The translations under genes were made by a program, and so were the position numbers. Of a DNA stretch of 58,082 nt, positions 1-58,082 are shown piece after piece. This stretch comes from Helicobacteraceae bacterium (lineage in GTDB: Bacteria > Campylobacterota > Campylobacteria > Campylobacterales > Sulfurimonadaceae): the NCBI GenBank assembly GCA_015493495.1, contig WGDB01000160.1, forward strand, positions 1 through 58,082, read 5' to 3'. How positions within the stretch are numbered: position 1 is the first letter of the stretch; each line of letters opens with the position of its first letter. The notes beneath the pieces are model-generated. The model worked only from the letters and a program-made list of their open reading frames with translations. It had not been told where the DNA came from and searched no databases.

Positions 1-440
1 GTGTCACGTTGCATCTGCTCTTGCGCAAAGAACTCCCCCATAAAATAACTTCCACTACTCAGTATGTCGAGTGCATGGGTGAAGGCTTTAGTGCGTAGAG
101 GCTCTGGTAGATGTAAAAAAGAGGTCATGATCCCATCATATTCTTGGTCACTCTGCCAACAGCTCAAGTCTGCATGGATTGTCTTGACATCAACACCCGC
201 CTCCTGTGCTAAGGCTACTGTCTTGGCCAAGCCAACATCAGAAGCATCCAAAGCACTCACCTCATGCCCTAAAGAGGCCATATGACAAGCTGTACGCCCT
301 TCGCCCTCTCCAAGCATCAGAAGCTTACTGTTTGGACGTAGAAGCGTGCTTTGGGACGCTAAAAAGGTATTGGGCTCTTTCCCATATAAAAAGCCCTCTC
401 TTGAAAACTTGTCGTTCCACATCTTTTGCATCTCCATCAT
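1..440 (-). CDS. Class I SAM-dependent methyltransferase, TehB-like (3' end cut by window edge)
   Basis: The reverse strand is open from an ATG at 440 to the left edge, giving 146 residues and no stop. The start region reads MMEMQKMWNDKFSREGF. A glycine-rich motif I (LLMLGEGEGRTACHMA) is followed by an acidic end of beta-2 (VSALDAS) and a DL motif (IHADLSCW). The LGEGEGR form of motif I is typical of the TehB-like small-molecule methyltransferases, which use S-adenosylmethionine. AAGGTGAG just before the ATG is the ribosome-binding site. The start lies 6 bases after the stop of the upstream gene ending at 447, so the two are probably co-transcribed. The substrate cannot be told from the sequence. 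Confidence 0.8.
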   Translation of the reverse strand, partial: MMEMQKMWNDKFSREGFLYGKEPNTFLASQSTLLRPNSKLLMLGEGEGRTACHMASLGHEVSALDASDVGLAKTVALAQEAGVDVKTIHADLSCWQSDQEYDGIMTSFLHLPEPLRTKAFTHALDILSSGSYFMGEFFAQEQMQRD

Positions 441-446
441 CTCACC

Positions 447-902
447 TTACTGTTCATTATCTTCTTCTAACTGTTCTATAAAATCATCTAACAGATAGTT
501 GATGCTGTTTTCATACACATCTTTGTAAATGTCATGACTCTCTATCATCTCATGGAGACTATAAGTCAATGCATAGCTCAACACCTCAGAACCACGCGGC
601 ACCTTTGTCTCTTCTCCAACACCTAATGTCAAGTGAATGACAGTACTCTTCTCTAGTGCAATAGCATGAAGTTTTAGAAATATCGCACCCACACCGTCTT
701 TCTGACAGGCAATACCATTTTTTTGAAGTTTCTCTTTAAGCGCTGCTTTCAACTGCTGCTCTTGTACAAGCGTCAAGATATCGTTTTCATCTAAGATCAG
801 AATGTTTACAGCTTTCAATCCTTCAAGGTTGAAGGGTGTTGCACCCATCAATGGAAACTGTAATAAAAGTAGAGAGAAGAGAGAAATTAAGAGTTGCTTC
901 AT
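447..902 (-). CDS. Predicted periplasmic protein of unknown function
   Basis: 151 residues. The N-terminus (MKQLLISLFSLLLLQFPLMGA) is a clear Sec signal peptide, so the product should be exported. The rest is a mixed alpha/beta domain that I do not recognise. It has no cysteine pair or known catalytic motif and ends in an acidic tail (LEEDNEQ). It is the first gene of a pair with the methyltransferase at 440-1. The stretch between it and pcm (903-1000) looks like a promoter region. The coding call rests on length, signal peptide and tight spacing to the next gene. Confidence 0.65.
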   Translation of the reverse strand: MKQLLISLFSLLLLQFPLMGATPFNLEGLKAVNILILDENDILTLVQEQQLKAALKEKLQKNGIACQKDGVGAIFLKLHAIALEKSTVIHLTLGVGEETKVPRGSEVLSYALTYSLHEMIESHDIYKDVYENSINYLLDDFIEQLEEDNEQ

Positions 903-1000
903 CTATAACCTTAGTACTCACCGTAACTGTCTACTGACAACAGTACAATTATTTTAAATTATAATAGCTAATACTACGTGGAAAGGTTCTTAAAGATTTC

Positions 1001-1642
1001 TTATCGTTGAACACCATCAAGAACAGGGACAAATTCACACACTTCAAGTTCATCTTCCATTAACTCTTCGCCGATCTTTACAAAACGGGTGATGACTTGC
1101 TGACCATTTTTCTCCATCGGTGCTACGATGACACCGCGAGGGGCCAACTGATCGATCAAGATCTGAGGGATATGTGTAGGTGCTGCTGAAAACAGAATGC
1201 GATCATAAGGCGCATACTGTACCCACCCTTTTTGTCCATCGTCAGTACGGGTATGGACATTATTGATACCCAGTTCACGAAAACGCTGTTTTGCCTCTAC
1301 GATCAAAGGTTCGATCCGCTCTATAGAGAAGACACCTCTAAAAAGGTGTGAAAGCACTGCGGCCTGATAACCACTGCCACAACCTATCTCCAAGACACGG
1401 TCTGCACCCTCTGGTTCCAGGTACTCCGTCATCTTTGCTACGGTCAGAGGAGAGGAGATCCACTGTTTGGCACCTATAGGCAAGGCATCGAGTTTGTAGG
1501 CATGTTGTTTCATTGCTACGGGCACAAACTTCTCACGGTTGGTGTTGATGATGGCCTGTTTGACCTCAGGAGAGAGGCTAAAGACCTTGTCGATCTCGTC
1601 AGCCATACGGGTGGTTTTAATTGCTGTTATTTTGTCTATCAC
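1001..1642 (-). CDS. pcm: Protein-L-isoaspartate O-methyltransferase
   Basis: 213 residues, the usual length for Pcm. The enzyme methylates isoaspartyl residues in aged proteins so that they can be repaired, using S-adenosylmethionine, in the cytoplasm. The PCMT substrate-binding segment (LPIGAKQWISSP, about residues 54-65) precedes SAM motif I (VLEIGCGSGYQAA, 83-95). Later strands include DRILFSAAPTHIP. The start overlaps the stop of the upstream nitrilase-family gene by 4 bases, which points to translational coupling in an nrdB-nitrilase-pcm operon. Confidence 0.93.
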   Translation of the reverse strand: MIDKITAIKTTRMADEIDKVFSLSPEVKQAIINTNREKFVPVAMKQHAYKLDALPIGAKQWISSPLTVAKMTEYLEPEGADRVLEIGCGSGYQAAVLSHLFRGVFSIERIEPLIVEAKQRFRELGINNVHTRTDDGQKGWVQYAPYDRILFSAAPTHIPQILIDQLAPRGVIVAPMEKNGQQVITRFVKIGEELMEDELEVCEFVPVLDGVQR

Positions 1643-2379
1643 GATATACCTACATCCAAATATCGGCGCATTTTCAGCACCTCTTTCTCTTCATACATAA
1701 CTTCTAAGGTCTCACGTCCTGTATTGCGCGTCTCATCACCAAAAGGAGTAATAATACCACTCATACCCGTTGTGTCGCTGTTGGCCGTGTCAGAAGCCAC
1801 AACATAACACTGGTTCATGATGGCAAGCGCATTGGTCAGTGAGACAAAGTTTTGCGTGCGTAGTTTACCCCATTGTGCCGGAATTAACAAAACATCTGCA
1901 CCCTCGAGTCTTTTCCAAAACTGCTTAAAACGAATCTCAAAACAGATCAGTAGTCCCAAACGCAGACCATCGACCTCAAAAAGCATGATCTCATCTTCAG
2001 AACCGGCACTAAAGTAGTCATGCTCACCACCAAACTTGAACAGTTTCACTTTGGCCTGCTGATGAACCACTTTGCCTTGATAAAAGACCTTTGCTATGTT
2101 GTAGAACTTTCCGTCTTGACGTTTCTCTATCATAGTAGCAACTATTATACGGGTTTGTGACAGCCCTAAAAAAGCTTCTGTAATACGTTCGCAAAAAGCT
2201 GCTGCAACAACAAAATGATCATAATCAAAATTGGTAACAGCAAGTTCAGGGGTAACAACAACAGCGTCAAGAGGGGTCTCTTTTATAATCGCGCAGAGTG
2301 AAGAGAGGTTCTCTTCATAACTATGGTTTTCACTTGTAAAGGCAAGTGAACAGAGCGGACGCTGTTTAAAAGTCGTCAA
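1639..2379 (-). CDS. Carbon-nitrogen hydrolase (nitrilase superfamily)
   Basis: 246 residues. The Glu-Lys-Cys triad of the nitrilase/omega-amidase fold is visible: E45 in [10 protein letters not shown]112 in AKVKLFK and C146 in LLICFEIRF. Family members hydrolyse amides or nitriles of small metabolites; which substrate is used here cannot be read off. The only workable start is a TTG at 2379, 14 bases inside the end of nrdB, and no ATG occurs before the catalytic Glu. The stop overlaps pcm by 4 bases. Expression by read-through or coupling from nrdB is likely. Confidence 0.85.
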
Positions 2380-3394
2380 AATCCAGAGAGCCTTTAGAGT
2401 AGTTGGCTACGGTACCTTCGAAGAAGTTGGTCTTTTGGTCATTAAACGAAGCGAAATCATCCACCCATTTAATAGGGTTTTTAACATTATATATCGGCTC
2501 GAGTTTTACAGCACGTAGACGTTCATCCGCAAGGAACTGAATATACTGTTCAATGATCTCGTCTGTCAGACCAAGGATCTGCCCTTGTGTGATGTACTTA
2601 CCCCAAGAGACCTCAAGTTTTACCGCTTCTCTAAACATCGCATAGACTTCGTCCAGTAGCTCTTGAGTGAAAAGCTCAGGATGTTCACGACGGATCGAAT
2701 TAATAAGGTTTTGGAACAAAATAAGGTGGGTCACTTCATCACGCTGGATAAAACGGATCATCTGTGCAGAACCGAGCATCTTGCCTGAACGCGCCAAGGT
2801 GTAGAGGTAGGCAAATCCACTATAGAAGTAGAGACCTTCCAGGATCTGGTTTGCAAAACAGGCTTTTAAGAAGTTTTCTGAGGTTGGGTTCTCAGAAAGG
2901 ACTTCATACTTTATGGCAATAGCATCATTTTTGGACTTCAACATCGCATCTTGACGCCACAGGTCGTAGATCTCTGCAGAGTTTTGAGAGATGGAGTCCA
3001 CCATAACAGCGTAAGACTGAGAGTGCAGTGCCTCTTCAAATGACTGACGAACCAAAATAAGGTTGATCTCCGGTGCTGTGACATAAGGGTTCACATTGTC
3101 AATAAGGTTGTTAGTCTGCAGTGAGTCCATGAAAATAAGTTGTGAAAGGGTCTTGTCATACGCCGCTTTTTCACCCTCTGTCAGGTTTTTATAGTCATTG
3201 GTGTCACGGGTCATGTCGACCTCTTTAGGAAACCAAGTGTTGTTTAACATCACTTCCCACAAGTTATAAGCCCACTGGTACTTAATGTTGTTAAGTTCAA
3301 AAATACCCGTTGGGTTTCCACCAAAGATCTTACGATCATTTACATGCTCGTTAGATTCTGGATTGTAGATCTTTTTTCGGTTAATGGTTGTCAT
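2366..3394 (-). CDS. nrdB: Ribonucleoside-diphosphate reductase, class I beta subunit
   Basis: 342 residues. This is the radical-generating R2 subunit that, with NrdA (not in the window), reduces ribonucleotides to deoxyribonucleotides. Iron ligands align with those of E. coli R2: D90 in FMDSLQ, E121 and H124 in EEALHSQSY, and further on ILEGLYF and RDEVTHL. Y128 sits where the tyrosyl radical is expected (His+4), so this looks like a standard radical-bearing form. The 207-base gap upstream (3395-3601) is the promoter region shared with the divergent RDD gene. Confidence 0.95.
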
Positions 3395-3601
3395 AATATC
3401 TGCCTGAATTGTGAATTCATAGTTGTAGTTTTAGATTATATCTAGCTACAAAAAAGTTAATGATTATGACCAAAATCATATTGATTCTTGTTGAAAAAAA
3501 GAAAAAATCTCTAACTATCATTTTTGCTTAATCATTGCACTTGTTCAATGGATTAATTATTGTTATGTATACTTCTGAGACAATTAATTAAGGATCTTGT
3601 A

Positions 3602-4021
3602 ATGAATAATGCCGGCTTTTGGAAACGTTTTGTTGCTGTTATGATAGACGCCATCATCTTGGGACTACTTACCTTTTTATTGATGATGGGTGTGGGTATG
3701 GTTATCGGCGGTATGATGCACGATCCGGAGCTTATGTTTAAGTTCAGTCAGTTTGGGATGCTGATGGATGTCATCATGTTTTGGCTATATTTTGCCCTGC
3801 AAGAGAGTTCCCCCTTACAAGCAACCCTTGGTAAACGTCTCTTGGGTATCTACGTCACTGATGGCGATGGAGAGCGCCTGACCTTTGTCAGAGCAACCAT
3901 ACGCTACTTCTCCAAATACCTCTCTAGTATTTTTATGATCGGCTTTATCATGGCTGCCTTTACGAAAAACAAGCAGGGTCTGCATGATCTTATTGCGGAT
4001 ACTTTGGTGCTCAATCGCTAA
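3602..4021 (+). CDS. RDD family membrane protein
   Basis: 139 residues from the ATG at 3602. An in-frame ATG at 3584-3560 region would add 14 residues, but AAGGAT at 3590-3595 fits the 3602 start. The Arg/Asp signature lies in FWKRFVAVMIDAIIL near the N-terminus. Three hydrophobic segments follow, and the LGKRLLGIYVTDGDG segment is typical of RDD proteins. The family sits in the inner membrane and its function is poorly defined; some members have been linked to ion transport. It is a single gene, divergent from nrdB. Confidence 0.8.
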   Translation: MNNAGFWKRFVAVMIDAIILGLLTFLLMMGVGMVIGGMMHDPELMFKFSQFGMLMDVIMFWLYFALQESSPLQATLGKRLLGIYVTDGDGERLTFVRATIRYFSKYLSSIFMIGFIMAAFTKNKQGLHDLIADTLVLNR

Positions 4022-4123
4022 AAGGTGTCCAGTAGTGGACTGCCTACCTTCGTAGCGTAAAAAAGTTGTTCCCCCCTTATCTCACTTCTTTATTTATCTG
4101 ATAATGGGATTTTGAAACTCGAT

Positions 4124-4313
4124 CTTGTTTAAATGCTACCTTGATATTTCAACTGTGGTGAACTGAACTTTTTCTCTCTGTCGCGTCAGAGAGATAGTTT
4201 TCAAGAAAAAGAGAGAGACGCTGTTGTTCAGAGGAAGATACTTTCAATCTTAAGTAGTTACTACACCGTTCTTTAAAGTGCTACGACTCCATCTGTTATT
4301 GTTGCGAATTTGT
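4124..4313 (+). repeat. Intergenic repeat, copy 1, with hairpin/purine-tract core 4168-4221
   Basis: This is the first of three related copies (others at 6327-6516 and 20669-20840). All share a 5' box beginning cttgttta, the sequence GAAC before a pyrimidine tract, a hairpin with loop TCGCGT, a purine tract ending in GACGC, and a 3' box near gttgttattg. In this copy TCTCTCTG (4173-4180) pairs with CAGAGAGA (4187-4194), and the purine tract runs 4205-4221. The wider gap 4022-4706 has no gene I can support. It also holds a 9-base inverted repeat ATTTCTGCC/GGCAGAAAT (about 4409-4467) and the palindrome TCGGTAGCTACCGA near 4490. Confidence 0.85.
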
Positions 4314-4706
4314 TTGAATTGGGATGAAAGCGGATGCTTTCACGTTAATCAATGCGTCACCGCTTGCTCTTCATCTCTAGCATCTGCAAGACCGAACGGA
4401 GTTTCATTTCTGCCGTGAAGAAAATGACACTGTCCGACCGTAGGGAGTTTGGCATTTTTAGGCAGAAATTAAACGCAGTGAGGGAAGTCGGTAGCTACCG
4501 ATCCTGAAGCCCGCTAGAGGCGATTTTTCTGTTTATCTTTTTTTCGAGTAAAAAAGAGAAAGGGCAGCAAGATCAAGTTTATAAGCTCAAAGAAGTTTAA
4601 AAGCAAAAAGCAATAAAAGTAGATTCTGAATCAAGTTGACCAAAGGAAATGCCCTCGGGTGCATAATGACGAAGTTAAAAGTTCAAAGTGACAAAATATG
4701 ATATCC

Positions 4707-6140
4707 CTAAGAAGAACAAGACAACTTTAAATTCTTAACACTTTTAGGTGAAATCCCCGCAAAACTTTCCATCTCAGGATGTTCATCAAAAGGAGCACGT
4801 GCCAAAGTCAACATATCATTCACTCCACTAAAGTCTCCTCGATTTGCCTTATCAATAGCATACTGCAACATATAGTTTTTCAAAACATACTTAGGATTGG
4901 TCGCTAACATCTGTTTGTGACGTTCTGCGATAGAACGCTCCTCTTTTTCCAAACGTTGGTCATAACGTTCTAACCACTCACTCAAAGGATCTTGCAACTC
5001 ACATAGCGCTAACAAGGCTGTTTTATCACCATCATAGCGGCTTATGGTCCTAAAGAAGTAGGTGTAGTCGATCTGCTCTTGCTGCATAATACCAAAGAGC
5101 CAACGCAGTGTCGCCTCATCATCTTCATCCTCTGTTAGCAGACCTAACTTTTTACGCATAAAGGTCATGTAATACTCTTGATACAACTCTGCATACTTCT
5201 CTAAAGCTTTTTGCATCCGTTCGACATTGATAAGTGGAGAAAGGGCATGCATGAGCATACTCAGGTTCCACTGCGCCACAGCCGGTTGCTGAGCAAAGGC
5301 ATAACGTCCCTGTGTGTCAGTATGATTACAGGTATAGTTAAAATCATAATCATCCAAGAAGGCAAAAGGACCATAGTCTATGGTCAAACCTGCCATTGAC
5401 ATGTTGTCGGTGTTCATCACACCATGGTTAAAGCCTACACCCTGCCATTTGGCAAGCAAGAGTGCTGTTCTGTCTACTAACTCCTCAAACATCAAGAAGT
5501 AAGCATCCTTTTTGCCTTTAAGATGAGTATAACTCTCACCTATGACGTAGTCAGCCAAGACTTCTAGTTTGTCATACTGCTTTTTGGCATAGAAGTACTC
5601 AAAGGTGCCAAAACGCACCCATGAAGTCGACATACGCAGAACTATAGCCCCTTTTTCCCAATGTTCTCTGGGCACATCATGGTCTGAACCTATCAATGCT
5701 AAAGCACGAGAGGTCGCAATATGCAACCCGCACATCGCCTCACTCATAAGGTACTCACGTATCGAAGAACGCAATACTGCACGACCATCACCTTGACGTG
5801 AATAAAGTGTTTGGCCAGCACCTTTTAACTGCAGATTCCAACCACTATCGCTTTTGCCCAAGTTAATGGCCCGTCCATCACCTAAACGCGGTACAAAGTG
5901 TCCAAACTGATGTCCTGCATAACACATGGCAAAAGGGCGACTTCCTTCCAGGTGAACCTCTCCATTGGTGAGTTTGGTCAAAAAACCTTCGTCATCTATC
6001 TCAACTCCCAGGATCTCAGCCGCATCAGGACTGTAACTTATGAGAAAAGGATTTTTGAGGGGACTAATGTCTGTTTTGTCATGAAACTCTTCCTCAAGTT
6101 CGAGGTAGGGCATACTCACTTTTAAATCTTGTAAATGCAT
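4707..6140 (-). CDS. selO: Protein adenylyltransferase SelO (YdiU family)
   Basis: 477 residues. SelO has a pseudokinase fold that transfers AMP to protein hydroxyl groups; in bacteria it is tied to redox stress. The N-terminal signature YAGHQFGHFVPRLGDGRA (74-91) and the segment LKGAGQTLYSRQGDGR (105-120) are diagnostic. The catalytic metal-binding part appears as VMNTDNMSMAG and TIDYGPFAF. E. coli SelO ends in a redox-active cysteine; here the C-terminus reads NLKLSCSS, which also has a near-terminal Cys. It is an isolated gene with repeat copies in the gaps on both sides. Confidence 0.93.
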   Translation of the reverse strand: MHLQDLKVSMPYLELEEEFHDKTDISPLKNPFLISYSPDAAEILGVEIDDEGFLTKLTNGEVHLEGSRPFAMCYAGHQFGHFVPRLGDGRAINLGKSDSGWNLQLKGAGQTLYSRQGDGRAVLRSSIREYLMSEAMCGLHIATSRALALIGSDHDVPREHWEKGAIVLRMSTSWVRFGTFEYFYAKKQYDKLEVLADYVIGESYTHLKGKKDAYFLMFEELVDRTALLLAKWQGVGFNHGVMNTDNMSMAGLTIDYGPFAFLDDYDFNYTCNHTDTQGRYAFAQQPAVAQWNLSMLMHALSPLINVERMQKALEKYAELYQEYYMTFMRKKLGLLTEDEDDEATLRWLFGIMQQEQIDYTYFFRTISRYDGDKTALLALCELQDPLSEWLERYDQRLEKEERSIAERHKQMLATNPKYVLKNYMLQYAIDKANRGDFSGVNDMLTLARAPFDEHPEMESFAGISPKSVKNLKLSCSS

Positions 6141-6326
6141 CTTGAAGTTTTAGCAGAGGCTTTGTAAAAGCCTCTAATGTTTTAGAAAGTCATATATATA
6201 TTAAGGGAAAAAGAAGATAAATAATATCTGTGTTCTTTAGCAAAAACTTAAAACTACAAGCATAACGAGTAGTAGGCTTTTCTACACAATAATTGAGATT
6301 TCTCATCTTTGACGTAGAGACTTTCT

Positions 6327-6516
6327 CTTGTTTAAATGCTGCCTCTATTGTTTAAATTGTGGCGAACCGAACTTTTTTTCTCTGTCGCGTCAGAGAAATA
6401 GTTTTCGAGAAAAAAAGAGAGACGCTGTTGTTGAGAGTGAGATACTCCCTGTCTAAAGCAAATGTATTACTGTCCTTTATACTGTTACGGCTCCAGTTGT
6501 TATTGCTGAGAGTTTG
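6327..6516 (+). repeat. Intergenic repeat, copy 2, with core 6372-6425
   Basis: Same element and orientation as the copy at 4124-4313. Here the stem is TTTCTCTG (6377-6384) with CAGAGAAA (6391-6398), loop TCGCGT, and the purine tract is 6409-6425. Relative to copy 1 the C-G pair at stem position 7 has become T-A, and the purine tract shows the matching G-to-A change at 6415. The gap 6141-6761 contains no supportable gene. Its right end has the near-perfect palindrome TCGGTGCAAATTGCACCGA (about 6731-6749), just past the typA stop. Confidence 0.85.
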
Positions 6517-6761
6517 TTAAAACAAGGAAAAATCGAGTAGCTTTTACTTTTAATAATGTGTCAATTGAAAAGTTAGAAATATTATGGAAAAAAGTTGTAG
6601 CTTTGGTGTAAGTTGTGCCGGATGTGAACCCGGTAGCGCAGAAGAGCCAACAGCTCACTGCAGCGAATGACTAAATCGTGAGTCGTGCTAGTGTGCGTAG
6701 AGAGGTGAACTGGATCTGCCCCCTCGGGTATCGGTGCAAATTGCACCGAAGCAACTACTTT

Positions 6762-8564
6762 TTACTTTCTGTTGTGGCGCTTACGCTCAGACTCTGTAAG
6801 GTACACTTTACGAACACGAATGTTCTCAGGAGTCACTTCAAGAAGCTCATCATCTTCGATCCACTCAAGAGCACGCTCTAGAGAAAGATCACGTGGTGGA
6901 ACAAGTTTGATCGCCTCATCTGCACCAGATGAACGAACGTTAGACTGTGCCTTACCTTTAATTGGGTTAACAGCAAGGTCATTTGAACGTGCATGCTCAC
7001 CAACGATCATACCTTCGTAAACTTTAACCTGTGGTCCAATAAACAGAACACCACGATCTTGAAGACCGAAGAGGCTAAATGAAAGTGTTGTACCATTTTC
7101 CATAGAGACAAGTGCTCCATACTGACGAGACTCAACTTCACCAGAGAATGGACGGAACTCGATGAAAGAGTGGTTCATAACACCCTCACCTTTAGTGTCT
7201 GTCAAGAACTGACCACGGAAACCGATCAATGAACGTGCAGGAATCTCAAACTCAATACGCTGGAAACCAGAACCCATTGGGATCATAGACTTCATCTCTG
7301 CCTTACGCTTACCAAGACGCTCGATAACACCACCAGAAAGATCTTCAGGAACATCGATCACTAGATGTTCGAATGGCTCACACTTAACACCTTCGATCTC
7401 GCGTTGGATAACTTGTGGACGGCTAATACCGAACTCAAAACCTTCACGACGCATGTTCTCTGCAAGAACAGTAATCTGAAGTTCACCACGTCCGCTAACA
7501 CGGAATTTACCCTCACCAATACGCTCAAACTTCATTGCAACGTTTGTTGTCATCTCAGACTCAAGACGTTCTTGGATCTTGTTAGATGTTACGTGTTTAC
7601 CTTCTTGACCAGCAAGAGGAGAGTTGTTAACAGAGAAGATAACTGAAAGTGTTGGCTCTTCAACGTGCATTGGGTCTAGTGCAACAGGGTTAGCCGGGTC
7701 ACAAACTGTGTCTCCAACGTCAACTGTCTCAAGACCGGCAAATGCAACGATGTCACCTGCTTCAGCCGTGTCGATCTCCATACGCTGAAGACCAAGGAAA
7801 CCGATAAGCTTAGAGATCTTACCTTTTACAAGTTCGCCATCTGCTTTTGCAAGAAGAACATTGTCACCCTTAGAGATCTGACCATTAAAGATACGAGCAA
7901 TACCGATCTTACCAACATAGTTGTCATAGTCTAGTGTAAATACCTGTGCCTGTGCCGAATTTTCACGGTCACCTTTAGGCTCTGGTACATCATTTAAGAT
8001 CGCGTTAAAAAGACAAGTAAAGTCGCCATCTTCATCATCCATATCTTCTTTAGCGATTCCATCACGTGCTGCAGCGTAGATAACTTTAAAGTCTTGCTGC
8101 TCGTCAGTTGCACCCATGTCAGCAAAGAGGTCAAATACTTCATCAACAACACGGTCACATTCTGCTTCTGGTTTGTCGATCTTGTTAATAACAACGATAG
8201 GTGTGATTCCCATTGCAAGCATTTTCTTAACAACAAACTTAGTTTGTGGCATAACACCTTCGTAAGCATCAACAAGGATTAAGGCCCCATCAACCATCTT
8301 AAGTACACGCTCAACTTCACCACCGAAGTCAGCGTGACCCGGAGTGTCAATGATGTTGATCTTGTGATCACCATAACGGATCGCCGTGTTCTTAGAAAGA
8401 ATCGTGATTCCACGCTCTTTTTCGATGTCGTTTGAATCCATAGCACGTTCGTCGTGCTGCTCGTGGTCTCCAAATGTACCTGACTGCTGAAGCAGTCCGT
8501 CTACTAGTGTTGTTTTACCGTGGTCAACGTGTGCGATTACGGCGATATTTCTAATTTTTTGCAT
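6762..8564 (-). CDS. typA: Translational GTPase TypA/BipA
   Basis: 600 residues from the ATG at 8564. An ATG 15 bases upstream (8579) is in frame, but AAGGA lies between the two and fits the inner start. The G1 motif [10 protein letters not shown] opens the protein, followed by [10 protein letters not shown] (G3) and NKIDKPEA (G4). The C-terminal part carries the elongation-factor-like and TypA-specific domains. TypA binds the ribosome and helps 50S assembly and growth under stress such as low temperature. Length agrees with the family norm. Confidence 0.96.
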
Positions 8565-8816
8565 CTTAATTCCTTGCATGTTTTCTGTCTTGTGATTAGA
8601 CTTTTCATAGTCACTCAGATGAGTCTCTACAAAAAGCCTGATATCAGCAGATTTTTAATTTTCGCGATTATACCAAAAAAGTACTAAGAAAGGATTTTAA
8701 TATAAAGATTAACTTAATTTTTGCAGTAATACTCTTAAAATGCAACAAGTACACTAAAAAATTTAGGGCACTTCTTAATCGAGTTGATGTATCATTGAGA
8801 GTAAAAAGGGACGTTA

Positions 8817-9194
8817 ATGCTAAAGGGTTTGGTTGTTTTTATTTTGTTTCTCTCATATGGATATGCTCATGATAACTATTACTATAAAAACAACCGTAAA
8901 ACAGAATTTCATCCGGCATCCAAACAGCATTCTAATATAAATTATTATCAAAATACCAAAGGCTATCTTTTTGGTGTCACTGACACTTTGATCATTAAAC
9001 TAAAAGATGCACACTATCTTCCATCACTTCTTAATACCTTTGACCTCTCTCTTGATAAAGTGCTTGGAAATGATCTCTACCTTTTAAAGACAAGTGATAA
9101 AAATCTGACTATAGACACTGCCAACAGGTTACATGAACTGCCCTATATAGAGTATGCACATCCCAACTTTGTTAAACACAACATAAGAAGATAG
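8817..9194 (+). CDS. Secreted stand-alone subtilase propeptide-like protein
   Basis: 125 residues with a signal peptide (MLKGLVVFILFLSYGYAH). The mature part has the pattern of an inhibitor-I9/fervidolysin-type propeptide: a first strand GVTDTLIIKLKD and the ending LPYIEYAHPNF, a form normally found just before the catalytic domain of subtilases. Here it is a separate gene, one base before the start of a subtilase, in another reading frame. AAAAAGGG at 8803-8810 is the ribosome-binding site. I infer that it folds and inhibits the neighbouring protease in trans. Family recognition is by pattern, not by search. Confidence 0.7.
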   Translation: MLKGLVVFILFLSYGYAHDNYYYKNNRKTEFHPASKQHSNINYYQNTKGYLFGVTDTLIIKLKDAHYLPSLLNTFDLSLDKVLGNDLYLLKTSDKNLTIDTANRLHELPYIEYAHPNFVKHNIRR

Positions 9195-9195
9195 C

Positions 9196-10257
9196 ATGAT
9201 CAAACAGCTCCTATTTTTGATAACACTTTTATCTTTTTTAGCATGTGACAAGGGCGACACCTCCACTGGTGATGACCACAAAAGTACTATTGATCCTGAA
9301 CCATACGCCTATCAACAATGGTATCTTTACAAAATAGATAACTTCTTTTACGAACATGGTATTGACAAGGATGCCCACATACACACCAAAGACTTTTTAG
9401 ACACTTATACAGGAAAAGGGGTGAAAGTAGCCGTTATAGATGACGGTTTGGATGTTGATCATGAAGATCTTAAAAATGCTGTCGTCTCCAGTTATGACAT
9501 CACCACAAAGACCTCTGATGTATCTTACACAGATCCCAGAGCATACCATGGAACTGCCGTAACAGGTATCATCGCAGCCAGGGTCAATGACAAAGGGATC
9601 AAAGGTGTTGCCAGTGATGTCGAGATCATCTTCTTAAAATATAAAGAGGAGATGAGTGACAGTGAGACAATAGAACTTTTTAATAAAGCGGCTAGCTTTG
9701 GTGCTGATATCATTAACTGTAGTTGGGGCACTTATGATGTCTCTGAGAGTGTTAAAGAGAAGATCATAGACCTTGCAAATACAGGTAGAGAAGGTAAAGG
9801 CACTATCATCGTCTTTGCCAGTGGCAATGATGCCAGAGAGATGGGTAATGATGAGTCAGCTATCGCTGAGGTCATCGCAGTAGGTTCAACAGATAAAAAA
9901 AATCTACGCGCATGGTATAGTAACTATGGCAGTAACCTCGATGTAGTCGCACCCGGCGGTAATTTCGATACCGGCATCGCAACCCTGGACCCTATGGGAA
10001 GTGATGGCATAGCCTCACTCGATGAAGATTATCTTCTCTTTGATGACTTTAACACTTTTATAGGGACTTCGGCATCGGCACCTATTGTCAGCGGTGTCAT
10101 CGCCTTAATGCTTGAAAAAGATCCCGACCTTACAAGAAAAGCCGTTGAAAATATTTTAAAGACGCACAGTGACAAGATCGGTCATCTCCCCTATGAAAAC
10201 AACCGTAATGACTATTATGGCTCTGGCAAGATCAATGTCACGGAGATCCTAAAATAA
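9196..10257 (+). CDS. Subtilisin-like serine protease (S8), lipoprotein
   Basis: 353 residues. A lipobox (LSFLAC, Cys17) predicts membrane anchoring outside the cytoplasm. The triad is complete: D82 in VAVIDDGLD, H118 in AYHGTAVTG and S292 in GTSASAP, with the oxyanion N211 in ASGND. Unlike most exported subtilases it has no propeptide of its own; the start of the mature-type domain (DPEPYAYQQWYL) comes soon after the lipobox. The upstream gene supplies a propeptide-like protein, so the two are presumably one functional unit. AAGAAG before the ATG serves as the ribosome-binding site. Confidence 0.92.
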   Translation: MIKQLLFLITLLSFLACDKGDTSTGDDHKSTIDPEPYAYQQWYLYKIDNFFYEHGIDKDAHIHTKDFLDTYTGKGVKVAVIDDGLDVDHEDLKNAVVSSYDITTKTSDVSYTDPRAYHGTAVTGIIAARVNDKGIKGVASDVEIIFLKYKEEMSDSETIELFNKAASFGADIINCSWGTYDVSESVKEKIIDLANTGREGKGTIIVFASGNDAREMGNDESAIAEVIAVGSTDKKNLRAWYSNYGSNLDVVAPGGNFDTGIATLDPMGSDGIASLDEDYLLFDDFNTFIGTSASAPIVSGVIALMLEKDPDLTRKAVENILKTHSDKIGHLPYENNRNDYYGSGKINVTEILK

Positions 10258-10259
10258 GA

Positions 10260-10276
10260 GCATCAGAACCTGATGC
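10260..10276. terminator. Hairpin between convergent genes
   Basis: GCATCAG-AAC-CTGATGC forms a perfect 7-base stem with a 3-base loop in the 32-base gap between two stop codons. The minus-strand side is followed by CTTATTTTA, so it probably ends transcription in both directions. Confidence 0.6.
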
Positions 10277-10289
10277 CCTATAGCTACAA

Positions 10290-13247
10290 CTAATTATTCC
10301 ACTGATAGATATAGCGTACACATCCATTATGCGTACTTGCTTTGATCTGAAACTTATTGGTCTCAGTGGAACTTGCATATCCAAAAGCGGGTGCTGTAAA
10401 TGTACCTGACTCTGATGCAGATGATGGATCTGTCGCCCTCCAACCAACGGAAACACGGTCTATAAGATCGACACTTCCCGCTGTTCCAAAATAACAAGCA
10501 ACATCATATTTATCCATATCTAAGCCTATAAAATCATCAGCACCCCACTGTTCTACTGGGTTTGAACGACTAATCGTTGCACTCACGGCATACTCCGTAC
10601 CAGGAACCAGTGTTGCAGGTGGCACACTCCATGAACCTGTAAAGGTCACACTCTCTGCATAATCCCAATTACAACCAGGATATACAACAGAGTTCGTTGC
10701 AGTTGCACTGCCACTTGAGAGATCAAGAGTATTATGATAACACCCAGGATTAGAATTGAGATGTTCCTCTGGATCTACATATATGATGGTCTCTGAAAGT
10801 GTCCAGGAACCCTCGCTAGAACTACCTCCACCACCTTCGACTTTGGAATAACTAAAGACCGCTACTTCAGAATAAAGAGCTTCCGGATCACTAGGATCCG
10901 AGTCTGCATAAGCATAGATTGTAGCGGAATCGCTCAACGTAATAGGCGCAGTGTACTCCTGCCACTCTCCACCATCAACACTATAGAAGATAACCCCTCC
11001 TTCTGGACTCGACAAGACAACATCTATACTCTCCGTAAACTCAGGATCCATAGGCGTTGCTGTCGGTGTCATCATTGTAGGGTCTTCATGTTCTACACAA
11101 GAACCCCCTATAAGGTCTTCATCACTTGCACACATAGTATAGGTAGCAGTTGCCTCCTCTGAGAGAATTTTTCTGCCATCTATCATGGCTGAAGCATACG
11201 CACTAAGTGATGTACTTTGTGTCAGATCAATAGGAGTGCTGTAAAGTTGTGGTGTTCCTCCATCGATCCTGTAATAGACAGCATAACCTTGTGGCTGGGT
11301 TATACTAACCGTGAGATGTTCCTTAAAGGCACTGCTTGAAGGATCAATAATAGGCTTCATCATCGTCGTGACCTCTGAAGTTGTCTGTTCTGAGACAGAC
11401 GTACCCCAAGACCATTTAGCGCTGGATATATCCTTGTTATAAAGCACGGAACGAACTTTGATGATCTTGTTACTGTTGATGACCACCGGGGCATCTCCTA
11501 TTTTCCAATAAGGGCTATGACTCTCTATGCTACCAGGATCAATATCGTACTGCGTTTCATTACTGTTGGCTACAGTGTAATAAAAATAGAGTTTCTCTTT
11601 CACCGCCTTACTTTCATCTGCATCAAAAGTAATATTTCTTACTTGTGGATCGCTGGCATCTTCTTTGACAATGACCTGAGGTTTTTTCAGCAGTTGTGAC
11701 TTCCACTCTAAAACGGTTAAAGCACTTGTTCTAAAAAGGTTGACATACGCATCAGAATGATAGAAGTCTAAACTGCCTACCTTCACCATCCATCTGCCCT
11801 GAACGGCACCTGAAAGGGTCGTTACTACACTAACTTCTGCAGCAGAAACATCTTGTTCTGCCCCATTGACCACTACAAAACCGTTACGTATCAGACCATT
11901 TACAGCATTATCAAGTTTGACACCACTTTTGGTATAAACAAGCGTCAGCGGCATGTTGATCCTTAATATTTTGACATTCGGTATTGCCAAAAAACTTGGG
12001 AAAACATAGGCATGTGCTTCAGCTTGGACTTCTACTGTAACAGCATCTTTATCAAGACTTTTTGGTGTATATTTTAAGGTAGATTCAAAATCCTTAGTGT
12101 CAGTGGTGCTGTCATACTGAAAACGGATCTCCCCGGATCGCTCCATATAAGAACTGGCACTAATACTCCCCTTTAAAGAACCACTAACACCAAAAGTCAC
12201 TACTGGAGCGACAGCTATACTGGTCTTAACCACTGCGGAGTAGGGATGTACGATCTCTATATCAAAGTCTGGTATCAGTTTCAGGTCTGCAGACCAATCC
12301 CTTGTCAGTTCACCTGAGACACTCACCTGCATGTTCGACTTAAAATAACCACTTTCAGCAAGAGTAAAATCAAACACATCTGCTGCAATCAAATTTTCAT
12401 CATAATGGATCTTCATATAAGCACCCAGTCCCATCTCGATGTAACTGCCCTCTGTAGAGAAGGTGATCCCACCATTTTCATACGCTTTGCCAAGGTCTAG
12501 TCTTTCACTTTCATTACCTTCTACTGTGAAAGAGCAGTCTGCTGATGCAAAATCACAAGAGATAGAGCGCTGTCTGATAGGAATATGGTAACCTTTAGGA
12601 ATATCCATACGCAAAACAATCTCATCGTCTACAACACCCCGTGCATTGGTTACAGGTTTTTCAAAAAGTGTAAAATGAAGCGGTTTAACATTGATATCGT
12701 CATAGATACCTTTGATCTTATGCGTAGCAATAGAGCGTTGAACAGAGCGTCTAATAGAGCTATTTTGAAGCTCTATGTTTAGCTTCCCGTAAACATCATT
12801 AATATTTTCTGCATTTGCGACCAAGATCTTTAACTCGCTGCTTTGCGAGATAACACCTGTGATCATTCCTATAAACGTATCATCTATAAAGAGAGGATTT
12901 CCTATATTTGAACTGCTGATTGAGGCGGTAGCATGAACTAAAAGATACCCCGTTTCACTACTATTATCCTCAACCACATCTGCCGTACTGAGTACCACTT
13001 TTTCTCTTGCAGTTGCATCTATTTCAACAACACTGTCAGCAGATGCTACTGTCTCTATAACCTGTTTTCCGGTTTCAGAGAGAAGTGCCGCTTCATCTAT
13101 ATCTGGAAAATCCATACCCGGATAAACTATGGGTGTGGTACCTGTACCCAGAGTGCCGCCTCCCCCACTATCGCTGCTACACCCATTAAAAGTCATCATT
13201 ACCGCTAGAAATAAACTTATGATTTCTATAAATATTAATCGTTTCAT
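10290..13247 (-). CDS. Large lipoprotein with paired chitobiase/beta-hexosaminidase C-terminal-type domains
   Basis: 985 residues. A lipobox (MTFNGC, Cys23) and a glycine run follow the signal peptide. Residues about 25-620 are beta-rich and not recognised. Two tandem modules at about 630-705 and 727-801 share the pattern MMxP...F...V...P.G..I.YS.DGG...Y..PI.L..S..I.AYA. This resembles the CHB_HEX_C domain often found in surface proteins and polysaccharide enzymes. A Gly/Ser linker (804-811) leads to a C-terminal domain of about 170 residues with four cysteines. No catalytic domain is seen, so binding or adhesion is a guess. The upstream region has TATAAT and GGGGTAG before the ATG. Confidence 0.75.
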   Translation of the reverse strand: MKRLIFIEIISLFLAVMMTFNGCSSDSGGGGTLGTGTTPIVYPGMDFPDIDEAALLSETGKQVIETVASADSVVEIDATAREKVVLSTADVVEDNSSETGYLLVHATASISSSNIGNPLFIDDTFIGMITGVISQSSELKILVANAENINDVYGKLNIELQNSSIRRSVQRSIATHKIKGIYDDINVKPLHFTLFEKPVTNARGVVDDEIVLRMDIPKGYHIPIRQRSISCDFASADCSFTVEGNESERLDLGKAYENGGITFSTEGSYIEMGLGAYMKIHYDENLIAADVFDFTLAESGYFKSNMQVSVSGELTRDWSADLKLIPDFDIEIVHPYSAVVKTSIAVAPVVTFGVSGSLKGSISASSYMERSGEIRFQYDSTTDTKDFESTLKYTPKSLDKDAVTVEVQAEAHAYVFPSFLAIPNVKILRINMPLTLVYTKSGVKLDNAVNGLIRNGFVVVNGAEQDVSAAEVSVVTTLSGAVQGRWMVKVGSLDFYHSDAYVNLFRTSALTVLEWKSQLLKKPQVIVKEDASDPQVRNITFDADESKAVKEKLYFYYTVANSNETQYDIDPGSIESHSPYWKIGDAPVVINSNKIIKVRSVLYNKDISSAKWSWGTSVSEQTTSEVTTMMKPIIDPSSSAFKEHLTVSITQPQGYAVYYRIDGGTPQLYSTPIDLTQSTSLSAYASAMIDGRKILSEEATATYTMCASDEDLIGGSCVEHEDPTMMTPTATPMDPEFTESIDVVLSSPEGGVIFYSVDGGEWQEYTAPITLSDSATIYAYADSDPSDPEALYSEVAVFSYSKVEGGGGSSSEGSWTLSETIIYVDPEEHLNSNPGCYHNTLDLSSGSATATNSVVYPGCNWDYAESVTFTGSWSVPPATLVPGTEYAVSATISRSNPVEQWGADDFIGLDMDKYDVACYFGTAGSVDLIDRVSVGWRATDPSSASESGTFTAPAFGYASSTETNKFQIKASTHNGCVRYIYQWNN

Positions 13248-13571
13248 AACTACCCCTTTTTTCTATATCTTTATAGAGTATATATAACAATTATAATCCA
13301 AAATAGCTATTTCCGCACTAAAGGTAGAAAAATCATCTTCTTTTTAGAAACTCTCCCAAAGGGGTAGATGGCATAGAGATTTTTTTTTGATCAAGCAGGT
13401 GCATCTAAACAGGATAGCTTTTTTGGTTTTATAGATACATATTAGTATATCTGCGTAGACTGTTTTTATAATGATGAAATGAAGAGGAAATTGATTAGAT
13501 GAGATCGTATAATAAAAGTACAAAATGTACTCTTAACCGATCTTATAGTAAATAAGCCATCAAATAAAAGA
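13248..13571. other. Intergenic region, promoter of the large lipoprotein gene and pstB 3' flank
   Basis: No open frame with a ribosome-binding site was found here. The left part holds the AT-rich promoter of the lipoprotein gene (minus-strand TATAAT around 13290). The right part holds the pstB terminator. Between them is T-rich sequence without recognisable elements. Confidence 0.5.
13505..13531 (-). terminator. Probable terminator of the pst operon
   Basis: On the minus strand AGTACA-TTT-TGTACT is followed by TTTATTAT, about 40 bases after the pstB stop. A wider flanking pair AGATCG/CGATCT encloses it. Confidence 0.5.
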
Positions 13572-14357
13572 TCAACCAAACTTACCAGTGATGTACTCTT
13601 CTGTTAACTTCTCTGCAGGTGTGACAAAGAGCTCTTCCGTCTTACCAAGCTCAATGAGCTCACCAAGATACATAAAACCTGTATAGTCACTCACACGCGC
13701 CGCTTGTTGCATGTTATGCGTAACAATGACGATGGAGACCTTCTCTTTAAGTTCTGTTACCAGCTCCTCAATACCCTGAGTAGAGATAGGGTCAAGTGCA
13801 GAAGTCGGCTCATCAAAAAGCAAGATCTCAGGCTCGACGGCAATAGCACGGGCGATACACAGACGCTGCTGCTGACCACCGGAGAGACCGTTAGCATCAT
13901 GTTTGAGACGGTCTTTGACCTCTTTCCAAATAGCGGCATCTGTCAAAGCTTTTTCAACACGGTCTTTGATCTCCGTTTTGTTTTTAATACCCTGAAGTTT
14001 CAGACCGTAAGCAACATTGTCCATGATACTCATAGGAAAAGCCGTAGGCTTTTGAAAGATCATACCGATGTTAATACGCAGGTCTATAAGGTCTTCTTTC
14101 GGATTTAGGATATTACGACCATTATAGATGATCTCACCCTCATACTTGTTACCCGGGTAGAGGTCATGCATACGGTTGATAGAGCGCAGTAGTGTTGACT
14201 TACCACAACCCGAAGGACCAATGAGTGCTGTGACCGAGTTTTTAGCGATCGGCATGCTGATCTCTTTAAGACTGGGTTCGTCTGCACTTGCATACGTAAA
14301 TTGAAACTTTTTGATCTCGAGCGCTTTCTCTTCGCTTACCTTACAGATAGTTGCCAT
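13572..14357 (-). CDS. pstB: Phosphate ABC transporter, ATP-binding protein
   Basis: 261 residues from the ATG at 14357, which shares its A with the pstA stop (TAATG). A longer in-frame reading to 14459 lies inside pstA and is rejected. Walker A is GPSGCGKST (47-55), with the signature LSGGQQQR and Walker [13 protein letters not shown]. PstB powers high-affinity phosphate uptake through PstC and PstA. The binding protein PstS is encoded 30 kb away at 44.7 kb. The tight TAATG junction implies coupled translation. Confidence 0.97.
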
Positions 14358-15199
14358 TATTTGCCTTTTTTCGTTAGTAGAACCAAACGGCCGATGATGT
14401 TCAGACCGAGAATAAACATAGATAAGATAAAGGCTGCGGCCCAACCAAGGCGCTGCCAATCCTCATAGGGACTTGTTGCATAATTATACATGGTTACAGT
14501 AAGCGAAGCCATAGGCTCCATCAGGTCTGTACTCATAAAGTTGTCGTTGAACGAGGTGAAGAGCAGGGGTGCTGTCTCACCTGCCACACGCGCTACACCA
14601 AGTAAGATACCTGTTAAAATACCTGCTTTGGCACCACGATAAACCACCTGAGTGATAACCTTATACTTCGGAGCACCCAGAGCAAACGCAGCCTCACGGA
14701 GTGTTGTAGGAACAAGGTGGAGCATGTCATCAGTGGTACGCAAGATGATCGGCAGCATGATGATGGTCAGTGCCACAATACCTGCCCACGCACTAAAGTG
14801 GCCCATAGGAACCACCATAATAGCGTAGACAAAAGAGCCCACAACGATACTTGGTGCCGACATCATAATGTCTGAGATGTCACGAATGGTTTCTGCCAGT
14901 TTTGACTTCTGACCATACTCACTCAAGTAAGTTCCTGCCAGGATCCCGAGTGGTACACCCACAAGAGTCGCAATCCCTACAATGATTAGCTGACCGACCA
15001 GTGCCTGTTTCAGACCACTCTCTTCATAACCCGGAGGCGCACCCTCGAACATAAAGATGTCCCAGTTGATCGCCTCGACACCATTACTCACCAAGATGTA
15101 AAGGATCCAAAAAAGAAAAAAGAGACCAATCGCCGCCGAAAGCGTCGAAAGACCCATAACGATACGGTTAATTAAAACACGTTTTTGTGTGGCTGTCAT
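14357..15199 (-). CDS. pstA: Phosphate ABC transporter permease
   Basis: 280 residues, six predicted membrane segments. It forms the phosphate channel with PstC in the inner membrane. The permease (EAA-type) loop is visible as [20 protein letters not shown]. The start overlaps the pstC stop as TAATG, with AAGGAGATCATA as a strong ribosome-binding site inside the end of pstC. It is the middle gene of pstC-pstA-pstB. Confidence 0.96.
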
Positions 15200-16056
15200 T
15201 ATGATCTCCTTTTACGGCGTAAGAAGTAGAACTTCGCCACTGAGATGATGGTAAAACTGATGACCAACAAGATCAATGCAAGTTCAAAGAGACTTGAGAA
15301 GTAGAGGTCTGTGTCAGCTTCTGTAAACTCATTAGCCAGTGTAACCGGGATCGATGTAGCAGGTTTGGTAAGGTCCCAAGAGACCTTGTGAACATTACCC
15401 ATAACAAAAGTGACTGCCATGGTCTCACCGATAGCACGACCAAGAGCCAAGATAAGCGCACCGATGATACCTGCCTTAGAGTAAGGGATCACGATGTCTC
15501 TGACAACATCCCATTTCGTCCCACCCAGTGCATATGCTGACTCTTTTAAGATGTCTGGCGTGGTGTTCATCGCATCACGTGTGACCGCTGCCATAAACGG
15601 CAAGATCATAATAGCAAGAACAATACCTGCTGTGAGCATACCAATACCGATGCCCCCAAAGAGATCACGAACAATAGGCACAAAGTAAAAAAGGCCCCAC
15701 ATACCGTAGATAACCGAAGGGATCGCCGCTAGAAGTTCTATGGAAACACCAACCGGTGCCTTGAGCTTTTCATGAGCGATCTCGCTCAGGAAGATCGCAA
15801 CACCTATCGCTACAGGAACCGCCAAGACCATCGCCAAGAAGGTCGAGATAACCGAACCCATAATGGCCGCAAAAGCACCAAACTTCTCTAAGTTAGGTGC
15901 CCATTTGGACTCTGTTACAAAGTCAATACCAAAGGTCTGCATAGAGAGCAAAGACTCTTGAAACAGTACCGTAAAAATCCACGCCGTGATAAACAGCACC
16001 GTAATTGCGATGAGACGGGTAGAGTTGGCAAAGATGTTATCTATGATTTTTGTCAT
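15199..16056 (-). CDS. pstC: Phosphate ABC transporter permease
   Basis: 285 residues from the ATG at 16056. A GTG at 16065 would add three residues and cannot be excluded. The inner-membrane permease loop reads LKESAYALGGTKWDVVRDIV, parallel to that of PstA. It is the first gene of pstCAB. Its promoter carries a tandem box, TGTAAC-N5-TGTAAC, 10 bases before a -10 element TAAAAT (16110-16142). The 5' leader also contains a hairpin AGCCAT/ATGGCT (about 16081-16096). Induction by the PhoB-like regulator at 18979-19653 is inferred. Confidence 0.95.
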   Translation of the reverse strand: MTKIIDNIFANSTRLIAITVLFITAWIFTVLFQESLLSMQTFGIDFVTESKWAPNLEKFGAFAAIMGSVISTFLAMVLAVPVAIGVAIFLSEIAHEKLKAPVGVSIELLAAIPSVIYGMWGLFYFVPIVRDLFGGIGIGMLTAGIVLAIMILPFMAAVTRDAMNTTPDILKESAYALGGTKWDVVRDIVIPYSKAGIIGALILALGRAIGETMAVTFVMGNVHKVSWDLTKPATSIPVTLANEFTEADTDLYFSSLFELALILLVISFTIISVAKFYFLRRKRRS

Positions 16057-16109
16057 CGAACCCACTTCTTTTCATTTTTTAGCCATAGCGATGGCTTTTT
16101 AGTAAGCGG

Positions 16110-16142
16110 ATTTTAGAATAGTTTGGTTACAAGAAGGTTACA
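16110..16142 (-). promoter_or_regulatory. Pho-box promoter of pstCAB
   Basis: Read on the minus strand: TGTAAC (16142-16137), CTTCT, TGTAAC (16131-16126), ten bases, TAAAAT (16115-16110). The 11-base period and the box in place of a -35 element match the known PhoB mode of binding. The same layout occurs before phoU and pstS. Confidence 0.75.
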
Positions 16143-16169
16143 TTTGGCTATAAAGTCCCTAAAACAGGG

Positions 16170-17558
16170 CTATTGATGCACTTCATTTATATACTGTTTT
16201 AACCAGAGCAGCGCCTCTTCTTTTGTTGAAAAAAGTGTATCCATCTGTGCTTCATAGGCTGCATCAAGTATCACTTTAAATTGCTTTGATGGTGTAAGAC
16301 CCGCCTTAACAAGGTCACGTCCTTGAAGGAGTGCGGGTAGCGGCTTTTGCATCACACTAAGCTCTTTCGCGCGTTGTATTAACCACTCGCCTGCCGCAAA
16401 CTCACCGCTTCTCGCTTCTGGCGTTGTACGTCCTAAGTAATCGGCTTTTGCAAGAAGTACAAGTTCACTGATATTAACCTGATTGGCAAGCCGACGGATA
16501 GCTGCTGCCTTTGCTCCCTGTTTATAAAACTGCATGGGCTTAAGATGATGTTTTACTAAGGGTAAGATCTTCTCTACAAGGGCTTTCTCATCACTTAAGC
16601 GTTCTAAAAAATGCTCCGTTAAGGGAATTCCTGTGTTTTCATGACCTATCGCTCGGATACGTCCATCTATCTTTTTTGTGGTATTACTCTTTCCCAGGTC
16701 ATGACAAAGTGCTGCTAATGAGAGGTAAAGATTCTCTTCTTTATCATCGCTATGGAGCCTGCTCATCACATCCACTACCATCAAGGTGTGTATCCAAACA
16801 TCTCCCTCAGGATGATAAATTGGGTCTTGAGGAACTCCTTGTAGTGCCAATAATTCAGGGAAATAAGGCAACATGCCAAAAACATCCAAGACCCTAAAAC
16901 CCTGTGAAGGTCGCCTGCTTTTGAGTAACAGTTTTTTAAACTCCTCAAACACCCGCTCTTTTGGAAGCTCCTCTAACATCTTCTCTGCCACCATCTTCCG
17001 TGCTAATGTGATGAGTGCCTCGGTTGGTTGCAGATCAAACCTGGCTGCAAACTGTACCGCACGGTAAAGGCGTAAGGGGTCTTCGACAAAGGTCTCTGCA
17101 TCAACAAAAGCAAGTCGTCTTTCACGAAGGTCTTTTTGGCCGTTAAAAGGGTCGAGCAGCTCTTTACTGCTTAGATCATATCCCATGGCATTGAAAGTAA
17201 AATCACGACGTGAAGCTGCCTTTTTAAAGCTCAATGAGCCATCCAAGATAACATCAAAACCTTTGTGGCCTTGCGCTACCTTCTGTTCCGTTCTTGGAAT
17301 CGAGAAGTCAACCTCTATGGCATCTAGCTGCAGTTTTACAACGCCAAAGCTTTTTCCCACCACATTAACCTTGCCAAAAGGCGCGAGGAGTGTTTCCAAG
17401 GCTTCTAGATCTTTAATACCAAACAGTTCAATATCAATATCTTTTGAGGGGAGTCCTAGAATAGCATCGCGTACAAAACCACCTACAACAACAGGTCTAA
17501 GACCCTTGTTTAGAAGTGTTTTAATAATAGGTAGTAAAGAAGAGGGAAGCTGTATCAT
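16170..17558 (-). CDS. cca: tRNA nucleotidyltransferase / poly(A) polymerase family protein with HD domain
   Basis: 462 residues. The nucleotidyltransferase head motif VGGFVRDAILGLPSKDIDIE holds the metal-binding DxD. RRDFTFNAMGYD and EDPLRLYRAVQFAARF follow, as in class II CCA-adding enzymes. A C-terminal HD module is present (HTLMVVDVMSRLH and ALCHDLGKS), as in bacterial Cca with phosphohydrolase activity. It adds or repairs the 3' CCA end of tRNA. It begins 23 bases after the phoR-like gene, so it may be carried on the phoU-phoB-phoR transcript, an odd partner for phosphate genes. Confidence 0.9.
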   Translation of the reverse strand: MIQLPSSLLPIIKTLLNKGLRPVVVGGFVRDAILGLPSKDIDIELFGIKDLEALETLLAPFGKVNVVGKSFGVVKLQLDAIEVDFSIPRTEQKVAQGHKGFDVILDGSLSFKKAASRRDFTFNAMGYDLSSKELLDPFNGQKDLRERRLAFVDAETFVEDPLRLYRAVQFAARFDLQPTEALITLARKMVAEKMLEELPKERVFEEFKKLLLKSRRPSQGFRVLDVFGMLPYFPELLALQGVPQDPIYHPEGDVWIHTLMVVDVMSRLHSDDKEENLYLSLAALCHDLGKSNTTKKIDGRIRAIGHENTGIPLTEHFLERLSDEKALVEKILPLVKHHLKPMQFYKQGAKAAAIRRLANQVNISELVLLAKADYLGRTTPEARSGEFAAGEWLIQRAKELSVMQKPLPALLQGRDLVKAGLTPSKQFKVILDAAYEAQMDTLFSTKEEALLWLKQYINEVHQ

Positions 17559-17581
17559 CTCTGTATTTTAGCGCAGAAATC

Positions 17582-18985
17582 CTATTTGCAAGCACCTTTT
17601 GTCATCTTCTTCACAGAGAAACCAAACAGAGAGCCTTCCCCCACTTTGCTCTCAATAATCAAAGACGACTCATGCAGTTTCAAGATGTAGCTTACGATTG
17701 CCAGTCCCAGTCCCATAGAGTTATCCCAGGTGTTTTTATGGACACGATAGAATTTTGAAGCTACCTTGTCAAGGTCTGCTTCGCTGATACCCATCCCTTT
17801 GTCTATCACCATCAATTTATTGTCAGCCAAGGAGATAATGACATCATCTTCAGAGTATTTTAAAGCATTATCCACAAGATTGGTCAAGACATTGTCCAAC
17901 ATATCTTTGTCCGCCAAGACCATGCACTCTTCACCATGAAACTTTATCTCTCTATCGCGATACTTGGTAGAGAGATTTAGAACAACATCTTCTATAAGAT
18001 CCACTAAGTTAAACTTCATCAGATGAATACTCAAGTCATTGTTTTCCAACTTGACAGAGAGGGCCAACCTATCGATCATGTAGGCGATCTTACGCGCATT
18101 TGAGAGGATCTTGTCTAGAAACCGTACCCGTATTTTAGGGTTGACGTCGGGATCATCCAAGAGGGTGTCAGCATACCCCATGATAGAAGCAAGAGGATTT
18201 TTAAACTCATGCGAGATGGCAGAGAGGATGTCGTTTCGCTGTTTGTTGACCAGACGTAGTTTGGCCGTGTATTTACGCTTCTGTTTGTCACGAGTAGCCA
18301 GCTTTTTAGCCAAATCTTTGAGGTTCAGTGCGATCTGCAAAAACTCTTGAAAATATTCTGTTTTTATCACAGCTTTATAGTTTTTGTTGGAGATCTCACC
18401 CAAATAGTCCACAATCTGCTCAATATCATAACGTACACGTTTACTCATCTGATAGGCTGCGATCAGACCTAAGACCATAAAGATCATAAAGATAAAGATA
18501 AGACGAGACCATAGGGTATAAAAGTTTGACATAATGGTGTTGAGTGGTGTCGCTAAACGAATATAAATGACCTTGTCATCCACCAAGATCTTCTTGGCAA
18601 CGTACAGATAGTGCACATGTGTTGTCACTGAGTAGCGGTTATCCACACCAAGACCATCTCGACGCGCCTGCATCACCTCATAACGGTTTGCATGATTTTC
18701 CATAATGAACTTGTCACTGTTACTGTCAGCCAAAACCGTGCCATCTTCAGCCACAAAGGTAACCCTGTCCTGTATCGCTGCATGTGTATTTGCTGCAATG
18801 CGATCAAGGTCACTGATGTGAAAAGGCTGCATCTGCATCAGCGTAATACTATGTTCAAGCTGTTCTGTGTTTTCAGAGATGACAAACGATTTTAGGGTGT
18901 AGTAACTCACCAAAGAAGAGACGATAAGCGTGGCCATAAACAGACCAACAATATTGGCAAAAAAGAAGTGGTGGAGTTTTAACAC
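17582..18985 (-). CDS. phoR: Sensor histidine kinase of the phosphate-type two-component system
   Basis: 467 residues. Two membrane segments (about 7-29 and 160-178) flank an extracytoplasmic sensor domain of about 130 residues. The H-box SAISHEFKNPLAS has the phospho-acceptor His259. The N-box LTNLVDNALKYS, DKGMGIS and the GLGLAI G2 box complete the kinase. The start overlaps the end of the response regulator by 7 bases. Assignment to phosphate sensing is from context (phoU upstream, pst downstream), since E. coli PhoR has a different sensor region. Confidence 0.85.
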   Translation of the reverse strand: MLKLHHFFFANIVGLFMATLIVSSLVSYYTLKSFVISENTEQLEHSITLMQMQPFHISDLDRIAANTHAAIQDRVTFVAEDGTVLADSNSDKFIMENHANRYEVMQARRDGLGVDNRYSVTTHVHYLYVAKKILVDDKVIYIRLATPLNTIMSNFYTLWSRLIFIFMIFMVLGLIAAYQMSKRVRYDIEQIVDYLGEISNKNYKAVIKTEYFQEFLQIALNLKDLAKKLATRDKQKRKYTAKLRLVNKQRNDILSAISHEFKNPLASIMGYADTLLDDPDVNPKIRVRFLDKILSNARKIAYMIDRLALSVKLENNDLSIHLMKFNLVDLIEDVVLNLSTKYRDREIKFHGEECMVLADKDMLDNVLTNLVDNALKYSEDDVIISLADNKLMVIDKGMGISEADLDKVASKFYRVHKNTWDNSMGLGLAIVSYILKLHESSLIIESKVGEGSLFGFSVKKMTKGACK

Positions 18986-19653
18986 AGGGTGTAACCCACC
19001 CCACGCACTGTTTTGATGTACTCTTTACTTTTGTCAGCGTCTATCTTCTCTTTTAAGCGGTTAATCGCCACGTTGACAGTACGGTCTTGATAGATAGCAT
19101 CTCCGCCCCAGACATGTTCAAGCAGATAATCACGGTCAAGTACGATGTTTTGGTTGGAGATAAGGGTGTGAAGCAGGTCAAACTCAAGTTTGGTAAGTTC
19201 GATGTTATTGCCCTCTATAAAAAGTTCACGAGAGCCAAGGTCCAAGATAATATCTCTATAGACCACTTTACCCTCAGTTTTGTCTTTTTGTGTACGCTTG
19301 AGAATGGCTTTAAGACGCAGGATCAACTCTTTCATGTTAAAAGGCTTGGTAATGTAGTCATCACCCCCACGCTCAAAACCCTCTTCTATGTCACTCTCTT
19401 TGTTTTTTGCCGTCAGGTAGATCACTGGTGTCTCAACACCGATCTCACGCATCTGTCCTACAAACTCGCTCCCCTCCACACCAGGAAGGTTACGGTCCAT
19501 AATAAGCAGGTCAACATCTTCTTCTTCTAAAAGTTGGGAGACATTTTTGGTACTTGTAAAGCCCATAGTGTCGAAGCCCTCTTTTTCAAGGTTGTACTCG
19601 ATAAGTTCTAAAATATCCTCTTCGTCTTCAACGATTACTATAAATGCACCCAT
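18979..19653 (-). CDS. phoB: OmpR/PhoB-family response regulator
   Basis: 224 residues: a receiver domain with D53 as phospho-acceptor (LLIMDRNLPG), E9/D10 acidic pocket and the K in YLTAKN, then a winged-helix DNA-binding domain ending RTVNVAINRLKEKID and VRGVGYTLC. It starts 20 bases after phoU and overlaps the kinase gene. The window shows a coherent set of TGTAAC-N5-TGTWAC boxes before pstC, phoU, pstS and pit, which I infer are its sites. The phoU box would make the system autoregulated. Confidence 0.9.
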   Translation of the reverse strand: MGAFIVIVEDEEDILELIEYNLEKEGFDTMGFTSTKNVSQLLEEEDVDLLIMDRNLPGVEGSEFVGQMREIGVETPVIYLTAKNKESDIEEGFERGGDDYITKPFNMKELILRLKAILKRTQKDKTEGKVVYRDIILDLGSRELFIEGNNIELTKLEFDLLHTLISNQNIVLDRDYLLEHVWGGDAIYQDRTVNVAINRLKEKIDADKSKEYIKTVRGVGYTLC

Positions 19654-19673
19654 CTTTCACCCCTTGATAAAAA

Positions 19674-20342
19674 CTAGTAGACCTTGATCTCTCCACCTTT
19701 GGCAGCATACAGAAGAAGGTTAGCAATGTTCACGGCACGGTCACATGCACGCTCTAGCTTACGTAGTGTACCAAGTATACGAACGTACTCAACTGAAAGC
19801 TCTTGTTCACCCATGATCTGTGTCATGATCTCTTTTTCTAAAATGCTAAAGAGATCATCATTTTTACTCTCTTCAACCATAACTTTACGATAAAGGTCTT
19901 CAACATTACACTCCCCAGGCTTCTTGAAACACTCTTCAATGTAGGTCATCGCGTTTAATGAAGTTGTATGCAGCTTAATAACGATGTCATCAAATGGTGC
20001 CAGATTACACTCACCTTCACAGTGTTCACGCATACGTCTGGCATACTTTTTACTGCCTTCAGCAATACGTAGTAATTCATTGGTCAACTTCAAATAAGCA
20101 ACAAGCATACGAAGTTCCTGCGCCTCTGGACCAAAGAGTGCAAAAGTCTTCACAATTTCATTATCAATCGTGTTTGCTTCTACATCAATTGATTTTAAAA
20201 TGTTTCGTACTGAATCATACGCAGTATTGTCATGATTTTTGTAAGCATCCAACGTTACTTGGTTCGCTTCAACCACCTGTCCCATAAGCTCTGCAATCAA
20301 ACTTTGTATCTCTTTGACCTTCTGATCATACTTTGGTAGCAT
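19674..20342 (-). CDS. phoU: Phosphate signalling regulator PhoU
   Basis: 222 residues, all-helical, made of two PhoU repeats; ELRMLVAYLKLTNELLRIAE and ILGTLRKLERACDRAVNIAN are the conserved segments with acidic/basic metal-binding patterns. PhoU links Pst transport to the sensor kinase and damps the response when phosphate is ample. It leads the phoU-phoB-phoR unit and is preceded by a Pho-box promoter (20388-20420). Confidence 0.93.
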   Translation of the reverse strand: MLPKYDQKVKEIQSLIAELMGQVVEANQVTLDAYKNHDNTAYDSVRNILKSIDVEANTIDNEIVKTFALFGPEAQELRMLVAYLKLTNELLRIAEGSKKYARRMREHCEGECNLAPFDDIVIKLHTTSLNAMTYIEECFKKPGECNVEDLYRKVMVEESKNDDLFSILEKEIMTQIMGEQELSVEYVRILGTLRKLERACDRAVNIANLLLYAAKGGEIKVY

Positions 20343-20387
20343 AATGCTCCTTGTCTACTTTTGTTTATATTTTCGATTATTGCCGCG

Positions 20388-20420
20388 ATTGTATCAGGGC
20401 TATGTAACAAAATGGTTACA
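20388..20420 (-). promoter_or_regulatory. Pho-box promoter of phoU-phoB-phoR
   Basis: On the minus strand: TGTAAC (20420-20415), CATTT, TGTTAC (20409-20404), ten bases, TACAAT (20393-20388). Spacing is identical to the pstC and pstS promoters. Confidence 0.75.
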
Positions 20421-20485
20421 GAGCCTCTACACACTGTAATACCTCAGTGTTTTTGTCCAACTATTATGGCACAAAAGGATTCAAA

Positions 20486-20593
20486 ATGCGAAATGGTTTG
20501 TTACGAGATCTTGGGAAAAAGAGTGTCAAGGCTTATATGAAGTTTGTTGCTAAGGTTCATCGGTATGAGAAGGAATTAAAGAGCAAAAATTAG
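20486..20593 (+). CDS. Candidate 35-residue basic protein
   Basis: A short frame begins at ATG 20486 and ends at TAG 20593. AAAGGAT sits 5 bases before the ATG, a good ribosome-binding site. The product (MRNGLLRDLGKKSVKAYMKF...) is strongly basic and could form one amphipathic helix, with no signal peptide. It is divergent from phoU and lies just beyond the phoU Pho box. I recognise no family. Support is limited to the start signal and composition. Confidence 0.4.
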   Translation: MRNGLLRDLGKKSVKAYMKFVAKVHRYEKELKSKN

Positions 20594-20668
20594 CCTGAAA
20601 TTGTTATACAAGACAAAATAAAATAGTTTGTCCATCGTAAGCATTTTTTTAAGTTGGATGAGTTTTCT

Positions 20669-20840
20669 CTTGTTTAGTTACTACCTACGTAGTTTATGTT
20701 GTGGCGAACCGAACTTTTCTTCTCTGTCGCGTCAGAGAAGTAATTTTCGAGAAAAGAAGAGAGACGCTGTTGTTGAGAATAAGAAGCTTATCGTCTATAT
20801 CGTTTTTATATTGTTACCGCTCCCGTTGTTTATGCTGAGT
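20669..20840 (+). repeat. Intergenic repeat, copy 3, with core 20714-20767
   Basis: Third copy of the element seen at 4124 and 6327. The stem is CTTCTCTG (20719-20726) with CAGAGAAG (20733-20740), loop TCGCGT, purine tract 20751-20767. The stem's outermost pair is C-G here and T-A in the other copies, and the purine tract has G at 20756 where they have A. An 84-codon frame runs across it (20628-20882), but the flanking residues are not conserved between copies. The rest of the gap up to 21025 has a hairpin CTCCGAA/TTCGGAG (about 20966-20984) after the pit stop and no supportable gene. Confidence 0.85.
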
Positions 20841-21025
20841 CAAAAAGATCAGTGCCAACAGCGCAATGCAGGGAGGCACTGAATGCCGAGTCGTAGAAAA
20901 GGAGGAAAGGTGAAGATTTAAAGTTTGAAAAAGTCTAAGAACAAAGAGCAACAAGGAGTAGGCTCCGAATCAGGTTCGGAGTGACGGTTTATAACATCAG
21001 AAAAAGAGCATAAAAAAGGTCGTTT

Positions 21026-22669
21026 TTACGACATAATCCCCTCAATAATAAAGAAAACAGTAGCCGAAAGTACTGCAGCAGCAGGTACCGTAATAACCCA
21101 TGCTGCTACAATTTTCATAATAGCACTACGCTTCACATACTTCGATTTTTTAGCACGCTTAAGATGCTTCTTCTCAGACTCGATCCTAGTCTCTTCCTCC
21201 GCGATCAAAGCCTTTAAAACGTCAATACGTTTACGCTCTTCATCACTCTTGACACTTTTGGCCTTAAGCTCTTTAAGCTCCATCTTGTGTGTCTTCTTCT
21301 GCTGCTTGTCTTCAGCCAATTGCTGCTCTTCAGCCTCGATGCGCTCTTGTTCAGTTGTGTCTGAAAGATACTCTCTTAAAAAACCGACACCGAAGATACC
21401 ACCAATAGCAATGTGTGTAGAACTGACCGGAAGACCCAGTTGTGAGGCGATAATAACCGTAATTGCAGCAGCCATCGCTACAGAGTAAGCACGGATCTGA
21501 TTAAGCTCAGTAATCTCACTACCAACTGTTTTGATAAGCTTGGGACCATAAAGTGCCAAACCAAGAGAGATACCAATAGCACCTACCAACATCACCCAGA
21601 TAGGGATAGAGGCTTTAGAAGAGATACCGGCACTTTGAACCGCATCAGCAACTGCTGCTAATGGCCCAATCGCGTTGGCCACATCATTGGCACCGTGAGC
21701 AAAACTCAACAATGCTGCTGCAAAGATGAGTGGAATCGTAAAGAGAGAATTGGCATCTTTCGCTGAATTGCTGAGTTTGAGAGAAGCTTTTTTAACCATC
21801 GGCTTAACAATGACATAAGTAATAATCGCCGTCACAAAACCAATGACAAGACCTTCTGTCAATGTTGGTTTTTTAGTCATCTCGACAGCTACAGGAGAGA
21901 TGCTGTTAAAGGTGTCTACAATGCTTGGCCAGATCTTTTTAAGACCTTTCAGTGTCAAGTAAGTCGCAAATGCAAAACTCATCAAAGAGACATAGATAGG
22001 TACCATCTTGTTCATTGCGGCCAGACGGTCCTCTTTATAGAGAATGCTCTTTTTAATGGTAAAAAGGAAAATAGCCGCGATAATACCGCCTAAAGCAGGA
22101 GAGATGATCCATGAAGCTACGATCTTACCCATAGTACCCCAGGCCACGATTCCAAAACCGGCAGCAGCGATACCGCCACCCATGACACCCCCTACAATAG
22201 AGTGTGTTGTCGAGACCGGTGCACCCACTTTAGTCGCGATATTGAGCCACATACCGCCCGCTAAAAGCGCCGCTGTCATAGCCCAGATAAACTGTGTGAC
22301 ATCTACGAACTGAGAAGGATCGATGATCCCTTTTTTGATGGTACTGACGACATCACCACCCGCAATAAGGGCTCCGGAAGCCTCAAAAATCGCTGCTATC
22401 AAAATAGCACCGCCCATGGTCAATGCTTTGGATCCTACGGCAGGTCCTACATTGTTAGCCACATCGTTGGCACCGATGTTGAGGGCCATATAGGCACCAA
22501 AAAGAGCTGCAATCGCTAAAAATGCCTGGTTTTGAGCCCCTGCATTGATACCAAATGCGTACCATAATACCAGTGCCATAAAGGCAAAAGCCATTCCCAA
22601 ACGTAAAAAGTCACCTTGGTTGCTTTTTAACGCTTTCTTTTCCATTTTTTCGACCGTGTGGATATCCAT
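21026..22669 (-). CDS. pit: Inorganic phosphate transporter, PiT family
   Basis: 547 residues. Two homologous halves each carry the PiT signature: MALNIGANDVANNVGPAVGS near the N-terminus and SFAHGANDVANAIGPLAAV in the second half. About ten membrane segments are evident. A long charged cytoplasmic loop rich in Glu, Lys and Gln lies near the C-terminus before the last segments. PiT proteins move phosphate, often as a metal complex, with a cation gradient at low affinity. AAGG precedes the ATG, and a Pho-like box lies directly upstream of it, which suggests repression under phosphate limitation. Confidence 0.94.
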   Translation of the reverse strand: MDIHTVEKMEKKALKSNQGDFLRLGMAFAFMALVLWYAFGINAGAQNQAFLAIAALFGAYMALNIGANDVANNVGPAVGSKALTMGGAILIAAIFEASGALIAGGDVVSTIKKGIIDPSQFVDVTQFIWAMTAALLAGGMWLNIATKVGAPVSTTHSIVGGVMGGGIAAAGFGIVAWGTMGKIVASWIISPALGGIIAAIFLFTIKKSILYKEDRLAAMNKMVPIYVSLMSFAFATYLTLKGLKKIWPSIVDTFNSISPVAVEMTKKPTLTEGLVIGFVTAIITYVIVKPMVKKASLKLSNSAKDANSLFTIPLIFAAALLSFAHGANDVANAIGPLAAVADAVQSAGISSKASIPIWVMLVGAIGISLGLALYGPKLIKTVGSEITELNQIRAYSVAMAAAITVIIASQLGLPVSSTHIAIGGIFGVGFLREYLSDTTEQERIEAEEQQLAEDKQQKKTHKMELKELKAKSVKSDEERKRIDVLKALIAEEETRIESEKKHLKRAKKSKYVKRSAIMKIVAAWVITVPAAAVLSATVFFIIEGIMS

Positions 22670-22684
22670 TTTAAACCTTCGTGT

Positions 22685-22701
22685 GTAACATTTTGGTTAC
22701 A
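22685..22701 (-). promoter_or_regulatory. Pho-like box against the pit translation start
   Basis: On the minus strand TGTAAC (22701-22696), CAAAA, TGTTAC (22690-22685), ending 16 bases before the pit ATG. A promoter with the usual 10-base spacing would have its -10 next to the start codon, so activation from here is unlikely. A bound regulator would instead block transcription. Confidence 0.6.
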
Positions 22702-22738
22702 GATGCGAAATTATAACATTTTGCAGATAGCTTTTAGA

Positions 22739-23125
22739 CTAACTTCTTACCATTTTAGAACTGTCTATCTCAATAACAGTATGAACGTTTCCACGAGGCT
22801 CATAATCAGCCACTACTTTCATATATTTTGGTTTTAGTTTACGCTCTAGAATCTCATAGATCTCATTGGCGCTGTTTTCATGTGAGACATGTTTGTCTCT
22901 AAAAGAGTTGATATAAAGTTTTATAGCTTTTAACTCTACTACAAATTCATCCGGTGTATATTCAATGTAGATCGTTGCAAAATCTGGATAACCGCTACGG
23001 GGACAAAGACAGGTAAACTCGGGGAGTGTCATCTTGATAAGATAGTCTCTTTTATGTACATTGGGCCAGATCTCCAGATCTTTTTCAACATCAAATGCTG
23101 CTACGATTTTTTCGCCATATTTCAC
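22739..23125 (-). CDS. queF: NADPH-dependent 7-cyano-7-deazaguanine reductase
   Basis: 128 residues, the short unimodular QueF type. It reduces preQ0 to preQ1 in queuosine synthesis. The catalytic Cys is in FTCLCPRSGYPDFATI, and the NADPH-binding QueF motif appears as ELKAIKLYINSFRDKHVSHE. It follows the GGDEF-EAL-like gene by 13 bases and is probably co-transcribed with the gyrB end of the cluster. Confidence 0.95.
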   Translation of the reverse strand: MKYGEKIVAAFDVEKDLEIWPNVHKRDYLIKMTLPEFTCLCPRSGYPDFATIYIEYTPDEFVVELKAIKLYINSFRDKHVSHENSANEIYEILERKLKPKYMKVVADYEPRGNVHTVIEIDSSKMVRS

Positions 23126-23138
23126 TATAAACCTCTTT

Positions 23139-24560
23139 TTACTTTAATTTTTCGATCTCTTCTAAGGCTGCAATCTTGCCTAAAAAATTGCCTTGTACAA
23201 AGTCAATGCCCAAAGATTTTACTACCCTCTCTTTTTTTGCATCTTCAATCATACGTATCCAACTTCTGAGACCAAGCCCCTGGGCTATAACATTAAGCCC
23301 TTTGACTATACTCTGATACTCTGGTTCATCAATATGTTTTCCATAAGAGATATCAAAACGTAAAACATCTATTTTAAGATCTTTTAAAAAGGAGATACTA
23401 CTTTTAAAAGCCCCAAAATTATCCAAGGCTATAAATATACCCAGACGTCTATAAGCCTGTAGACGTTCGTTATAACGTTTAGGGTGGTCATAATAGTCAT
23501 TTTCACTCAAAACAAACATAATACGTCCACGTGCAGATTCATTGTTACTTAACAGTGTCAAGGCACGCTCTAAAAAGATGTTGTTTCTCACCGAAGCAGG
23601 GGAGAGAGAGAAGGCAAGAATGAAGTTATGAGATACATTTTCTGAGATCTTTACCACTTTTTCCAAGATCATCTCGTCAAAGGTACGTCTTAAACCCAAA
23701 CGGTTGATGACCGGCATAAATTTGTTTTGATGAATGATCTTACCCTCATCGTTGATCAGTTTTACACTTGCCTCCAACATACTTGCCACACCCTTCTCTT
23801 CAACGATCTGAAACATTAAAGAGAATGACTGTTGATCTACCGCTTTGATAACAGAAGATTCCAAAGCAGTAGGATCGATCTCCTCTTCCTCTTCAACATT
23901 TTGTATATTGACCATTTTCTCTTCTGCAATATCAAAGAGATGGGTGGTGATCTGGTCTATATCTTTTGAGTAAGAGGTATCTGTGATGGCAGAAACCAAA
24001 CTGATCTCTATCTCATCAATGGTACGGTTTTGAAACTTTAGACACATCAGGTCTAACATATTTTGGTAAAGCTCTTTTTCTCCAGGTAGACCAATCAAAA
24101 AGTCAGAACCTTTATAATGACCTATGGGAAAACGTTCGATCTCTTTCTCTTTTAAAAAGTCACCAATCCACTGTCCCACTTCATACAGGACTTTGTCCCC
24201 TTTTTTAACACCATACTTAATGTTGATATCCGTCAGATTGCGAACAGAGACTAAGATAATACTATAGCTGCCTCTGCTGATCTGTTTTTTAAAATAGCTG
24301 TTGAGATACTCTCTTGAAAACGTATGGGTGATGGGATCTGTTATACGTTCTTCTTGACCTTGATAGATAAGATAAAAGATGTAGTAGATCATCACTGCAA
24401 ATACAGAGAGAACGATCACAAAATAGTAAGTAGGAATAACCTCTTGTTCTATAGAAAAAAAGCTAAGAGAGACGATCAGAAAAAGAATCAGTATAGGCAA
24501 GCCCATTCTTAGTGCAAGTCTAAAACGCTGGGTCCGTTCTTTCTCCTCTGGTAAAAGCAT
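23139..24560 (-). CDS. Membrane-anchored degenerate GGDEF-EAL protein
   Basis: 473 residues. Two membrane segments (about 14-33 and 40-64) precede a GGDEF-like domain in which the active-site loop reads YKGSDF, not GG[DE]EF. The EAL-like domain has LEASVKL where ExLxR is expected and LDNFGAF where DDFG is expected. The metal-binding residues for both making and breaking cyclic di-GMP thus seem lost. It may bind the nucleotide or a protein partner. It starts 6 bases after gyrB and is followed by queF. Confidence 0.85.
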   Translation of the reverse strand: MLLPEEKERTQRFRLALRMGLPILILFLIVSLSFFSIEQEVIPTYYFVIVLSVFAVMIYYIFYLIYQGQEERITDPITHTFSREYLNSYFKKQISRGSYSIILVSVRNLTDINIKYGVKKGDKVLYEVGQWIGDFLKEKEIERFPIGHYKGSDFLIGLPGEKELYQNMLDLMCLKFQNRTIDEIEISLVSAITDTSYSKDIDQITTHLFDIAEEKMVNIQNVEEEEEIDPTALESSVIKAVDQQSFSLMFQIVEEKGVASMLEASVKLINDEGKIIHQNKFMPVINRLGLRRTFDEMILEKVVKISENVSHNFILAFSLSPASVRNNIFLERALTLLSNNESARGRIMFVLSENDYYDHPKRYNERLQAYRRLGIFIALDNFGAFKSSISFLKDLKIDVLRFDISYGKHIDEPEYQSIVKGLNVIAQGLGLRSWIRMIEDAKKERVVKSLGIDFVQGNFLGKIAALEEIEKLK

Positions 24561-24566
24561 AAAAGC

Positions 24567-26900
<2,334 letters not shown>

Positions 26901-27082
26901 TCAATATATGTTGATATTATGAAAAAAATTGCTTTAATATTAACGTAAATAAGCCTAAAAAGCGATTAAATGATTATTTTGATATTTGGGTTGGATTGAA
27001 GTAAAAATGAATGTGAGAAGGTATTTGTGCTTTAAAAAATATCTCAAGTCAAAATTGTACTTTTAACTTGAGGTAAAAAAAT

Positions 27083-28150
27083 TTAAATGACGATTGGCAT
27101 GACGATTGTTTTGAAATTTTCATCAGACAAGACAAAAGGCATATTGGCTTCATTTAGACCAATAGCAAATTCACTATTTTTAGTTTGAGCAATAAAATCT
27201 AAAATATAGCGGCTATTGACTGCCAACATAAATGGACTTTCAAAACCTGTAGAAAACTCTATCTCTGTTTTTGCTTCGATGTTATCATCACTAAGGGATT
27301 CAAACTCTATTGAATTTGAAGTAAACGTCATTTTCAGATCAGTAGAAATGGTAGTGATCTGTTTAATAGCATCTATCATTTGTGCTTTTGGTAACATTAA
27401 CGATGTTTTTATCTCTTTAGGAATAATACGTGTGTAATCTGGGAATTTTCCATTAATAAGCTTGGTAAAGAAAAGATATTGGTTGGACTTGATTATAAGA
27501 TAAGTCTCATCATAATAGATCTCAATGTTGTTAAAAAAGAGTTTTTGTATCTCTATGATCGCTTTTTTAGGAACGATCAAGTTAAGCTCTTTTTCATTGG
27601 TATTGTTAATATTTACAATAGCTAAACGACGTGTGTCTGTTGAGACAAAGTTAATACCATTTAATTTTATATCAATAAGAGCACCATTAAGTTCAAATTT
27701 TGGATTGTTAATGTCTGTAGAGGGTGTGATCTTTTTAAGAGACTCTACCATAAGTTGTGCATCGATCTCAATACGTGACTTATCTTGATAGGCTGGAAAC
27801 GAAGGATATTCATTAGCATTAAAAGTAGGCAGTTTAAAGTTAGAACGTCCTTGTTGAATATGCAAGTCATTTTGAACGGACTCAAGTACTACTTCACCAT
27901 CTTTTAAAATACGAATGATATCAAGCAGTTTTTTACCATTAGCAGTAATAGAGCCACTCATCTCAACAGAGACTTGATCACTCTCTATAACAATACCAAC
28001 TTCATAGTCAGTAGCTTTGACTACAAGTTTGTTACCTTGGACTTCAAATGAGACATGAGAGGTGATCTGTGAAGTATCTTTTTTTTCAAGAAAAGGTTGT
28101 ACATGGATAAGTATATTTTCAAGAACAGATTTGGTAATAGCGATTCTCAT
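27083..28150 (-). CDS. dnaN: DNA polymerase III sliding clamp (beta subunit)
   Basis: 355 residues, the usual clamp length. Three repeated clamp folds can be followed, with GSITANGKKLLDIIR in the first and the terminal FVLSDENFKTIVMPIVI typical of beta clamps. The protein encircles DNA and tethers polymerase III. It is downstream of dnaA, separated by a 207-base gap that holds a second DnaA-box group. Confidence 0.97.
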   Translation of the reverse strand: MRIAITKSVLENILIHVQPFLEKKDTSQITSHVSFEVQGNKLVVKATDYEVGIVIESDQVSVEMSGSITANGKKLLDIIRILKDGEVVLESVQNDLHIQQGRSNFKLPTFNANEYPSFPAYQDKSRIEIDAQLMVESLKKITPSTDINNPKFELNGALIDIKLNGINFVSTDTRRLAIVNINNTNEKELNLIVPKKAIIEIQKLFFNNIEIYYDETYLIIKSNQYLFFTKLINGKFPDYTRIIPKEIKTSLMLPKAQMIDAIKQITTISTDLKMTFTSNSIEFESLSDDNIEAKTEIEFSTGFESPFMLAVNSRYILDFIAQTKNSEFAIGLNEANMPFVLSDENFKTIVMPIVI

Positions 28151-28249
28151 CGAAATTCCTTTTTATATAATAAATTTTTAGTAATAGTAATATACCCCTG
28201 TGTAAAGGTGAATACTATCGGTTTAGCCCTATATCAAGGGCTTATATGA

Positions 28250-28310
28250 TGTGAATAAGTGTTAAGACTCTATTCACATGAATTCACTTCTTAGATTATA
28301 TCTTTTTTTT
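28250..28310. other. Candidate second part of oriC (dnaA-dnaN gap)
   Basis: TGTGAATAA at 28250-28258 and CTATTCACA at 28270-28278 match the DnaA box on opposite strands. An AT-rich tract with a run of T follows up to dnaA (28290-28312) and could be the unwinding element. A hairpin AGCCCT/AGGGCT lies just before (28225-28242). In Helicobacter pylori the unwinding element is also on this side of dnaA. Confidence 0.55.
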
Positions 28311-28357
28311 AGAAGAGTTCCAACAAGATAAAACACGCTTTTTGGAGTATAGAGTGT

Positions 28358-29677
28358 TTAATCTTGGGTAGAGGTGGAAATTTTGTTAGTCAACTCATCG
28401 ATCTTGACCTTAAAATCTTCATCATTTTTAAGAAGTTCATTGATTTTTTTCATGGTGTGACTGACAGCGGTGTGATCTTTCATTCCAAAGTATTTGGCTA
28501 ATTCAGGCATAGACATTGGTGTCAATTCACGAGCAAGATAGATCGCAATACGACGGGTATAGACGATGTTACGACTGCGATTTTTAGATTTAATCTCTGA
28601 GGGTTTGACATTGAGCTCTTTAGCCACTGTAGTCATAATAAAGTCTATGGAGATATTGTCGCGTTTTTCCTGAAGGGTCTCTTTAAGCACATTCTGGGCG
28701 AATTCTATGGTAATCGGTTGGTGCATAAGTTGTGCGTAGGCGTGAAGTTTAGAGAGTATACCCTCTATTTCACGTACATTAGAGTCGATGATAGTGGCGA
28801 TGTATTTAACAACATCATTGTCAATGTTAATACGGTTGATCTCACACTTTTTTTGGATAATAGCAATTTTGGTCTCAAGTTCGGGAGGCTGTATGTCTGC
28901 TACCAATCCCCATTCAAAACGGCTTTTGAGACGATCTTCAAGACCTGCGATCTGTTTAGGTTTTTTATCTGCGGTCATAATGATCTGTTTATGCTCGTTA
29001 CGCAAAGCTTCAAAAGTATGAAAAAATTCCTCTTGGGTCTGTACCTTGTTGCTTAAAAACTGTATATCATCGATAAGCAGGACATCACATTTTCGGTACT
29101 TGTCTTTAAAACGGTCCATAGTCTTGTTACGCATGTGAGCGGTAAAGTCATTTAAGAACTGCTCCACAGAGGTGTAGATAACACTTTTACCCTGATGTTG
29201 GAGTACATTACCCACTGCTTGCATAAGGTGAGTCTTACCAAGACCAACACCACCATAGATGAAAAGTGGATTATAGAGTTCACCAGGTTTTTCACTGACA
29301 CTTTTAGCAGCAGAGTAGGCAAACTGGTTGGAAGAACCAGGTACATAGTTTTCAAAAGTATAAGAGGGATTCAAAAGAGAATGTTGTACTTTTTCAGCAG
29401 TGACTTGGGACTTTATAGGCATTGATCTCGACTTTTCAGACTTTAAAGCAATACTGACCAAGGTTTTAGTTCCTGTTTTTACCTCAAAAAGGTGGGCGAT
29501 CTTTTCAGAAAACTTTCTTTTGATATAGTTGGCTATAAGTGCATTGGGTGCATGATAGACAGCATAATTACTTTTGGATTCTGAAGTAGAGAACTGAAGC
29601 TGTTTAATATAGCGATTATAATCGATCTCCGATATCTCATCTTTTAACTTAAGTAAAATTTCTTGACCGATATTCAT
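28358..29677 (-). CDS. dnaA: Chromosomal replication initiator protein DnaA
   Basis: 439 residues from ATG 29677. The in-frame ATG at 29701 is rejected because GAGGAG sits 5 bases before the inner start. Walker A is GGVGLGKTHL, Walker B LLIDDIQFL, and the DNA-binding domain IV ends with PELAKYFGMKDHTAVSHTMKKI. It binds DnaA boxes and opens the origin. Boxes occur both upstream (29694-29798) and downstream of the gene, so expression and replication control are likely linked. Confidence 0.97.
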   Translation of the reverse strand: MNIGQEILLKLKDEISEIDYNRYIKQLQFSTSESKSNYAVYHAPNALIANYIKRKFSEKIAHLFEVKTGTKTLVSIALKSEKSRSMPIKSQVTAEKVQHSLLNPSYTFENYVPGSSNQFAYSAAKSVSEKPGELYNPLFIYGGVGLGKTHLMQAVGNVLQHQGKSVIYTSVEQFLNDFTAHMRNKTMDRFKDKYRKCDVLLIDDIQFLSNKVQTQEEFFHTFEALRNEHKQIIMTADKKPKQIAGLEDRLKSRFEWGLVADIQPPELETKIAIIQKKCEINRINIDNDVVKYIATIIDSNVREIEGILSKLHAYAQLMHQPITIEFAQNVLKETLQEKRDNISIDFIMTTVAKELNVKPSEIKSKNRSRNIVYTRRIAIYLARELTPMSMPELAKYFGMKDHTAVSHTMKKINELLKNDEDFKVKIDELTNKISTSTQD

Positions 29678-29693
29678 GGTCGCTCCTCTAAAG

Positions 29694-29798
29694 TTATTCA
29701 CAGTGAATAAGTAGTGAAATAGTATGTGAATAATACACTATCTTTCCTATATTGCGCTAAAAGAGGGTGTGAATAAAAGTTATTCACATCGTGAATAA
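29694..29798. other. Candidate oriC: cluster of six DnaA boxes
   Basis: Within 105 bases upstream of dnaA: TTATTCACA (29694-29702), AGTGAATAA (29702-29710), TGTGAATAA (29725-29733), TGTGAATAA (29768-29776), TTATTCACA (29780-29788) and CGTGAATAA (29790-29798). Four match TTATTCACA exactly in either direction. The remaining gap to 29961 is AT-rich. Gene strand bias reverses here, which supports an origin. Confidence 0.8.
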
Positions 29799-29961
29799 CT
29801 TTTATAATCTCTTTTTTAAAAGTGATTTTGGCTAGATAACTGTTTGTTGATATAGGAAGGAAAAAATATATTTATAATATAATTTTTTAAAGTGTGAGCG
29901 TTATTGTTTTGGTGTTAAATCACTCTAAATAGACTTCTACATTTTGTTTTTATTATAAAAG

Positions 29962-30897
29962 TTAAAAATGATCGTCTAACCAAGAAGAGATCTCAGAAAA
30001 ATAACGATCTATGACATCATCAGATGACAAAACAATATCATGAACTGCATCTTTTACAGAGACCATAGTGAGATCTTGATAGATCATCTCTCCGAAATGC
30101 ACGATATCTTTCACATTCAAAACTGCATCGGTTTGTTGCATCTCTTCACTCCAACTCTTTTTAAAGTAAGATCGTTCTGAGTGCAAGATCAGAGTAGGGA
30201 GCTTCTCTATAGTTCCTATGTAAATATCTTCTTGGGCATGTAAAATAGCCCGGATCCAACCAAAATAACTCTCAAAAGAGGGGATCGGTTTATAAACAAG
30301 ATTAAAATCCCATCGTCCTTTGTAATCCTTGTGTAAACTCTCTGTATAAAGTGCAGGTAGTTTTGTGAATTTGAGAAAAGGAAAAACACTTCCTATAGGT
30401 GCTACCATAGTAAGAAGCCTCTTTGCTGTGTCACTGGCGTTAAAAGCAAAAAATGGGCTGTTTAAAATAGCTGCTGAGACAAGCTTTTTGTCTTGGGAAT
30501 GTAGAAGATAGTGTGTAGCGATAAGTCCACCTGTTGAGTGACCGTGAAGTATGATGTTTTTATGATCTTTGCTCTTGGCTTTTTTAAGTACAAAAGTGAG
30601 CTCCTCGTAATATTCACGTATGTCTTTACAGAAATTTTCATGTTGATGTGTCTGTATAGAACTGCCATACTTGCGTAATTCAAGTGCATAAAAACTGATG
30701 CCCTTGTCTATAAAAAAATCAGCCAGATGTCTCTGGAAAAAATAGTCCATGTAGCCATGAACATAGACTACAGCAGTTTTGGCATCTTTGAGCTCGTAAA
30801 AATCAACCTTGGCAGAGACTTTGCCTTCATAATCATCATTAAGAGCAATAGGTAAAGAATCTAATTTGTATTTAGGATTCTGTTGCGTATAGTTCAT
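29962..30897 (-). CDS. Alpha/beta hydrolase (serine aminopeptidase/lysophospholipase type)
   Basis: 311 residues. The nucleophile elbow GHSTGG gives S121, and VYVHGYMD forms the oxyanion-hole strand. The late segments LILHSERS and DAVHDIV fit the positions of the acid and the catalytic His. No signal peptide is present, so it should be cytoplasmic. The hydrolase-4 type fold includes monoacylglycerol lipases and lysophospholipases; the substrate is not defined by sequence. It is a single gene between oriC and ruvC. Confidence 0.83.
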   Translation of the reverse strand: MNYTQQNPKYKLDSLPIALNDDYEGKVSAKVDFYELKDAKTAVVYVHGYMDYFFQRHLADFFIDKGISFYALELRKYGSSIQTHQHENFCKDIREYYEELTFVLKKAKSKDHKNIILHGHSTGGLIATHYLLHSQDKKLVSAAILNSPFFAFNASDTAKRLLTMVAPIGSVFPFLKFTKLPALYTESLHKDYKGRWDFNLVYKPIPSFESYFGWIRAILHAQEDIYIGTIEKLPTLILHSERSYFKKSWSEEMQQTDAVLNVKDIVHFGEMIYQDLTMVSVKDAVHDIVLSSDDVIDRYFSEISSWLDDHF

Positions 30898-31029
30898 TAT
30901 ATCTGCCTTTTAATAGCAAAAATTATAACACAAGGGATATTAGCAGTTAACGTGAATATATATGATATTTTGAAAATCATTAAAAGCAATTATTTCTGAG
31001 TATCAAAAGTAAATGTGTTACAATCGGGT

Positions 31030-31509
31030 ATGAATATATTAGGAATCGATCCCGGCACACGCAACATGGGTTATGCAGTGATCTCTTTAGAGCGTGGTAA
31101 AATCTCTTTAGTGGAAGCAGGTCTTATTAAGATGAAACAAGAGGATCTTCAATTCCAGATTCCTCAGATGGTGGAGGGTCTGGAACAGATCTTTGCCAAA
31201 CATAAAATTGATGAAGTAGCGATGGAAGATATTTTCTTTGCTCATAATCCAAAAACGGTATTAAAACTAGCACAGTTTCGTGGGGCCATCATGTTAAAAC
31301 TGTTACAAGAGTTTGGACAGTTTTCAGAGTACACACCGCTACAAGTAAAAAGGGCGCTAACAGGTAAGGCGAAAGCGGCCAAAGAGCAGGTGGCTTTTAT
31401 GGTGCAGCGACTTTTGGGGATCAAAAAAGAGATACGTCCTTTGGATATCTCAGATGCCATGGCTGTAGCCATTACCCACTCACAACGGGTAAAATTGGAA
31501 AAAAAGTAG
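31030..31509 (+). CDS. ruvC: Holliday junction endodeoxyribonuclease RuvC
   Basis: 159 residues from ATG 31030; a GTG at 31015 would add five residues but the family start is M-(K/N)-ILGIDPGT. The four acidic catalytic residues are D7, E66, D139 and D142. RuvC resolves Holliday junctions with RuvAB, which are not in the window. It is the first plus-strand gene to the right of the origin, and the exporter operon starts 5 bases after its stop. Confidence 0.95.
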
Positions 31510-31513
31510 AAAA

Positions 31514-32887
31514 ATGAAACGGGTTATACAGACACTTTTTTTAACAACCCTCTCTCTCTTTGCAAATGAGATCTCTGTCAACCATGCCTGGGAACTGGTC
31601 TTAGAGCGTAATGATGGGCTCAAGGCGAGTGCAAGCAGTGTGAAACACTCACAAGCAGTCAAAGATGGGGCAGACTCTATGATGTATATGCCGAGTATCG
31701 ATCTACATGGTTCTTATACTCGTTTGTCAAAGCCTATTGATCTTGATTTGAGCGAGCCTCTCAATAAATTTGGTGCAGCGCTTCCGATTCCTTTGCCTCC
31801 TGATCTTTTAAGTAAAGATATCACAACAGTCGAACTTAGTGAACAAAATATATTTTTAGCCAATATTTCTATTTTATGGCCTATCTTTGCTGGTGGAAAG
31901 ACCTTATACTTTTCAGATATTGCTGAAGCACAGGTAGCGTCTGAAATAGCCAAACAAGAGCTAACACGTCAAAAAGCTTTTATTCAGTTAGTTAAGTACT
32001 ATTATGGTGCTGAGATGGGCAGGGTCTATTATGAAACACGTAAAGAAGTTGAATCAACCTTTAAAAAGCATTTTGAACATGCTCAAAAGTTACAAGATGA
32101 GGGGCAAATTGCCAAGGTAGAACTGCTCAATGCGCAGGTTCAGTATGACAAAGCAAAGACGGAAACACTCAAGGCACACCATCAGTACACTATTGCAACA
32201 TCTGCGTTACGCATGCTTTTAAAAGAGCAGGATGTCAACATCACCTCTCCCCTATTTATAAATGACAATATCAAAGACAAAGACTATTATATAAAGCGTG
32301 CCATAGAGAACTATCCAGCACTTCACCTCTTAGACTCCAAGCGCAAACAGACATCAGCGGTAGTAGGAATGGAACGTGGAAACTACATGCCGACGGTAGT
32401 GGCTTTTGGTAACTATAATCTTTACAGAGATGACTCTATTATCTCTAAGTCGGCACCAGATTGGTTTGCCGGAGTAGCTGTAAACATTAACTTGCTTTCT
32501 GCAACAGGAAGAAGTGAAAAGTATGAAGCAGCGAAGGTGATGGATCAGCAATTGTCTCTTTTACAGCAACAGGCCAAACAAGATCTCTCCATCTTAGTAG
32601 AGAAGACCTACAATGAGGTTATTTTGTATCTTGATGAGTTTAAAGCGATAGACTCTTCGTTAGCGATGGCAGAGGAGAATGTGAAGTTGCGACGTATTGC
32701 TTTTAACTCAGGGCTCTCTACATCTTTGGAGTTAAATGACGCGGAGCTGTTTTTAGCAGCAAAAAAGACAGAGCGTTTGAAAGTGGCATATGATTTTGAT
32801 CAGAAGTTGTCGTACTTAATGATTTTGAGTGAAAGCAGCGAGCGATTTTTTGAGATGGCTGCAAATGGTGAAGAGGTGGAGCGATGA
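31514..32887 (+). CDS. TolC-family outer-membrane efflux protein
   Basis: 457 residues with a signal peptide (MKRVIQTLFLTTLSLFANE). Long heptad-rich helices of two OEP repeats follow, including LLNAQVQYDKAKTETLKAHH and the matching C-terminal segment LELNDAELFLAAKKTERLKVAYDF. It should form the outer-membrane channel of a tripartite exporter. The stop overlaps the start of the HlyD-like gene by 4 bases, so it belongs to the four-gene operon that ends at 36178. Confidence 0.9.
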   Translation: MKRVIQTLFLTTLSLFANEISVNHAWELVLERNDGLKASASSVKHSQAVKDGADSMMYMPSIDLHGSYTRLSKPIDLDLSEPLNKFGAALPIPLPPDLLSKDITTVELSEQNIFLANISILWPIFAGGKTLYFSDIAEAQVASEIAKQELTRQKAFIQLVKYYYGAEMGRVYYETRKEVESTFKKHFEHAQKLQDEGQIAKVELLNAQVQYDKAKTETLKAHHQYTIATSALRMLLKEQDVNITSPLFINDNIKDKDYYIKRAIENYPALHLLDSKRKQTSAVVGMERGNYMPTVVAFGNYNLYRDDSIISKSAPDWFAGVAVNINLLSATGRSEKYEAAKVMDQQLSLLQQQAKQDLSILVEKTYNEVILYLDEFKAIDSSLAMAEENVKLRRIAFNSGLSTSLELNDAELFLAAKKTERLKVAYDFDQKLSYLMILSESSERFFEMAANGEEVER

Positions 32888-33861
32888 GTGTTTTGGCTAA
32901 AGTAGTAGGTGCAGTGGTTGTTATAGGTTTGGTTAGTGGTGTGAGTTACGTGTTTTATGAGGCCTATCAACCCAAACCCATCAAACTACAAGGCGAGATC
33001 GATGCACAGTACTACTCTGTCTCTTCAAAAGTCCCTGGACGTATAGACCATGTTGGGGTTAAAAAAGGTGACGTTGTCAGTGTGGGTGATTTTATTTTTA
33101 GTATTAATTCACCTGAGGTCGAAGCCAAGTTAAAACAGGCAAAATCTGCTAAAAATGCGGCAGGTGCTGTCTCTAGACAGGCAGATAAGGGTGCGCGTAA
33201 ACAGCAGATAGCAGCAGCAAAAGATCAATGGAAACGTGCACAGGAGGCTGAAAAACTGTTGGCGAAGACCTATTCAAGAATAGAAAAACTGTACAAAGAG
33301 GGTGTAATCCCTGAGCAAAAGCGTGATGAGGTCTATACCAAATACAAGGCGGCCAAATATCAGAGCAGTGCAGCCAAACAGATGTACATGATGGCCAAAG
33401 AGGGTGCCAGAGAAGAGCAAAAAGAGGCAGCAAAGGCACAAGAAGAGGTCTATGCCGGCAAGGTCGATGAGGTCAATTCCTACATCAAAGAGACCAAGCA
33501 GTACGCTTTTCATGCGGGCGAAGTGTCACAAATCTTGATCCATGAGGGCGAATTGGCACCGACAGGCTTTCCTGTAGTAACATTGGTCGATATCAATGAC
33601 TCTTGGGCGAAGTTTCATGTTCGTGAAGACCTTTTAAAATATTTTAAAAAGGGTGAGACTTTAGAGTTGGAAATTCCTGCTCTAGAGGTGAAAAAACCTT
33701 TTATCGTGACACATATAGGTGTTATGGGTGAGTATGCTACATGGCGTGCGGCAGAGGCAGGCAAAGGCTTTGATCTTAAAAGTTTTGAAGTGGAGTTACG
33801 TCCAGTGAAACCCATAAAAGGTCTACGTGTTGGGATGAGTGTTTTAATCCAACTGCCATGA
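32884..33861 (+). CDS. HlyD/EmrA-like periplasmic adaptor
   Basis: 325 residues. One N-terminal membrane segment (about 5-28) precedes the first half-lipoyl motif (SVSSKVPGRIDHVGVKKGD). A long Lys/Ala/Glu-rich coiled-coil hairpin covers about residues 85-205, then the second half-lipoyl (AFHAGEVSQILIHEGELAP) and a beta-barrel. It bridges the inner-membrane transporter and TolC. It overlaps both neighbours by 4 bases. Confidence 0.9.
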   Translation: MSVLAKVVGAVVVIGLVSGVSYVFYEAYQPKPIKLQGEIDAQYYSVSSKVPGRIDHVGVKKGDVVSVGDFIFSINSPEVEAKLKQAKSAKNAAGAVSRQADKGARKQQIAAAKDQWKRAQEAEKLLAKTYSRIEKLYKEGVIPEQKRDEVYTKYKAAKYQSSAAKQMYMMAKEGAREEQKEAAKAQEEVYAGKVDEVNSYIKETKQYAFHAGEVSQILIHEGELAPTGFPVVTLVDINDSWAKFHVREDLLKYFKKGETLELEIPALEVKKPFIVTHIGVMGEYATWRAAEAGKGFDLKSFEVELRPVKPIKGLRVGMSVLIQLP

Positions 33862-35018
33862 ATTATTTTCAAAAGGTTTTAGGTGCAGCAAGACTAGAGA
33901 TTAAAGAGATCATTGAGAGTTGGTATATGCTCAGTTTTTTGAGTTGGATACCGCTTGTAGGGTTTGGTCTTATTGTGGCTATTTTTATTAGTGGTGTCCC
34001 TAGAGATCTGCCTATAGGTGTGGTGGATAAAGATTATTCACGTTTTTCACGTATGCAACTCTCTGCGATAGAGAGTTCATCAACACTACATATAAAAGAG
34101 TATTACAACTCTGTTCAAGAGGCTTCTACAGCACTTCGCGATGGTAGTATCTATGCTATTGTTATTATCCCTGATCACTTTGAAAAAAAGATACGCCAAG
34201 GAACACAACCCAGTATCTCCATTATGTTGAATACACAGTTTATTTTAATGAGTAAGGTTCTAAAGTCAGCATTTTCCAGTGTACTTCTAAACAGTGCTGC
34301 GACCTTGGACTTTGTGCAGACATTGGCAGAAGACCAACGACCAGAATTGGCCAAAAGTGCCGTTGCACCCATACAGATACAGATCACCCCTTTTTTTAAT
34401 ACCTATAACAGCTACTTCCTCTTTTTAGTGAGTGCGATGCTCCCTGCCTTTTGGTCCATTTTAGTGATGCTGACGATGGTGATCTCTATAGGAGAGATGT
34501 TTAAAAATGGCAATGAAAAGGTATGGCTTCAGAGCGCTGGAGGTTCTCTCAGTGCGGCGATGTTAGGTAAGATGCTGCCTAACACTCTCATCCAACTTTT
34601 ATGGGGTTTTGCCATCGTCTATTTTGTTTATGGTGTGATGCCCTGGCCATTTGCGGGATCGTGGTGGATACTTGCTGAAGGACTGTTTTTGACCATAGTT
34701 GTCTATGAAGTCTTGGCTTATGCTTTTTATGCCATAAAGTACAAATATGATGCGGCACTCAGTTTTACAGCAGTCTTCACCGCGCCCGCTTTTGCAGCAA
34801 TGGGCATCACTTTTCCGCTGATGAACATGGAAGGTATAGCTGTTGCCTGGCATGACCTCTTACCCATCTCTCACTATATCCATATACAGATCTCACAGGC
34901 AAACTATGGTGCACCGCTCTCGAATGTTATTACAACATTTGGTGCTTTGGCACTTTTTTTACTGATAACGCCACTGGTCTACTGGCGTTATAAAAACAGT
35001 GCCAAGGGGTGGGTATGA
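33858..35018 (+). CDS. ABC-2 type transporter permease, first copy
   Basis: 386 residues. One N-terminal membrane segment, a large extracytoplasmic domain (VVDKDYSRFSRMQ... through FFNTYNSYF) and about five C-terminal membrane helices match the YhhJ/YbhR type of ABC-2 membrane proteins. Such proteins normally pair with an ATPase of the YbhF type. None is encoded beside it here. It overlaps the adaptor upstream and the second permease downstream by 4 and 10 bases. Confidence 0.85.
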   Translation: MNYFQKVLGAARLEIKEIIESWYMLSFLSWIPLVGFGLIVAIFISGVPRDLPIGVVDKDYSRFSRMQLSAIESSSTLHIKEYYNSVQEASTALRDGSIYAIVIIPDHFEKKIRQGTQPSISIMLNTQFILMSKVLKSAFSSVLLNSAATLDFVQTLAEDQRPELAKSAVAPIQIQITPFFNTYNSYFLFLVSAMLPAFWSILVMLTMVISIGEMFKNGNEKVWLQSAGGSLSAAMLGKMLPNTLIQLLWGFAIVYFVYGVMPWPFAGSWWILAEGLFLTIVVYEVLAYAFYAIKYKYDAALSFTAVFTAPAFAAMGITFPLMNMEGIAVAWHDLLPISHYIHIQISQANYGAPLSNVITTFGALALFLLITPLVYWRYKNSAKGWV

Positions 35019-36178
35019 GACACTTTTTCAGGCTCTTAAAAGAGGAATACCATGCGATCTTTAAAGACATGGATATCCTTTTAACTATTTTTGGTGGGGT
35101 CATTTTGTATGCCTTTCTCTATCCACAACCTTATTTAAAAGAGTCTGTCTCCTCTTTGCCAGTAGCTGTAGTTGATTATGACCGGAGTGATCTAAGTCGT
35201 AAGATCACCTATATGCTTGATGCCAGTCCCAAGATAGAGGTAGAGAGTCGTTACCTGAGTGAGGCAGCAGCCAAAGAGGCCATCATCAATAACCGCGTGA
35301 GTGCTTTGGTTATTATCCCTAACCATTTCAAACGGGATCTTTACTTAGGTAAAGAGCCTGTCATTAGTGTGGGTGCAGATGCTACCTATTTTCTCATCTA
35401 TGGCGGTGTTGTCAGTGCAACAATGCGCTCAGTGATAACAGAAAGTGCTTCAATACAGGTGGGTAATCTACTTAAAAAAAGTGTTCCTTTAGTGACAGCT
35501 AAAATGCAGTACACTCCTTTCAAAACAGAGTATCTCAACACCTTTAATGTCACCTCTTCTTATATCAACTATGTTGTACCTGCGATCTACATCTTAATAC
35601 TCCAACAGACCTTGTTGATAGGTTTGGGAATGTTTGGTGCGACTCAGGGTGAAAAGTTAAGAGCAGGTGTAGGTGGTTACTATAGCCGAGAGGGTGTTAG
35701 TAGTGTGATGTTATTGCGCTTCATCTCGTTTGGTTCTATCTTTTTTGTCCATATGCTTTTCTATTTTGGCTTTACCTTTAGCTTTTTTGGTGTGCCTCAT
35801 ATTGCGAATGTGGTAGAGTTGTTGATCTTTGCTCTGAGTTTTTTAATGGCCTCTCTTGCCTTGGGTACTCTTCTTGGTGCCATTTTCAAGTCACGGCTCT
35901 ATCCTACTCCGGTGATCTTGGTGACCTCACTTCCTCTGGTCTTCAGCGCCGGTTTTGTCTGGCCTCTTGAGTCGATGCCACAATGGCTTATCTGGCTCTC
36001 AAGCATCTCTCCAAGTACCCCTGCCATACAAGGTTTTTTACGTCTTAACCAGATGGGAGCCAGTTTTGATCAGGTTATAGATCAGTTTGGCTTGTTATGG
36101 GTGCAAACTGTTCTCTATACGTCCTTGGCATATCTGTTGTTACGCAGACAACGAGAGTGCTTCAAAGATGTTGATTAA
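35009..36178 (+). CDS. ABC-2 type transporter permease, second copy
   Basis: 389 residues, paralogous in layout to the gene before it: N-terminal helix, periplasmic domain opening with VAVVDYDRSDLSRK, and a C-terminal helix bundle ending PAIQGFLRLNQMGASFDQV. The two probably form a heterodimer, as YbhS and YbhR do. With the TolC and HlyD genes this makes a complete envelope-spanning path but no ATP-binding subunit. The substrate is unknown. Confidence 0.85.
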   Translation: MGMRHFFRLLKEEYHAIFKDMDILLTIFGGVILYAFLYPQPYLKESVSSLPVAVVDYDRSDLSRKITYMLDASPKIEVESRYLSEAAAKEAIINNRVSALVIIPNHFKRDLYLGKEPVISVGADATYFLIYGGVVSATMRSVITESASIQVGNLLKKSVPLVTAKMQYTPFKTEYLNTFNVTSSYINYVVPAIYILILQQTLLIGLGMFGATQGEKLRAGVGGYYSREGVSSVMLLRFISFGSIFFVHMLFYFGFTFSFFGVPHIANVVELLIFALSFLMASLALGTLLGAIFKSRLYPTPVILVTSLPLVFSAGFVWPLESMPQWLIWLSSISPSTPAIQGFLRLNQMGASFDQVIDQFGLLWVQTVLYTSLAYLLLRRQRECFKDVD

Positions 36179-36602
36179 ACTCTTTGTACTGTTAGGTATA
36201 ACCTTCTCACTCTTTTCAGCAGAAGCAGACTTAAGTGTTACCCAAAATAGGTACCACTGTAAAAACGATGGTATCGCAGCGACTTTTGAGTGTGCCAAGT
36301 TTGAAGGGGTCTCTTTCAGAGCGATAGGTAATGAACCAGGATGGATACTCAACATCATGCCTGACAACAAAGTAGCTTTCATAACAAATCATGGAAAAGT
36401 AAAAACCTATTTTAAAGTCGAAAAGCAGTTTTCAGAAAAAAATGCCACTGAATTTATACTGCGCTCAAAAAACAACCTGCTATACCTGCGTATCGAAAAC
36501 CGCGTCTGTAGAGACAGCATGACAGATCGCAGTTACGAGTCATCAGTCTATCTTAACTTTGATGGTCATGAATTAAGAGGGTGTGGTCAATCTCTTTTTT
36601 AG
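36168..36602 (+). CDS. Secreted protein with COG3650-like domain
   Basis: 144 residues from ATG 36168, where a signal peptide begins (MLIKLFVLLGITFSLFSAEA). The longer in-frame reading from 36087 lies inside the permease gene and lacks an export signal. The C-terminal pattern FRAIGNEPGWIL ... CRDSMTDRSYESSVYLNFDGHELRGCGQ is typical of small periplasmic or lipoprotein domains grouped in COG3650. Four cysteines could make disulfides. The function is unknown; the start overlaps the permease by 11 bases, so it may belong to the exporter operon. Confidence 0.7.
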   Translation: MLIKLFVLLGITFSLFSAEADLSVTQNRYHCKNDGIAATFECAKFEGVSFRAIGNEPGWILNIMPDNKVAFITNHGKVKTYFKVEKQFSEKNATEFILRSKNNLLYLRIENRVCRDSMTDRSYESSVYLNFDGHELRGCGQSLF

Positions 36603-36677
36603 TTCCTCAAGCACCATTAATAATCCTTTTTTAGTGATATTTCCTCTAACTATATAATATAAGACAGTAGTATATAT

Positions 36678-36686
36678 TGCTATAAT
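36678..36686 (+). promoter_or_regulatory. Extended -10 promoter of the 634-residue lipoprotein gene
   Basis: TGC followed by TATAAT lies 27 bases before the ATG at 36713, with AAAGGAG in between as ribosome-binding site. Confidence 0.5.
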
Positions 36687-36712
36687 ATATAAAACAGAAT
36701 AAAGGAGCATTT

Positions 36713-38617
36713 ATGAAGTATGCAAATGTTTTGGGACAGTTTTTAGCTGTTGTTATGTTGGTTTTTTTAAGCGGGGGTTGTAGTAAAGATGATGCTTCAG
36801 CAGATGATGGCAATGTAAAGATCGACTATGCCAGTAAGGTACACAGTCTAGACCTTAGTGGCGCACAGGGACTTTACATTACAGGCGAGAGTGGAAGCAG
36901 TGGTTCTGCCTCACCCCTGCGCTCTGGGGAATACAGTGCTGATACCATACAAAAAGCGGCGACCGCGGTAGACCTTGATCCAAACAGTGTCTATAAAATC
37001 ACAGCAGATGGACGTTTGGAGCGTGTGGCTATAGAAGATGAAAATGGTGAGGAATTGCCGCGTGGTTCAGTGCAACCAACTGTGATACAGGACCTTAATA
37101 GTCTATATCTTGTTATATGGCTAAAAATTGAAGGAGATGGGTCAGGCGGGATTCCATACCTTGTGCATAAAAGTAGTGGGTTTGCTTATAATGCTTCGGA
37201 GGTGATCGTGAATGCTTCTAAAATTGTTCAGCCCGATGGAACAGAAGTGTATGAAAGTTATGGGCAAAACATACAGTTTGACAGAGCGAATAACTTCTAT
37301 GTTCAACATAGCAAAATGGGTTCTGATGATATGAATTTCGAGTCTATCTACAAGATTGATACCAGCACACTGGGCAGTGGCTCATTGACAGCGACAGAGA
37401 TATCAAGTGCCTACTCTTTTCAAAATAGCTCTTGGGTAGTCGATGACAGTGGAGAGTTTATAGTCTATGGAGGAGGGCTGGAGTTGGACTCATTAGAAAA
37501 GAGAGAAGGCCCAGTACGATACCTCTCCATTACAACAGGAGCCATTCATAATATCAATGAAGAGATTGATGGAACTTTTGATCCTTACTGGATAAAAGGA
37601 CTGGACGGTAAGATATATACTTATATCAGTGATTGGGGCTGTGATAACACTGTTGATCAGTGTGTTACCTGGTATCGTATTGAGGCCGATGGGAACCATC
37701 TGCCAGTCATCACAGAAGTAGCTAAATCTAATGACGAGCCACTGCATTGGGCATTTGGGGCTAACAGACGCCATGTTATAGGGGGAAAACTGATTTATAT
37801 TACCGATGACACAAGTTCTTTTGTTATAGAAGAGGTTGATCCAGCAGCCGGTACTGTTTTTCATCACCATGAGCGTTTTTCAGATGTATTTAAAACGGTT
37901 AAAAAGTATGTGGTCAGTGGCAGTGACATATATGTATTTGGTACATTTTCGAACACTGCTGCCAACGGGTTTTATAAATATAATGTCCTGACACGCAGTG
38001 GTCAGGCGATCACAGTGGAGTCTGGTTATGATGTTCATAAATTTACCGTCTTGGCTGATGGCAGCTTTTTGATAGAGGGTATTCGCTTGAGCGATCAGGC
38101 CTATTTCTATGGCCAACTGGCAACAGACGGTACGCTCACTGTGACTTCGACCGTAGCATTGGGTGCACCGACAGTACTGATAATGGAGGCGATCAAGCCT
38201 GCTGACTTTATGATGATCGATGGTGATCCATCTGACTGGTCTACGTCGTTGAGAACATTAAGTGATGCTTCAGGCGACGGCACAAAAGCAGACGGTGACT
38301 TGTTGCACTACAGTCAGACCACAACATCAACACAGTACTTTGGAATGATAGAACATGGTGAGGATTTTAACCGTAGTTACTATCTTCGTGTCACTTTTGA
38401 CAATGGTCAGAAGTTACAGTTTCATGAGGACAATGCAACGATTTTACCGGACAACGCACTGACTGAAGCAGGTGGTATCGTTTCAAGGGGCAGTGTGATT
38501 GAGTTCTCTATGCCGATAGATAAAGAGAGTACACCACCTAGTGCTCTTTCCGTAAAACTGTATGGTACAACCTCTAGTGGTGATATCAACACCAGTTTAA
38601 TTATTGATGAGATGTAA
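36713..38617 (+). CDS. Lipoprotein of unknown function, possibly beta-propeller
   Basis: 634 residues. The lipobox LSGGC (Cys23) predicts lipid anchoring. The body is rich in short beta segments with repeating patterns such as SIYKIDTSTLG, GKIYTYISD, GKLIYITDDTS and GSDIYVFGTFS, which suggests a propeller-like fold. Residues about 500-634 look like a separate sandwich domain (IDGDPSDWS, a start seen in carbohydrate-binding-like domains). No catalytic motif is visible. It is a single gene followed by a strong terminator. Confidence 0.75.
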   Translation: MKYANVLGQFLAVVMLVFLSGGCSKDDASADDGNVKIDYASKVHSLDLSGAQGLYITGESGSSGSASPLRSGEYSADTIQKAATAVDLDPNSVYKITADGRLERVAIEDENGEELPRGSVQPTVIQDLNSLYLVIWLKIEGDGSGGIPYLVHKSSGFAYNASEVIVNASKIVQPDGTEVYESYGQNIQFDRANNFYVQHSKMGSDDMNFESIYKIDTSTLGSGSLTATEISSAYSFQNSSWVVDDSGEFIVYGGGLELDSLEKREGPVRYLSITTGAIHNINEEIDGTFDPYWIKGLDGKIYTYISDWGCDNTVDQCVTWYRIEADGNHLPVITEVAKSNDEPLHWAFGANRRHVIGGKLIYITDDTSSFVIEEVDPAAGTVFHHHERFSDVFKTVKKYVVSGSDIYVFGTFSNTAANGFYKYNVLTRSGQAITVESGYDVHKFTVLADGSFLIEGIRLSDQAYFYGQLATDGTLTVTSTVALGAPTVLIMEAIKPADFMMIDGDPSDWSTSLRTLSDASGDGTKADGDLLHYSQTTTSTQYFGMIEHGEDFNRSYYLRVTFDNGQKLQFHEDNATILPDNALTEAGGIVSRGSVIEFSMPIDKESTPPSALSVKLYGTTSSGDINTSLIIDEM

Positions 38618-38631
38618 GGCCAATGAGAAGT

Positions 38632-38664
38632 AGAGAGGGGCATTCCCCTCTCTCTATAATTTTT
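38632..38664 (+). terminator. Rho-independent terminator
   Basis: AGAGAGGGG-CATT-CCCCTCTCT is a perfect 9-base stem with a 4-base loop, followed by a short AT stretch and TTTTT. It ends the lipoprotein transcript. Confidence 0.8.
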
Positions 38665-38745
38665 ACTTTTCTCTTTACTTTTTTCAACAACTTTCAAACT
38701 AACATTGTATAATTTCTTACTATTGCGTATCAAAAGAGATTATAA

Positions 38746-38967
38746 ATGAAAAACTATCTACTATTACCTATACTCCTGTTTGTGACAGGGTGTTCACACT
38801 TCAGTGTCAATGGCACCAACTGTGAGCAGATCATCTTAAATGATCCTAATACACAGAACATCCCGCAAGAGTGTCGTGACTACAAGGCTGAAGAGGCTGA
38901 AAAAGCGACCTATCCTCCGGGACATAAACCGATAGAGATCAACAAAGACTTCGAGATCGGGAAGTAG
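38746..38967 (+). CDS. Small lipoprotein
   Basis: 73 residues with a lipobox LFVTGC (Cys16). The mature part is short and charged, has a second Cys pair (NCEQ and ECRDY) and ends in a Pro-rich stretch (YPPGHKPIEI). No family recognised. A promoter-like TATAAT occurs about 37 bases upstream. It may be co-transcribed with the MOSC gene that begins 5 bases after it. Confidence 0.65.
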   Translation: MKNYLLLPILLFVTGCSHFSVNGTNCEQIILNDPNTQNIPQECRDYKAEEAEKATYPPGHKPIEINKDFEIGK

Positions 38968-38972
38968 TCTCC

Positions 38973-39497
38973 TTGGACTACCCCATAACCCTGCACCACT
39001 TTTTCACCTCCCCAAAACACAACTACTTTACCAGACCCAAGTTTGAAGTGGGAGAGGCACCTACTGTCACTCACACTACACTCAGTTTTGAAGAGGGTAG
39101 AGGAGTTAAGGGTGATCGCTTCGAAGAGAGTCTATACCCTGTTACCTTTTTCTCTTTAGAGGTGGCAGAGGCCATTGAAACAGCCTTTGATCACTCTATA
39201 GACATCAAACTCTATCGACGTAACATCATCATCTCCGGTATCAACCTCTGTGAACTTATAGGCAAGCAGTTTACTATAGGTGAGGTCGTGTTTGAAGGGA
39301 TGGCACACTGTAATCCCTGTACCTGGATGGATGCGGTGATAGAGAAGGGTACTTATAGACAGATGAAAGGGCGCGGTGGTCTACGTGCCAAGGCGATAAA
39401 GGGTGGCTGTCTGAAATTAGGAGGTGAGATCCTTGTTAGTGAAACAGTGTTACGCAAAGAGCCTGCAGAAGCGATGATTCTTAGCAGGCTACCGTAA
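38973..39497 (+). CDS. MOSC-domain protein
   Basis: 174 residues. The start is a TTG at 38973; no ATG fits before the conserved core. The MOSC pattern is seen in GVKGDRFEE (here Gly-Asp-Arg), the central RRNIIISGINL strand and the HCNPC motif with the conserved Cys. MOSC domains serve molybdenum-cofactor sulfuration or related sulfur carriage; small free-standing members include YiiM-like proteins. The partner is not evident here. Confidence 0.8.
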   Translation: MDYPITLHHFFTSPKHNYFTRPKFEVGEAPTVTHTTLSFEEGRGVKGDRFEESLYPVTFFSLEVAEAIETAFDHSIDIKLYRRNIIISGINLCELIGKQFTIGEVVFEGMAHCNPCTWMDAVIEKGTYRQMKGRGGLRAKAIKGGCLKLGGEILVSETVLRKEPAEAMILSRLP

Positions 39498-39570
39498 AAC
39501 AGCCTGTTAGTGACTGTCCGTTAAAGTTGTCTTAAATATCTTTTTAAAGAGTACTCCGAAAGTATAGCCC

Positions 39571-41379
39571 TTAGTCTCCATTTGGTCCGTTGTGACAGTC
39601 ATAGCAGCTTACGGCATCTCCTTTTTGGTAGGTTTGTGTGCGGTGTTCTGTGTTAAAAGTACGAGCACTGAATGTTTGGGAAAGGGCTGATCCTCTGTAA
39701 TTGTTGCCGTGACATGCTTTACATTGGGTAGCATCTCTTTCCGCGACATCCTGATGATCTTTCACCCAACCCTGACCAACAGAGTGCATCCCATGCGGAC
39801 CATCTTTAGATGTACTTGGTATCGTGGTATGACATGAAGTACACTCGGCTATGGTACCGCTGTGACCTTGGATTGTATTGCTTAAGACATTATCTTGTGC
39901 ATGGCTGGTTGGAAATATGGCATGGGTTGATCCGTGGCAAGATGAACATTGTAGATCACCATGACCCGTACTGAAACGATAGAGGCTGACTCCGGCTGTA
40001 GGAGTGTTGACATTGGTGGCAAAACGGTGATCGAGTACACTTCTCAGTGAACCGTTGACCAAGGCCGATGTGTAGCGCTGGCCATTTTGGTGGCAGGCCT
40101 GACAGTTGGGCTCATCCAACCAGCCGATACGGCTGGAGTTTCCGACATTATTCATGGTGCCGTGACAGCTTTGACACTGCATGCTCTGTTGACCGTTGGC
40201 ATCTTTGGCACTGCCCATGGCACCGCGCAGACACTCTGTAAGTGCGCCCGGGTGACAGCTGTAGCAGGCCGAACGGTTCGTAGAATCGTTGAGTGCCAGA
40301 CCATTGGCCGGATCGATGACGCCGGCATGTTTGAGGTGAAGCGAGGTGGTCAGCGACTGTGCATTTCCGACATTGGCGGTACCCAGAGCATTGGAGCTGT
40401 GACAGGCGGCACAGAGTATCGGTGTTCCGGATTTGGCAGTAGCATAGAGACTGGCACCATAGGTATAGTCTTTGGTGGCAAGGGTGTCAAGGTCTGTGGT
40501 GTTGATGGGGTGTTTGTCATCATGAAGTTTTAGGATGTTGTACTTGTAGTCTTTAAGTGTATCGGGGTTGTTCTCCCATCCGGCAAGAGGTCTCGCGTCG
40601 GCAGATGCCGCTGTACTGGCATGACACTTGGCACAGTCCATCTCGTCACTGACGGGTAGAACGACATCTGCCGTGGCGAGAACGGTTCCGGCGGTGTCTT
40701 TGGCGACCACACGTACCATAGGGTAGTAGTTGGTGACGTTGTCGTCATCGCGGTTGATAAGCGGGATCGCATCGGCTTCGAACCAGTCATGTGTGGCATT
40801 ATAACTCATGGGCTGCGGTGTCAAAGAGGGTACTTTGTTACCGGTCAGCCCCACGTTGGCCACACTGCTGTTCCCGGGAAAAAGTGTGGAGAGGTAGTCC
40901 CAGAAGTTTGTTTTACTGACACTGTCGGTGTTGATGTGACCGTTGTAGTCGAGGGCTTCATAGGTGAGGGTCACACCGCCGGTGATATGTTTGTTGTTTG
41001 TACCCGCTTTCTTGATGAGCTGGGCATTGAGGTTGTTGTATGGCGGCAAGATGGAAAAGACAGAAAAATCACTGCCGTCGAAACAGTGCATGCCCAGATC
41101 ATTCCAGGCGAGCAGAGTGTAGGTAGAACTGCCTGATGCTGTAGGTAGCGTTGTTGTACTCCCATTATTGGTTGTTTCACTGCTTCCTATTTGTGTGTCA
41201 TGTTCTATTTCTGTTTGGGATGTTTCATCGCTTTCGTGATTAGTTTCTCCTTCTGTACCGGACGACTCACTCTCACTAACGGTAGAAATGTCACTTTGGT
41301 TGTTGTCGCTTGCTGAAGTACTGAATTGACAACCGCTGAGTAAGAGCAGTAACACGCTGCTGTATATATACGCTTTCAT
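39571..41379 (-). CDS. Nine-heme c-type cytochrome lipoprotein
   Basis: 602 residues. Lipobox LSGCQF (Cys17), then a Ser/Thr/Glu-rich linker to about residue 80. Nine CxxCH sites follow: CAKCH, CAACH, CYSCH, CQSCH, CQACH, CSSCH, CTSCH, CKACH and CYDCH. The segment before the hemes contains LLAWNDLGMHC, a motif I know from large multiheme cytochromes of sulfur and metal reducers. It is likely an outer-surface or periplasmic electron carrier. A hairpin AGCTCC/GGAGCT lies in its 5' leader (about 41398-41416). Confidence 0.88.
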   Translation of the reverse strand: MKAYIYSSVLLLLLSGCQFSTSASDNNQSDISTVSESESSGTEGETNHESDETSQTEIEHDTQIGSSETTNNGSTTTLPTASGSSTYTLLAWNDLGMHCFDGSDFSVFSILPPYNNLNAQLIKKAGTNNKHITGGVTLTYEALDYNGHINTDSVSKTNFWDYLSTLFPGNSSVANVGLTGNKVPSLTPQPMSYNATHDWFEADAIPLINRDDDNVTNYYPMVRVVAKDTAGTVLATADVVLPVSDEMDCAKCHASTAASADARPLAGWENNPDTLKDYKYNILKLHDDKHPINTTDLDTLATKDYTYGASLYATAKSGTPILCAACHSSNALGTANVGNAQSLTTSLHLKHAGVIDPANGLALNDSTNRSACYSCHPGALTECLRGAMGSAKDANGQQSMQCQSCHGTMNNVGNSSRIGWLDEPNCQACHQNGQRYTSALVNGSLRSVLDHRFATNVNTPTAGVSLYRFSTGHGDLQCSSCHGSTHAIFPTSHAQDNVLSNTIQGHSGTIAECTSCHTTIPSTSKDGPHGMHSVGQGWVKDHQDVAERDATQCKACHGNNYRGSALSQTFSARTFNTEHRTQTYQKGDAVSCYDCHNGPNGD

Positions 41380-41701
41380 AAAATCTCCTTTTAGATAGCT
41401 CCGTTATGAGGAGCTGTTTGATATGCGATTATCAATACTATAGGAGTAAAATGAAGATTTAGTGAAGATTCTCTTTTAGGGAAAAATGTTCTATATTCTG
41501 TATCTATCATCAGGTTAATTGCACGATATCGTTTTTTGACCGTGCAGATAGTCTTTATAAAGATATAAGGGCTGAGAACAGTAATAGTTTAAGTTACAAA
41601 AGGGTGTCTAAAATGATATATGTTCTCCAATAAGCGGTAGAAAAGCAACACTCTAAAGTGATACAATACTTACAAAATATCCTACTTACTAAAGGACCGC
41701 A
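41380..41701. other. Divergent intergenic region between the cytochrome and dgt
   Basis: No gene seen. It holds the cytochrome leader hairpin, an inverted repeat TGCACG/CGTGCA (about 41519-41546) and, for dgt, TACAAT about 38 bases before the ATG. Confidence 0.45.
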
Positions 41702-42802
41702 ATGCAGCCCCATGAGAGATTTTACGGCATCGACAATGACTTTCGTTCCCCTTACGCACGAGACCGAGACCGTGTTATACACTCCGGTTCTTTTCGTAAG
41801 CTGGAGTATAAGACACAGGTCTTTTTGAACCAGGAGGGTGACTTTTTTCGTACCCGCCTGACACACTCTCTTGAAGTCTCGCAGATAGCGCGTTCTATCT
41901 CTTCTCAACTTGGACTAGAAGAGTCCTTGGCAGAGGCTATAGCTCTGTCACATGACATGGGACATACCCCTTTTGGGCATGTAGGAGGAGATACACTGGA
42001 TGAGTGTTTGAAAGACGATGGCTTTAGTCATGGGTTTGAACATAACTACCAGAGCTTTAGAGTGGTGACGAAGTTAGAGAAGCGCTATAAACCTTTTTTA
42101 GGACTGAACCTTACTTATGCGACTTTAGAGGGTATCTTGAAGCATTCCTACCCTTACAAAAAATCCTTTCTCTCTAAAGAAGTCCAAAACCAGTTTGACT
42201 TAGAGACGCACCCCTCCATAGAGGCGATGGTAGTCGACAGAGCAGATGAAATCGCCTACATGACCCATGACATTGATGATGGTGTTAACTCAGGTCTTAT
42301 TAGTTTTGAGACACTGAAAGAGAGCAAGATCATCCAAGAAGTTTTGGCTTTAGTGGCAGAGGAGGGGGTGACACTAGAAGATGGTGATGAGATGTTCCGT
42401 TACCGCTTTAGTTCTCACCTTATAAATTATCTAGTTTATGCTCTATTAGATCATTCCAGGGGCAAGGTGGATAACTCCAGGGTGTTGGCAGGTGTCATAA
42501 ACTCCACAGTAGAGATACCAATAGGATTTACAAAAGAGTTGGAGACGGATATTAAAAAATTGAAAAAGATTTTGTTTCAAAAGCTCTACCAACACCGACA
42601 GATCGTTAGTAAGATGTACGCAGGAAAGCAGGCCATAAAGGGTCTCTACAGTGCCATGATGGAAGAAGAAAAGATCTTGCCACAGTTTTATCTGCAACAG
42701 TTAGAACAACGTAATAAACACAGGGTCATTGCAGACTATATCGCTTCATTGAGTGATAGATATGCGCTTAATCTTTATAATGAGTTATATGGGCGAATGT
42801 AA
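41702..42802 (+). CDS. dgt: Deoxyguanosinetriphosphate triphosphohydrolase-like protein
   Basis: 366 residues. The HD metal site is spread over RTRLTHSLEVSQIAR, ALSHDMGHTPFGHVGGD and VVDRADEIAYMTHDIDDG, as in the dGTPase family. It hydrolyses dNTPs to nucleosides and triphosphate. It sits 93 bases before thyA and folA, so three genes that shape the dNTP pool are adjacent. The family assignment is firm, the exact nucleotide preference is not. Confidence 0.9.
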   Translation: MQPHERFYGIDNDFRSPYARDRDRVIHSGSFRKLEYKTQVFLNQEGDFFRTRLTHSLEVSQIARSISSQLGLEESLAEAIALSHDMGHTPFGHVGGDTLDECLKDDGFSHGFEHNYQSFRVVTKLEKRYKPFLGLNLTYATLEGILKHSYPYKKSFLSKEVQNQFDLETHPSIEAMVVDRADEIAYMTHDIDDGVNSGLISFETLKESKIIQEVLALVAEEGVTLEDGDEMFRYRFSSHLINYLVYALLDHSRGKVDNSRVLAGVINSTVEIPIGFTKELETDIKKLKKILFQKLYQHRQIVSKMYAGKQAIKGLYSAMMEEEKILPQFYLQQLEQRNKHRVIADYIASLSDRYALNLYNELYGRM

Positions 42803-42895
42803 AACAATAAGTTGGTAAAATCTATTTATAATACAAAGAATTATTAGTGTAAATTCGCGTCATTCGTAGACAAGGCTCTTCAAAAAGGTAGCAAC

Positions 42896-43747
42896 ATGAA
42901 ACAATATTTAGACCTCTGTAGCAAGATCATCGACGAGGGTACTTGGATCCAAAATGAACGGACAGGTAAAAACTGTCTGACACTCATTAATGCTGACCTT
43001 GAATATGATGTAGGTAATAACAAGTTTCCTTTGATCACAACACGCAAAAGCTATTTTAAGTCAGCAATTGCCGAATTTATTGGTTATATTCGTGGATATG
43101 ACAATGCGGCGGACTTTCGTAAGTTAGGAACGAAGACATGGGATGCCAATGCCAACCTCAATGAAGCATGGTTGAACAACCCTTACCGTAAAGGTGAGGA
43201 CGATATGGGACGTGTCTATGGTGTTCAGGGACGTTCGTGGCAGAAGCCTGACGGCGGACATGTGGACCAACTGCGTAAGATCGTAGATAATCTTAAAAAT
43301 GGTATTGATGATCGTGGTGAGATACTCAGTTTTTACAACCCGGGTGAGTTCCATATGGGCTGTCTGCGTCCCTGTATGCACACGCACACTTTTTCTTTGG
43401 TAGGTGAGACTTTGCACCTTACCTCTTACCAACGTTCATGCGATGTACCTTTGGGTCTAAACTTTAATCAAGTACAGGTCTTTGTCTTTTTAGCCTTGAT
43501 GGCACAGATCACTGGTCATAAAGCAGGCAAGGCGTATCACAAGATCGTCAATGCCCATATCTATGAAGATCAGTTGGAGTTGATGCGAGACGTACAGATG
43601 AAGCGTGCGCCTTTCCCTTCTCCACAACTGCATATTAATCCCAATATCAAGACCCTCGAAGACCTTGAGACTTGGGTAACAATGGACGACTTCAGTGTTA
43701 CGGGTTATGAACACCATGATCCTATTGCTTATCCGTTTTCGGTGTAG
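42896..43747 (+). CDS. thyA: Thymidylate synthase
   Basis: 283 residues. It makes dTMP from dUMP with methylene-tetrahydrofolate. The catalytic Cys is in [12 protein letters not shown], and the dUMP-binding segment [16 protein letters not shown] follows. The C-terminus ends YPFSV in place of the E. coli PVAI. The stop is directly followed by the folA ATG, so the two are translated together, which suits a cycle in which ThyA produces the dihydrofolate that FolA reduces. Confidence 0.95.
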
Positions 43748-44248
43748 ATGATGAAAAAACCTACTGTCTCCATCATTGTTGCGATGGCAAAAAACCGTGT
43801 GATTGGTAAAGGCAATGACATGCCGTGGCATCTTCCGGCAGACTTGAAACACTTTAGAAAAGTGACAACTGGAAAACCTATTATTATGGGTAGAAAGACC
43901 TATGAGTCTATAGGTCGTCCGCTCCCCAAACGTCATAACATCATCATTAGTCGCAACAGTGACTATAAGGTTGAAGGCTGTGATGTCGTAGCTTCATTAG
44001 AAGAGGCCGTTGAAAAGGCTGGAGAAGTTGATGAACTGTTTATTATTGGTGGTGGTTTTCTTTACAACCAACTCATAAATGATGCAGAGAAACTCTACTT
44101 GACTTTTATAGATCTAGAAGTTGAGGGTGATACCTTCTTCCCTGAATATAAACATCTTAACCTTACTAAGATGGCGAGTGAACATCATCTTAAAGATGAA
44201 GAAAATCCTTATGATTATGAATTTACAGAGTTTGTAGTAGAGAGATAA
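43748..44248 (+). CDS. folA: Dihydrofolate reductase
   Basis: 166 residues. N-terminal VSIIVAMAKNRVIGKGNDMPWHLPADL, with the active-site acid D after PA, then GRKTYESIGRPLP and IIGGGFLYNQL for NADPH. It begins with two ATG codons right after the thyA stop. It regenerates tetrahydrofolate. It is the last intact gene before the decayed mscS fragment. Confidence 0.95.
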   Translation: MMKKPTVSIIVAMAKNRVIGKGNDMPWHLPADLKHFRKVTTGKPIIMGRKTYESIGRPLPKRHNIIISRNSDYKVEGCDVVASLEEAVEKAGEVDELFIIGGGFLYNQLINDAEKLYLTFIDLEVEGDTFFPEYKHLNLTKMASEHHLKDEENPYDYEFTEFVVER

Positions 44249-44337
44249 GTCAAACTGATACTACTATAAAAATGTTTGAATAAAATAGTAAAAATAGTAT
44301 AAAAAACTATATTTAGTACTATTTTATAGTAAATATA

Positions 44338-44602
44338 CTACTTTTTTTCCTGTGGCATAATAAACTCTTGGACTGGCATCGGGGTTGCTATGTTAGCCTC
44401 TTTTAATTTTTTATAAACACCGATAGCGACGTCACTTTGGGCCATGATGAGATTGTTGGCGTAACTGTCAAAAGTGACTTTGATGTGTAATACTTTACTG
44501 CGATACCATCTGCAAATGTTCAGTTAATAATCTTGCAGAGGTAAAACTTTTATTAGGAACAATTACTTCTGAAACATCAAAGGTCTTGATGGAACATCTA
44601 TA
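44338..44602 (-). pseudogene. Remnant of a MscS-type mechanosensitive channel gene
   Basis: Two minus-strand pieces in different frames resemble one MscS C-terminal region. The upstream piece reads IKTFDVSEVIVPNKSF, matching the family's TxxGxxVIVPN core, then runs into a stop at 44495. The downstream piece reads KVLHIKVTFDSYANNLIMAQSDV..., through EFIMPQEKK and a stop at 44338, matching the C-terminal alpha/beta part. No membrane segments or start remain. The rest of this gap is the pstS promoter. Confidence 0.65.
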
Positions 44603-44611
44603 CAACAGGCT

Positions 44612-44644
44612 TGTAACCTTCTTGTTACATTTGTACCCTATTAT
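44612..44644 (+). promoter_or_regulatory. Pho-box promoter of pstS
   Basis: TGTAAC (44612-44617), CTTCT, TGTTAC (44623-44628), ten bases, TATTAT (44639-44644). The N5 CTTCT is the same as at pstC. Confidence 0.75.
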
Positions 44645-44675
44645 TCCAGCATCAAACATCCAACAAGGAATTAAA

Positions 44676-45680
44676 ATGTTCAAAAAACTAGCTACTAGCG
44701 CACTTCTTATTGCTGTTGCTGCAACTGCTTCTGTTGCAGGTGACAAGTTCAGTGGTGCGGGTGCATCATTCCCAGCACCACTCTATTATGACTGGGCTTA
44801 CAAGTATGGTAAAGAGACCCATTCACGTGTTAACTACCAGTCTATTGGTTCAGGCGGAGGGATCAAGCAGATCTCTAAGCGTATTGTAAACTTTGGTGCT
44901 TCTGACAAGCCTCTTAAGTCTAAAGAGCTTGCGAAGAAAAAACTACTTCAATTCCCGGCAGTTATCGGTTCTATTGTTATTGCGCTTAATGTTCCTGGTA
45001 TTGAAGATGCGAAACTTCATCTTAAAAACGAAGTTGTTGCTGACATTTTTGCAGGTAAGATCACAAAGTGGAATGATGCATCTATCGTTGCGGACAACAA
45101 GGGACTTAAACTTCCTAACCAAGAGATCATCGTTGTTCACCGTTCTGATGGATCAGGTACGACTTATAACTTTACATACTACCTAAACAAAAGCTCTAAA
45201 AACTGGGCTGACAACTATGGTGCTGGTAAAGCGATTGACTGGGCTGTAGGTATTGGTGGTAAAGGTAATGAGGGTGTTGCATCACTTGTTAAGCAGACGC
45301 CATATACTATTGGTTACATCGAAAACGCTTACAAAGAGAAGAACCACCTTGCAGCGGCAGTCCTTCAGACAGCAAGCGGTAAATGGGTTGAGGCAAAAGA
45401 AGACAACTTCAAAGCAGCAGCCAAGTATGCTTCATGGACAAAAGAGGACAACTTCTATGCGATGTTAGCACTACAACCAGGTGACACGTCGTATCCTATT
45501 GTTGCAGCAACATTTATTCTCCTTCCAGTTGAAAAATCCAAGATGAATAAAAAAGTCATCAAATTTTTTGACTATGCTTTCAAAAATGGTGATGCAGCAG
45601 CTAAAAAGCTAGGCTATATCCCTCTACCAGAAGCAACAAAAGAGATGATCCGCGAATACTGGGTAACAAATATAAAGTAA
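44676..45680 (+). CDS. pstS: Phosphate ABC transporter substrate-binding protein
   Basis: 334 residues from ATG 44676, chosen because a signal peptide starts there (MFKKLATSALLIAVAATASVA) and AAGGA precedes it. The phosphate-binding elements are GAGASFPAPLYYDW, SIGSGGGIKQI, FGASDKPL and VHRSDGSGTTYNF. PstS catches phosphate in the periplasm and hands it to PstCA. It is coded alone, on the other side of the origin from pstCAB. A stem-loop with TGGTGC/GCACCA (45694-45710) lies just past the stop. Confidence 0.96.
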   Translation: MFKKLATSALLIAVAATASVAGDKFSGAGASFPAPLYYDWAYKYGKETHSRVNYQSIGSGGGIKQISKRIVNFGASDKPLKSKELAKKKLLQFPAVIGSIVIALNVPGIEDAKLHLKNEVVADIFAGKITKWNDASIVADNKGLKLPNQEIIVVHRSDGSGTTYNFTYYLNKSSKNWADNYGAGKAIDWAVGIGGKGNEGVASLVKQTPYTIGYIENAYKEKNHLAAAVLQTASGKWVEAKEDNFKAAAKYASWTKEDNFYAMLALQPGDTSYPIVAATFILLPVEKSKMNKKVIKFFDYAFKNGDAAAKKLGYIPLPEATKEMIREYWVTNIK

Positions 45681-45845
45681 AAGGCTCAAGCTTTGGTGCT
45701 ATTTGCACCAGCGCCCGAGCAGACTCAGTTCACTTCACAATGTATCGATGTACGTCTTCACATCCGGCACAACTTCCTTCAACATTGAAACTTTTATCAC
45801 TACATACGTTCGATGCACTTTGCTGTTGAGATTCTACTTCTTTAT

Positions 45846-46135
45846 GGGTACCTCTAAAAACTCTAACGATCCGCAGAGGGAAGAAAAAGAGATGAGATCG
45901 TGCAAAATCTTTTTTGCACCCAAGGGTATTTCCTTTGGTCAGTCATAGCCGTAGCTATGAGGATAAAAAGTTTTGTGTGAGATCGCTCTTTTTATCCCTC
46001 CCTTCGGGCACTAGAGAGGAATCCACACTCGGCGTTGTCCTTTCTCGCCTTAGCTACAGCTAGGGCTTCAAAAGGTCGCCTTGATTGTGAACTCCTCTCT
46101 AGCGCTGAGGATGGCTAGGGTTTTTAGAGGTGCCC
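45846..46135. mobile_element. MITE-like hairpin-rich element, 290 bases
   Basis: Terminal arms 45846-45872 (starting GGGTACCTCTAAAAAC) and 46109-46135 are inverted copies with 23 Watson-Crick and two G-T pairs out of 27. TTAT flanks both ends (45842-45845 and 46136-46139), as a target duplication would. Inside are perfect hairpins at 45900-45919, 45943-45960 and 45961-45997, one at 45920-45938 with one G-T pair, a C(TTCG)G loop near 46002, and a long arm 46011-46102. There is no transposase. The flanking DNA 45681-45845 and 46136-46488 holds no gene I can support. Confidence 0.65.
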
Positions 46136-46488
46136 TTATAATATTTTTGTTCATTAATTTGTAAAAATCAGTACAATTTGTGGAGATATGCCTCGTGTGT
46201 TTTTGTTTATTTCTCCACTAAGTGAAGGGTAACAGCTTTACAATTATGATGCCATCAAAATGTTTTATAACCTGGAGAACGTGACATTTTCTAGGAGAAT
46301 CCAATTACAAATGCGTTAGCAGTCTTTTTAACACTCTAACCCTTGCATCCAGCGCTTGTGTGTTTATAAGTTCTGTGTGCATACTTCTATAGAGGGTTCA
46401 ATTGATTTGTTAGTGTGATAATACAGAGGAGAGAGCCCAACACAATGTAGTGTTAGGCTGAAGAGAGCATAGCGTGGGCTATCTAGAT

Positions 46489-47589
46489 CTAGAAAGTTGC
46501 GACTACCATCTGAGTGATGACAAAACCGCCGACTACAAGCCAAACGAACATACCGCCAGCAGTATAGATAGGAGCGAGGCCTAGACCCTTAAACTTCGCA
46601 AAACGTGTTCCCATACCTAATGCTGTCATTGCCATTGTCAACAAAAATGTATCAACTATGTTAATGTTACCAATAGCATACTTGATCATATCTGCTGTCT
46701 CAGCAGGTGCGGCTAACGTATAGTTATGGATCAATGAGTTAACACCTGCCATGCCTACAAAGTATACGGCAAACCAAGGGATCACCAACTTAAGTTTTCC
46801 ACCTTCTCCACCCTCTTTTTTAGCAAGGTAGCTCAAGATAAGACCAAGAACGATAAGCATTGGTGCGATCATGATAACACGCGTCATTTTGACGATAACT
46901 GCGGTGTTTGCCATGTCGACTGGTGCACCAGGAACAGATGCAGGAACAGCAACGACCTGAGCTACTTCATGGATCGTACCACCAACATAGATACCAAATG
47001 TCTTAGGGTCCATGTGTAAAAAGCCTGTAGCAGGCTCAATGATCGTTGTATAAAGTACTGGGTACAAAAACATAGAGATCGTTCCAAACAAAACAACCAT
47101 AGAGACGGCTACTGCTGTCTTATGCTCTTCTGCTTTAAGTACAGGCTCGGTTGCCAGTACTGCTGCTGCACCACAGACAGAAGCACCCGCTGCTGTCAAG
47201 ATCGAAGTGTCTCTATCCATCTTAAACATTTTGGTACCTAACCAGATACCGATTATCATAGTGGAAGAGAGTACCAGTAGAGAGACCATAAATCCCTGCA
47301 TACCAACTTCACTGATCTGCTGGAAGGTTATACGAAAACCGTAAAAGACGATAGCAAAACGCAATATCTTTTTACCAGAGAAGACAATACCACTCTCCCA
47401 TGATGGTGGAAAGTGGTTATGTAGGGTATTGGCATAAAATATACCAATAACAATACCTACGACTAGAGGTGAAATACCAAGTTTAGCAATAGGTGCTAAC
47501 TCGGAGATATAGGTCGCTGCAGCAGCGACAAGAGCAACAAAGATAATACCACTAAAGGTACCTGCTCTTTTTTCTGGTGAAAATGCCAT
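46489..47589 (-). CDS. YeiH-family (UPF0324) membrane protein, putative sulfate exporter
   Basis: 366 residues with about ten hydrophobic segments. Diagnostic stretches include GIVIGIFYANTL, SILTAAGASVCGAAAVLAT and GGTIHEVAQVVA, as in the YeiH/PSE family. Members are predicted anion or sulfate exporters; direct evidence is thin. It is a single gene. The minus-strand 3' flank has hairpins such as ATAGC-CCAC-GCTAT but no good T run. Confidence 0.82.
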   Translation of the reverse strand: MAFSPEKRAGTFSGIIFVALVAAAATYISELAPIAKLGISPLVVGIVIGIFYANTLHNHFPPSWESGIVFSGKKILRFAIVFYGFRITFQQISEVGMQGFMVSLLVLSSTMIIGIWLGTKMFKMDRDTSILTAAGASVCGAAAVLATEPVLKAEEHKTAVAVSMVVLFGTISMFLYPVLYTTIIEPATGFLHMDPKTFGIYVGGTIHEVAQVVAVPASVPGAPVDMANTAVIVKMTRVIMIAPMLIVLGLILSYLAKKEGGEGGKLKLVIPWFAVYFVGMAGVNSLIHNYTLAAPAETADMIKYAIGNINIVDTFLLTMAMTALGMGTRFAKFKGLGLAPIYTAGGMFVWLVVGGFVITQMVVATF

Positions 47590-47704
47590 TTAAAGCCTTT
47601 TTATTGTGATGGTGACATTATAAGATAATTCTATTTGAACTAAGAAATCAAATATTTATTGTAAAACGTTCAATTATTTTGATGTAAAGGGAACTGAGGT
47701 AAGC

Positions 47705-47741
47705 AAAAAGGTATTCAAGTAGCCGCTTGGCTACTTGAATA
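47705..47741 (-). terminator. Terminator of the RNase J gene
   Basis: A perfect 13-base stem (TATTCAAGTAGCC with GGCTACTTGAATA, 47712-47741) with a 4-base loop begins 3 bases after the stop. On the minus strand it is followed by CCTTTTTGC. Confidence 0.8.
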
Positions 47742-47743
47742 GA

Positions 47744-49966
47744 TTAAGAGACAAAAACGTGAGGTACGATTAGTGGATATCTTTTCATCTTACGATAGAT
47801 GTGTTTACGTACAACAGCACGTAGATCATTTTCCATCGCTTTTGCATTTTCTATGAGACCTGGTTTGAGGTTAACCAAGAAGTGCTCTAAAACATCTTCC
47901 ATCTCTGCTGCGAAGGCTCTGTCTTGCTTGTCTGGAACCAAACCGAAGCTTGTCACACGAGGTTTAGCTATTAGTTTTTGATCACCCTTAGAGACCTGTG
48001 CAATGATCATCACCATACCGTCATTGGCCATTTTCTGACGGTCAACAACAACGTCGTCAGCGATCATGTGGTTATTTTGGTTGTCAATGTACGTCTTACC
48101 TGACTTCACTGACTTCGCTTTACGCATGTATTTAGGTGTTACTTCAATACAGTCACCGTCACCCATCAACAAGATGTTACGCTCAGGGATACCACACTGC
48201 ATTGCCGTCTCTTTATGACGCATAACGTGGTTATACTCACCGTGAATTGGCATAAAGAACTTAGGTTTAGCCAAACGAAGCAGAAGCTTCTGCTCTTCAA
48301 TACCACCATGTCCAGAAACGTGAAGATCACGGTCACGAGCAATACGTGCACCCGCTTTTTCAAGGTGGTTGGTCATCTCTGAGATGCCACCTTCATTACC
48401 AGGAATCGCACGAGACGAAAGTACAACCAAGTCAGTTGGCTTGATCTTAATATGACGGTGTTCACCGATCGCTGTTCTGAATAGTGCAGAGTTTTGCTCA
48501 CCCTGTGAACCCGTAGTCAAGATAAGTACTTGCTTATCCGGCATACGACTGACATCATCTGCATCAACAAAGATGTTTTTTGGGAACTCTAAGTACTTGT
48601 ACTGCATTGCTACTTCAAGGTTACGTTCCATAGAACGACCAATAACACAGATCTTACGACCATATTTTATAGCGTAGTTGATCGCCTGCTCTAAACGGTG
48701 AAGGTTTGAACTGAAAGTAGAGAGGATAATACGTCCTTCTGCTTTAGACATCACACGGTCAAGTGCCGGTGCAACAGAAAGCTCACTTGGTGTGATCTCT
48801 TTGTTATATGAGTTTGTTGAGTCAGACATCATCAACAATACACCTTTTTCACCATAGTGTGCATAACGGTGAAGGTCTGTAGGGTAACCATCAATAGGTG
48901 TATGGTCAATTTTAAAGTCACCAGTGTGGATAACGGTACCCGCTTCAGTAGTAATCGCTACTGATGAAGAGTCCAAGATAGAGTGTGTAACGTGCATCCA
49001 CTCGATCTCAAAATCATTACCGATCTTGTAAACTTTACGCTTCTCAATAGGACGGAAATAACGACGTGCATCAGTAAGTTTGTGCTCATCGAACTTGTTA
49101 CCTATCATTGCTAGTGGCATAGCTGTTCCGTAAGTTGGGAACTGAAGACCCTCTTTAAACATGTATGGCATTGCACCAATGTGGTCTTCGTGAGCGTGAG
49201 TAATAATAACAGCTACGATTTTGTTTTTAATCTCTTTGATGTAAGAGAAGTCAGGTACCAAAATATCTACACCGTGCATCGTCTCATCTGGGAAACTCAT
49301 ACCAACATCGATCAAGATCGCTTCGTTGTCTGTCTCGATAACCATCATGTTACCACCGATCTCACCAAGACCACCTAGTGGTGTGACACGAACTTTACCC
49401 TTAGTACCAAGGTCAAGTTTGTTGTGTGGGTTCAGACGTTCTGCTTGAACTTCCTGGTTACGAACAGCACAGTCAAGTAGCTCTTGAACCACTGGTGCAG
49501 GTCCATGACGACGGCGACGGTTTTTGTTGCCACCATTACGGTTTTGGTTGTTTGCGTTACGGTTGTTGTTATTGCGGTTTTGGTTGTTATTACTGCCGCT
49601 TTTGTTGTCACCACTTTTCTTTTCACCATTTTTATTGTCGTTTGGACGATTACGATTTTGGTTATTACGATTACGGTTATTGTTATTGCGGTTTTGGTTA
49701 TTGTTTTGACGGTTTCCGTCTACATTACGCTCTTGTGCTTGACGGTTACCATCAACATCTTTGCCTTCTTGTGGCTGACGATTACCATCTACTTCACGGT
49801 TTTCACGTGGTTGACGGTTACCATTACTATTATTGTTGTTACGGTTTTGGTTATTACGTGGACGACGGCTACGGTTTTGTTGACCTTCGCCCTCTTTACG
49901 TGGTGTTAATGGTTCTGACGTTAAAGCGGGTTTATTTTCTGTGTTATTGTTTTGTGTATCTGACAT
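47744..49966 (-). CDS. rnj: Ribonuclease J
   Basis: 740 residues. The metallo-beta-lactamase motif HAHEDHIGAMPYM and HTGDFKIDHTP, the beta-CASP domain (DSTNSYNKEITPSE, LSTFSSNLHRLEQAINYA, LTTGSQGEQNSAL, SGHGGIEEQKL) and a C-terminal domain are complete. The enzyme is a 5'-3' exo- and endoribonuclease. About 155 N-terminal residues are an Asn/Arg/Gln/Gly tract with near repeats of VDGNRQ. H. pylori RNase J also has a long N-terminal extension. Long open frames on the other strand here are by-products of this composition. Confidence 0.95.
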   Translation of the reverse strand: MSDTQNNNTENKPALTSEPLTPRKEGEGQQNRSRRPRNNQNRNNNNSNGNRQPRENREVDGNRQPQEGKDVDGNRQAQERNVDGNRQNNNQNRNNNNRNRNNQNRNRPNDNKNGEKKSGDNKSGSNNNQNRNNNNRNANNQNRNGGNKNRRRRHGPAPVVQELLDCAVRNQEVQAERLNPHNKLDLGTKGKVRVTPLGGLGEIGGNMMVIETDNEAILIDVGMSFPDETMHGVDILVPDFSYIKEIKNKIVAVIITHAHEDHIGAMPYMFKEGLQFPTYGTAMPLAMIGNKFDEHKLTDARRYFRPIEKRKVYKIGNDFEIEWMHVTHSILDSSSVAITTEAGTVIHTGDFKIDHTPIDGYPTDLHRYAHYGEKGVLLMMSDSTNSYNKEITPSELSVAPALDRVMSKAEGRIILSTFSSNLHRLEQAINYAIKYGRKICVIGRSMERNLEVAMQYKYLEFPKNIFVDADDVSRMPDKQVLILTTGSQGEQNSALFRTAIGEHRHIKIKPTDLVVLSSRAIPGNEGGISEMTNHLEKAGARIARDRDLHVSGHGGIEEQKLLLRLAKPKFFMPIHGEYNHVMRHKETAMQCGIPERNILLMGDGDCIEVTPKYMRKAKSVKSGKTYIDNQNNHMIADDVVVDRQKMANDGMVMIIAQVSKGDQKLIAKPRVTSFGLVPDKQDRAFAAEMEDVLEHFLVNLKPGLIENAKAMENDLRAVVRKHIYRKMKRYPLIVPHVFVS

Positions 49967-50027
49967 ACATCTTTCCTTATGTACGTCTGTCTAAGCCTAC
50001 ATGAAGCAGGTAGGGCAAGAACAGACG

Positions 50028-50810
50028 CTATATATTTTTCTCTAATATCTTGAATAGTAGGTGATAGTCTGTTGTCGCGACTTGATGGGGTCGAATCGTA
50101 GGAACAAGACCCAACTGCTCTAAAGCAGTACGGACTTGGTCCTTCTCGTAACGTGAAGAGAGGTTTTTTGAAAGAGTCTTTCGAGGCTGTGTGAACGCCG
50201 CTCTGAGCATAAGCTCAAACTCTTCGTCGTCTCGGCTTCTTCTCTTTTCTATAAGAAGAACAGCCGAGTCAACCTTTGGTGCTGGGTCAAACGCTTCGGG
50301 CGGAACATGAACCACTATAGAGGCTTCACCTACCGTCTGAGTAATAACGCTTAACGCACCAAAGTTTTTATCTCCCGGAGTTGCAGAAAATTTCTCTGCG
50401 ACCTCACGCTGAATCATGACAAGTATATAACCGCAATTTGGATCTGCAAGGGCTTTTAAGATGATATTTGTCGCTATATAGTAGGGCAAATTTGCCACTA
50501 ATACATAGGGTTCATCTAAAAGTTCACTCTGCCAGGCATCTAGGACATCACCACATTTTAGGGTGAGTCGGCTGGTTTTGATCTCTTTTTTAAACTCGCG
50601 GTTTAAATATTGACATAAGTCGGTATCGACCTCAAAAGCAACAACACTTTTGACATCCACTAAAAACTTAGTTAAATCACCTAAGCCAGGCCCAATTTCT
50701 GCGATAGTTGCATCACTTTTGGGCATCGCTTCGACGATTTTATAAAGAACACTTCGGTCTTTTAAAAAGTTTTGGCCAAATTTCTTTTTGGCAACATGTT
50801 CATTACTCAT
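50028..50810 (-). CDS. rsmA: 16S rRNA dimethyladenosine transferase
   Basis: 260 residues. It dimethylates two adjacent adenosines near the 3' end of 16S rRNA. SAM motif I is IAEIGPGLGDLTKFL, the catalytic motif is NLPYYIATNI, and KKKFGQNFLKD opens the protein as usual for KsgA. It lies 61 bases upstream of rnj on the same strand, so both RNA enzymes may share a transcript. Older symbol: ksgA. Confidence 0.95.
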   Translation of the reverse strand: MSNEHVAKKKFGQNFLKDRSVLYKIVEAMPKSDATIAEIGPGLGDLTKFLVDVKSVVAFEVDTDLCQYLNREFKKEIKTSRLTLKCGDVLDAWQSELLDEPYVLVANLPYYIATNIILKALADPNCGYILVMIQREVAEKFSATPGDKNFGALSVITQTVGEASIVVHVPPEAFDPAPKVDSAVLLIEKRRSRDDEEFELMLRAAFTQPRKTLSKNLSSRYEKDQVRTALEQLGLVPTIRPHQVATTDYHLLFKILEKNI

Positions 50811-50974
50811 AGGAGTGATTATACGTCATTAGTACTTAGAATAGCCTGATAAGCGTTTTTATGCCTATTTTACGTCCTTTGTCATGGGCTGAAATGCAAC
50901 TACTAACCCTATGGTGATACAAAAAAATATATACTATAATTGATGGCATTTATAAAATAAAAATACTCGACACG

Positions 50975-51006
50975 CTAACACTTCACTAACACTCTTGGCC
51001 TACAAT
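50975..51006 (+). promoter_or_regulatory. Tandem CTAAC-box promoter of the DUF2202 gene
   Basis: CTAAC (50975-50979), six bases, CTAAC (50986-50990), ten bases, TACAAT (51001-51006). The layout is shared with 51734, 53818 and 54402. Confidence 0.7.
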
Positions 51007-51034
51007 TACTCTATTATTTACCAAAGGATAGACC

Positions 51035-51727
51035 ATGAAACCCATTTATAAAACAGCTTTAACACTCACTGCAACCCTTTTCTTCTTTACAGGATGTGGT
51101 GATGATCTCACTTCTAGTAAAGGTAAAAATAGTTCAGATGCACAGATGAGTATTGATCTCAGTACCTATGCACAAGATGCTCTGACAGATGAGCAAAAAT
51201 ATTCTCTTGCCTACATGTGGCATGAAGAGAAGCTTGCTTATGATATCTATCTTGAACTGAACAAACTTTACCCAACAAAGCAGTTTGAAAACATCGCTAA
51301 CAGATCAGAGATCAAGCATATAGCCTTGGTTCAGGACCTTGTAGCATGGTATGACTTGAACATCACAAATATTCCTGACTACACCATCAACTACTCTCAA
51401 GAAGCATTAGAATCCATGCCACAAGGCACTTTTGCTATCGATACCATTCAAAAACTCTATGATGATCTTTATACTATGGGTAAAGACTCTCAGCAGGCAG
51501 CATTGGAAGTCGGATGCAGGGTTGAAGTCGTTGATGTGGATGATCTAAATACTTATATCATAGATGCTGGTGACAATGCAGCGTTGGTAGATACCTTCAA
51601 CATTTTACGAGATGGAAGCTACAGTCACTACTGGGCTTTTGACAAAGGGCTCAAGAATCTTGGCGTAATAGAAGGATGTTGCTCTTTAGGCACCTTGTAC
51701 TGTCATACAGAGTATCCACAAAAATAA
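51035..51727 (+). CDS. DUF2202 ferritin-like lipoprotein
   Basis: 230 residues. Lipobox FFFTGC (Cys21). The DUF2202 core is LAYMWHEEKLAYDIYLELNKLY, then SEIKHIALVQDLVAWYD and a later SYSHYWAFDKGL. Glu/His pairs in helices fit a ferritin-like di-metal site, but activity is unproven for the family. Several cysteines (GCR, EGCCSLG, YCH) lie in the C-terminal half. It is the first gene of a locus with a two-component system and a cytochrome, and it shares their promoter box. Confidence 0.85.
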   Translation: MKPIYKTALTLTATLFFFTGCGDDLTSSKGKNSSDAQMSIDLSTYAQDALTDEQKYSLAYMWHEEKLAYDIYLELNKLYPTKQFENIANRSEIKHIALVQDLVAWYDLNITNIPDYTINYSQEALESMPQGTFAIDTIQKLYDDLYTMGKDSQQAALEVGCRVEVVDVDDLNTYIIDAGDNAALVDTFNILRDGSYSHYWAFDKGLKNLGVIEGCCSLGTLYCHTEYPQK

Positions 51728-51733
51728 AAGAGG

Positions 51734-51765
51734 TTAACCTTCTCTTAACACCTTTATGTCATTAT
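51734..51765 (+). promoter_or_regulatory. Tandem TTAAC-box promoter of the two-component genes
   Basis: TTAAC (51734-51738), six bases, TTAAC (51745-51749), ten bases, CATTAT (51760-51765); a better TATAAT overlaps at 51763-51768. It suggests autoregulation. Confidence 0.65.
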
Positions 51766-51785
51766 AATATCTCAAAGGATAGATA

Positions 51786-52439
51786 ATGGCACGATTGCTA
51801 CTGGTTGAAGATGATGTAAATCTGGCAGAGACCCTTGTTGAGCTCTTGGAGTTGGAACAGTTTGAAGTCACATGGGTTGGTGATGGCGAACAGGCTCTTG
51901 ATGCTACCTTTATACATGCTTATGACCTCTTTCTTTTTGATGTCAATGTCCCTTTTATAGATGGTTTTGAACTTTTAGAAAGCCTTCGTAAAAGTGGTGA
52001 TGAGACCCCAGCCATCTTTATCACTGCCATGAGTGATATCGCCTCACTCTCTAAAGGTTTTGAGGTGGGTGCGGATGACTATATTAAAAAGCCCTTCGAA
52101 TTTGATGAATTGGCAGTACGTATCAACTCCCTCATACGTAAACGGCTCAAGATCAAAGAGAACATCATTACTGTTGACGATTACCATTTTCATATCGACA
52201 CCAATGAGCTTTACCATCAAGATAAGTTCATTGCCCTCTCTCCTATAGAGCTCAAACTCACTACCCTCTTTTTTAAACAGCTTAACACTACTATCACGAA
52301 AGAAAACATCTTAATGGAACTCTCTGAAGGCGAAGAGGCCAGCGAGGGAGCCCTTCGTGTTCATATCAATAAACTCCGTAAACATGGTCTACCCATACAG
52401 ACCATAAAAGGAATAGGATACCGTCTTGCAACTTCATGA
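51786..52439 (+). CDS. OmpR-family response regulator
   Basis: 217 residues. The receiver has the acidic pair in LLVEDDVNL and phospho-acceptor D52 (LFLFDVNVPF), with the switch Lys in YIKKPFEF. The winged-helix domain ends in EGALRVHINKLRKHGLPIQTIKGIGYRL. AAAGGAT precedes the ATG. The kinase gene overlaps its end by 14 bases. I infer that it binds the YTAAC-N6-YTAAC boxes in front of itself and three neighbouring genes. Confidence 0.9.
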   Translation: MARLLLVEDDVNLAETLVELLELEQFEVTWVGDGEQALDATFIHAYDLFLFDVNVPFIDGFELLESLRKSGDETPAIFITAMSDIASLSKGFEVGADDYIKKPFEFDELAVRINSLIRKRLKIKENIITVDDYHFHIDTNELYHQDKFIALSPIELKLTTLFFKQLNTTITKENILMELSEGEEASEGALRVHINKLRKHGLPIQTIKGIGYRLATS

Positions 52440-53484
52440 AAAACGGGCCTTTTGGAAGTTCTTTTTAGCTTATTTTGGCAGCGTTGCACTCCTTATCTTG
52501 GTAGCAGGACGACTCTACTATGATCAGCAATATGAACAACGTATTAAAGATGAACATTTTGCTATCATCAATTATGCCCGTCAACTCAAGATGCATGAAC
52601 CCATTACTGCCCAAGATATCAATCACTCAACGGAAATGACCAAAATAGAGGACTTCTCTATGGACACTATTACCCTGACAGATACAACTATAGAAAAGTA
52701 TATACCTGCCAACAGATGGCGCACACACTATATCCATATTGTTAAAACACGTACCCATTTTGATCAACATCTTAAAGAGTTACGGCTTAAAGTCATTATG
52801 GTTCAAGCACTGCTTTTAGCCCTTTTTGCGCTATTGAGTCTTATGTTGACAAACTACGCCCTCAGACCGATGAAAGAGGCTATAAGCAAACTTGACCGTT
52901 TTATTAAAGACCTCATTCATGACCTTAATACACCACTAACTACCATTAAGCTCAACACCAAACTCCTCTCTAAAAAGCATGAACTTCGAGAGGACAAAGC
53001 CTTGAAACGTATTATTAAAAGCAGTTACGAGATCTCTGAACTTCATGACAACCTTAAGATCTTACTTGAAGAGGACACCTTTATGTTAGATGATGTAGAA
53101 CTTTGTCCTATCATCAACACCTTGGTCGATAACTACAAAAACCTCTATAGTGACCTGAACTTTTCTGTCACTTGCAGAGGCTTTCACGCCCATATAAATG
53201 CTAATGCCTTTAAGCAGATTTTACATAACCTACTCTCCAACGCATGTAAATATAACACGCCATCGGGAAGTGTATCGGTCTATTTTAAAGAGAAGACTTT
53301 ATATGTTCAAGACACGGGTAGTGGCATTAAAAACCCTGAGCGTATTTTTGAGCGGAGTTATTCAGAACAGAGCAGCAGCGGTTTGGGACTCGATATCGTC
53401 AAAAGACTTTGTGAAGCGATGCATATTAAGATCTCTGTGACTTCCTCTACTGAAGGAAGTATAGTTGCTTTGCAGTTTGCGTAG
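52426..53484 (+). CDS. Sensor histidine kinase
   Basis: 352 residues, starting at a TTG (52426) inside the end of the regulator gene. One N-terminal membrane segment (about 10-30), a short periplasmic part of about 90 residues and a second segment (about 121-142) precede the H-box LIHDLNTPLTTIKLN. The N-box HNLLSNACKYN, VQDTGSGI and SSGLGLDIV complete the ATPase. The small sensor domain gives no ligand hint; the regulated genes suggest an envelope redox signal. Confidence 0.9.
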   Translation: MQLHEKRAFWKFFLAYFGSVALLILVAGRLYYDQQYEQRIKDEHFAIINYARQLKMHEPITAQDINHSTEMTKIEDFSMDTITLTDTTIEKYIPANRWRTHYIHIVKTRTHFDQHLKELRLKVIMVQALLLALFALLSLMLTNYALRPMKEAISKLDRFIKDLIHDLNTPLTTIKLNTKLLSKKHELREDKALKRIIKSSYEISELHDNLKILLEEDTFMLDDVELCPIINTLVDNYKNLYSDLNFSVTCRGFHAHINANAFKQILHNLLSNACKYNTPSGSVSVYFKEKTLYVQDTGSGIKNPERIFERSYSEQSSSGLGLDIVKRLCEAMHIKISVTSSTEGSIVALQFA

Positions 53485-53622
53485 CGTGCTGATCTTCCAA
53501 ATAACAGTTTTAAAATACAGGCTCTTATACTCACAATGTTATATCTTGTCATTGAGGATATAAAACATTTACAAATTGCATCTTAAAAGGTTAAAATATA
53601 GTATTATTTTTTAGGAAAAGCC

Positions 53623-53814
53623 ATGACCATTACCATAGATGACACTCTTTCACAACAACTCTCTTTTTATCAAGACCTCCTCAAAAAAGACGTGAATACC
53701 ATGTTGCATGAGGCATTTGAACAGTACTTTGTCAGTGAAGAGAAACGTTTGGCAGAACAAGACCCCCTGACCAATCTCTCTTATGATGAGTTTTGGGACG
53801 GGGTTGATCTGTAA
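53623..53814 (+). CDS. Small antitoxin-like (RHH-type) protein
   Basis: 63 residues. The start (MTITIDDTLSQQLSFYQDLL) has the strand-helix pattern of ribbon-helix-helix antitoxins, and the acidic tail LSYDEFWDGVDL resembles a toxin-binding tail. No toxin gene follows: the next gene codes for an exported thioredoxin-like protein. AGGAAAAG precedes the ATG. It may be an orphan antitoxin or an unrelated small regulator. Confidence 0.6.
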   Translation: MTITIDDTLSQQLSFYQDLLKKDVNTMLHEAFEQYFVSEEKRLAEQDPLTNLSYDEFWDGVDL

Positions 53815-53817
53815 CTG

Positions 53818-53849
53818 TTAACATTGACTTAACGTCAACTACCTATGAT
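53818..53849 (+). promoter_or_regulatory. Tandem TTAAC-box promoter of the YtfJ-like gene
   Basis: TTAAC (53818-53822), six bases, TTAAC (53829-53833), ten bases, TATGAT (53844-53849). It begins 3 bases after the stop of the small RHH-like gene. Confidence 0.7.
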
Positions 53850-53880
53850 GATGTATCTCAAATAAACCTAAGGTACATTC

Positions 53881-54405
53881 ATGAAAAAAACAGTTTTTTT
53901 ACTAGCACTCTCACTCTCTTCACTCTTTGCTGCCGTTGATACTACTGCCCCGCTCCCTACAATCGTTTTGGAAGGAGACAGTGGTGGTTACTACAGTGGT
54001 AAGTCTTGGAACTCCGAGGTTTTAAAAGGCAAGACAACGATGTTGATGTATGTTGATCCTGATGAAAAAGATAAAGGTGAAATCTTTAAACCAACTATCG
54101 CAAGGTTTGAAAAAGATCTCGACTTTGATAAATTTCAGATACTTGTCATTATTAATCTCAATGCTACATGGAAACCGGATGCTCTCATCAAAAAGATGAT
54201 GAAAAGTAAGCTGGATGAGCATCCCAAGCGTACCTATATCCTTGATGCGGACTCTGTTCTTGTCAAAGGTTGGAATTTGCCTGATGATGAATACAATACA
54301 TTGATCATAAACAAAGAGGGTAAGGTCATCTACCAACATCAAGGGGAATGGAGCGCTCCTGAGATACAGAAGATCGACACTCTTGTACAAAAGGTCGTAC
54401 ATTAA
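53881..54405 (+). CDS. YtfJ-like periplasmic protein (thioredoxin-like fold)
   Basis: 174 residues with a signal peptide (MKKTVFLLALSLSSLFA). The pattern of strands and helices (LKGKTTMLMYVDPDEKDKG, FQILVIINLNATWKP, HPKRTYILDADS, YNTLIINKEGKVIYQHQGEW) fits the YtfJ family, which has a thioredoxin-like fold without a CxxC pair. Its role is unknown. It is under a TTAAC-box promoter and ends just before the cytochrome's own box. Confidence 0.7.
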   Translation: MKKTVFLLALSLSSLFAAVDTTAPLPTIVLEGDSGGYYSGKSWNSEVLKGKTTMLMYVDPDEKDKGEIFKPTIARFEKDLDFDKFQILVIINLNATWKPDALIKKMMKSKLDEHPKRTYILDADSVLVKGWNLPDDEYNTLIINKEGKVIYQHQGEWSAPEIQKIDTLVQKVVH

Positions 54406-54433
54406 CATTCTCTTAACAAAGAGTGACTACTAT
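54402..54433 (+). promoter_or_regulatory. Tandem TTAAC-box promoter of the cytochrome gene
   Basis: TTAAC (54402-54406), six bases, TTAAC (54413-54417), ten bases, TACTAT (54428-54433). The first half-site overlaps the stop codon of the YtfJ-like gene. Confidence 0.7.
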
Positions 54434-54453
54434 ATTGATATCAAGGAGAACTT

Positions 54454-54858
54454 ATGAAAAAACTTGCACTATTACTGTTTGCTTCAGTATCACTTTTTGG
54501 TGTTGATGGCTATGATGTCTATAAAAATAACTGTGCTGCATGTCATGTAGAGATGATCACCAAGGCAGAGACTCTAAAAACCTTTAACAAACTAAAAGCA
54601 CCCCCTATGATAGAGGTCTCTAGACAGCTTAAAGACACTATTATTATTAAAGGTGATGATGACGAAGTTCACCGTTTTGTGACGATCGCTTTTATTAAAG
54701 AGTATGTCAAAAATCCATCATTAGACTATTTTATGTGTAATGCAGGTGCAGTAGATCATTTTGGGGTCATGCCTGCACAGTCACATCTTAATGATGCCCA
54801 GCGTCAAGCTGTAGCAGAGTGGATCTATGATCGTTATGATGGTGTAGAGTTCAAGTAA
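54454..54858 (+). CDS. Monoheme c-type cytochrome
   Basis: 134 residues. A signal peptide (MKKLALLLFASVSLFG) is followed by CAACH (Cys27, Cys30, His31). A distal Met is likely in FGVMPAQSHL near the C-terminus, as in class I cytochromes; the end LNDAQRQAVAEWIYDRY is the usual last helix. It is a periplasmic electron carrier. AAGGAG lies before the ATG. It is the last gene of the TTAAC-box locus. Confidence 0.9.
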   Translation: MKKLALLLFASVSLFGVDGYDVYKNNCAACHVEMITKAETLKTFNKLKAPPMIEVSRQLKDTIIIKGDDDEVHRFVTIAFIKEYVKNPSLDYFMCNAGAVDHFGVMPAQSHLNDAQRQAVAEWIYDRYDGVEFK

Positions 54859-55009
54859 AAGAGATGTTGTAATGGGCTGTGGGACACAGTTAAAGAGCCT
54901 ACTTTAAAAGCAAATAGTTATATATAGATTTACGTTACTTTTTCTCTTGCCACTTCTCATACTAATCCAACTACACAAATTTTGAACTTACAGTAGGCAT
55001 GAAGTTTTA

Positions 55010-56833
55010 CTAGATATTGAGGACGATAATATACTCTGTACCATAATCGCTGTATAGAACCATTTCACCCTCAAGCTGTTCCTCGACCAAGGTTCTGATC
55101 AAGGAGAGGCCCAGAGCATCTTCTCTCACATGCTCCTGATCAAAACCCTCTCCACTATCTCTATATGAGAAGATATATTTTCCTTCAGAGTGATGCAGGT
55201 AGATCTTGATGAAGTTATCCTCTTCTTTGAGAGCATGTTTTATAGTATTTGAAATCATCTCATTAAGTATAAGTCCTATATATACAGCTTCACGCAAGGG
55301 TATAAAGGCATAGACATCGAGTGTGATCTCACAGTTTTGTGCATTTAAAACACCTTCATCAGACCTATCAACAAGCTCATGAAAGTACTCTGACATATCG
55401 ATCAGTTCGAGATCATCTTTTTGATACAAGATCTCATGTGTCTTAGCGATTGCTCTAATACGATACTCCAAATCATTAAAGGCATCACCTGCCACACCAT
55501 CGAGTTTAGAAGCCTGCATTCTGATCAAAGATAGGATCAGCTGTAGATTATTTTTGGTCCGATGGTGTAACTCTTGAAAGAGTGTCTTGTTGTTGGCCAA
55601 AGCCTGACTCAATTCTGCCGTACGATCTTCGATCTCTTGGGTGACCACCTTGTCACGGTTTTGCAAGGTGATCAGTAAAAGCTGTTCAGAGTCCTTCTTC
55701 TCCTCTTGTAAGATCACATAACGGTCAGAAAAGGCTAATGAGAGGATTAGTGCCTCAACACCTGTGAGATAGAGTATGAGGTTTGGCATTTTGTACATTA
55801 CAGAGATAAAACCCAAAGCATCTAAAATAATAATAATATAACCCACGATCAACATCAGCCACGCCAAGGCATAAAAACGGGCCTGTTTGTTTCCCTGCAA
55901 GTAGACATAGACCCCACTGAATGTGTTGAAAAACACAAAAGCAAGTCCCGTAAAGAGACCTGCTTCTGGCAGGTATAACCAAGAGGTTCCAAAAAGGGGT
56001 ATCTCTACCACCGCTAAAAATATAAAAAGCCTATAAACCTTGTCTAAACGTGGAAAATCTCTGTATGTCATTAAAAAACGTCGTGCGTAGAGCGAAGCAC
56101 TGAAATACATCAAGCCTACCTGAAAAGCCCATGTTGTATGGGCAAGGGCCACCATGCTGGGCGGGAAGACCAGAGCAATGACTGACACATAAGAGAGCTG
56201 CTGTAAGACCACTGCAAAGATATAAAAAACATAGTAGATATAACTGATATCTTTGGTATAAAAGTAGACCAAAACATTATAAAGCATCAAAGAGGCAATA
56301 AAACCCAAGACAAAGACGATCTTAGCGATCTCGTAAATACTCTGGTCGATAAAATTCTCTGAGGCCTTCAGAGAGAGGGTAAAGCGGGTGGTCGTTTTAT
56401 GATTAATGATCTTAAGATAGTAGGTCTCTATACTGTTTGGGTCAAACTCCAGGATATAGGTGGGATTCAGTGTACTTTGGGAGAGGTTTTTACTCTGTAG
56501 GCGACGTTTAACGACCTGAGCATTTTCATCATACAATGTCACATTGTCAAAAATAAGGTTTTCCATCTCAAGATACCTATGATAACTCTCATCATGATGG
56601 TTGACAAACACCATCTTTACCCATAAGACTCCCTCTTTCATGATCCCAAGGTTACTATAGGAGCTGTTGACTTCAACAAACTGACCCGCAGCAGCTATCT
56701 GGTCCAGGCTTTTATGGGCAGTGTCATGATAAAGCAGTGTAGCTGCATTGATATTTTGTGTGTCCAACGAGACATCTATAGGTTTTGCCAATAAGATGTT
56801 TATCAATACTAAAATGAGTAAAATAAGTTTCAT
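55010..56833 (-). CDS. 7TM-DISM sensor histidine kinase (HisKA_2 type)
   Basis: 607 residues. A signal peptide, a periplasmic beta-rich 7TMR-DISMED2-like domain (about 20-170) and seven membrane helices (about 175-375) lead to a short coiled coil. The kinase has the H-box LFQELHHRTKNNLQLILSLI, typical of HisKA_2, then an ATPase domain with LILNEMISNTIKHAL, YRDSGEGFD and ALGLSLIRTLV. The DISM part often senses carbohydrate-like ligands. No response regulator is adjacent, so it is an orphan kinase. Confidence 0.88.
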   Translation of the reverse strand: MKLILLILVLINILLAKPIDVSLDTQNINAATLLYHDTAHKSLDQIAAAGQFVEVNSSYSNLGIMKEGVLWVKMVFVNHHDESYHRYLEMENLIFDNVTLYDENAQVVKRRLQSKNLSQSTLNPTYILEFDPNSIETYYLKIINHKTTTRFTLSLKASENFIDQSIYEIAKIVFVLGFIASLMLYNVLVYFYTKDISYIYYVFYIFAVVLQQLSYVSVIALVFPPSMVALAHTTWAFQVGLMYFSASLYARRFLMTYRDFPRLDKVYRLFIFLAVVEIPLFGTSWLYLPEAGLFTGLAFVFFNTFSGVYVYLQGNKQARFYALAWLMLIVGYIIIILDALGFISVMYKMPNLILYLTGVEALILSLAFSDRYVILQEEKKDSEQLLLITLQNRDKVVTQEIEDRTAELSQALANNKTLFQELHHRTKNNLQLILSLIRMQASKLDGVAGDAFNDLEYRIRAIAKTHEILYQKDDLELIDMSEYFHELVDRSDEGVLNAQNCEITLDVYAFIPLREAVYIGLILNEMISNTIKHALKEEDNFIKIYLHHSEGKYIFSYRDSGEGFDQEHVREDALGLSLIRTLVEEQLEGEMVLYSDYGTEYIIVLNI

Positions 56834-57329
56834 ACATTAAGTATAAACGCTGAGCGTTGCAAAAACATTCCATTTTGAAATTTTTGTGAAGTTTTAGTTT
56901 GTTTTTGAAGATTAAGTAGTAATAAAAGTTGTAATTGGTGGAGCATAGCACAACCAAACATCTCGCAATATAGGGCTTTATGAGAGTCTATTTAAAATAT
57001 ACCCCTAAATAGTACCCCATTTTTTTAAGCGTGGAAAGAAAGTAACATTTAATTGTAAGGCTGCTTTGGTTTAGACTTGGGTTTTGTTCTCAAACGTGGA
57101 ATTGTACTTACTGCTTGGTATCCAGCTGCACAATTTTAAAAGCAAATATGATTAAAGTACCTCGCCTCAATGCTTTAGAGAGCATATGCGCACGGTTCAA
57201 GGGCATCGCATACGATTACAGATTTGATATTGTCTTGACTCGCCCATTTGAAGTTTAAGGGCGAATTTTGGCTACACCTATGTAAAAAGGTCGTTACTTT
57301 CGGTGTACCCTTATCAACCTCATTGCTGG
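56834..57329. other. Intergenic region without recognised genes
   Basis: No open frame with a ribosome-binding site. It has a stem TCGCCC/GGGCGA (about 57240-57265) followed by ATTTT on the plus strand. It may contain the edge of a mobile region that includes the next two genes, but no attachment site or direct repeat was identified. Confidence 0.4.
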
Positions 57330-57725
57330 TTACAGTGCTAAAGGTTTGCTACTAATGAGCTGAGTGTTGATCTCTCCAACGACTCTTCCTATAACATACT
57401 CTCTAAACTCATCTATTGGTATAAACAAGATGTGCCCGTCTGTGTCTTGATCTAGCGTTATGCCTATGCCTTTACTACCGTAGTTATCGCACCTTGCAAC
57501 ATTTGCGCCTATGATCGATGCACCTTTGGAATTGACTGCAAAGACTCCACCGCCTGTAGGGTTGGTATGCTCGATGTCAACTATGACGGTGTCACCCTCT
57601 TTGTGTAACGGTTCCATACGGTTGTTATAGACTTGTACGAATGAGAAGCGACTTAAAATCGTACTATCCTCATACAACGATGGTACCACTACTGTATCTG
57701 CTTGCGCTGCTAATAGCTCGTTCAT
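57330..57725 (-). CDS. S24/LexA-like domain protein lacking the catalytic serine
   Basis: 131 residues. The segment NRMEPLHKEGDTVIVDIE matches the SMEP...GD.V.VD signature of S24 peptidase-like domains in phage repressors, but Arg36 stands where the nucleophilic Ser should be. A later IGRVVGEI matches the end of the fold. There is no N-terminal helix-turn-helix, so it is only the C-terminal domain of a repressor. The start overlaps the upstream gene's stop by 4 bases (ATGA). Confidence 0.6.
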   Translation of the reverse strand: MNELLAAQADTVVVPSLYEDSTILSRFSFVQVYNNRMEPLHKEGDTVIVDIEHTNPTGGGVFAVNSKGASIIGANVARCDNYGSKGIGITLDQDTDGHILFIPIDEFREYVIGRVVGEINTQLISSKPLAL

Positions 57726-58081
57726 TGTGCTTTACCTGTTGTGGCGGCATCTTCCTCATATGCAGTTATCCTCTCTCTTTGGACTTTTGCTAAATCGTTT
57801 GCACGGTCAAGAACCCTTTGAGCATTTAAAAGCTTTCTCTCCACATCTGCTTCCTCATCATCATTACAAGGTAGCAAGTCAAAACAATGTCTTTCTATTG
57901 CGTGACATTGACTCATGATAATATCAGCTATCCCGGTCACCTCGCTAGGGTCTAGATAATCGTTTTCCCTAGCTAATAGCTTTGCCACTGCAAATATTGA
58001 GCTCTCACTTTTCATGATATTATTAATCAATGTCCATGGTGTACTGTCATACTCTAAAGCATGTTTTGTGTTATTATTCAT
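57722..58081 (-). CDS. Hypothetical protein, possibly of phage or mobile-element origin
   Basis: 119 residues, starting at ATG 58081 next to the right edge, so an upstream extension cannot be excluded. It is largely helical and charged, with two Cys in SQCHAIERHCFDLLPC. No family recognised. Overlap with the S24-like gene suggests one operon. The nature of the neighbour is the only hint to its origin. Confidence 0.5.
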   Translation of the reverse strand: MNNNTKHALEYDSTPWTLINNIMKSESSIFAVAKLLARENDYLDPSEVTGIADIIMSQCHAIERHCFDLLPCNDDEEADVERKLLNAQRVLDRANDLAKVQRERITAYEEDAATTGKAQ

Positions 58082-58082
58082 G

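Follow-up and report, generated by a model that had tools for sequence, protein, structure and literature searches.

A Campylobacterales MITE with a conserved T-shaped core and ends that may have been exchanged among transposons

The stretch of DNA analyzed here (the window) comprises 58,082 nucleotides of a Helicobacteraceae bacterium of the Sulfurimonadaceae (contig WGDB01000160.1 of assembly GCA_015493495.1). At positions 45846-46135, 165 bp downstream of a pstS-like gene (PF12849) and with a convergent gene (PF03601) on its far side, lies a 290-bp element between two copies of TTAT (Table 1). A first-pass annotation had given the coordinates, the length of 290 bases and the flanking TTAT exactly, and its description of terminal arms paired over 27 positions, with two G-T wobbles and two mismatches, was reproduced in full; a repeat search of the element returned arms of 34 nt at 82%. 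The octamer TGAGATCG, which had been noted at 45893 and 45978, is present at both positions, and its recurrence follows from the self-complementary GATC contained in the two sides of arm A.

The element folds into an outer stem, two long arms (A and B) and a small hinge, CCC-TTC-GGG. Its RNA minimum free energy is -138.1 kcal/mol, whereas shuffled sequences give -84.9 +/- 5.1 (z -10.5; 0 of 200). The opposite strand also folds strongly (z -11.5 versus shuffles). Both arm tip loops sit between AGC and GCT. The usual length of the element is 266 bp, and the copy in the window is longer by the 24-nt hairpin at the tip of arm A. What had been read as a C(TTCG)G loop exists as sequence, in the form of the hinge, but not as a conserved tetraloop: the middle three bases vary freely among relatives (TTC, GCA, GTA, TGC and AAA), and a conserved UUCG tetraloop was rejected on that ground. 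A coding role was likewise rejected, since no open frame is common to the copies; no transposase ORF was found, and the median longest open run is 32-52 codons over the six frames.

Table 1. Features of the element and its flanks, in window coordinates.
Feature	Position	Strand	Remarks
Left target duplication copy, TTAT	45842..45845	.	G006 has one TTAT at the unoccupied site
Left terminal inverted repeat, GGGTACCTCTAAAAACTCTAACGATCC (consensus GGGCACCTCTAAAAACCCTAG)	45846..45872	+	Matches both ends of the same-genome IS5-family IS
Arm A, long hairpin, tip CATAGCCGTAGCTATG	45876..46000	+	Helices 4 and 5 of the shared fold
Extra 24-nt hairpin CACCCAAGGGTATTTCCTTTGGTC at arm A tip	45917..45940	+	Alignment gap; missing in the 266-bp form
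Hinge CCC-TTC-GGG joining the arms	46000..46008	+	Constant CCC and GGG around three variable bases
Arm B, long hairpin with conserved internal loop, tip TTAGCTACAGCTAG	46007..46106	+	Helices 6-9
Conserved GCGTT of arm B internal loop	46032..46036	+	
Conserved GCCTTG opposite GCGTT in arm B	46078..46083	+	
Right terminal inverted repeat, GGGCACCTCTAAAAACCCTAGCCATCC on the minus strand	46109..46135	-	
Right target duplication copy, TTAT	46136..46139	.	Single TTAT at the empty site

About nine full-length or near-complete copies, along with several partial ones, occur in the host genome at 83-98% identity, and matches (E 0.1 or better) were found in 60 of 100 relatives, among which perfect 18-mer terminal inverted repeats are also present; other copies with the same ends, which the first-pass annotation had proposed to search for, do exist. 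Identical 4-bp flanks were found at 36 of 78 elements bounded by terminal inverted repeats (TIRs), versus 7 with shuffled flanks, while 5-bp duplications were found in none; the commonest of the duplications are TTAA, TTTA and TAAA. In a wider set, 45 of 100 elements had 4-bp duplications. When 84,980 species genomes were searched for an exact pattern of both ends, 46 elements came up, all in Campylobacterota records, belonging to Sulfurimonas, Sulfuricurvum, Sulfurovum, Sulfurospirillum, Arcobacter, and Helicobacteraceae or Campylobacterales MAGs. No element copy was found in the plasmid, phage and viral-contig collections, and there is accordingly no sign of spread on sequenced phages or plasmids. 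The element is thus a MITE: it is short and multi-copy, has inverted repeats and a target duplication, and shares its genome with an IS whose ends match its own.

An empty site, of the kind that the first-pass annotation had proposed to look for in related genomes, was found as well. It lies in G006, which belongs to the same genus: the flanks (92-95% identical) are joined there by exactly one TTAT, without the element. This site led to the rejection of a fixed, immobile regulatory element of the pstS region, a possibility raised by the element's position relative to the pstS-like gene and now left with practically no probability; the element is missing at the same site in this sister species even though both flanks are so similar, and its copies adjoin unrelated genes. 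Among 91 elements, neighboring genes were divergent in 31 cases, co-directional in 52 and convergent in 8, and the predominance of divergent over convergent pairs is what insertion into AT-rich regions upstream of genes should produce. A terminator role was also rejected, given that no terminator-like site was found and that convergent pairs are the rarest setting (8/91).

A candidate source of the transposase lies in the same genome, where an intact IS of 1252 bp (G000:C9:8914-10165) has the ends GGGCATCTCTAAAAAC and encodes a transposase of 342 aa that matches NCBIfam NF033581 (IS5 family, IS5_4) with an E value of 4.8e-82; the earlier suggestion of an IS5-like transposase was therefore well placed. 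Transposases of this type, or fragments of them (at least 55% identity), occur at 17 loci; 15 of these carry the same end sequence at one side or both, and several have 4-bp duplications (TTAA, TAAA, TTAT, TATA or ATAT). One of these IS loci is on a plasmid of Aliarcobacter faecis. The matching end sequence was absent at the IS5 loci checked with roughly 30% transposase identity. The MITE is present in nine of 14 genomes with the matching IS versus 120 of 385 without it (Fisher p 0.013). The matching IS was found in only 14 of the 399 genomes searched, and many element-bearing genomes lack it, including the complete genome G002, which has the MITEs and no such transposase.

We infer from this correspondence that the element is moved by the IS5-family transposase. 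A DDE transposase of the IS5_4 type, encoded elsewhere, would recognize the ends GGGCACCTCTAAAAAC and would insert the element into AT-rich targets with a 4-bp duplication. The element shares its terminal repeats and 4-bp duplication with IS5-family ISs (NF033581, IS5_4) and differs from them in lacking both a DDE transposase of its own and any internal similarity. BLASTN of the IS versus the element matched only the terminal 18 bp, and the interior is, as far as this comparison goes, not a remnant or deletion derivative of the partner IS. The same observations bear on a rival explanation, namely that this is an ordinary MITE, a deleted or hijacked IS5-type element with a functionless interior whose fold is upheld by template switching, or quasipalindrome correction. 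The matching IS and the 4-bp duplications are what this explanation predicts, but the want of interior similarity past the ends is not, and with the evidence below we regard it as unlikely.

The fold itself extends well beyond the host. A common T-shaped structure was found in 100 full-length copies representing seven family codes of Campylobacterales; in their alignment, which was fitted to the covariance model, paired cells amounted to 94.6% (shuffles, 73.6%; slid alignments, 38-49%), and both sides had changed at 83 of 90 pairs. A MAFFT alignment of 63 copies had compensatory changes in 69 of the 90 predicted pairs. An independent MAFFT alignment of 47 non-redundant sequences (below 85% identity to one another, with a median pairwise identity of 59%) gave an alifold score of -242.6, whereas shuffled columns gave -21.8 +/- 4.0; in 78 of its 111 pairs, two or more Watson-Crick types occur that differ on both sides. 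Between nearest neighbors, 43% of changed pairs had changed on both sides, as opposed to 5% expected if the sides were independent. Length is similarly constrained, with 92 of the 100 copies measuring 264-272 bp and the other eight 287-294 bp; longer copies seen in the alignments have an extra hairpin at the arm A tip. By the covariance model, 129 of the 399 Campylobacterales genomes contain the family, spread over 34 of 88 genera and 12 family codes; these counts denote presence rather than copy number, as five or six candidates were scored per genome. In a search of a phylum sample, every match fell within Campylobacterales.

Covariation of this extent could, in principle, arise mutationally, as template-switch correction between hairpin arms could raise it without any selection on function. 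Two observations are in keeping with such an ordinary MITE: the compensating changes are strand-symmetric, and paired columns change nearly as fast as unpaired ones (0.097 versus 0.115). Speaking against it, fixed non-Watson-Crick positions persist (TG in 47 of 47 sequences at pair 166-209), and the length and the motifs GCGTT, GCCTTG and CCCnnnGGG are conserved between families despite the low overall identity. Correction between arms may genuinely account for part of the covariation, but not for the conserved loops, the length or the shared core.

Another possibility is that selection acts on plus-strand RNA, the element being a structured RNA (a small RNA or a cis-acting processing element) carried on a transposon. 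The very stable fold and the covariation at almost every pair would suit this, and some results lean to the plus strand: alifold was slightly better for it (-242.6 versus -231.4 for the minus), the fixed wobbles give it a slight lead (six wobble-rich pairs favor the plus strand and three the minus), and for the GGGCACC class the covariance model scored the plus strand about 100 bits over the minus. Opposed to this, AC is as frequent as GU among single-sided changes in close copies (57 versus 58), with 158 AC and 124 GU wobbles in shared pairs, and with counts this near to symmetry RNA selection on one strand is not demonstrated. Moreover, Rfam contains no match to the element (the best sub-threshold score was 19 bits of the 70 needed), no promoter or terminator was found above chance, and in several end classes the motifs occur on both strands. 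A structured RNA acting from the plus strand is on these grounds somewhat unlikely. Of the first-pass suggestion of a large structured RNA, the strongly conserved fold stands, while strand-specific selection on RNA is not evident.

The core of the family is not confined to one set of ends. The same core was found, in register, inside at least ten other terminal sequences besides the window element's own, and its fixed motifs (CCCnnnGGG, CGTT and GCCTTG) occupy fixed positions in most end classes, an arrangement at odds with an ordinary MITE. Among divergent model matches, the terminal repeats around the core include AGACTTCTTGCAAAAC, CTGACCTTACGCACC, TGAACCCTCTGAATAACC, ACCGCACCAGGTAA and TTACCCCAATTAGG; further ones are GAACCTTTCTCC, ACTACCAGCTACC, AGTAATGAGGCATAAATA, several ATACCA types, AACTGATGTTACGCAG and TTAAGTTACAGACC. 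Boundary refinement runs too far in AT-rich flanks, and among the rarer end classes a target duplication (TA) is established only for the nested AGTAATG element described below. When the ends were removed, plain BLASTN linked cores of different end classes, such as L045 and L227 (89% over 215 bp) and L205 and L298 (87% over 217 bp), along with other cross-class pairs, so that the shared core is not only the model recognizing palindromes. In several end classes, CGTT and GCCTTG occur on both strands, amounting to two inverted copies of arm B. No transposase was found for the AGACTTC ends, where the adjoining candidate ORFs, judged by reading, looked unlike transposases.

A tree of 102 cores with 15 end labels called for at least 19 end changes, although the tree was quickly made, has long branches and many weak forks, and holds one to three rows for most of the rare classes. 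Any tree with 15 labels needs at least 14 changes, so that repeated exchange within a pair of classes is argued for solely by the changes beyond 14 and by the supported nested cases. In the latter, L045 (GGGCACC) is nested in an AGACTTC clade with a support of 97, and L298 (TGAACCC) is nested in a GGGCACC clade with supports of 99 and 96. The GGGCACC and AGACTTC ends are identical at 9 of 16 positions, which means that descent, instead of exchange, may connect some of the classes. On the scheme that we propose, an ancient T-shaped core has kept its pairing and overall length (about 266 bp with ends) across Campylobacterales, and its occurrence in many terminal sequences would reflect ends exchanged repeatedly, presumably allowing the core to ride on whichever IS is present; the mechanism of the exchange is one that we infer rather than have seen. 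That the core is an ancient, orientation-independent, non-coding satellite of about 220 nt, swapping ends among many unrelated transposons while keeping its fold and length, is a proposal whose chances we put just short of even.

Taken together, a MITE moved by an IS5-type transposase, with an ancient folded core seated in exchanged ends, is the best explanation and a probable one. The folded core itself is most likely what is kept, and the motifs on both strands, together with about equal wobble changes, suggest that what is maintained is the fold rather than just the RNA of one strand. As to its use, we tentatively favor a hairpin device acting in transcripts from either side, for example an RNA-processing or insulating device that makes insertions tolerable. 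A role in transposition as single-stranded DNA or a cruciform is nearly as likely, though it too is less likely than not; in such a case, hairpins extruded from single-stranded or supercoiled DNA would bring the ends into contact for the transposase or be bound by a host protein. The two-fold symmetric layout of several classes, the strand-symmetric substitutions and the strong folding of both strands would all be amenable to a DNA role. On the other side, no DNA-binding partner was identified, and palindromes of 52 bp and 57 bp with the same ends occur, one of them with a TAAA duplication. Such ends-only elements suggest that jumping does not require the core. Order-wide conservation and the exchange of ends, in any event, go beyond the first-pass reading.

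MITEs are usually viewed as the short-lived wreckage of one IS, and we know of no MITE with exchangeable ends. In the present family, a detailed fold and a near-fixed length have persisted across an order in a non-coding element, whose core sits inside many different transposon ends. If the ends have really been exchanged, the persisting unit would be the core and not the ends, and the benefit that a conserved fold brings to a non-coding parasite would become a testable question. The family would also constitute a large, unlisted group of structured nucleic acids in Sulfurimonas-, Sulfurospirillum- and Arcobacter-type bacteria.

Prokaryotic MITEs moved in trans, such as Correia/NEMIS, as treated in the portions of PMC10969869 drawn on here, resemble the element in being short and non-coding, with inverted repeats, a short duplication, a stable stem-loop fold and ends matching an IS of the same genome; unlike in such MITEs, the interior fold here is conserved across an order at about 59% identity, with near-fixed length and many terminal repeats. 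The CIR elements of Caulobacter and relatives are closest in shape, having two long hairpin arms and a linker, and their secondary structure is also conserved between genera; as described in PMC2229807, they are about 110 bp, occur in alpha-proteobacteria, have no stem from pairing of the two ends, and carry GANTC at the terminal loop, whereas the tip loops of the window element do not. BOX elements of Streptococcus pneumoniae, as excerpted from PMC3049150, are likewise modular, structured and probably mobile in trans, and are sometimes transcribed, but they range from 67 to 637 bp with a variable number of boxB units, in contrast to the nearly fixed length seen here across genera. A conserved core in exchangeable ends was described in none of the portions consulted of PMC10969869, PMC2229807 and PMC3049150, a comparison that covered openly licensed literature.

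Several related structures were encountered along the way. A 538-bp element (L056 1505-2042, also in L361) is a 266-bp GGGCACC element whose arm A holds a second T-shaped element; the inner element has different ends (AGTAATG) and TA flanks, about 266 bp are left when it is cut out, and a solo copy of the inner type occurs as L339 in G010. Shorter forms with the window element's ends include bare palindromes of 52-57 bp (L121 307-358, L017 1505-1561 and L071 280-331) and one-arm forms of 162-164 bp (L122 399-560 and L083 299-462), and some of these short elements have 4-bp duplications. AGACTTC ends paired about 135 bp apart recur in several genomes (L306-L310, L322 and L328) and apparently represent a separate short MITE without the two-armed core. 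Genome G046 contains 101 GGGCACC-type end sequences, many at contig starts, and no PF01609 transposase was found there; the abundance of ends suggests recent amplification, with assembly breaks at the element. A dispersed short hairpin, approximately CACCCRAGGGCATTTCCTTTGGTCA, has 19 copies in the host genome, occurs in relatives as well, and looks REP-like; within the window it is found at 4640-4658 (minus strand) and 45920-45938 (plus strand), the latter being the 24-nt insert of arm A. Finally, the copies L033, L098 and L001 each have a short sequence inserted at the same arm A loop, the three being unlike one another, as if the tip of this hairpin were a preferred insertion point.
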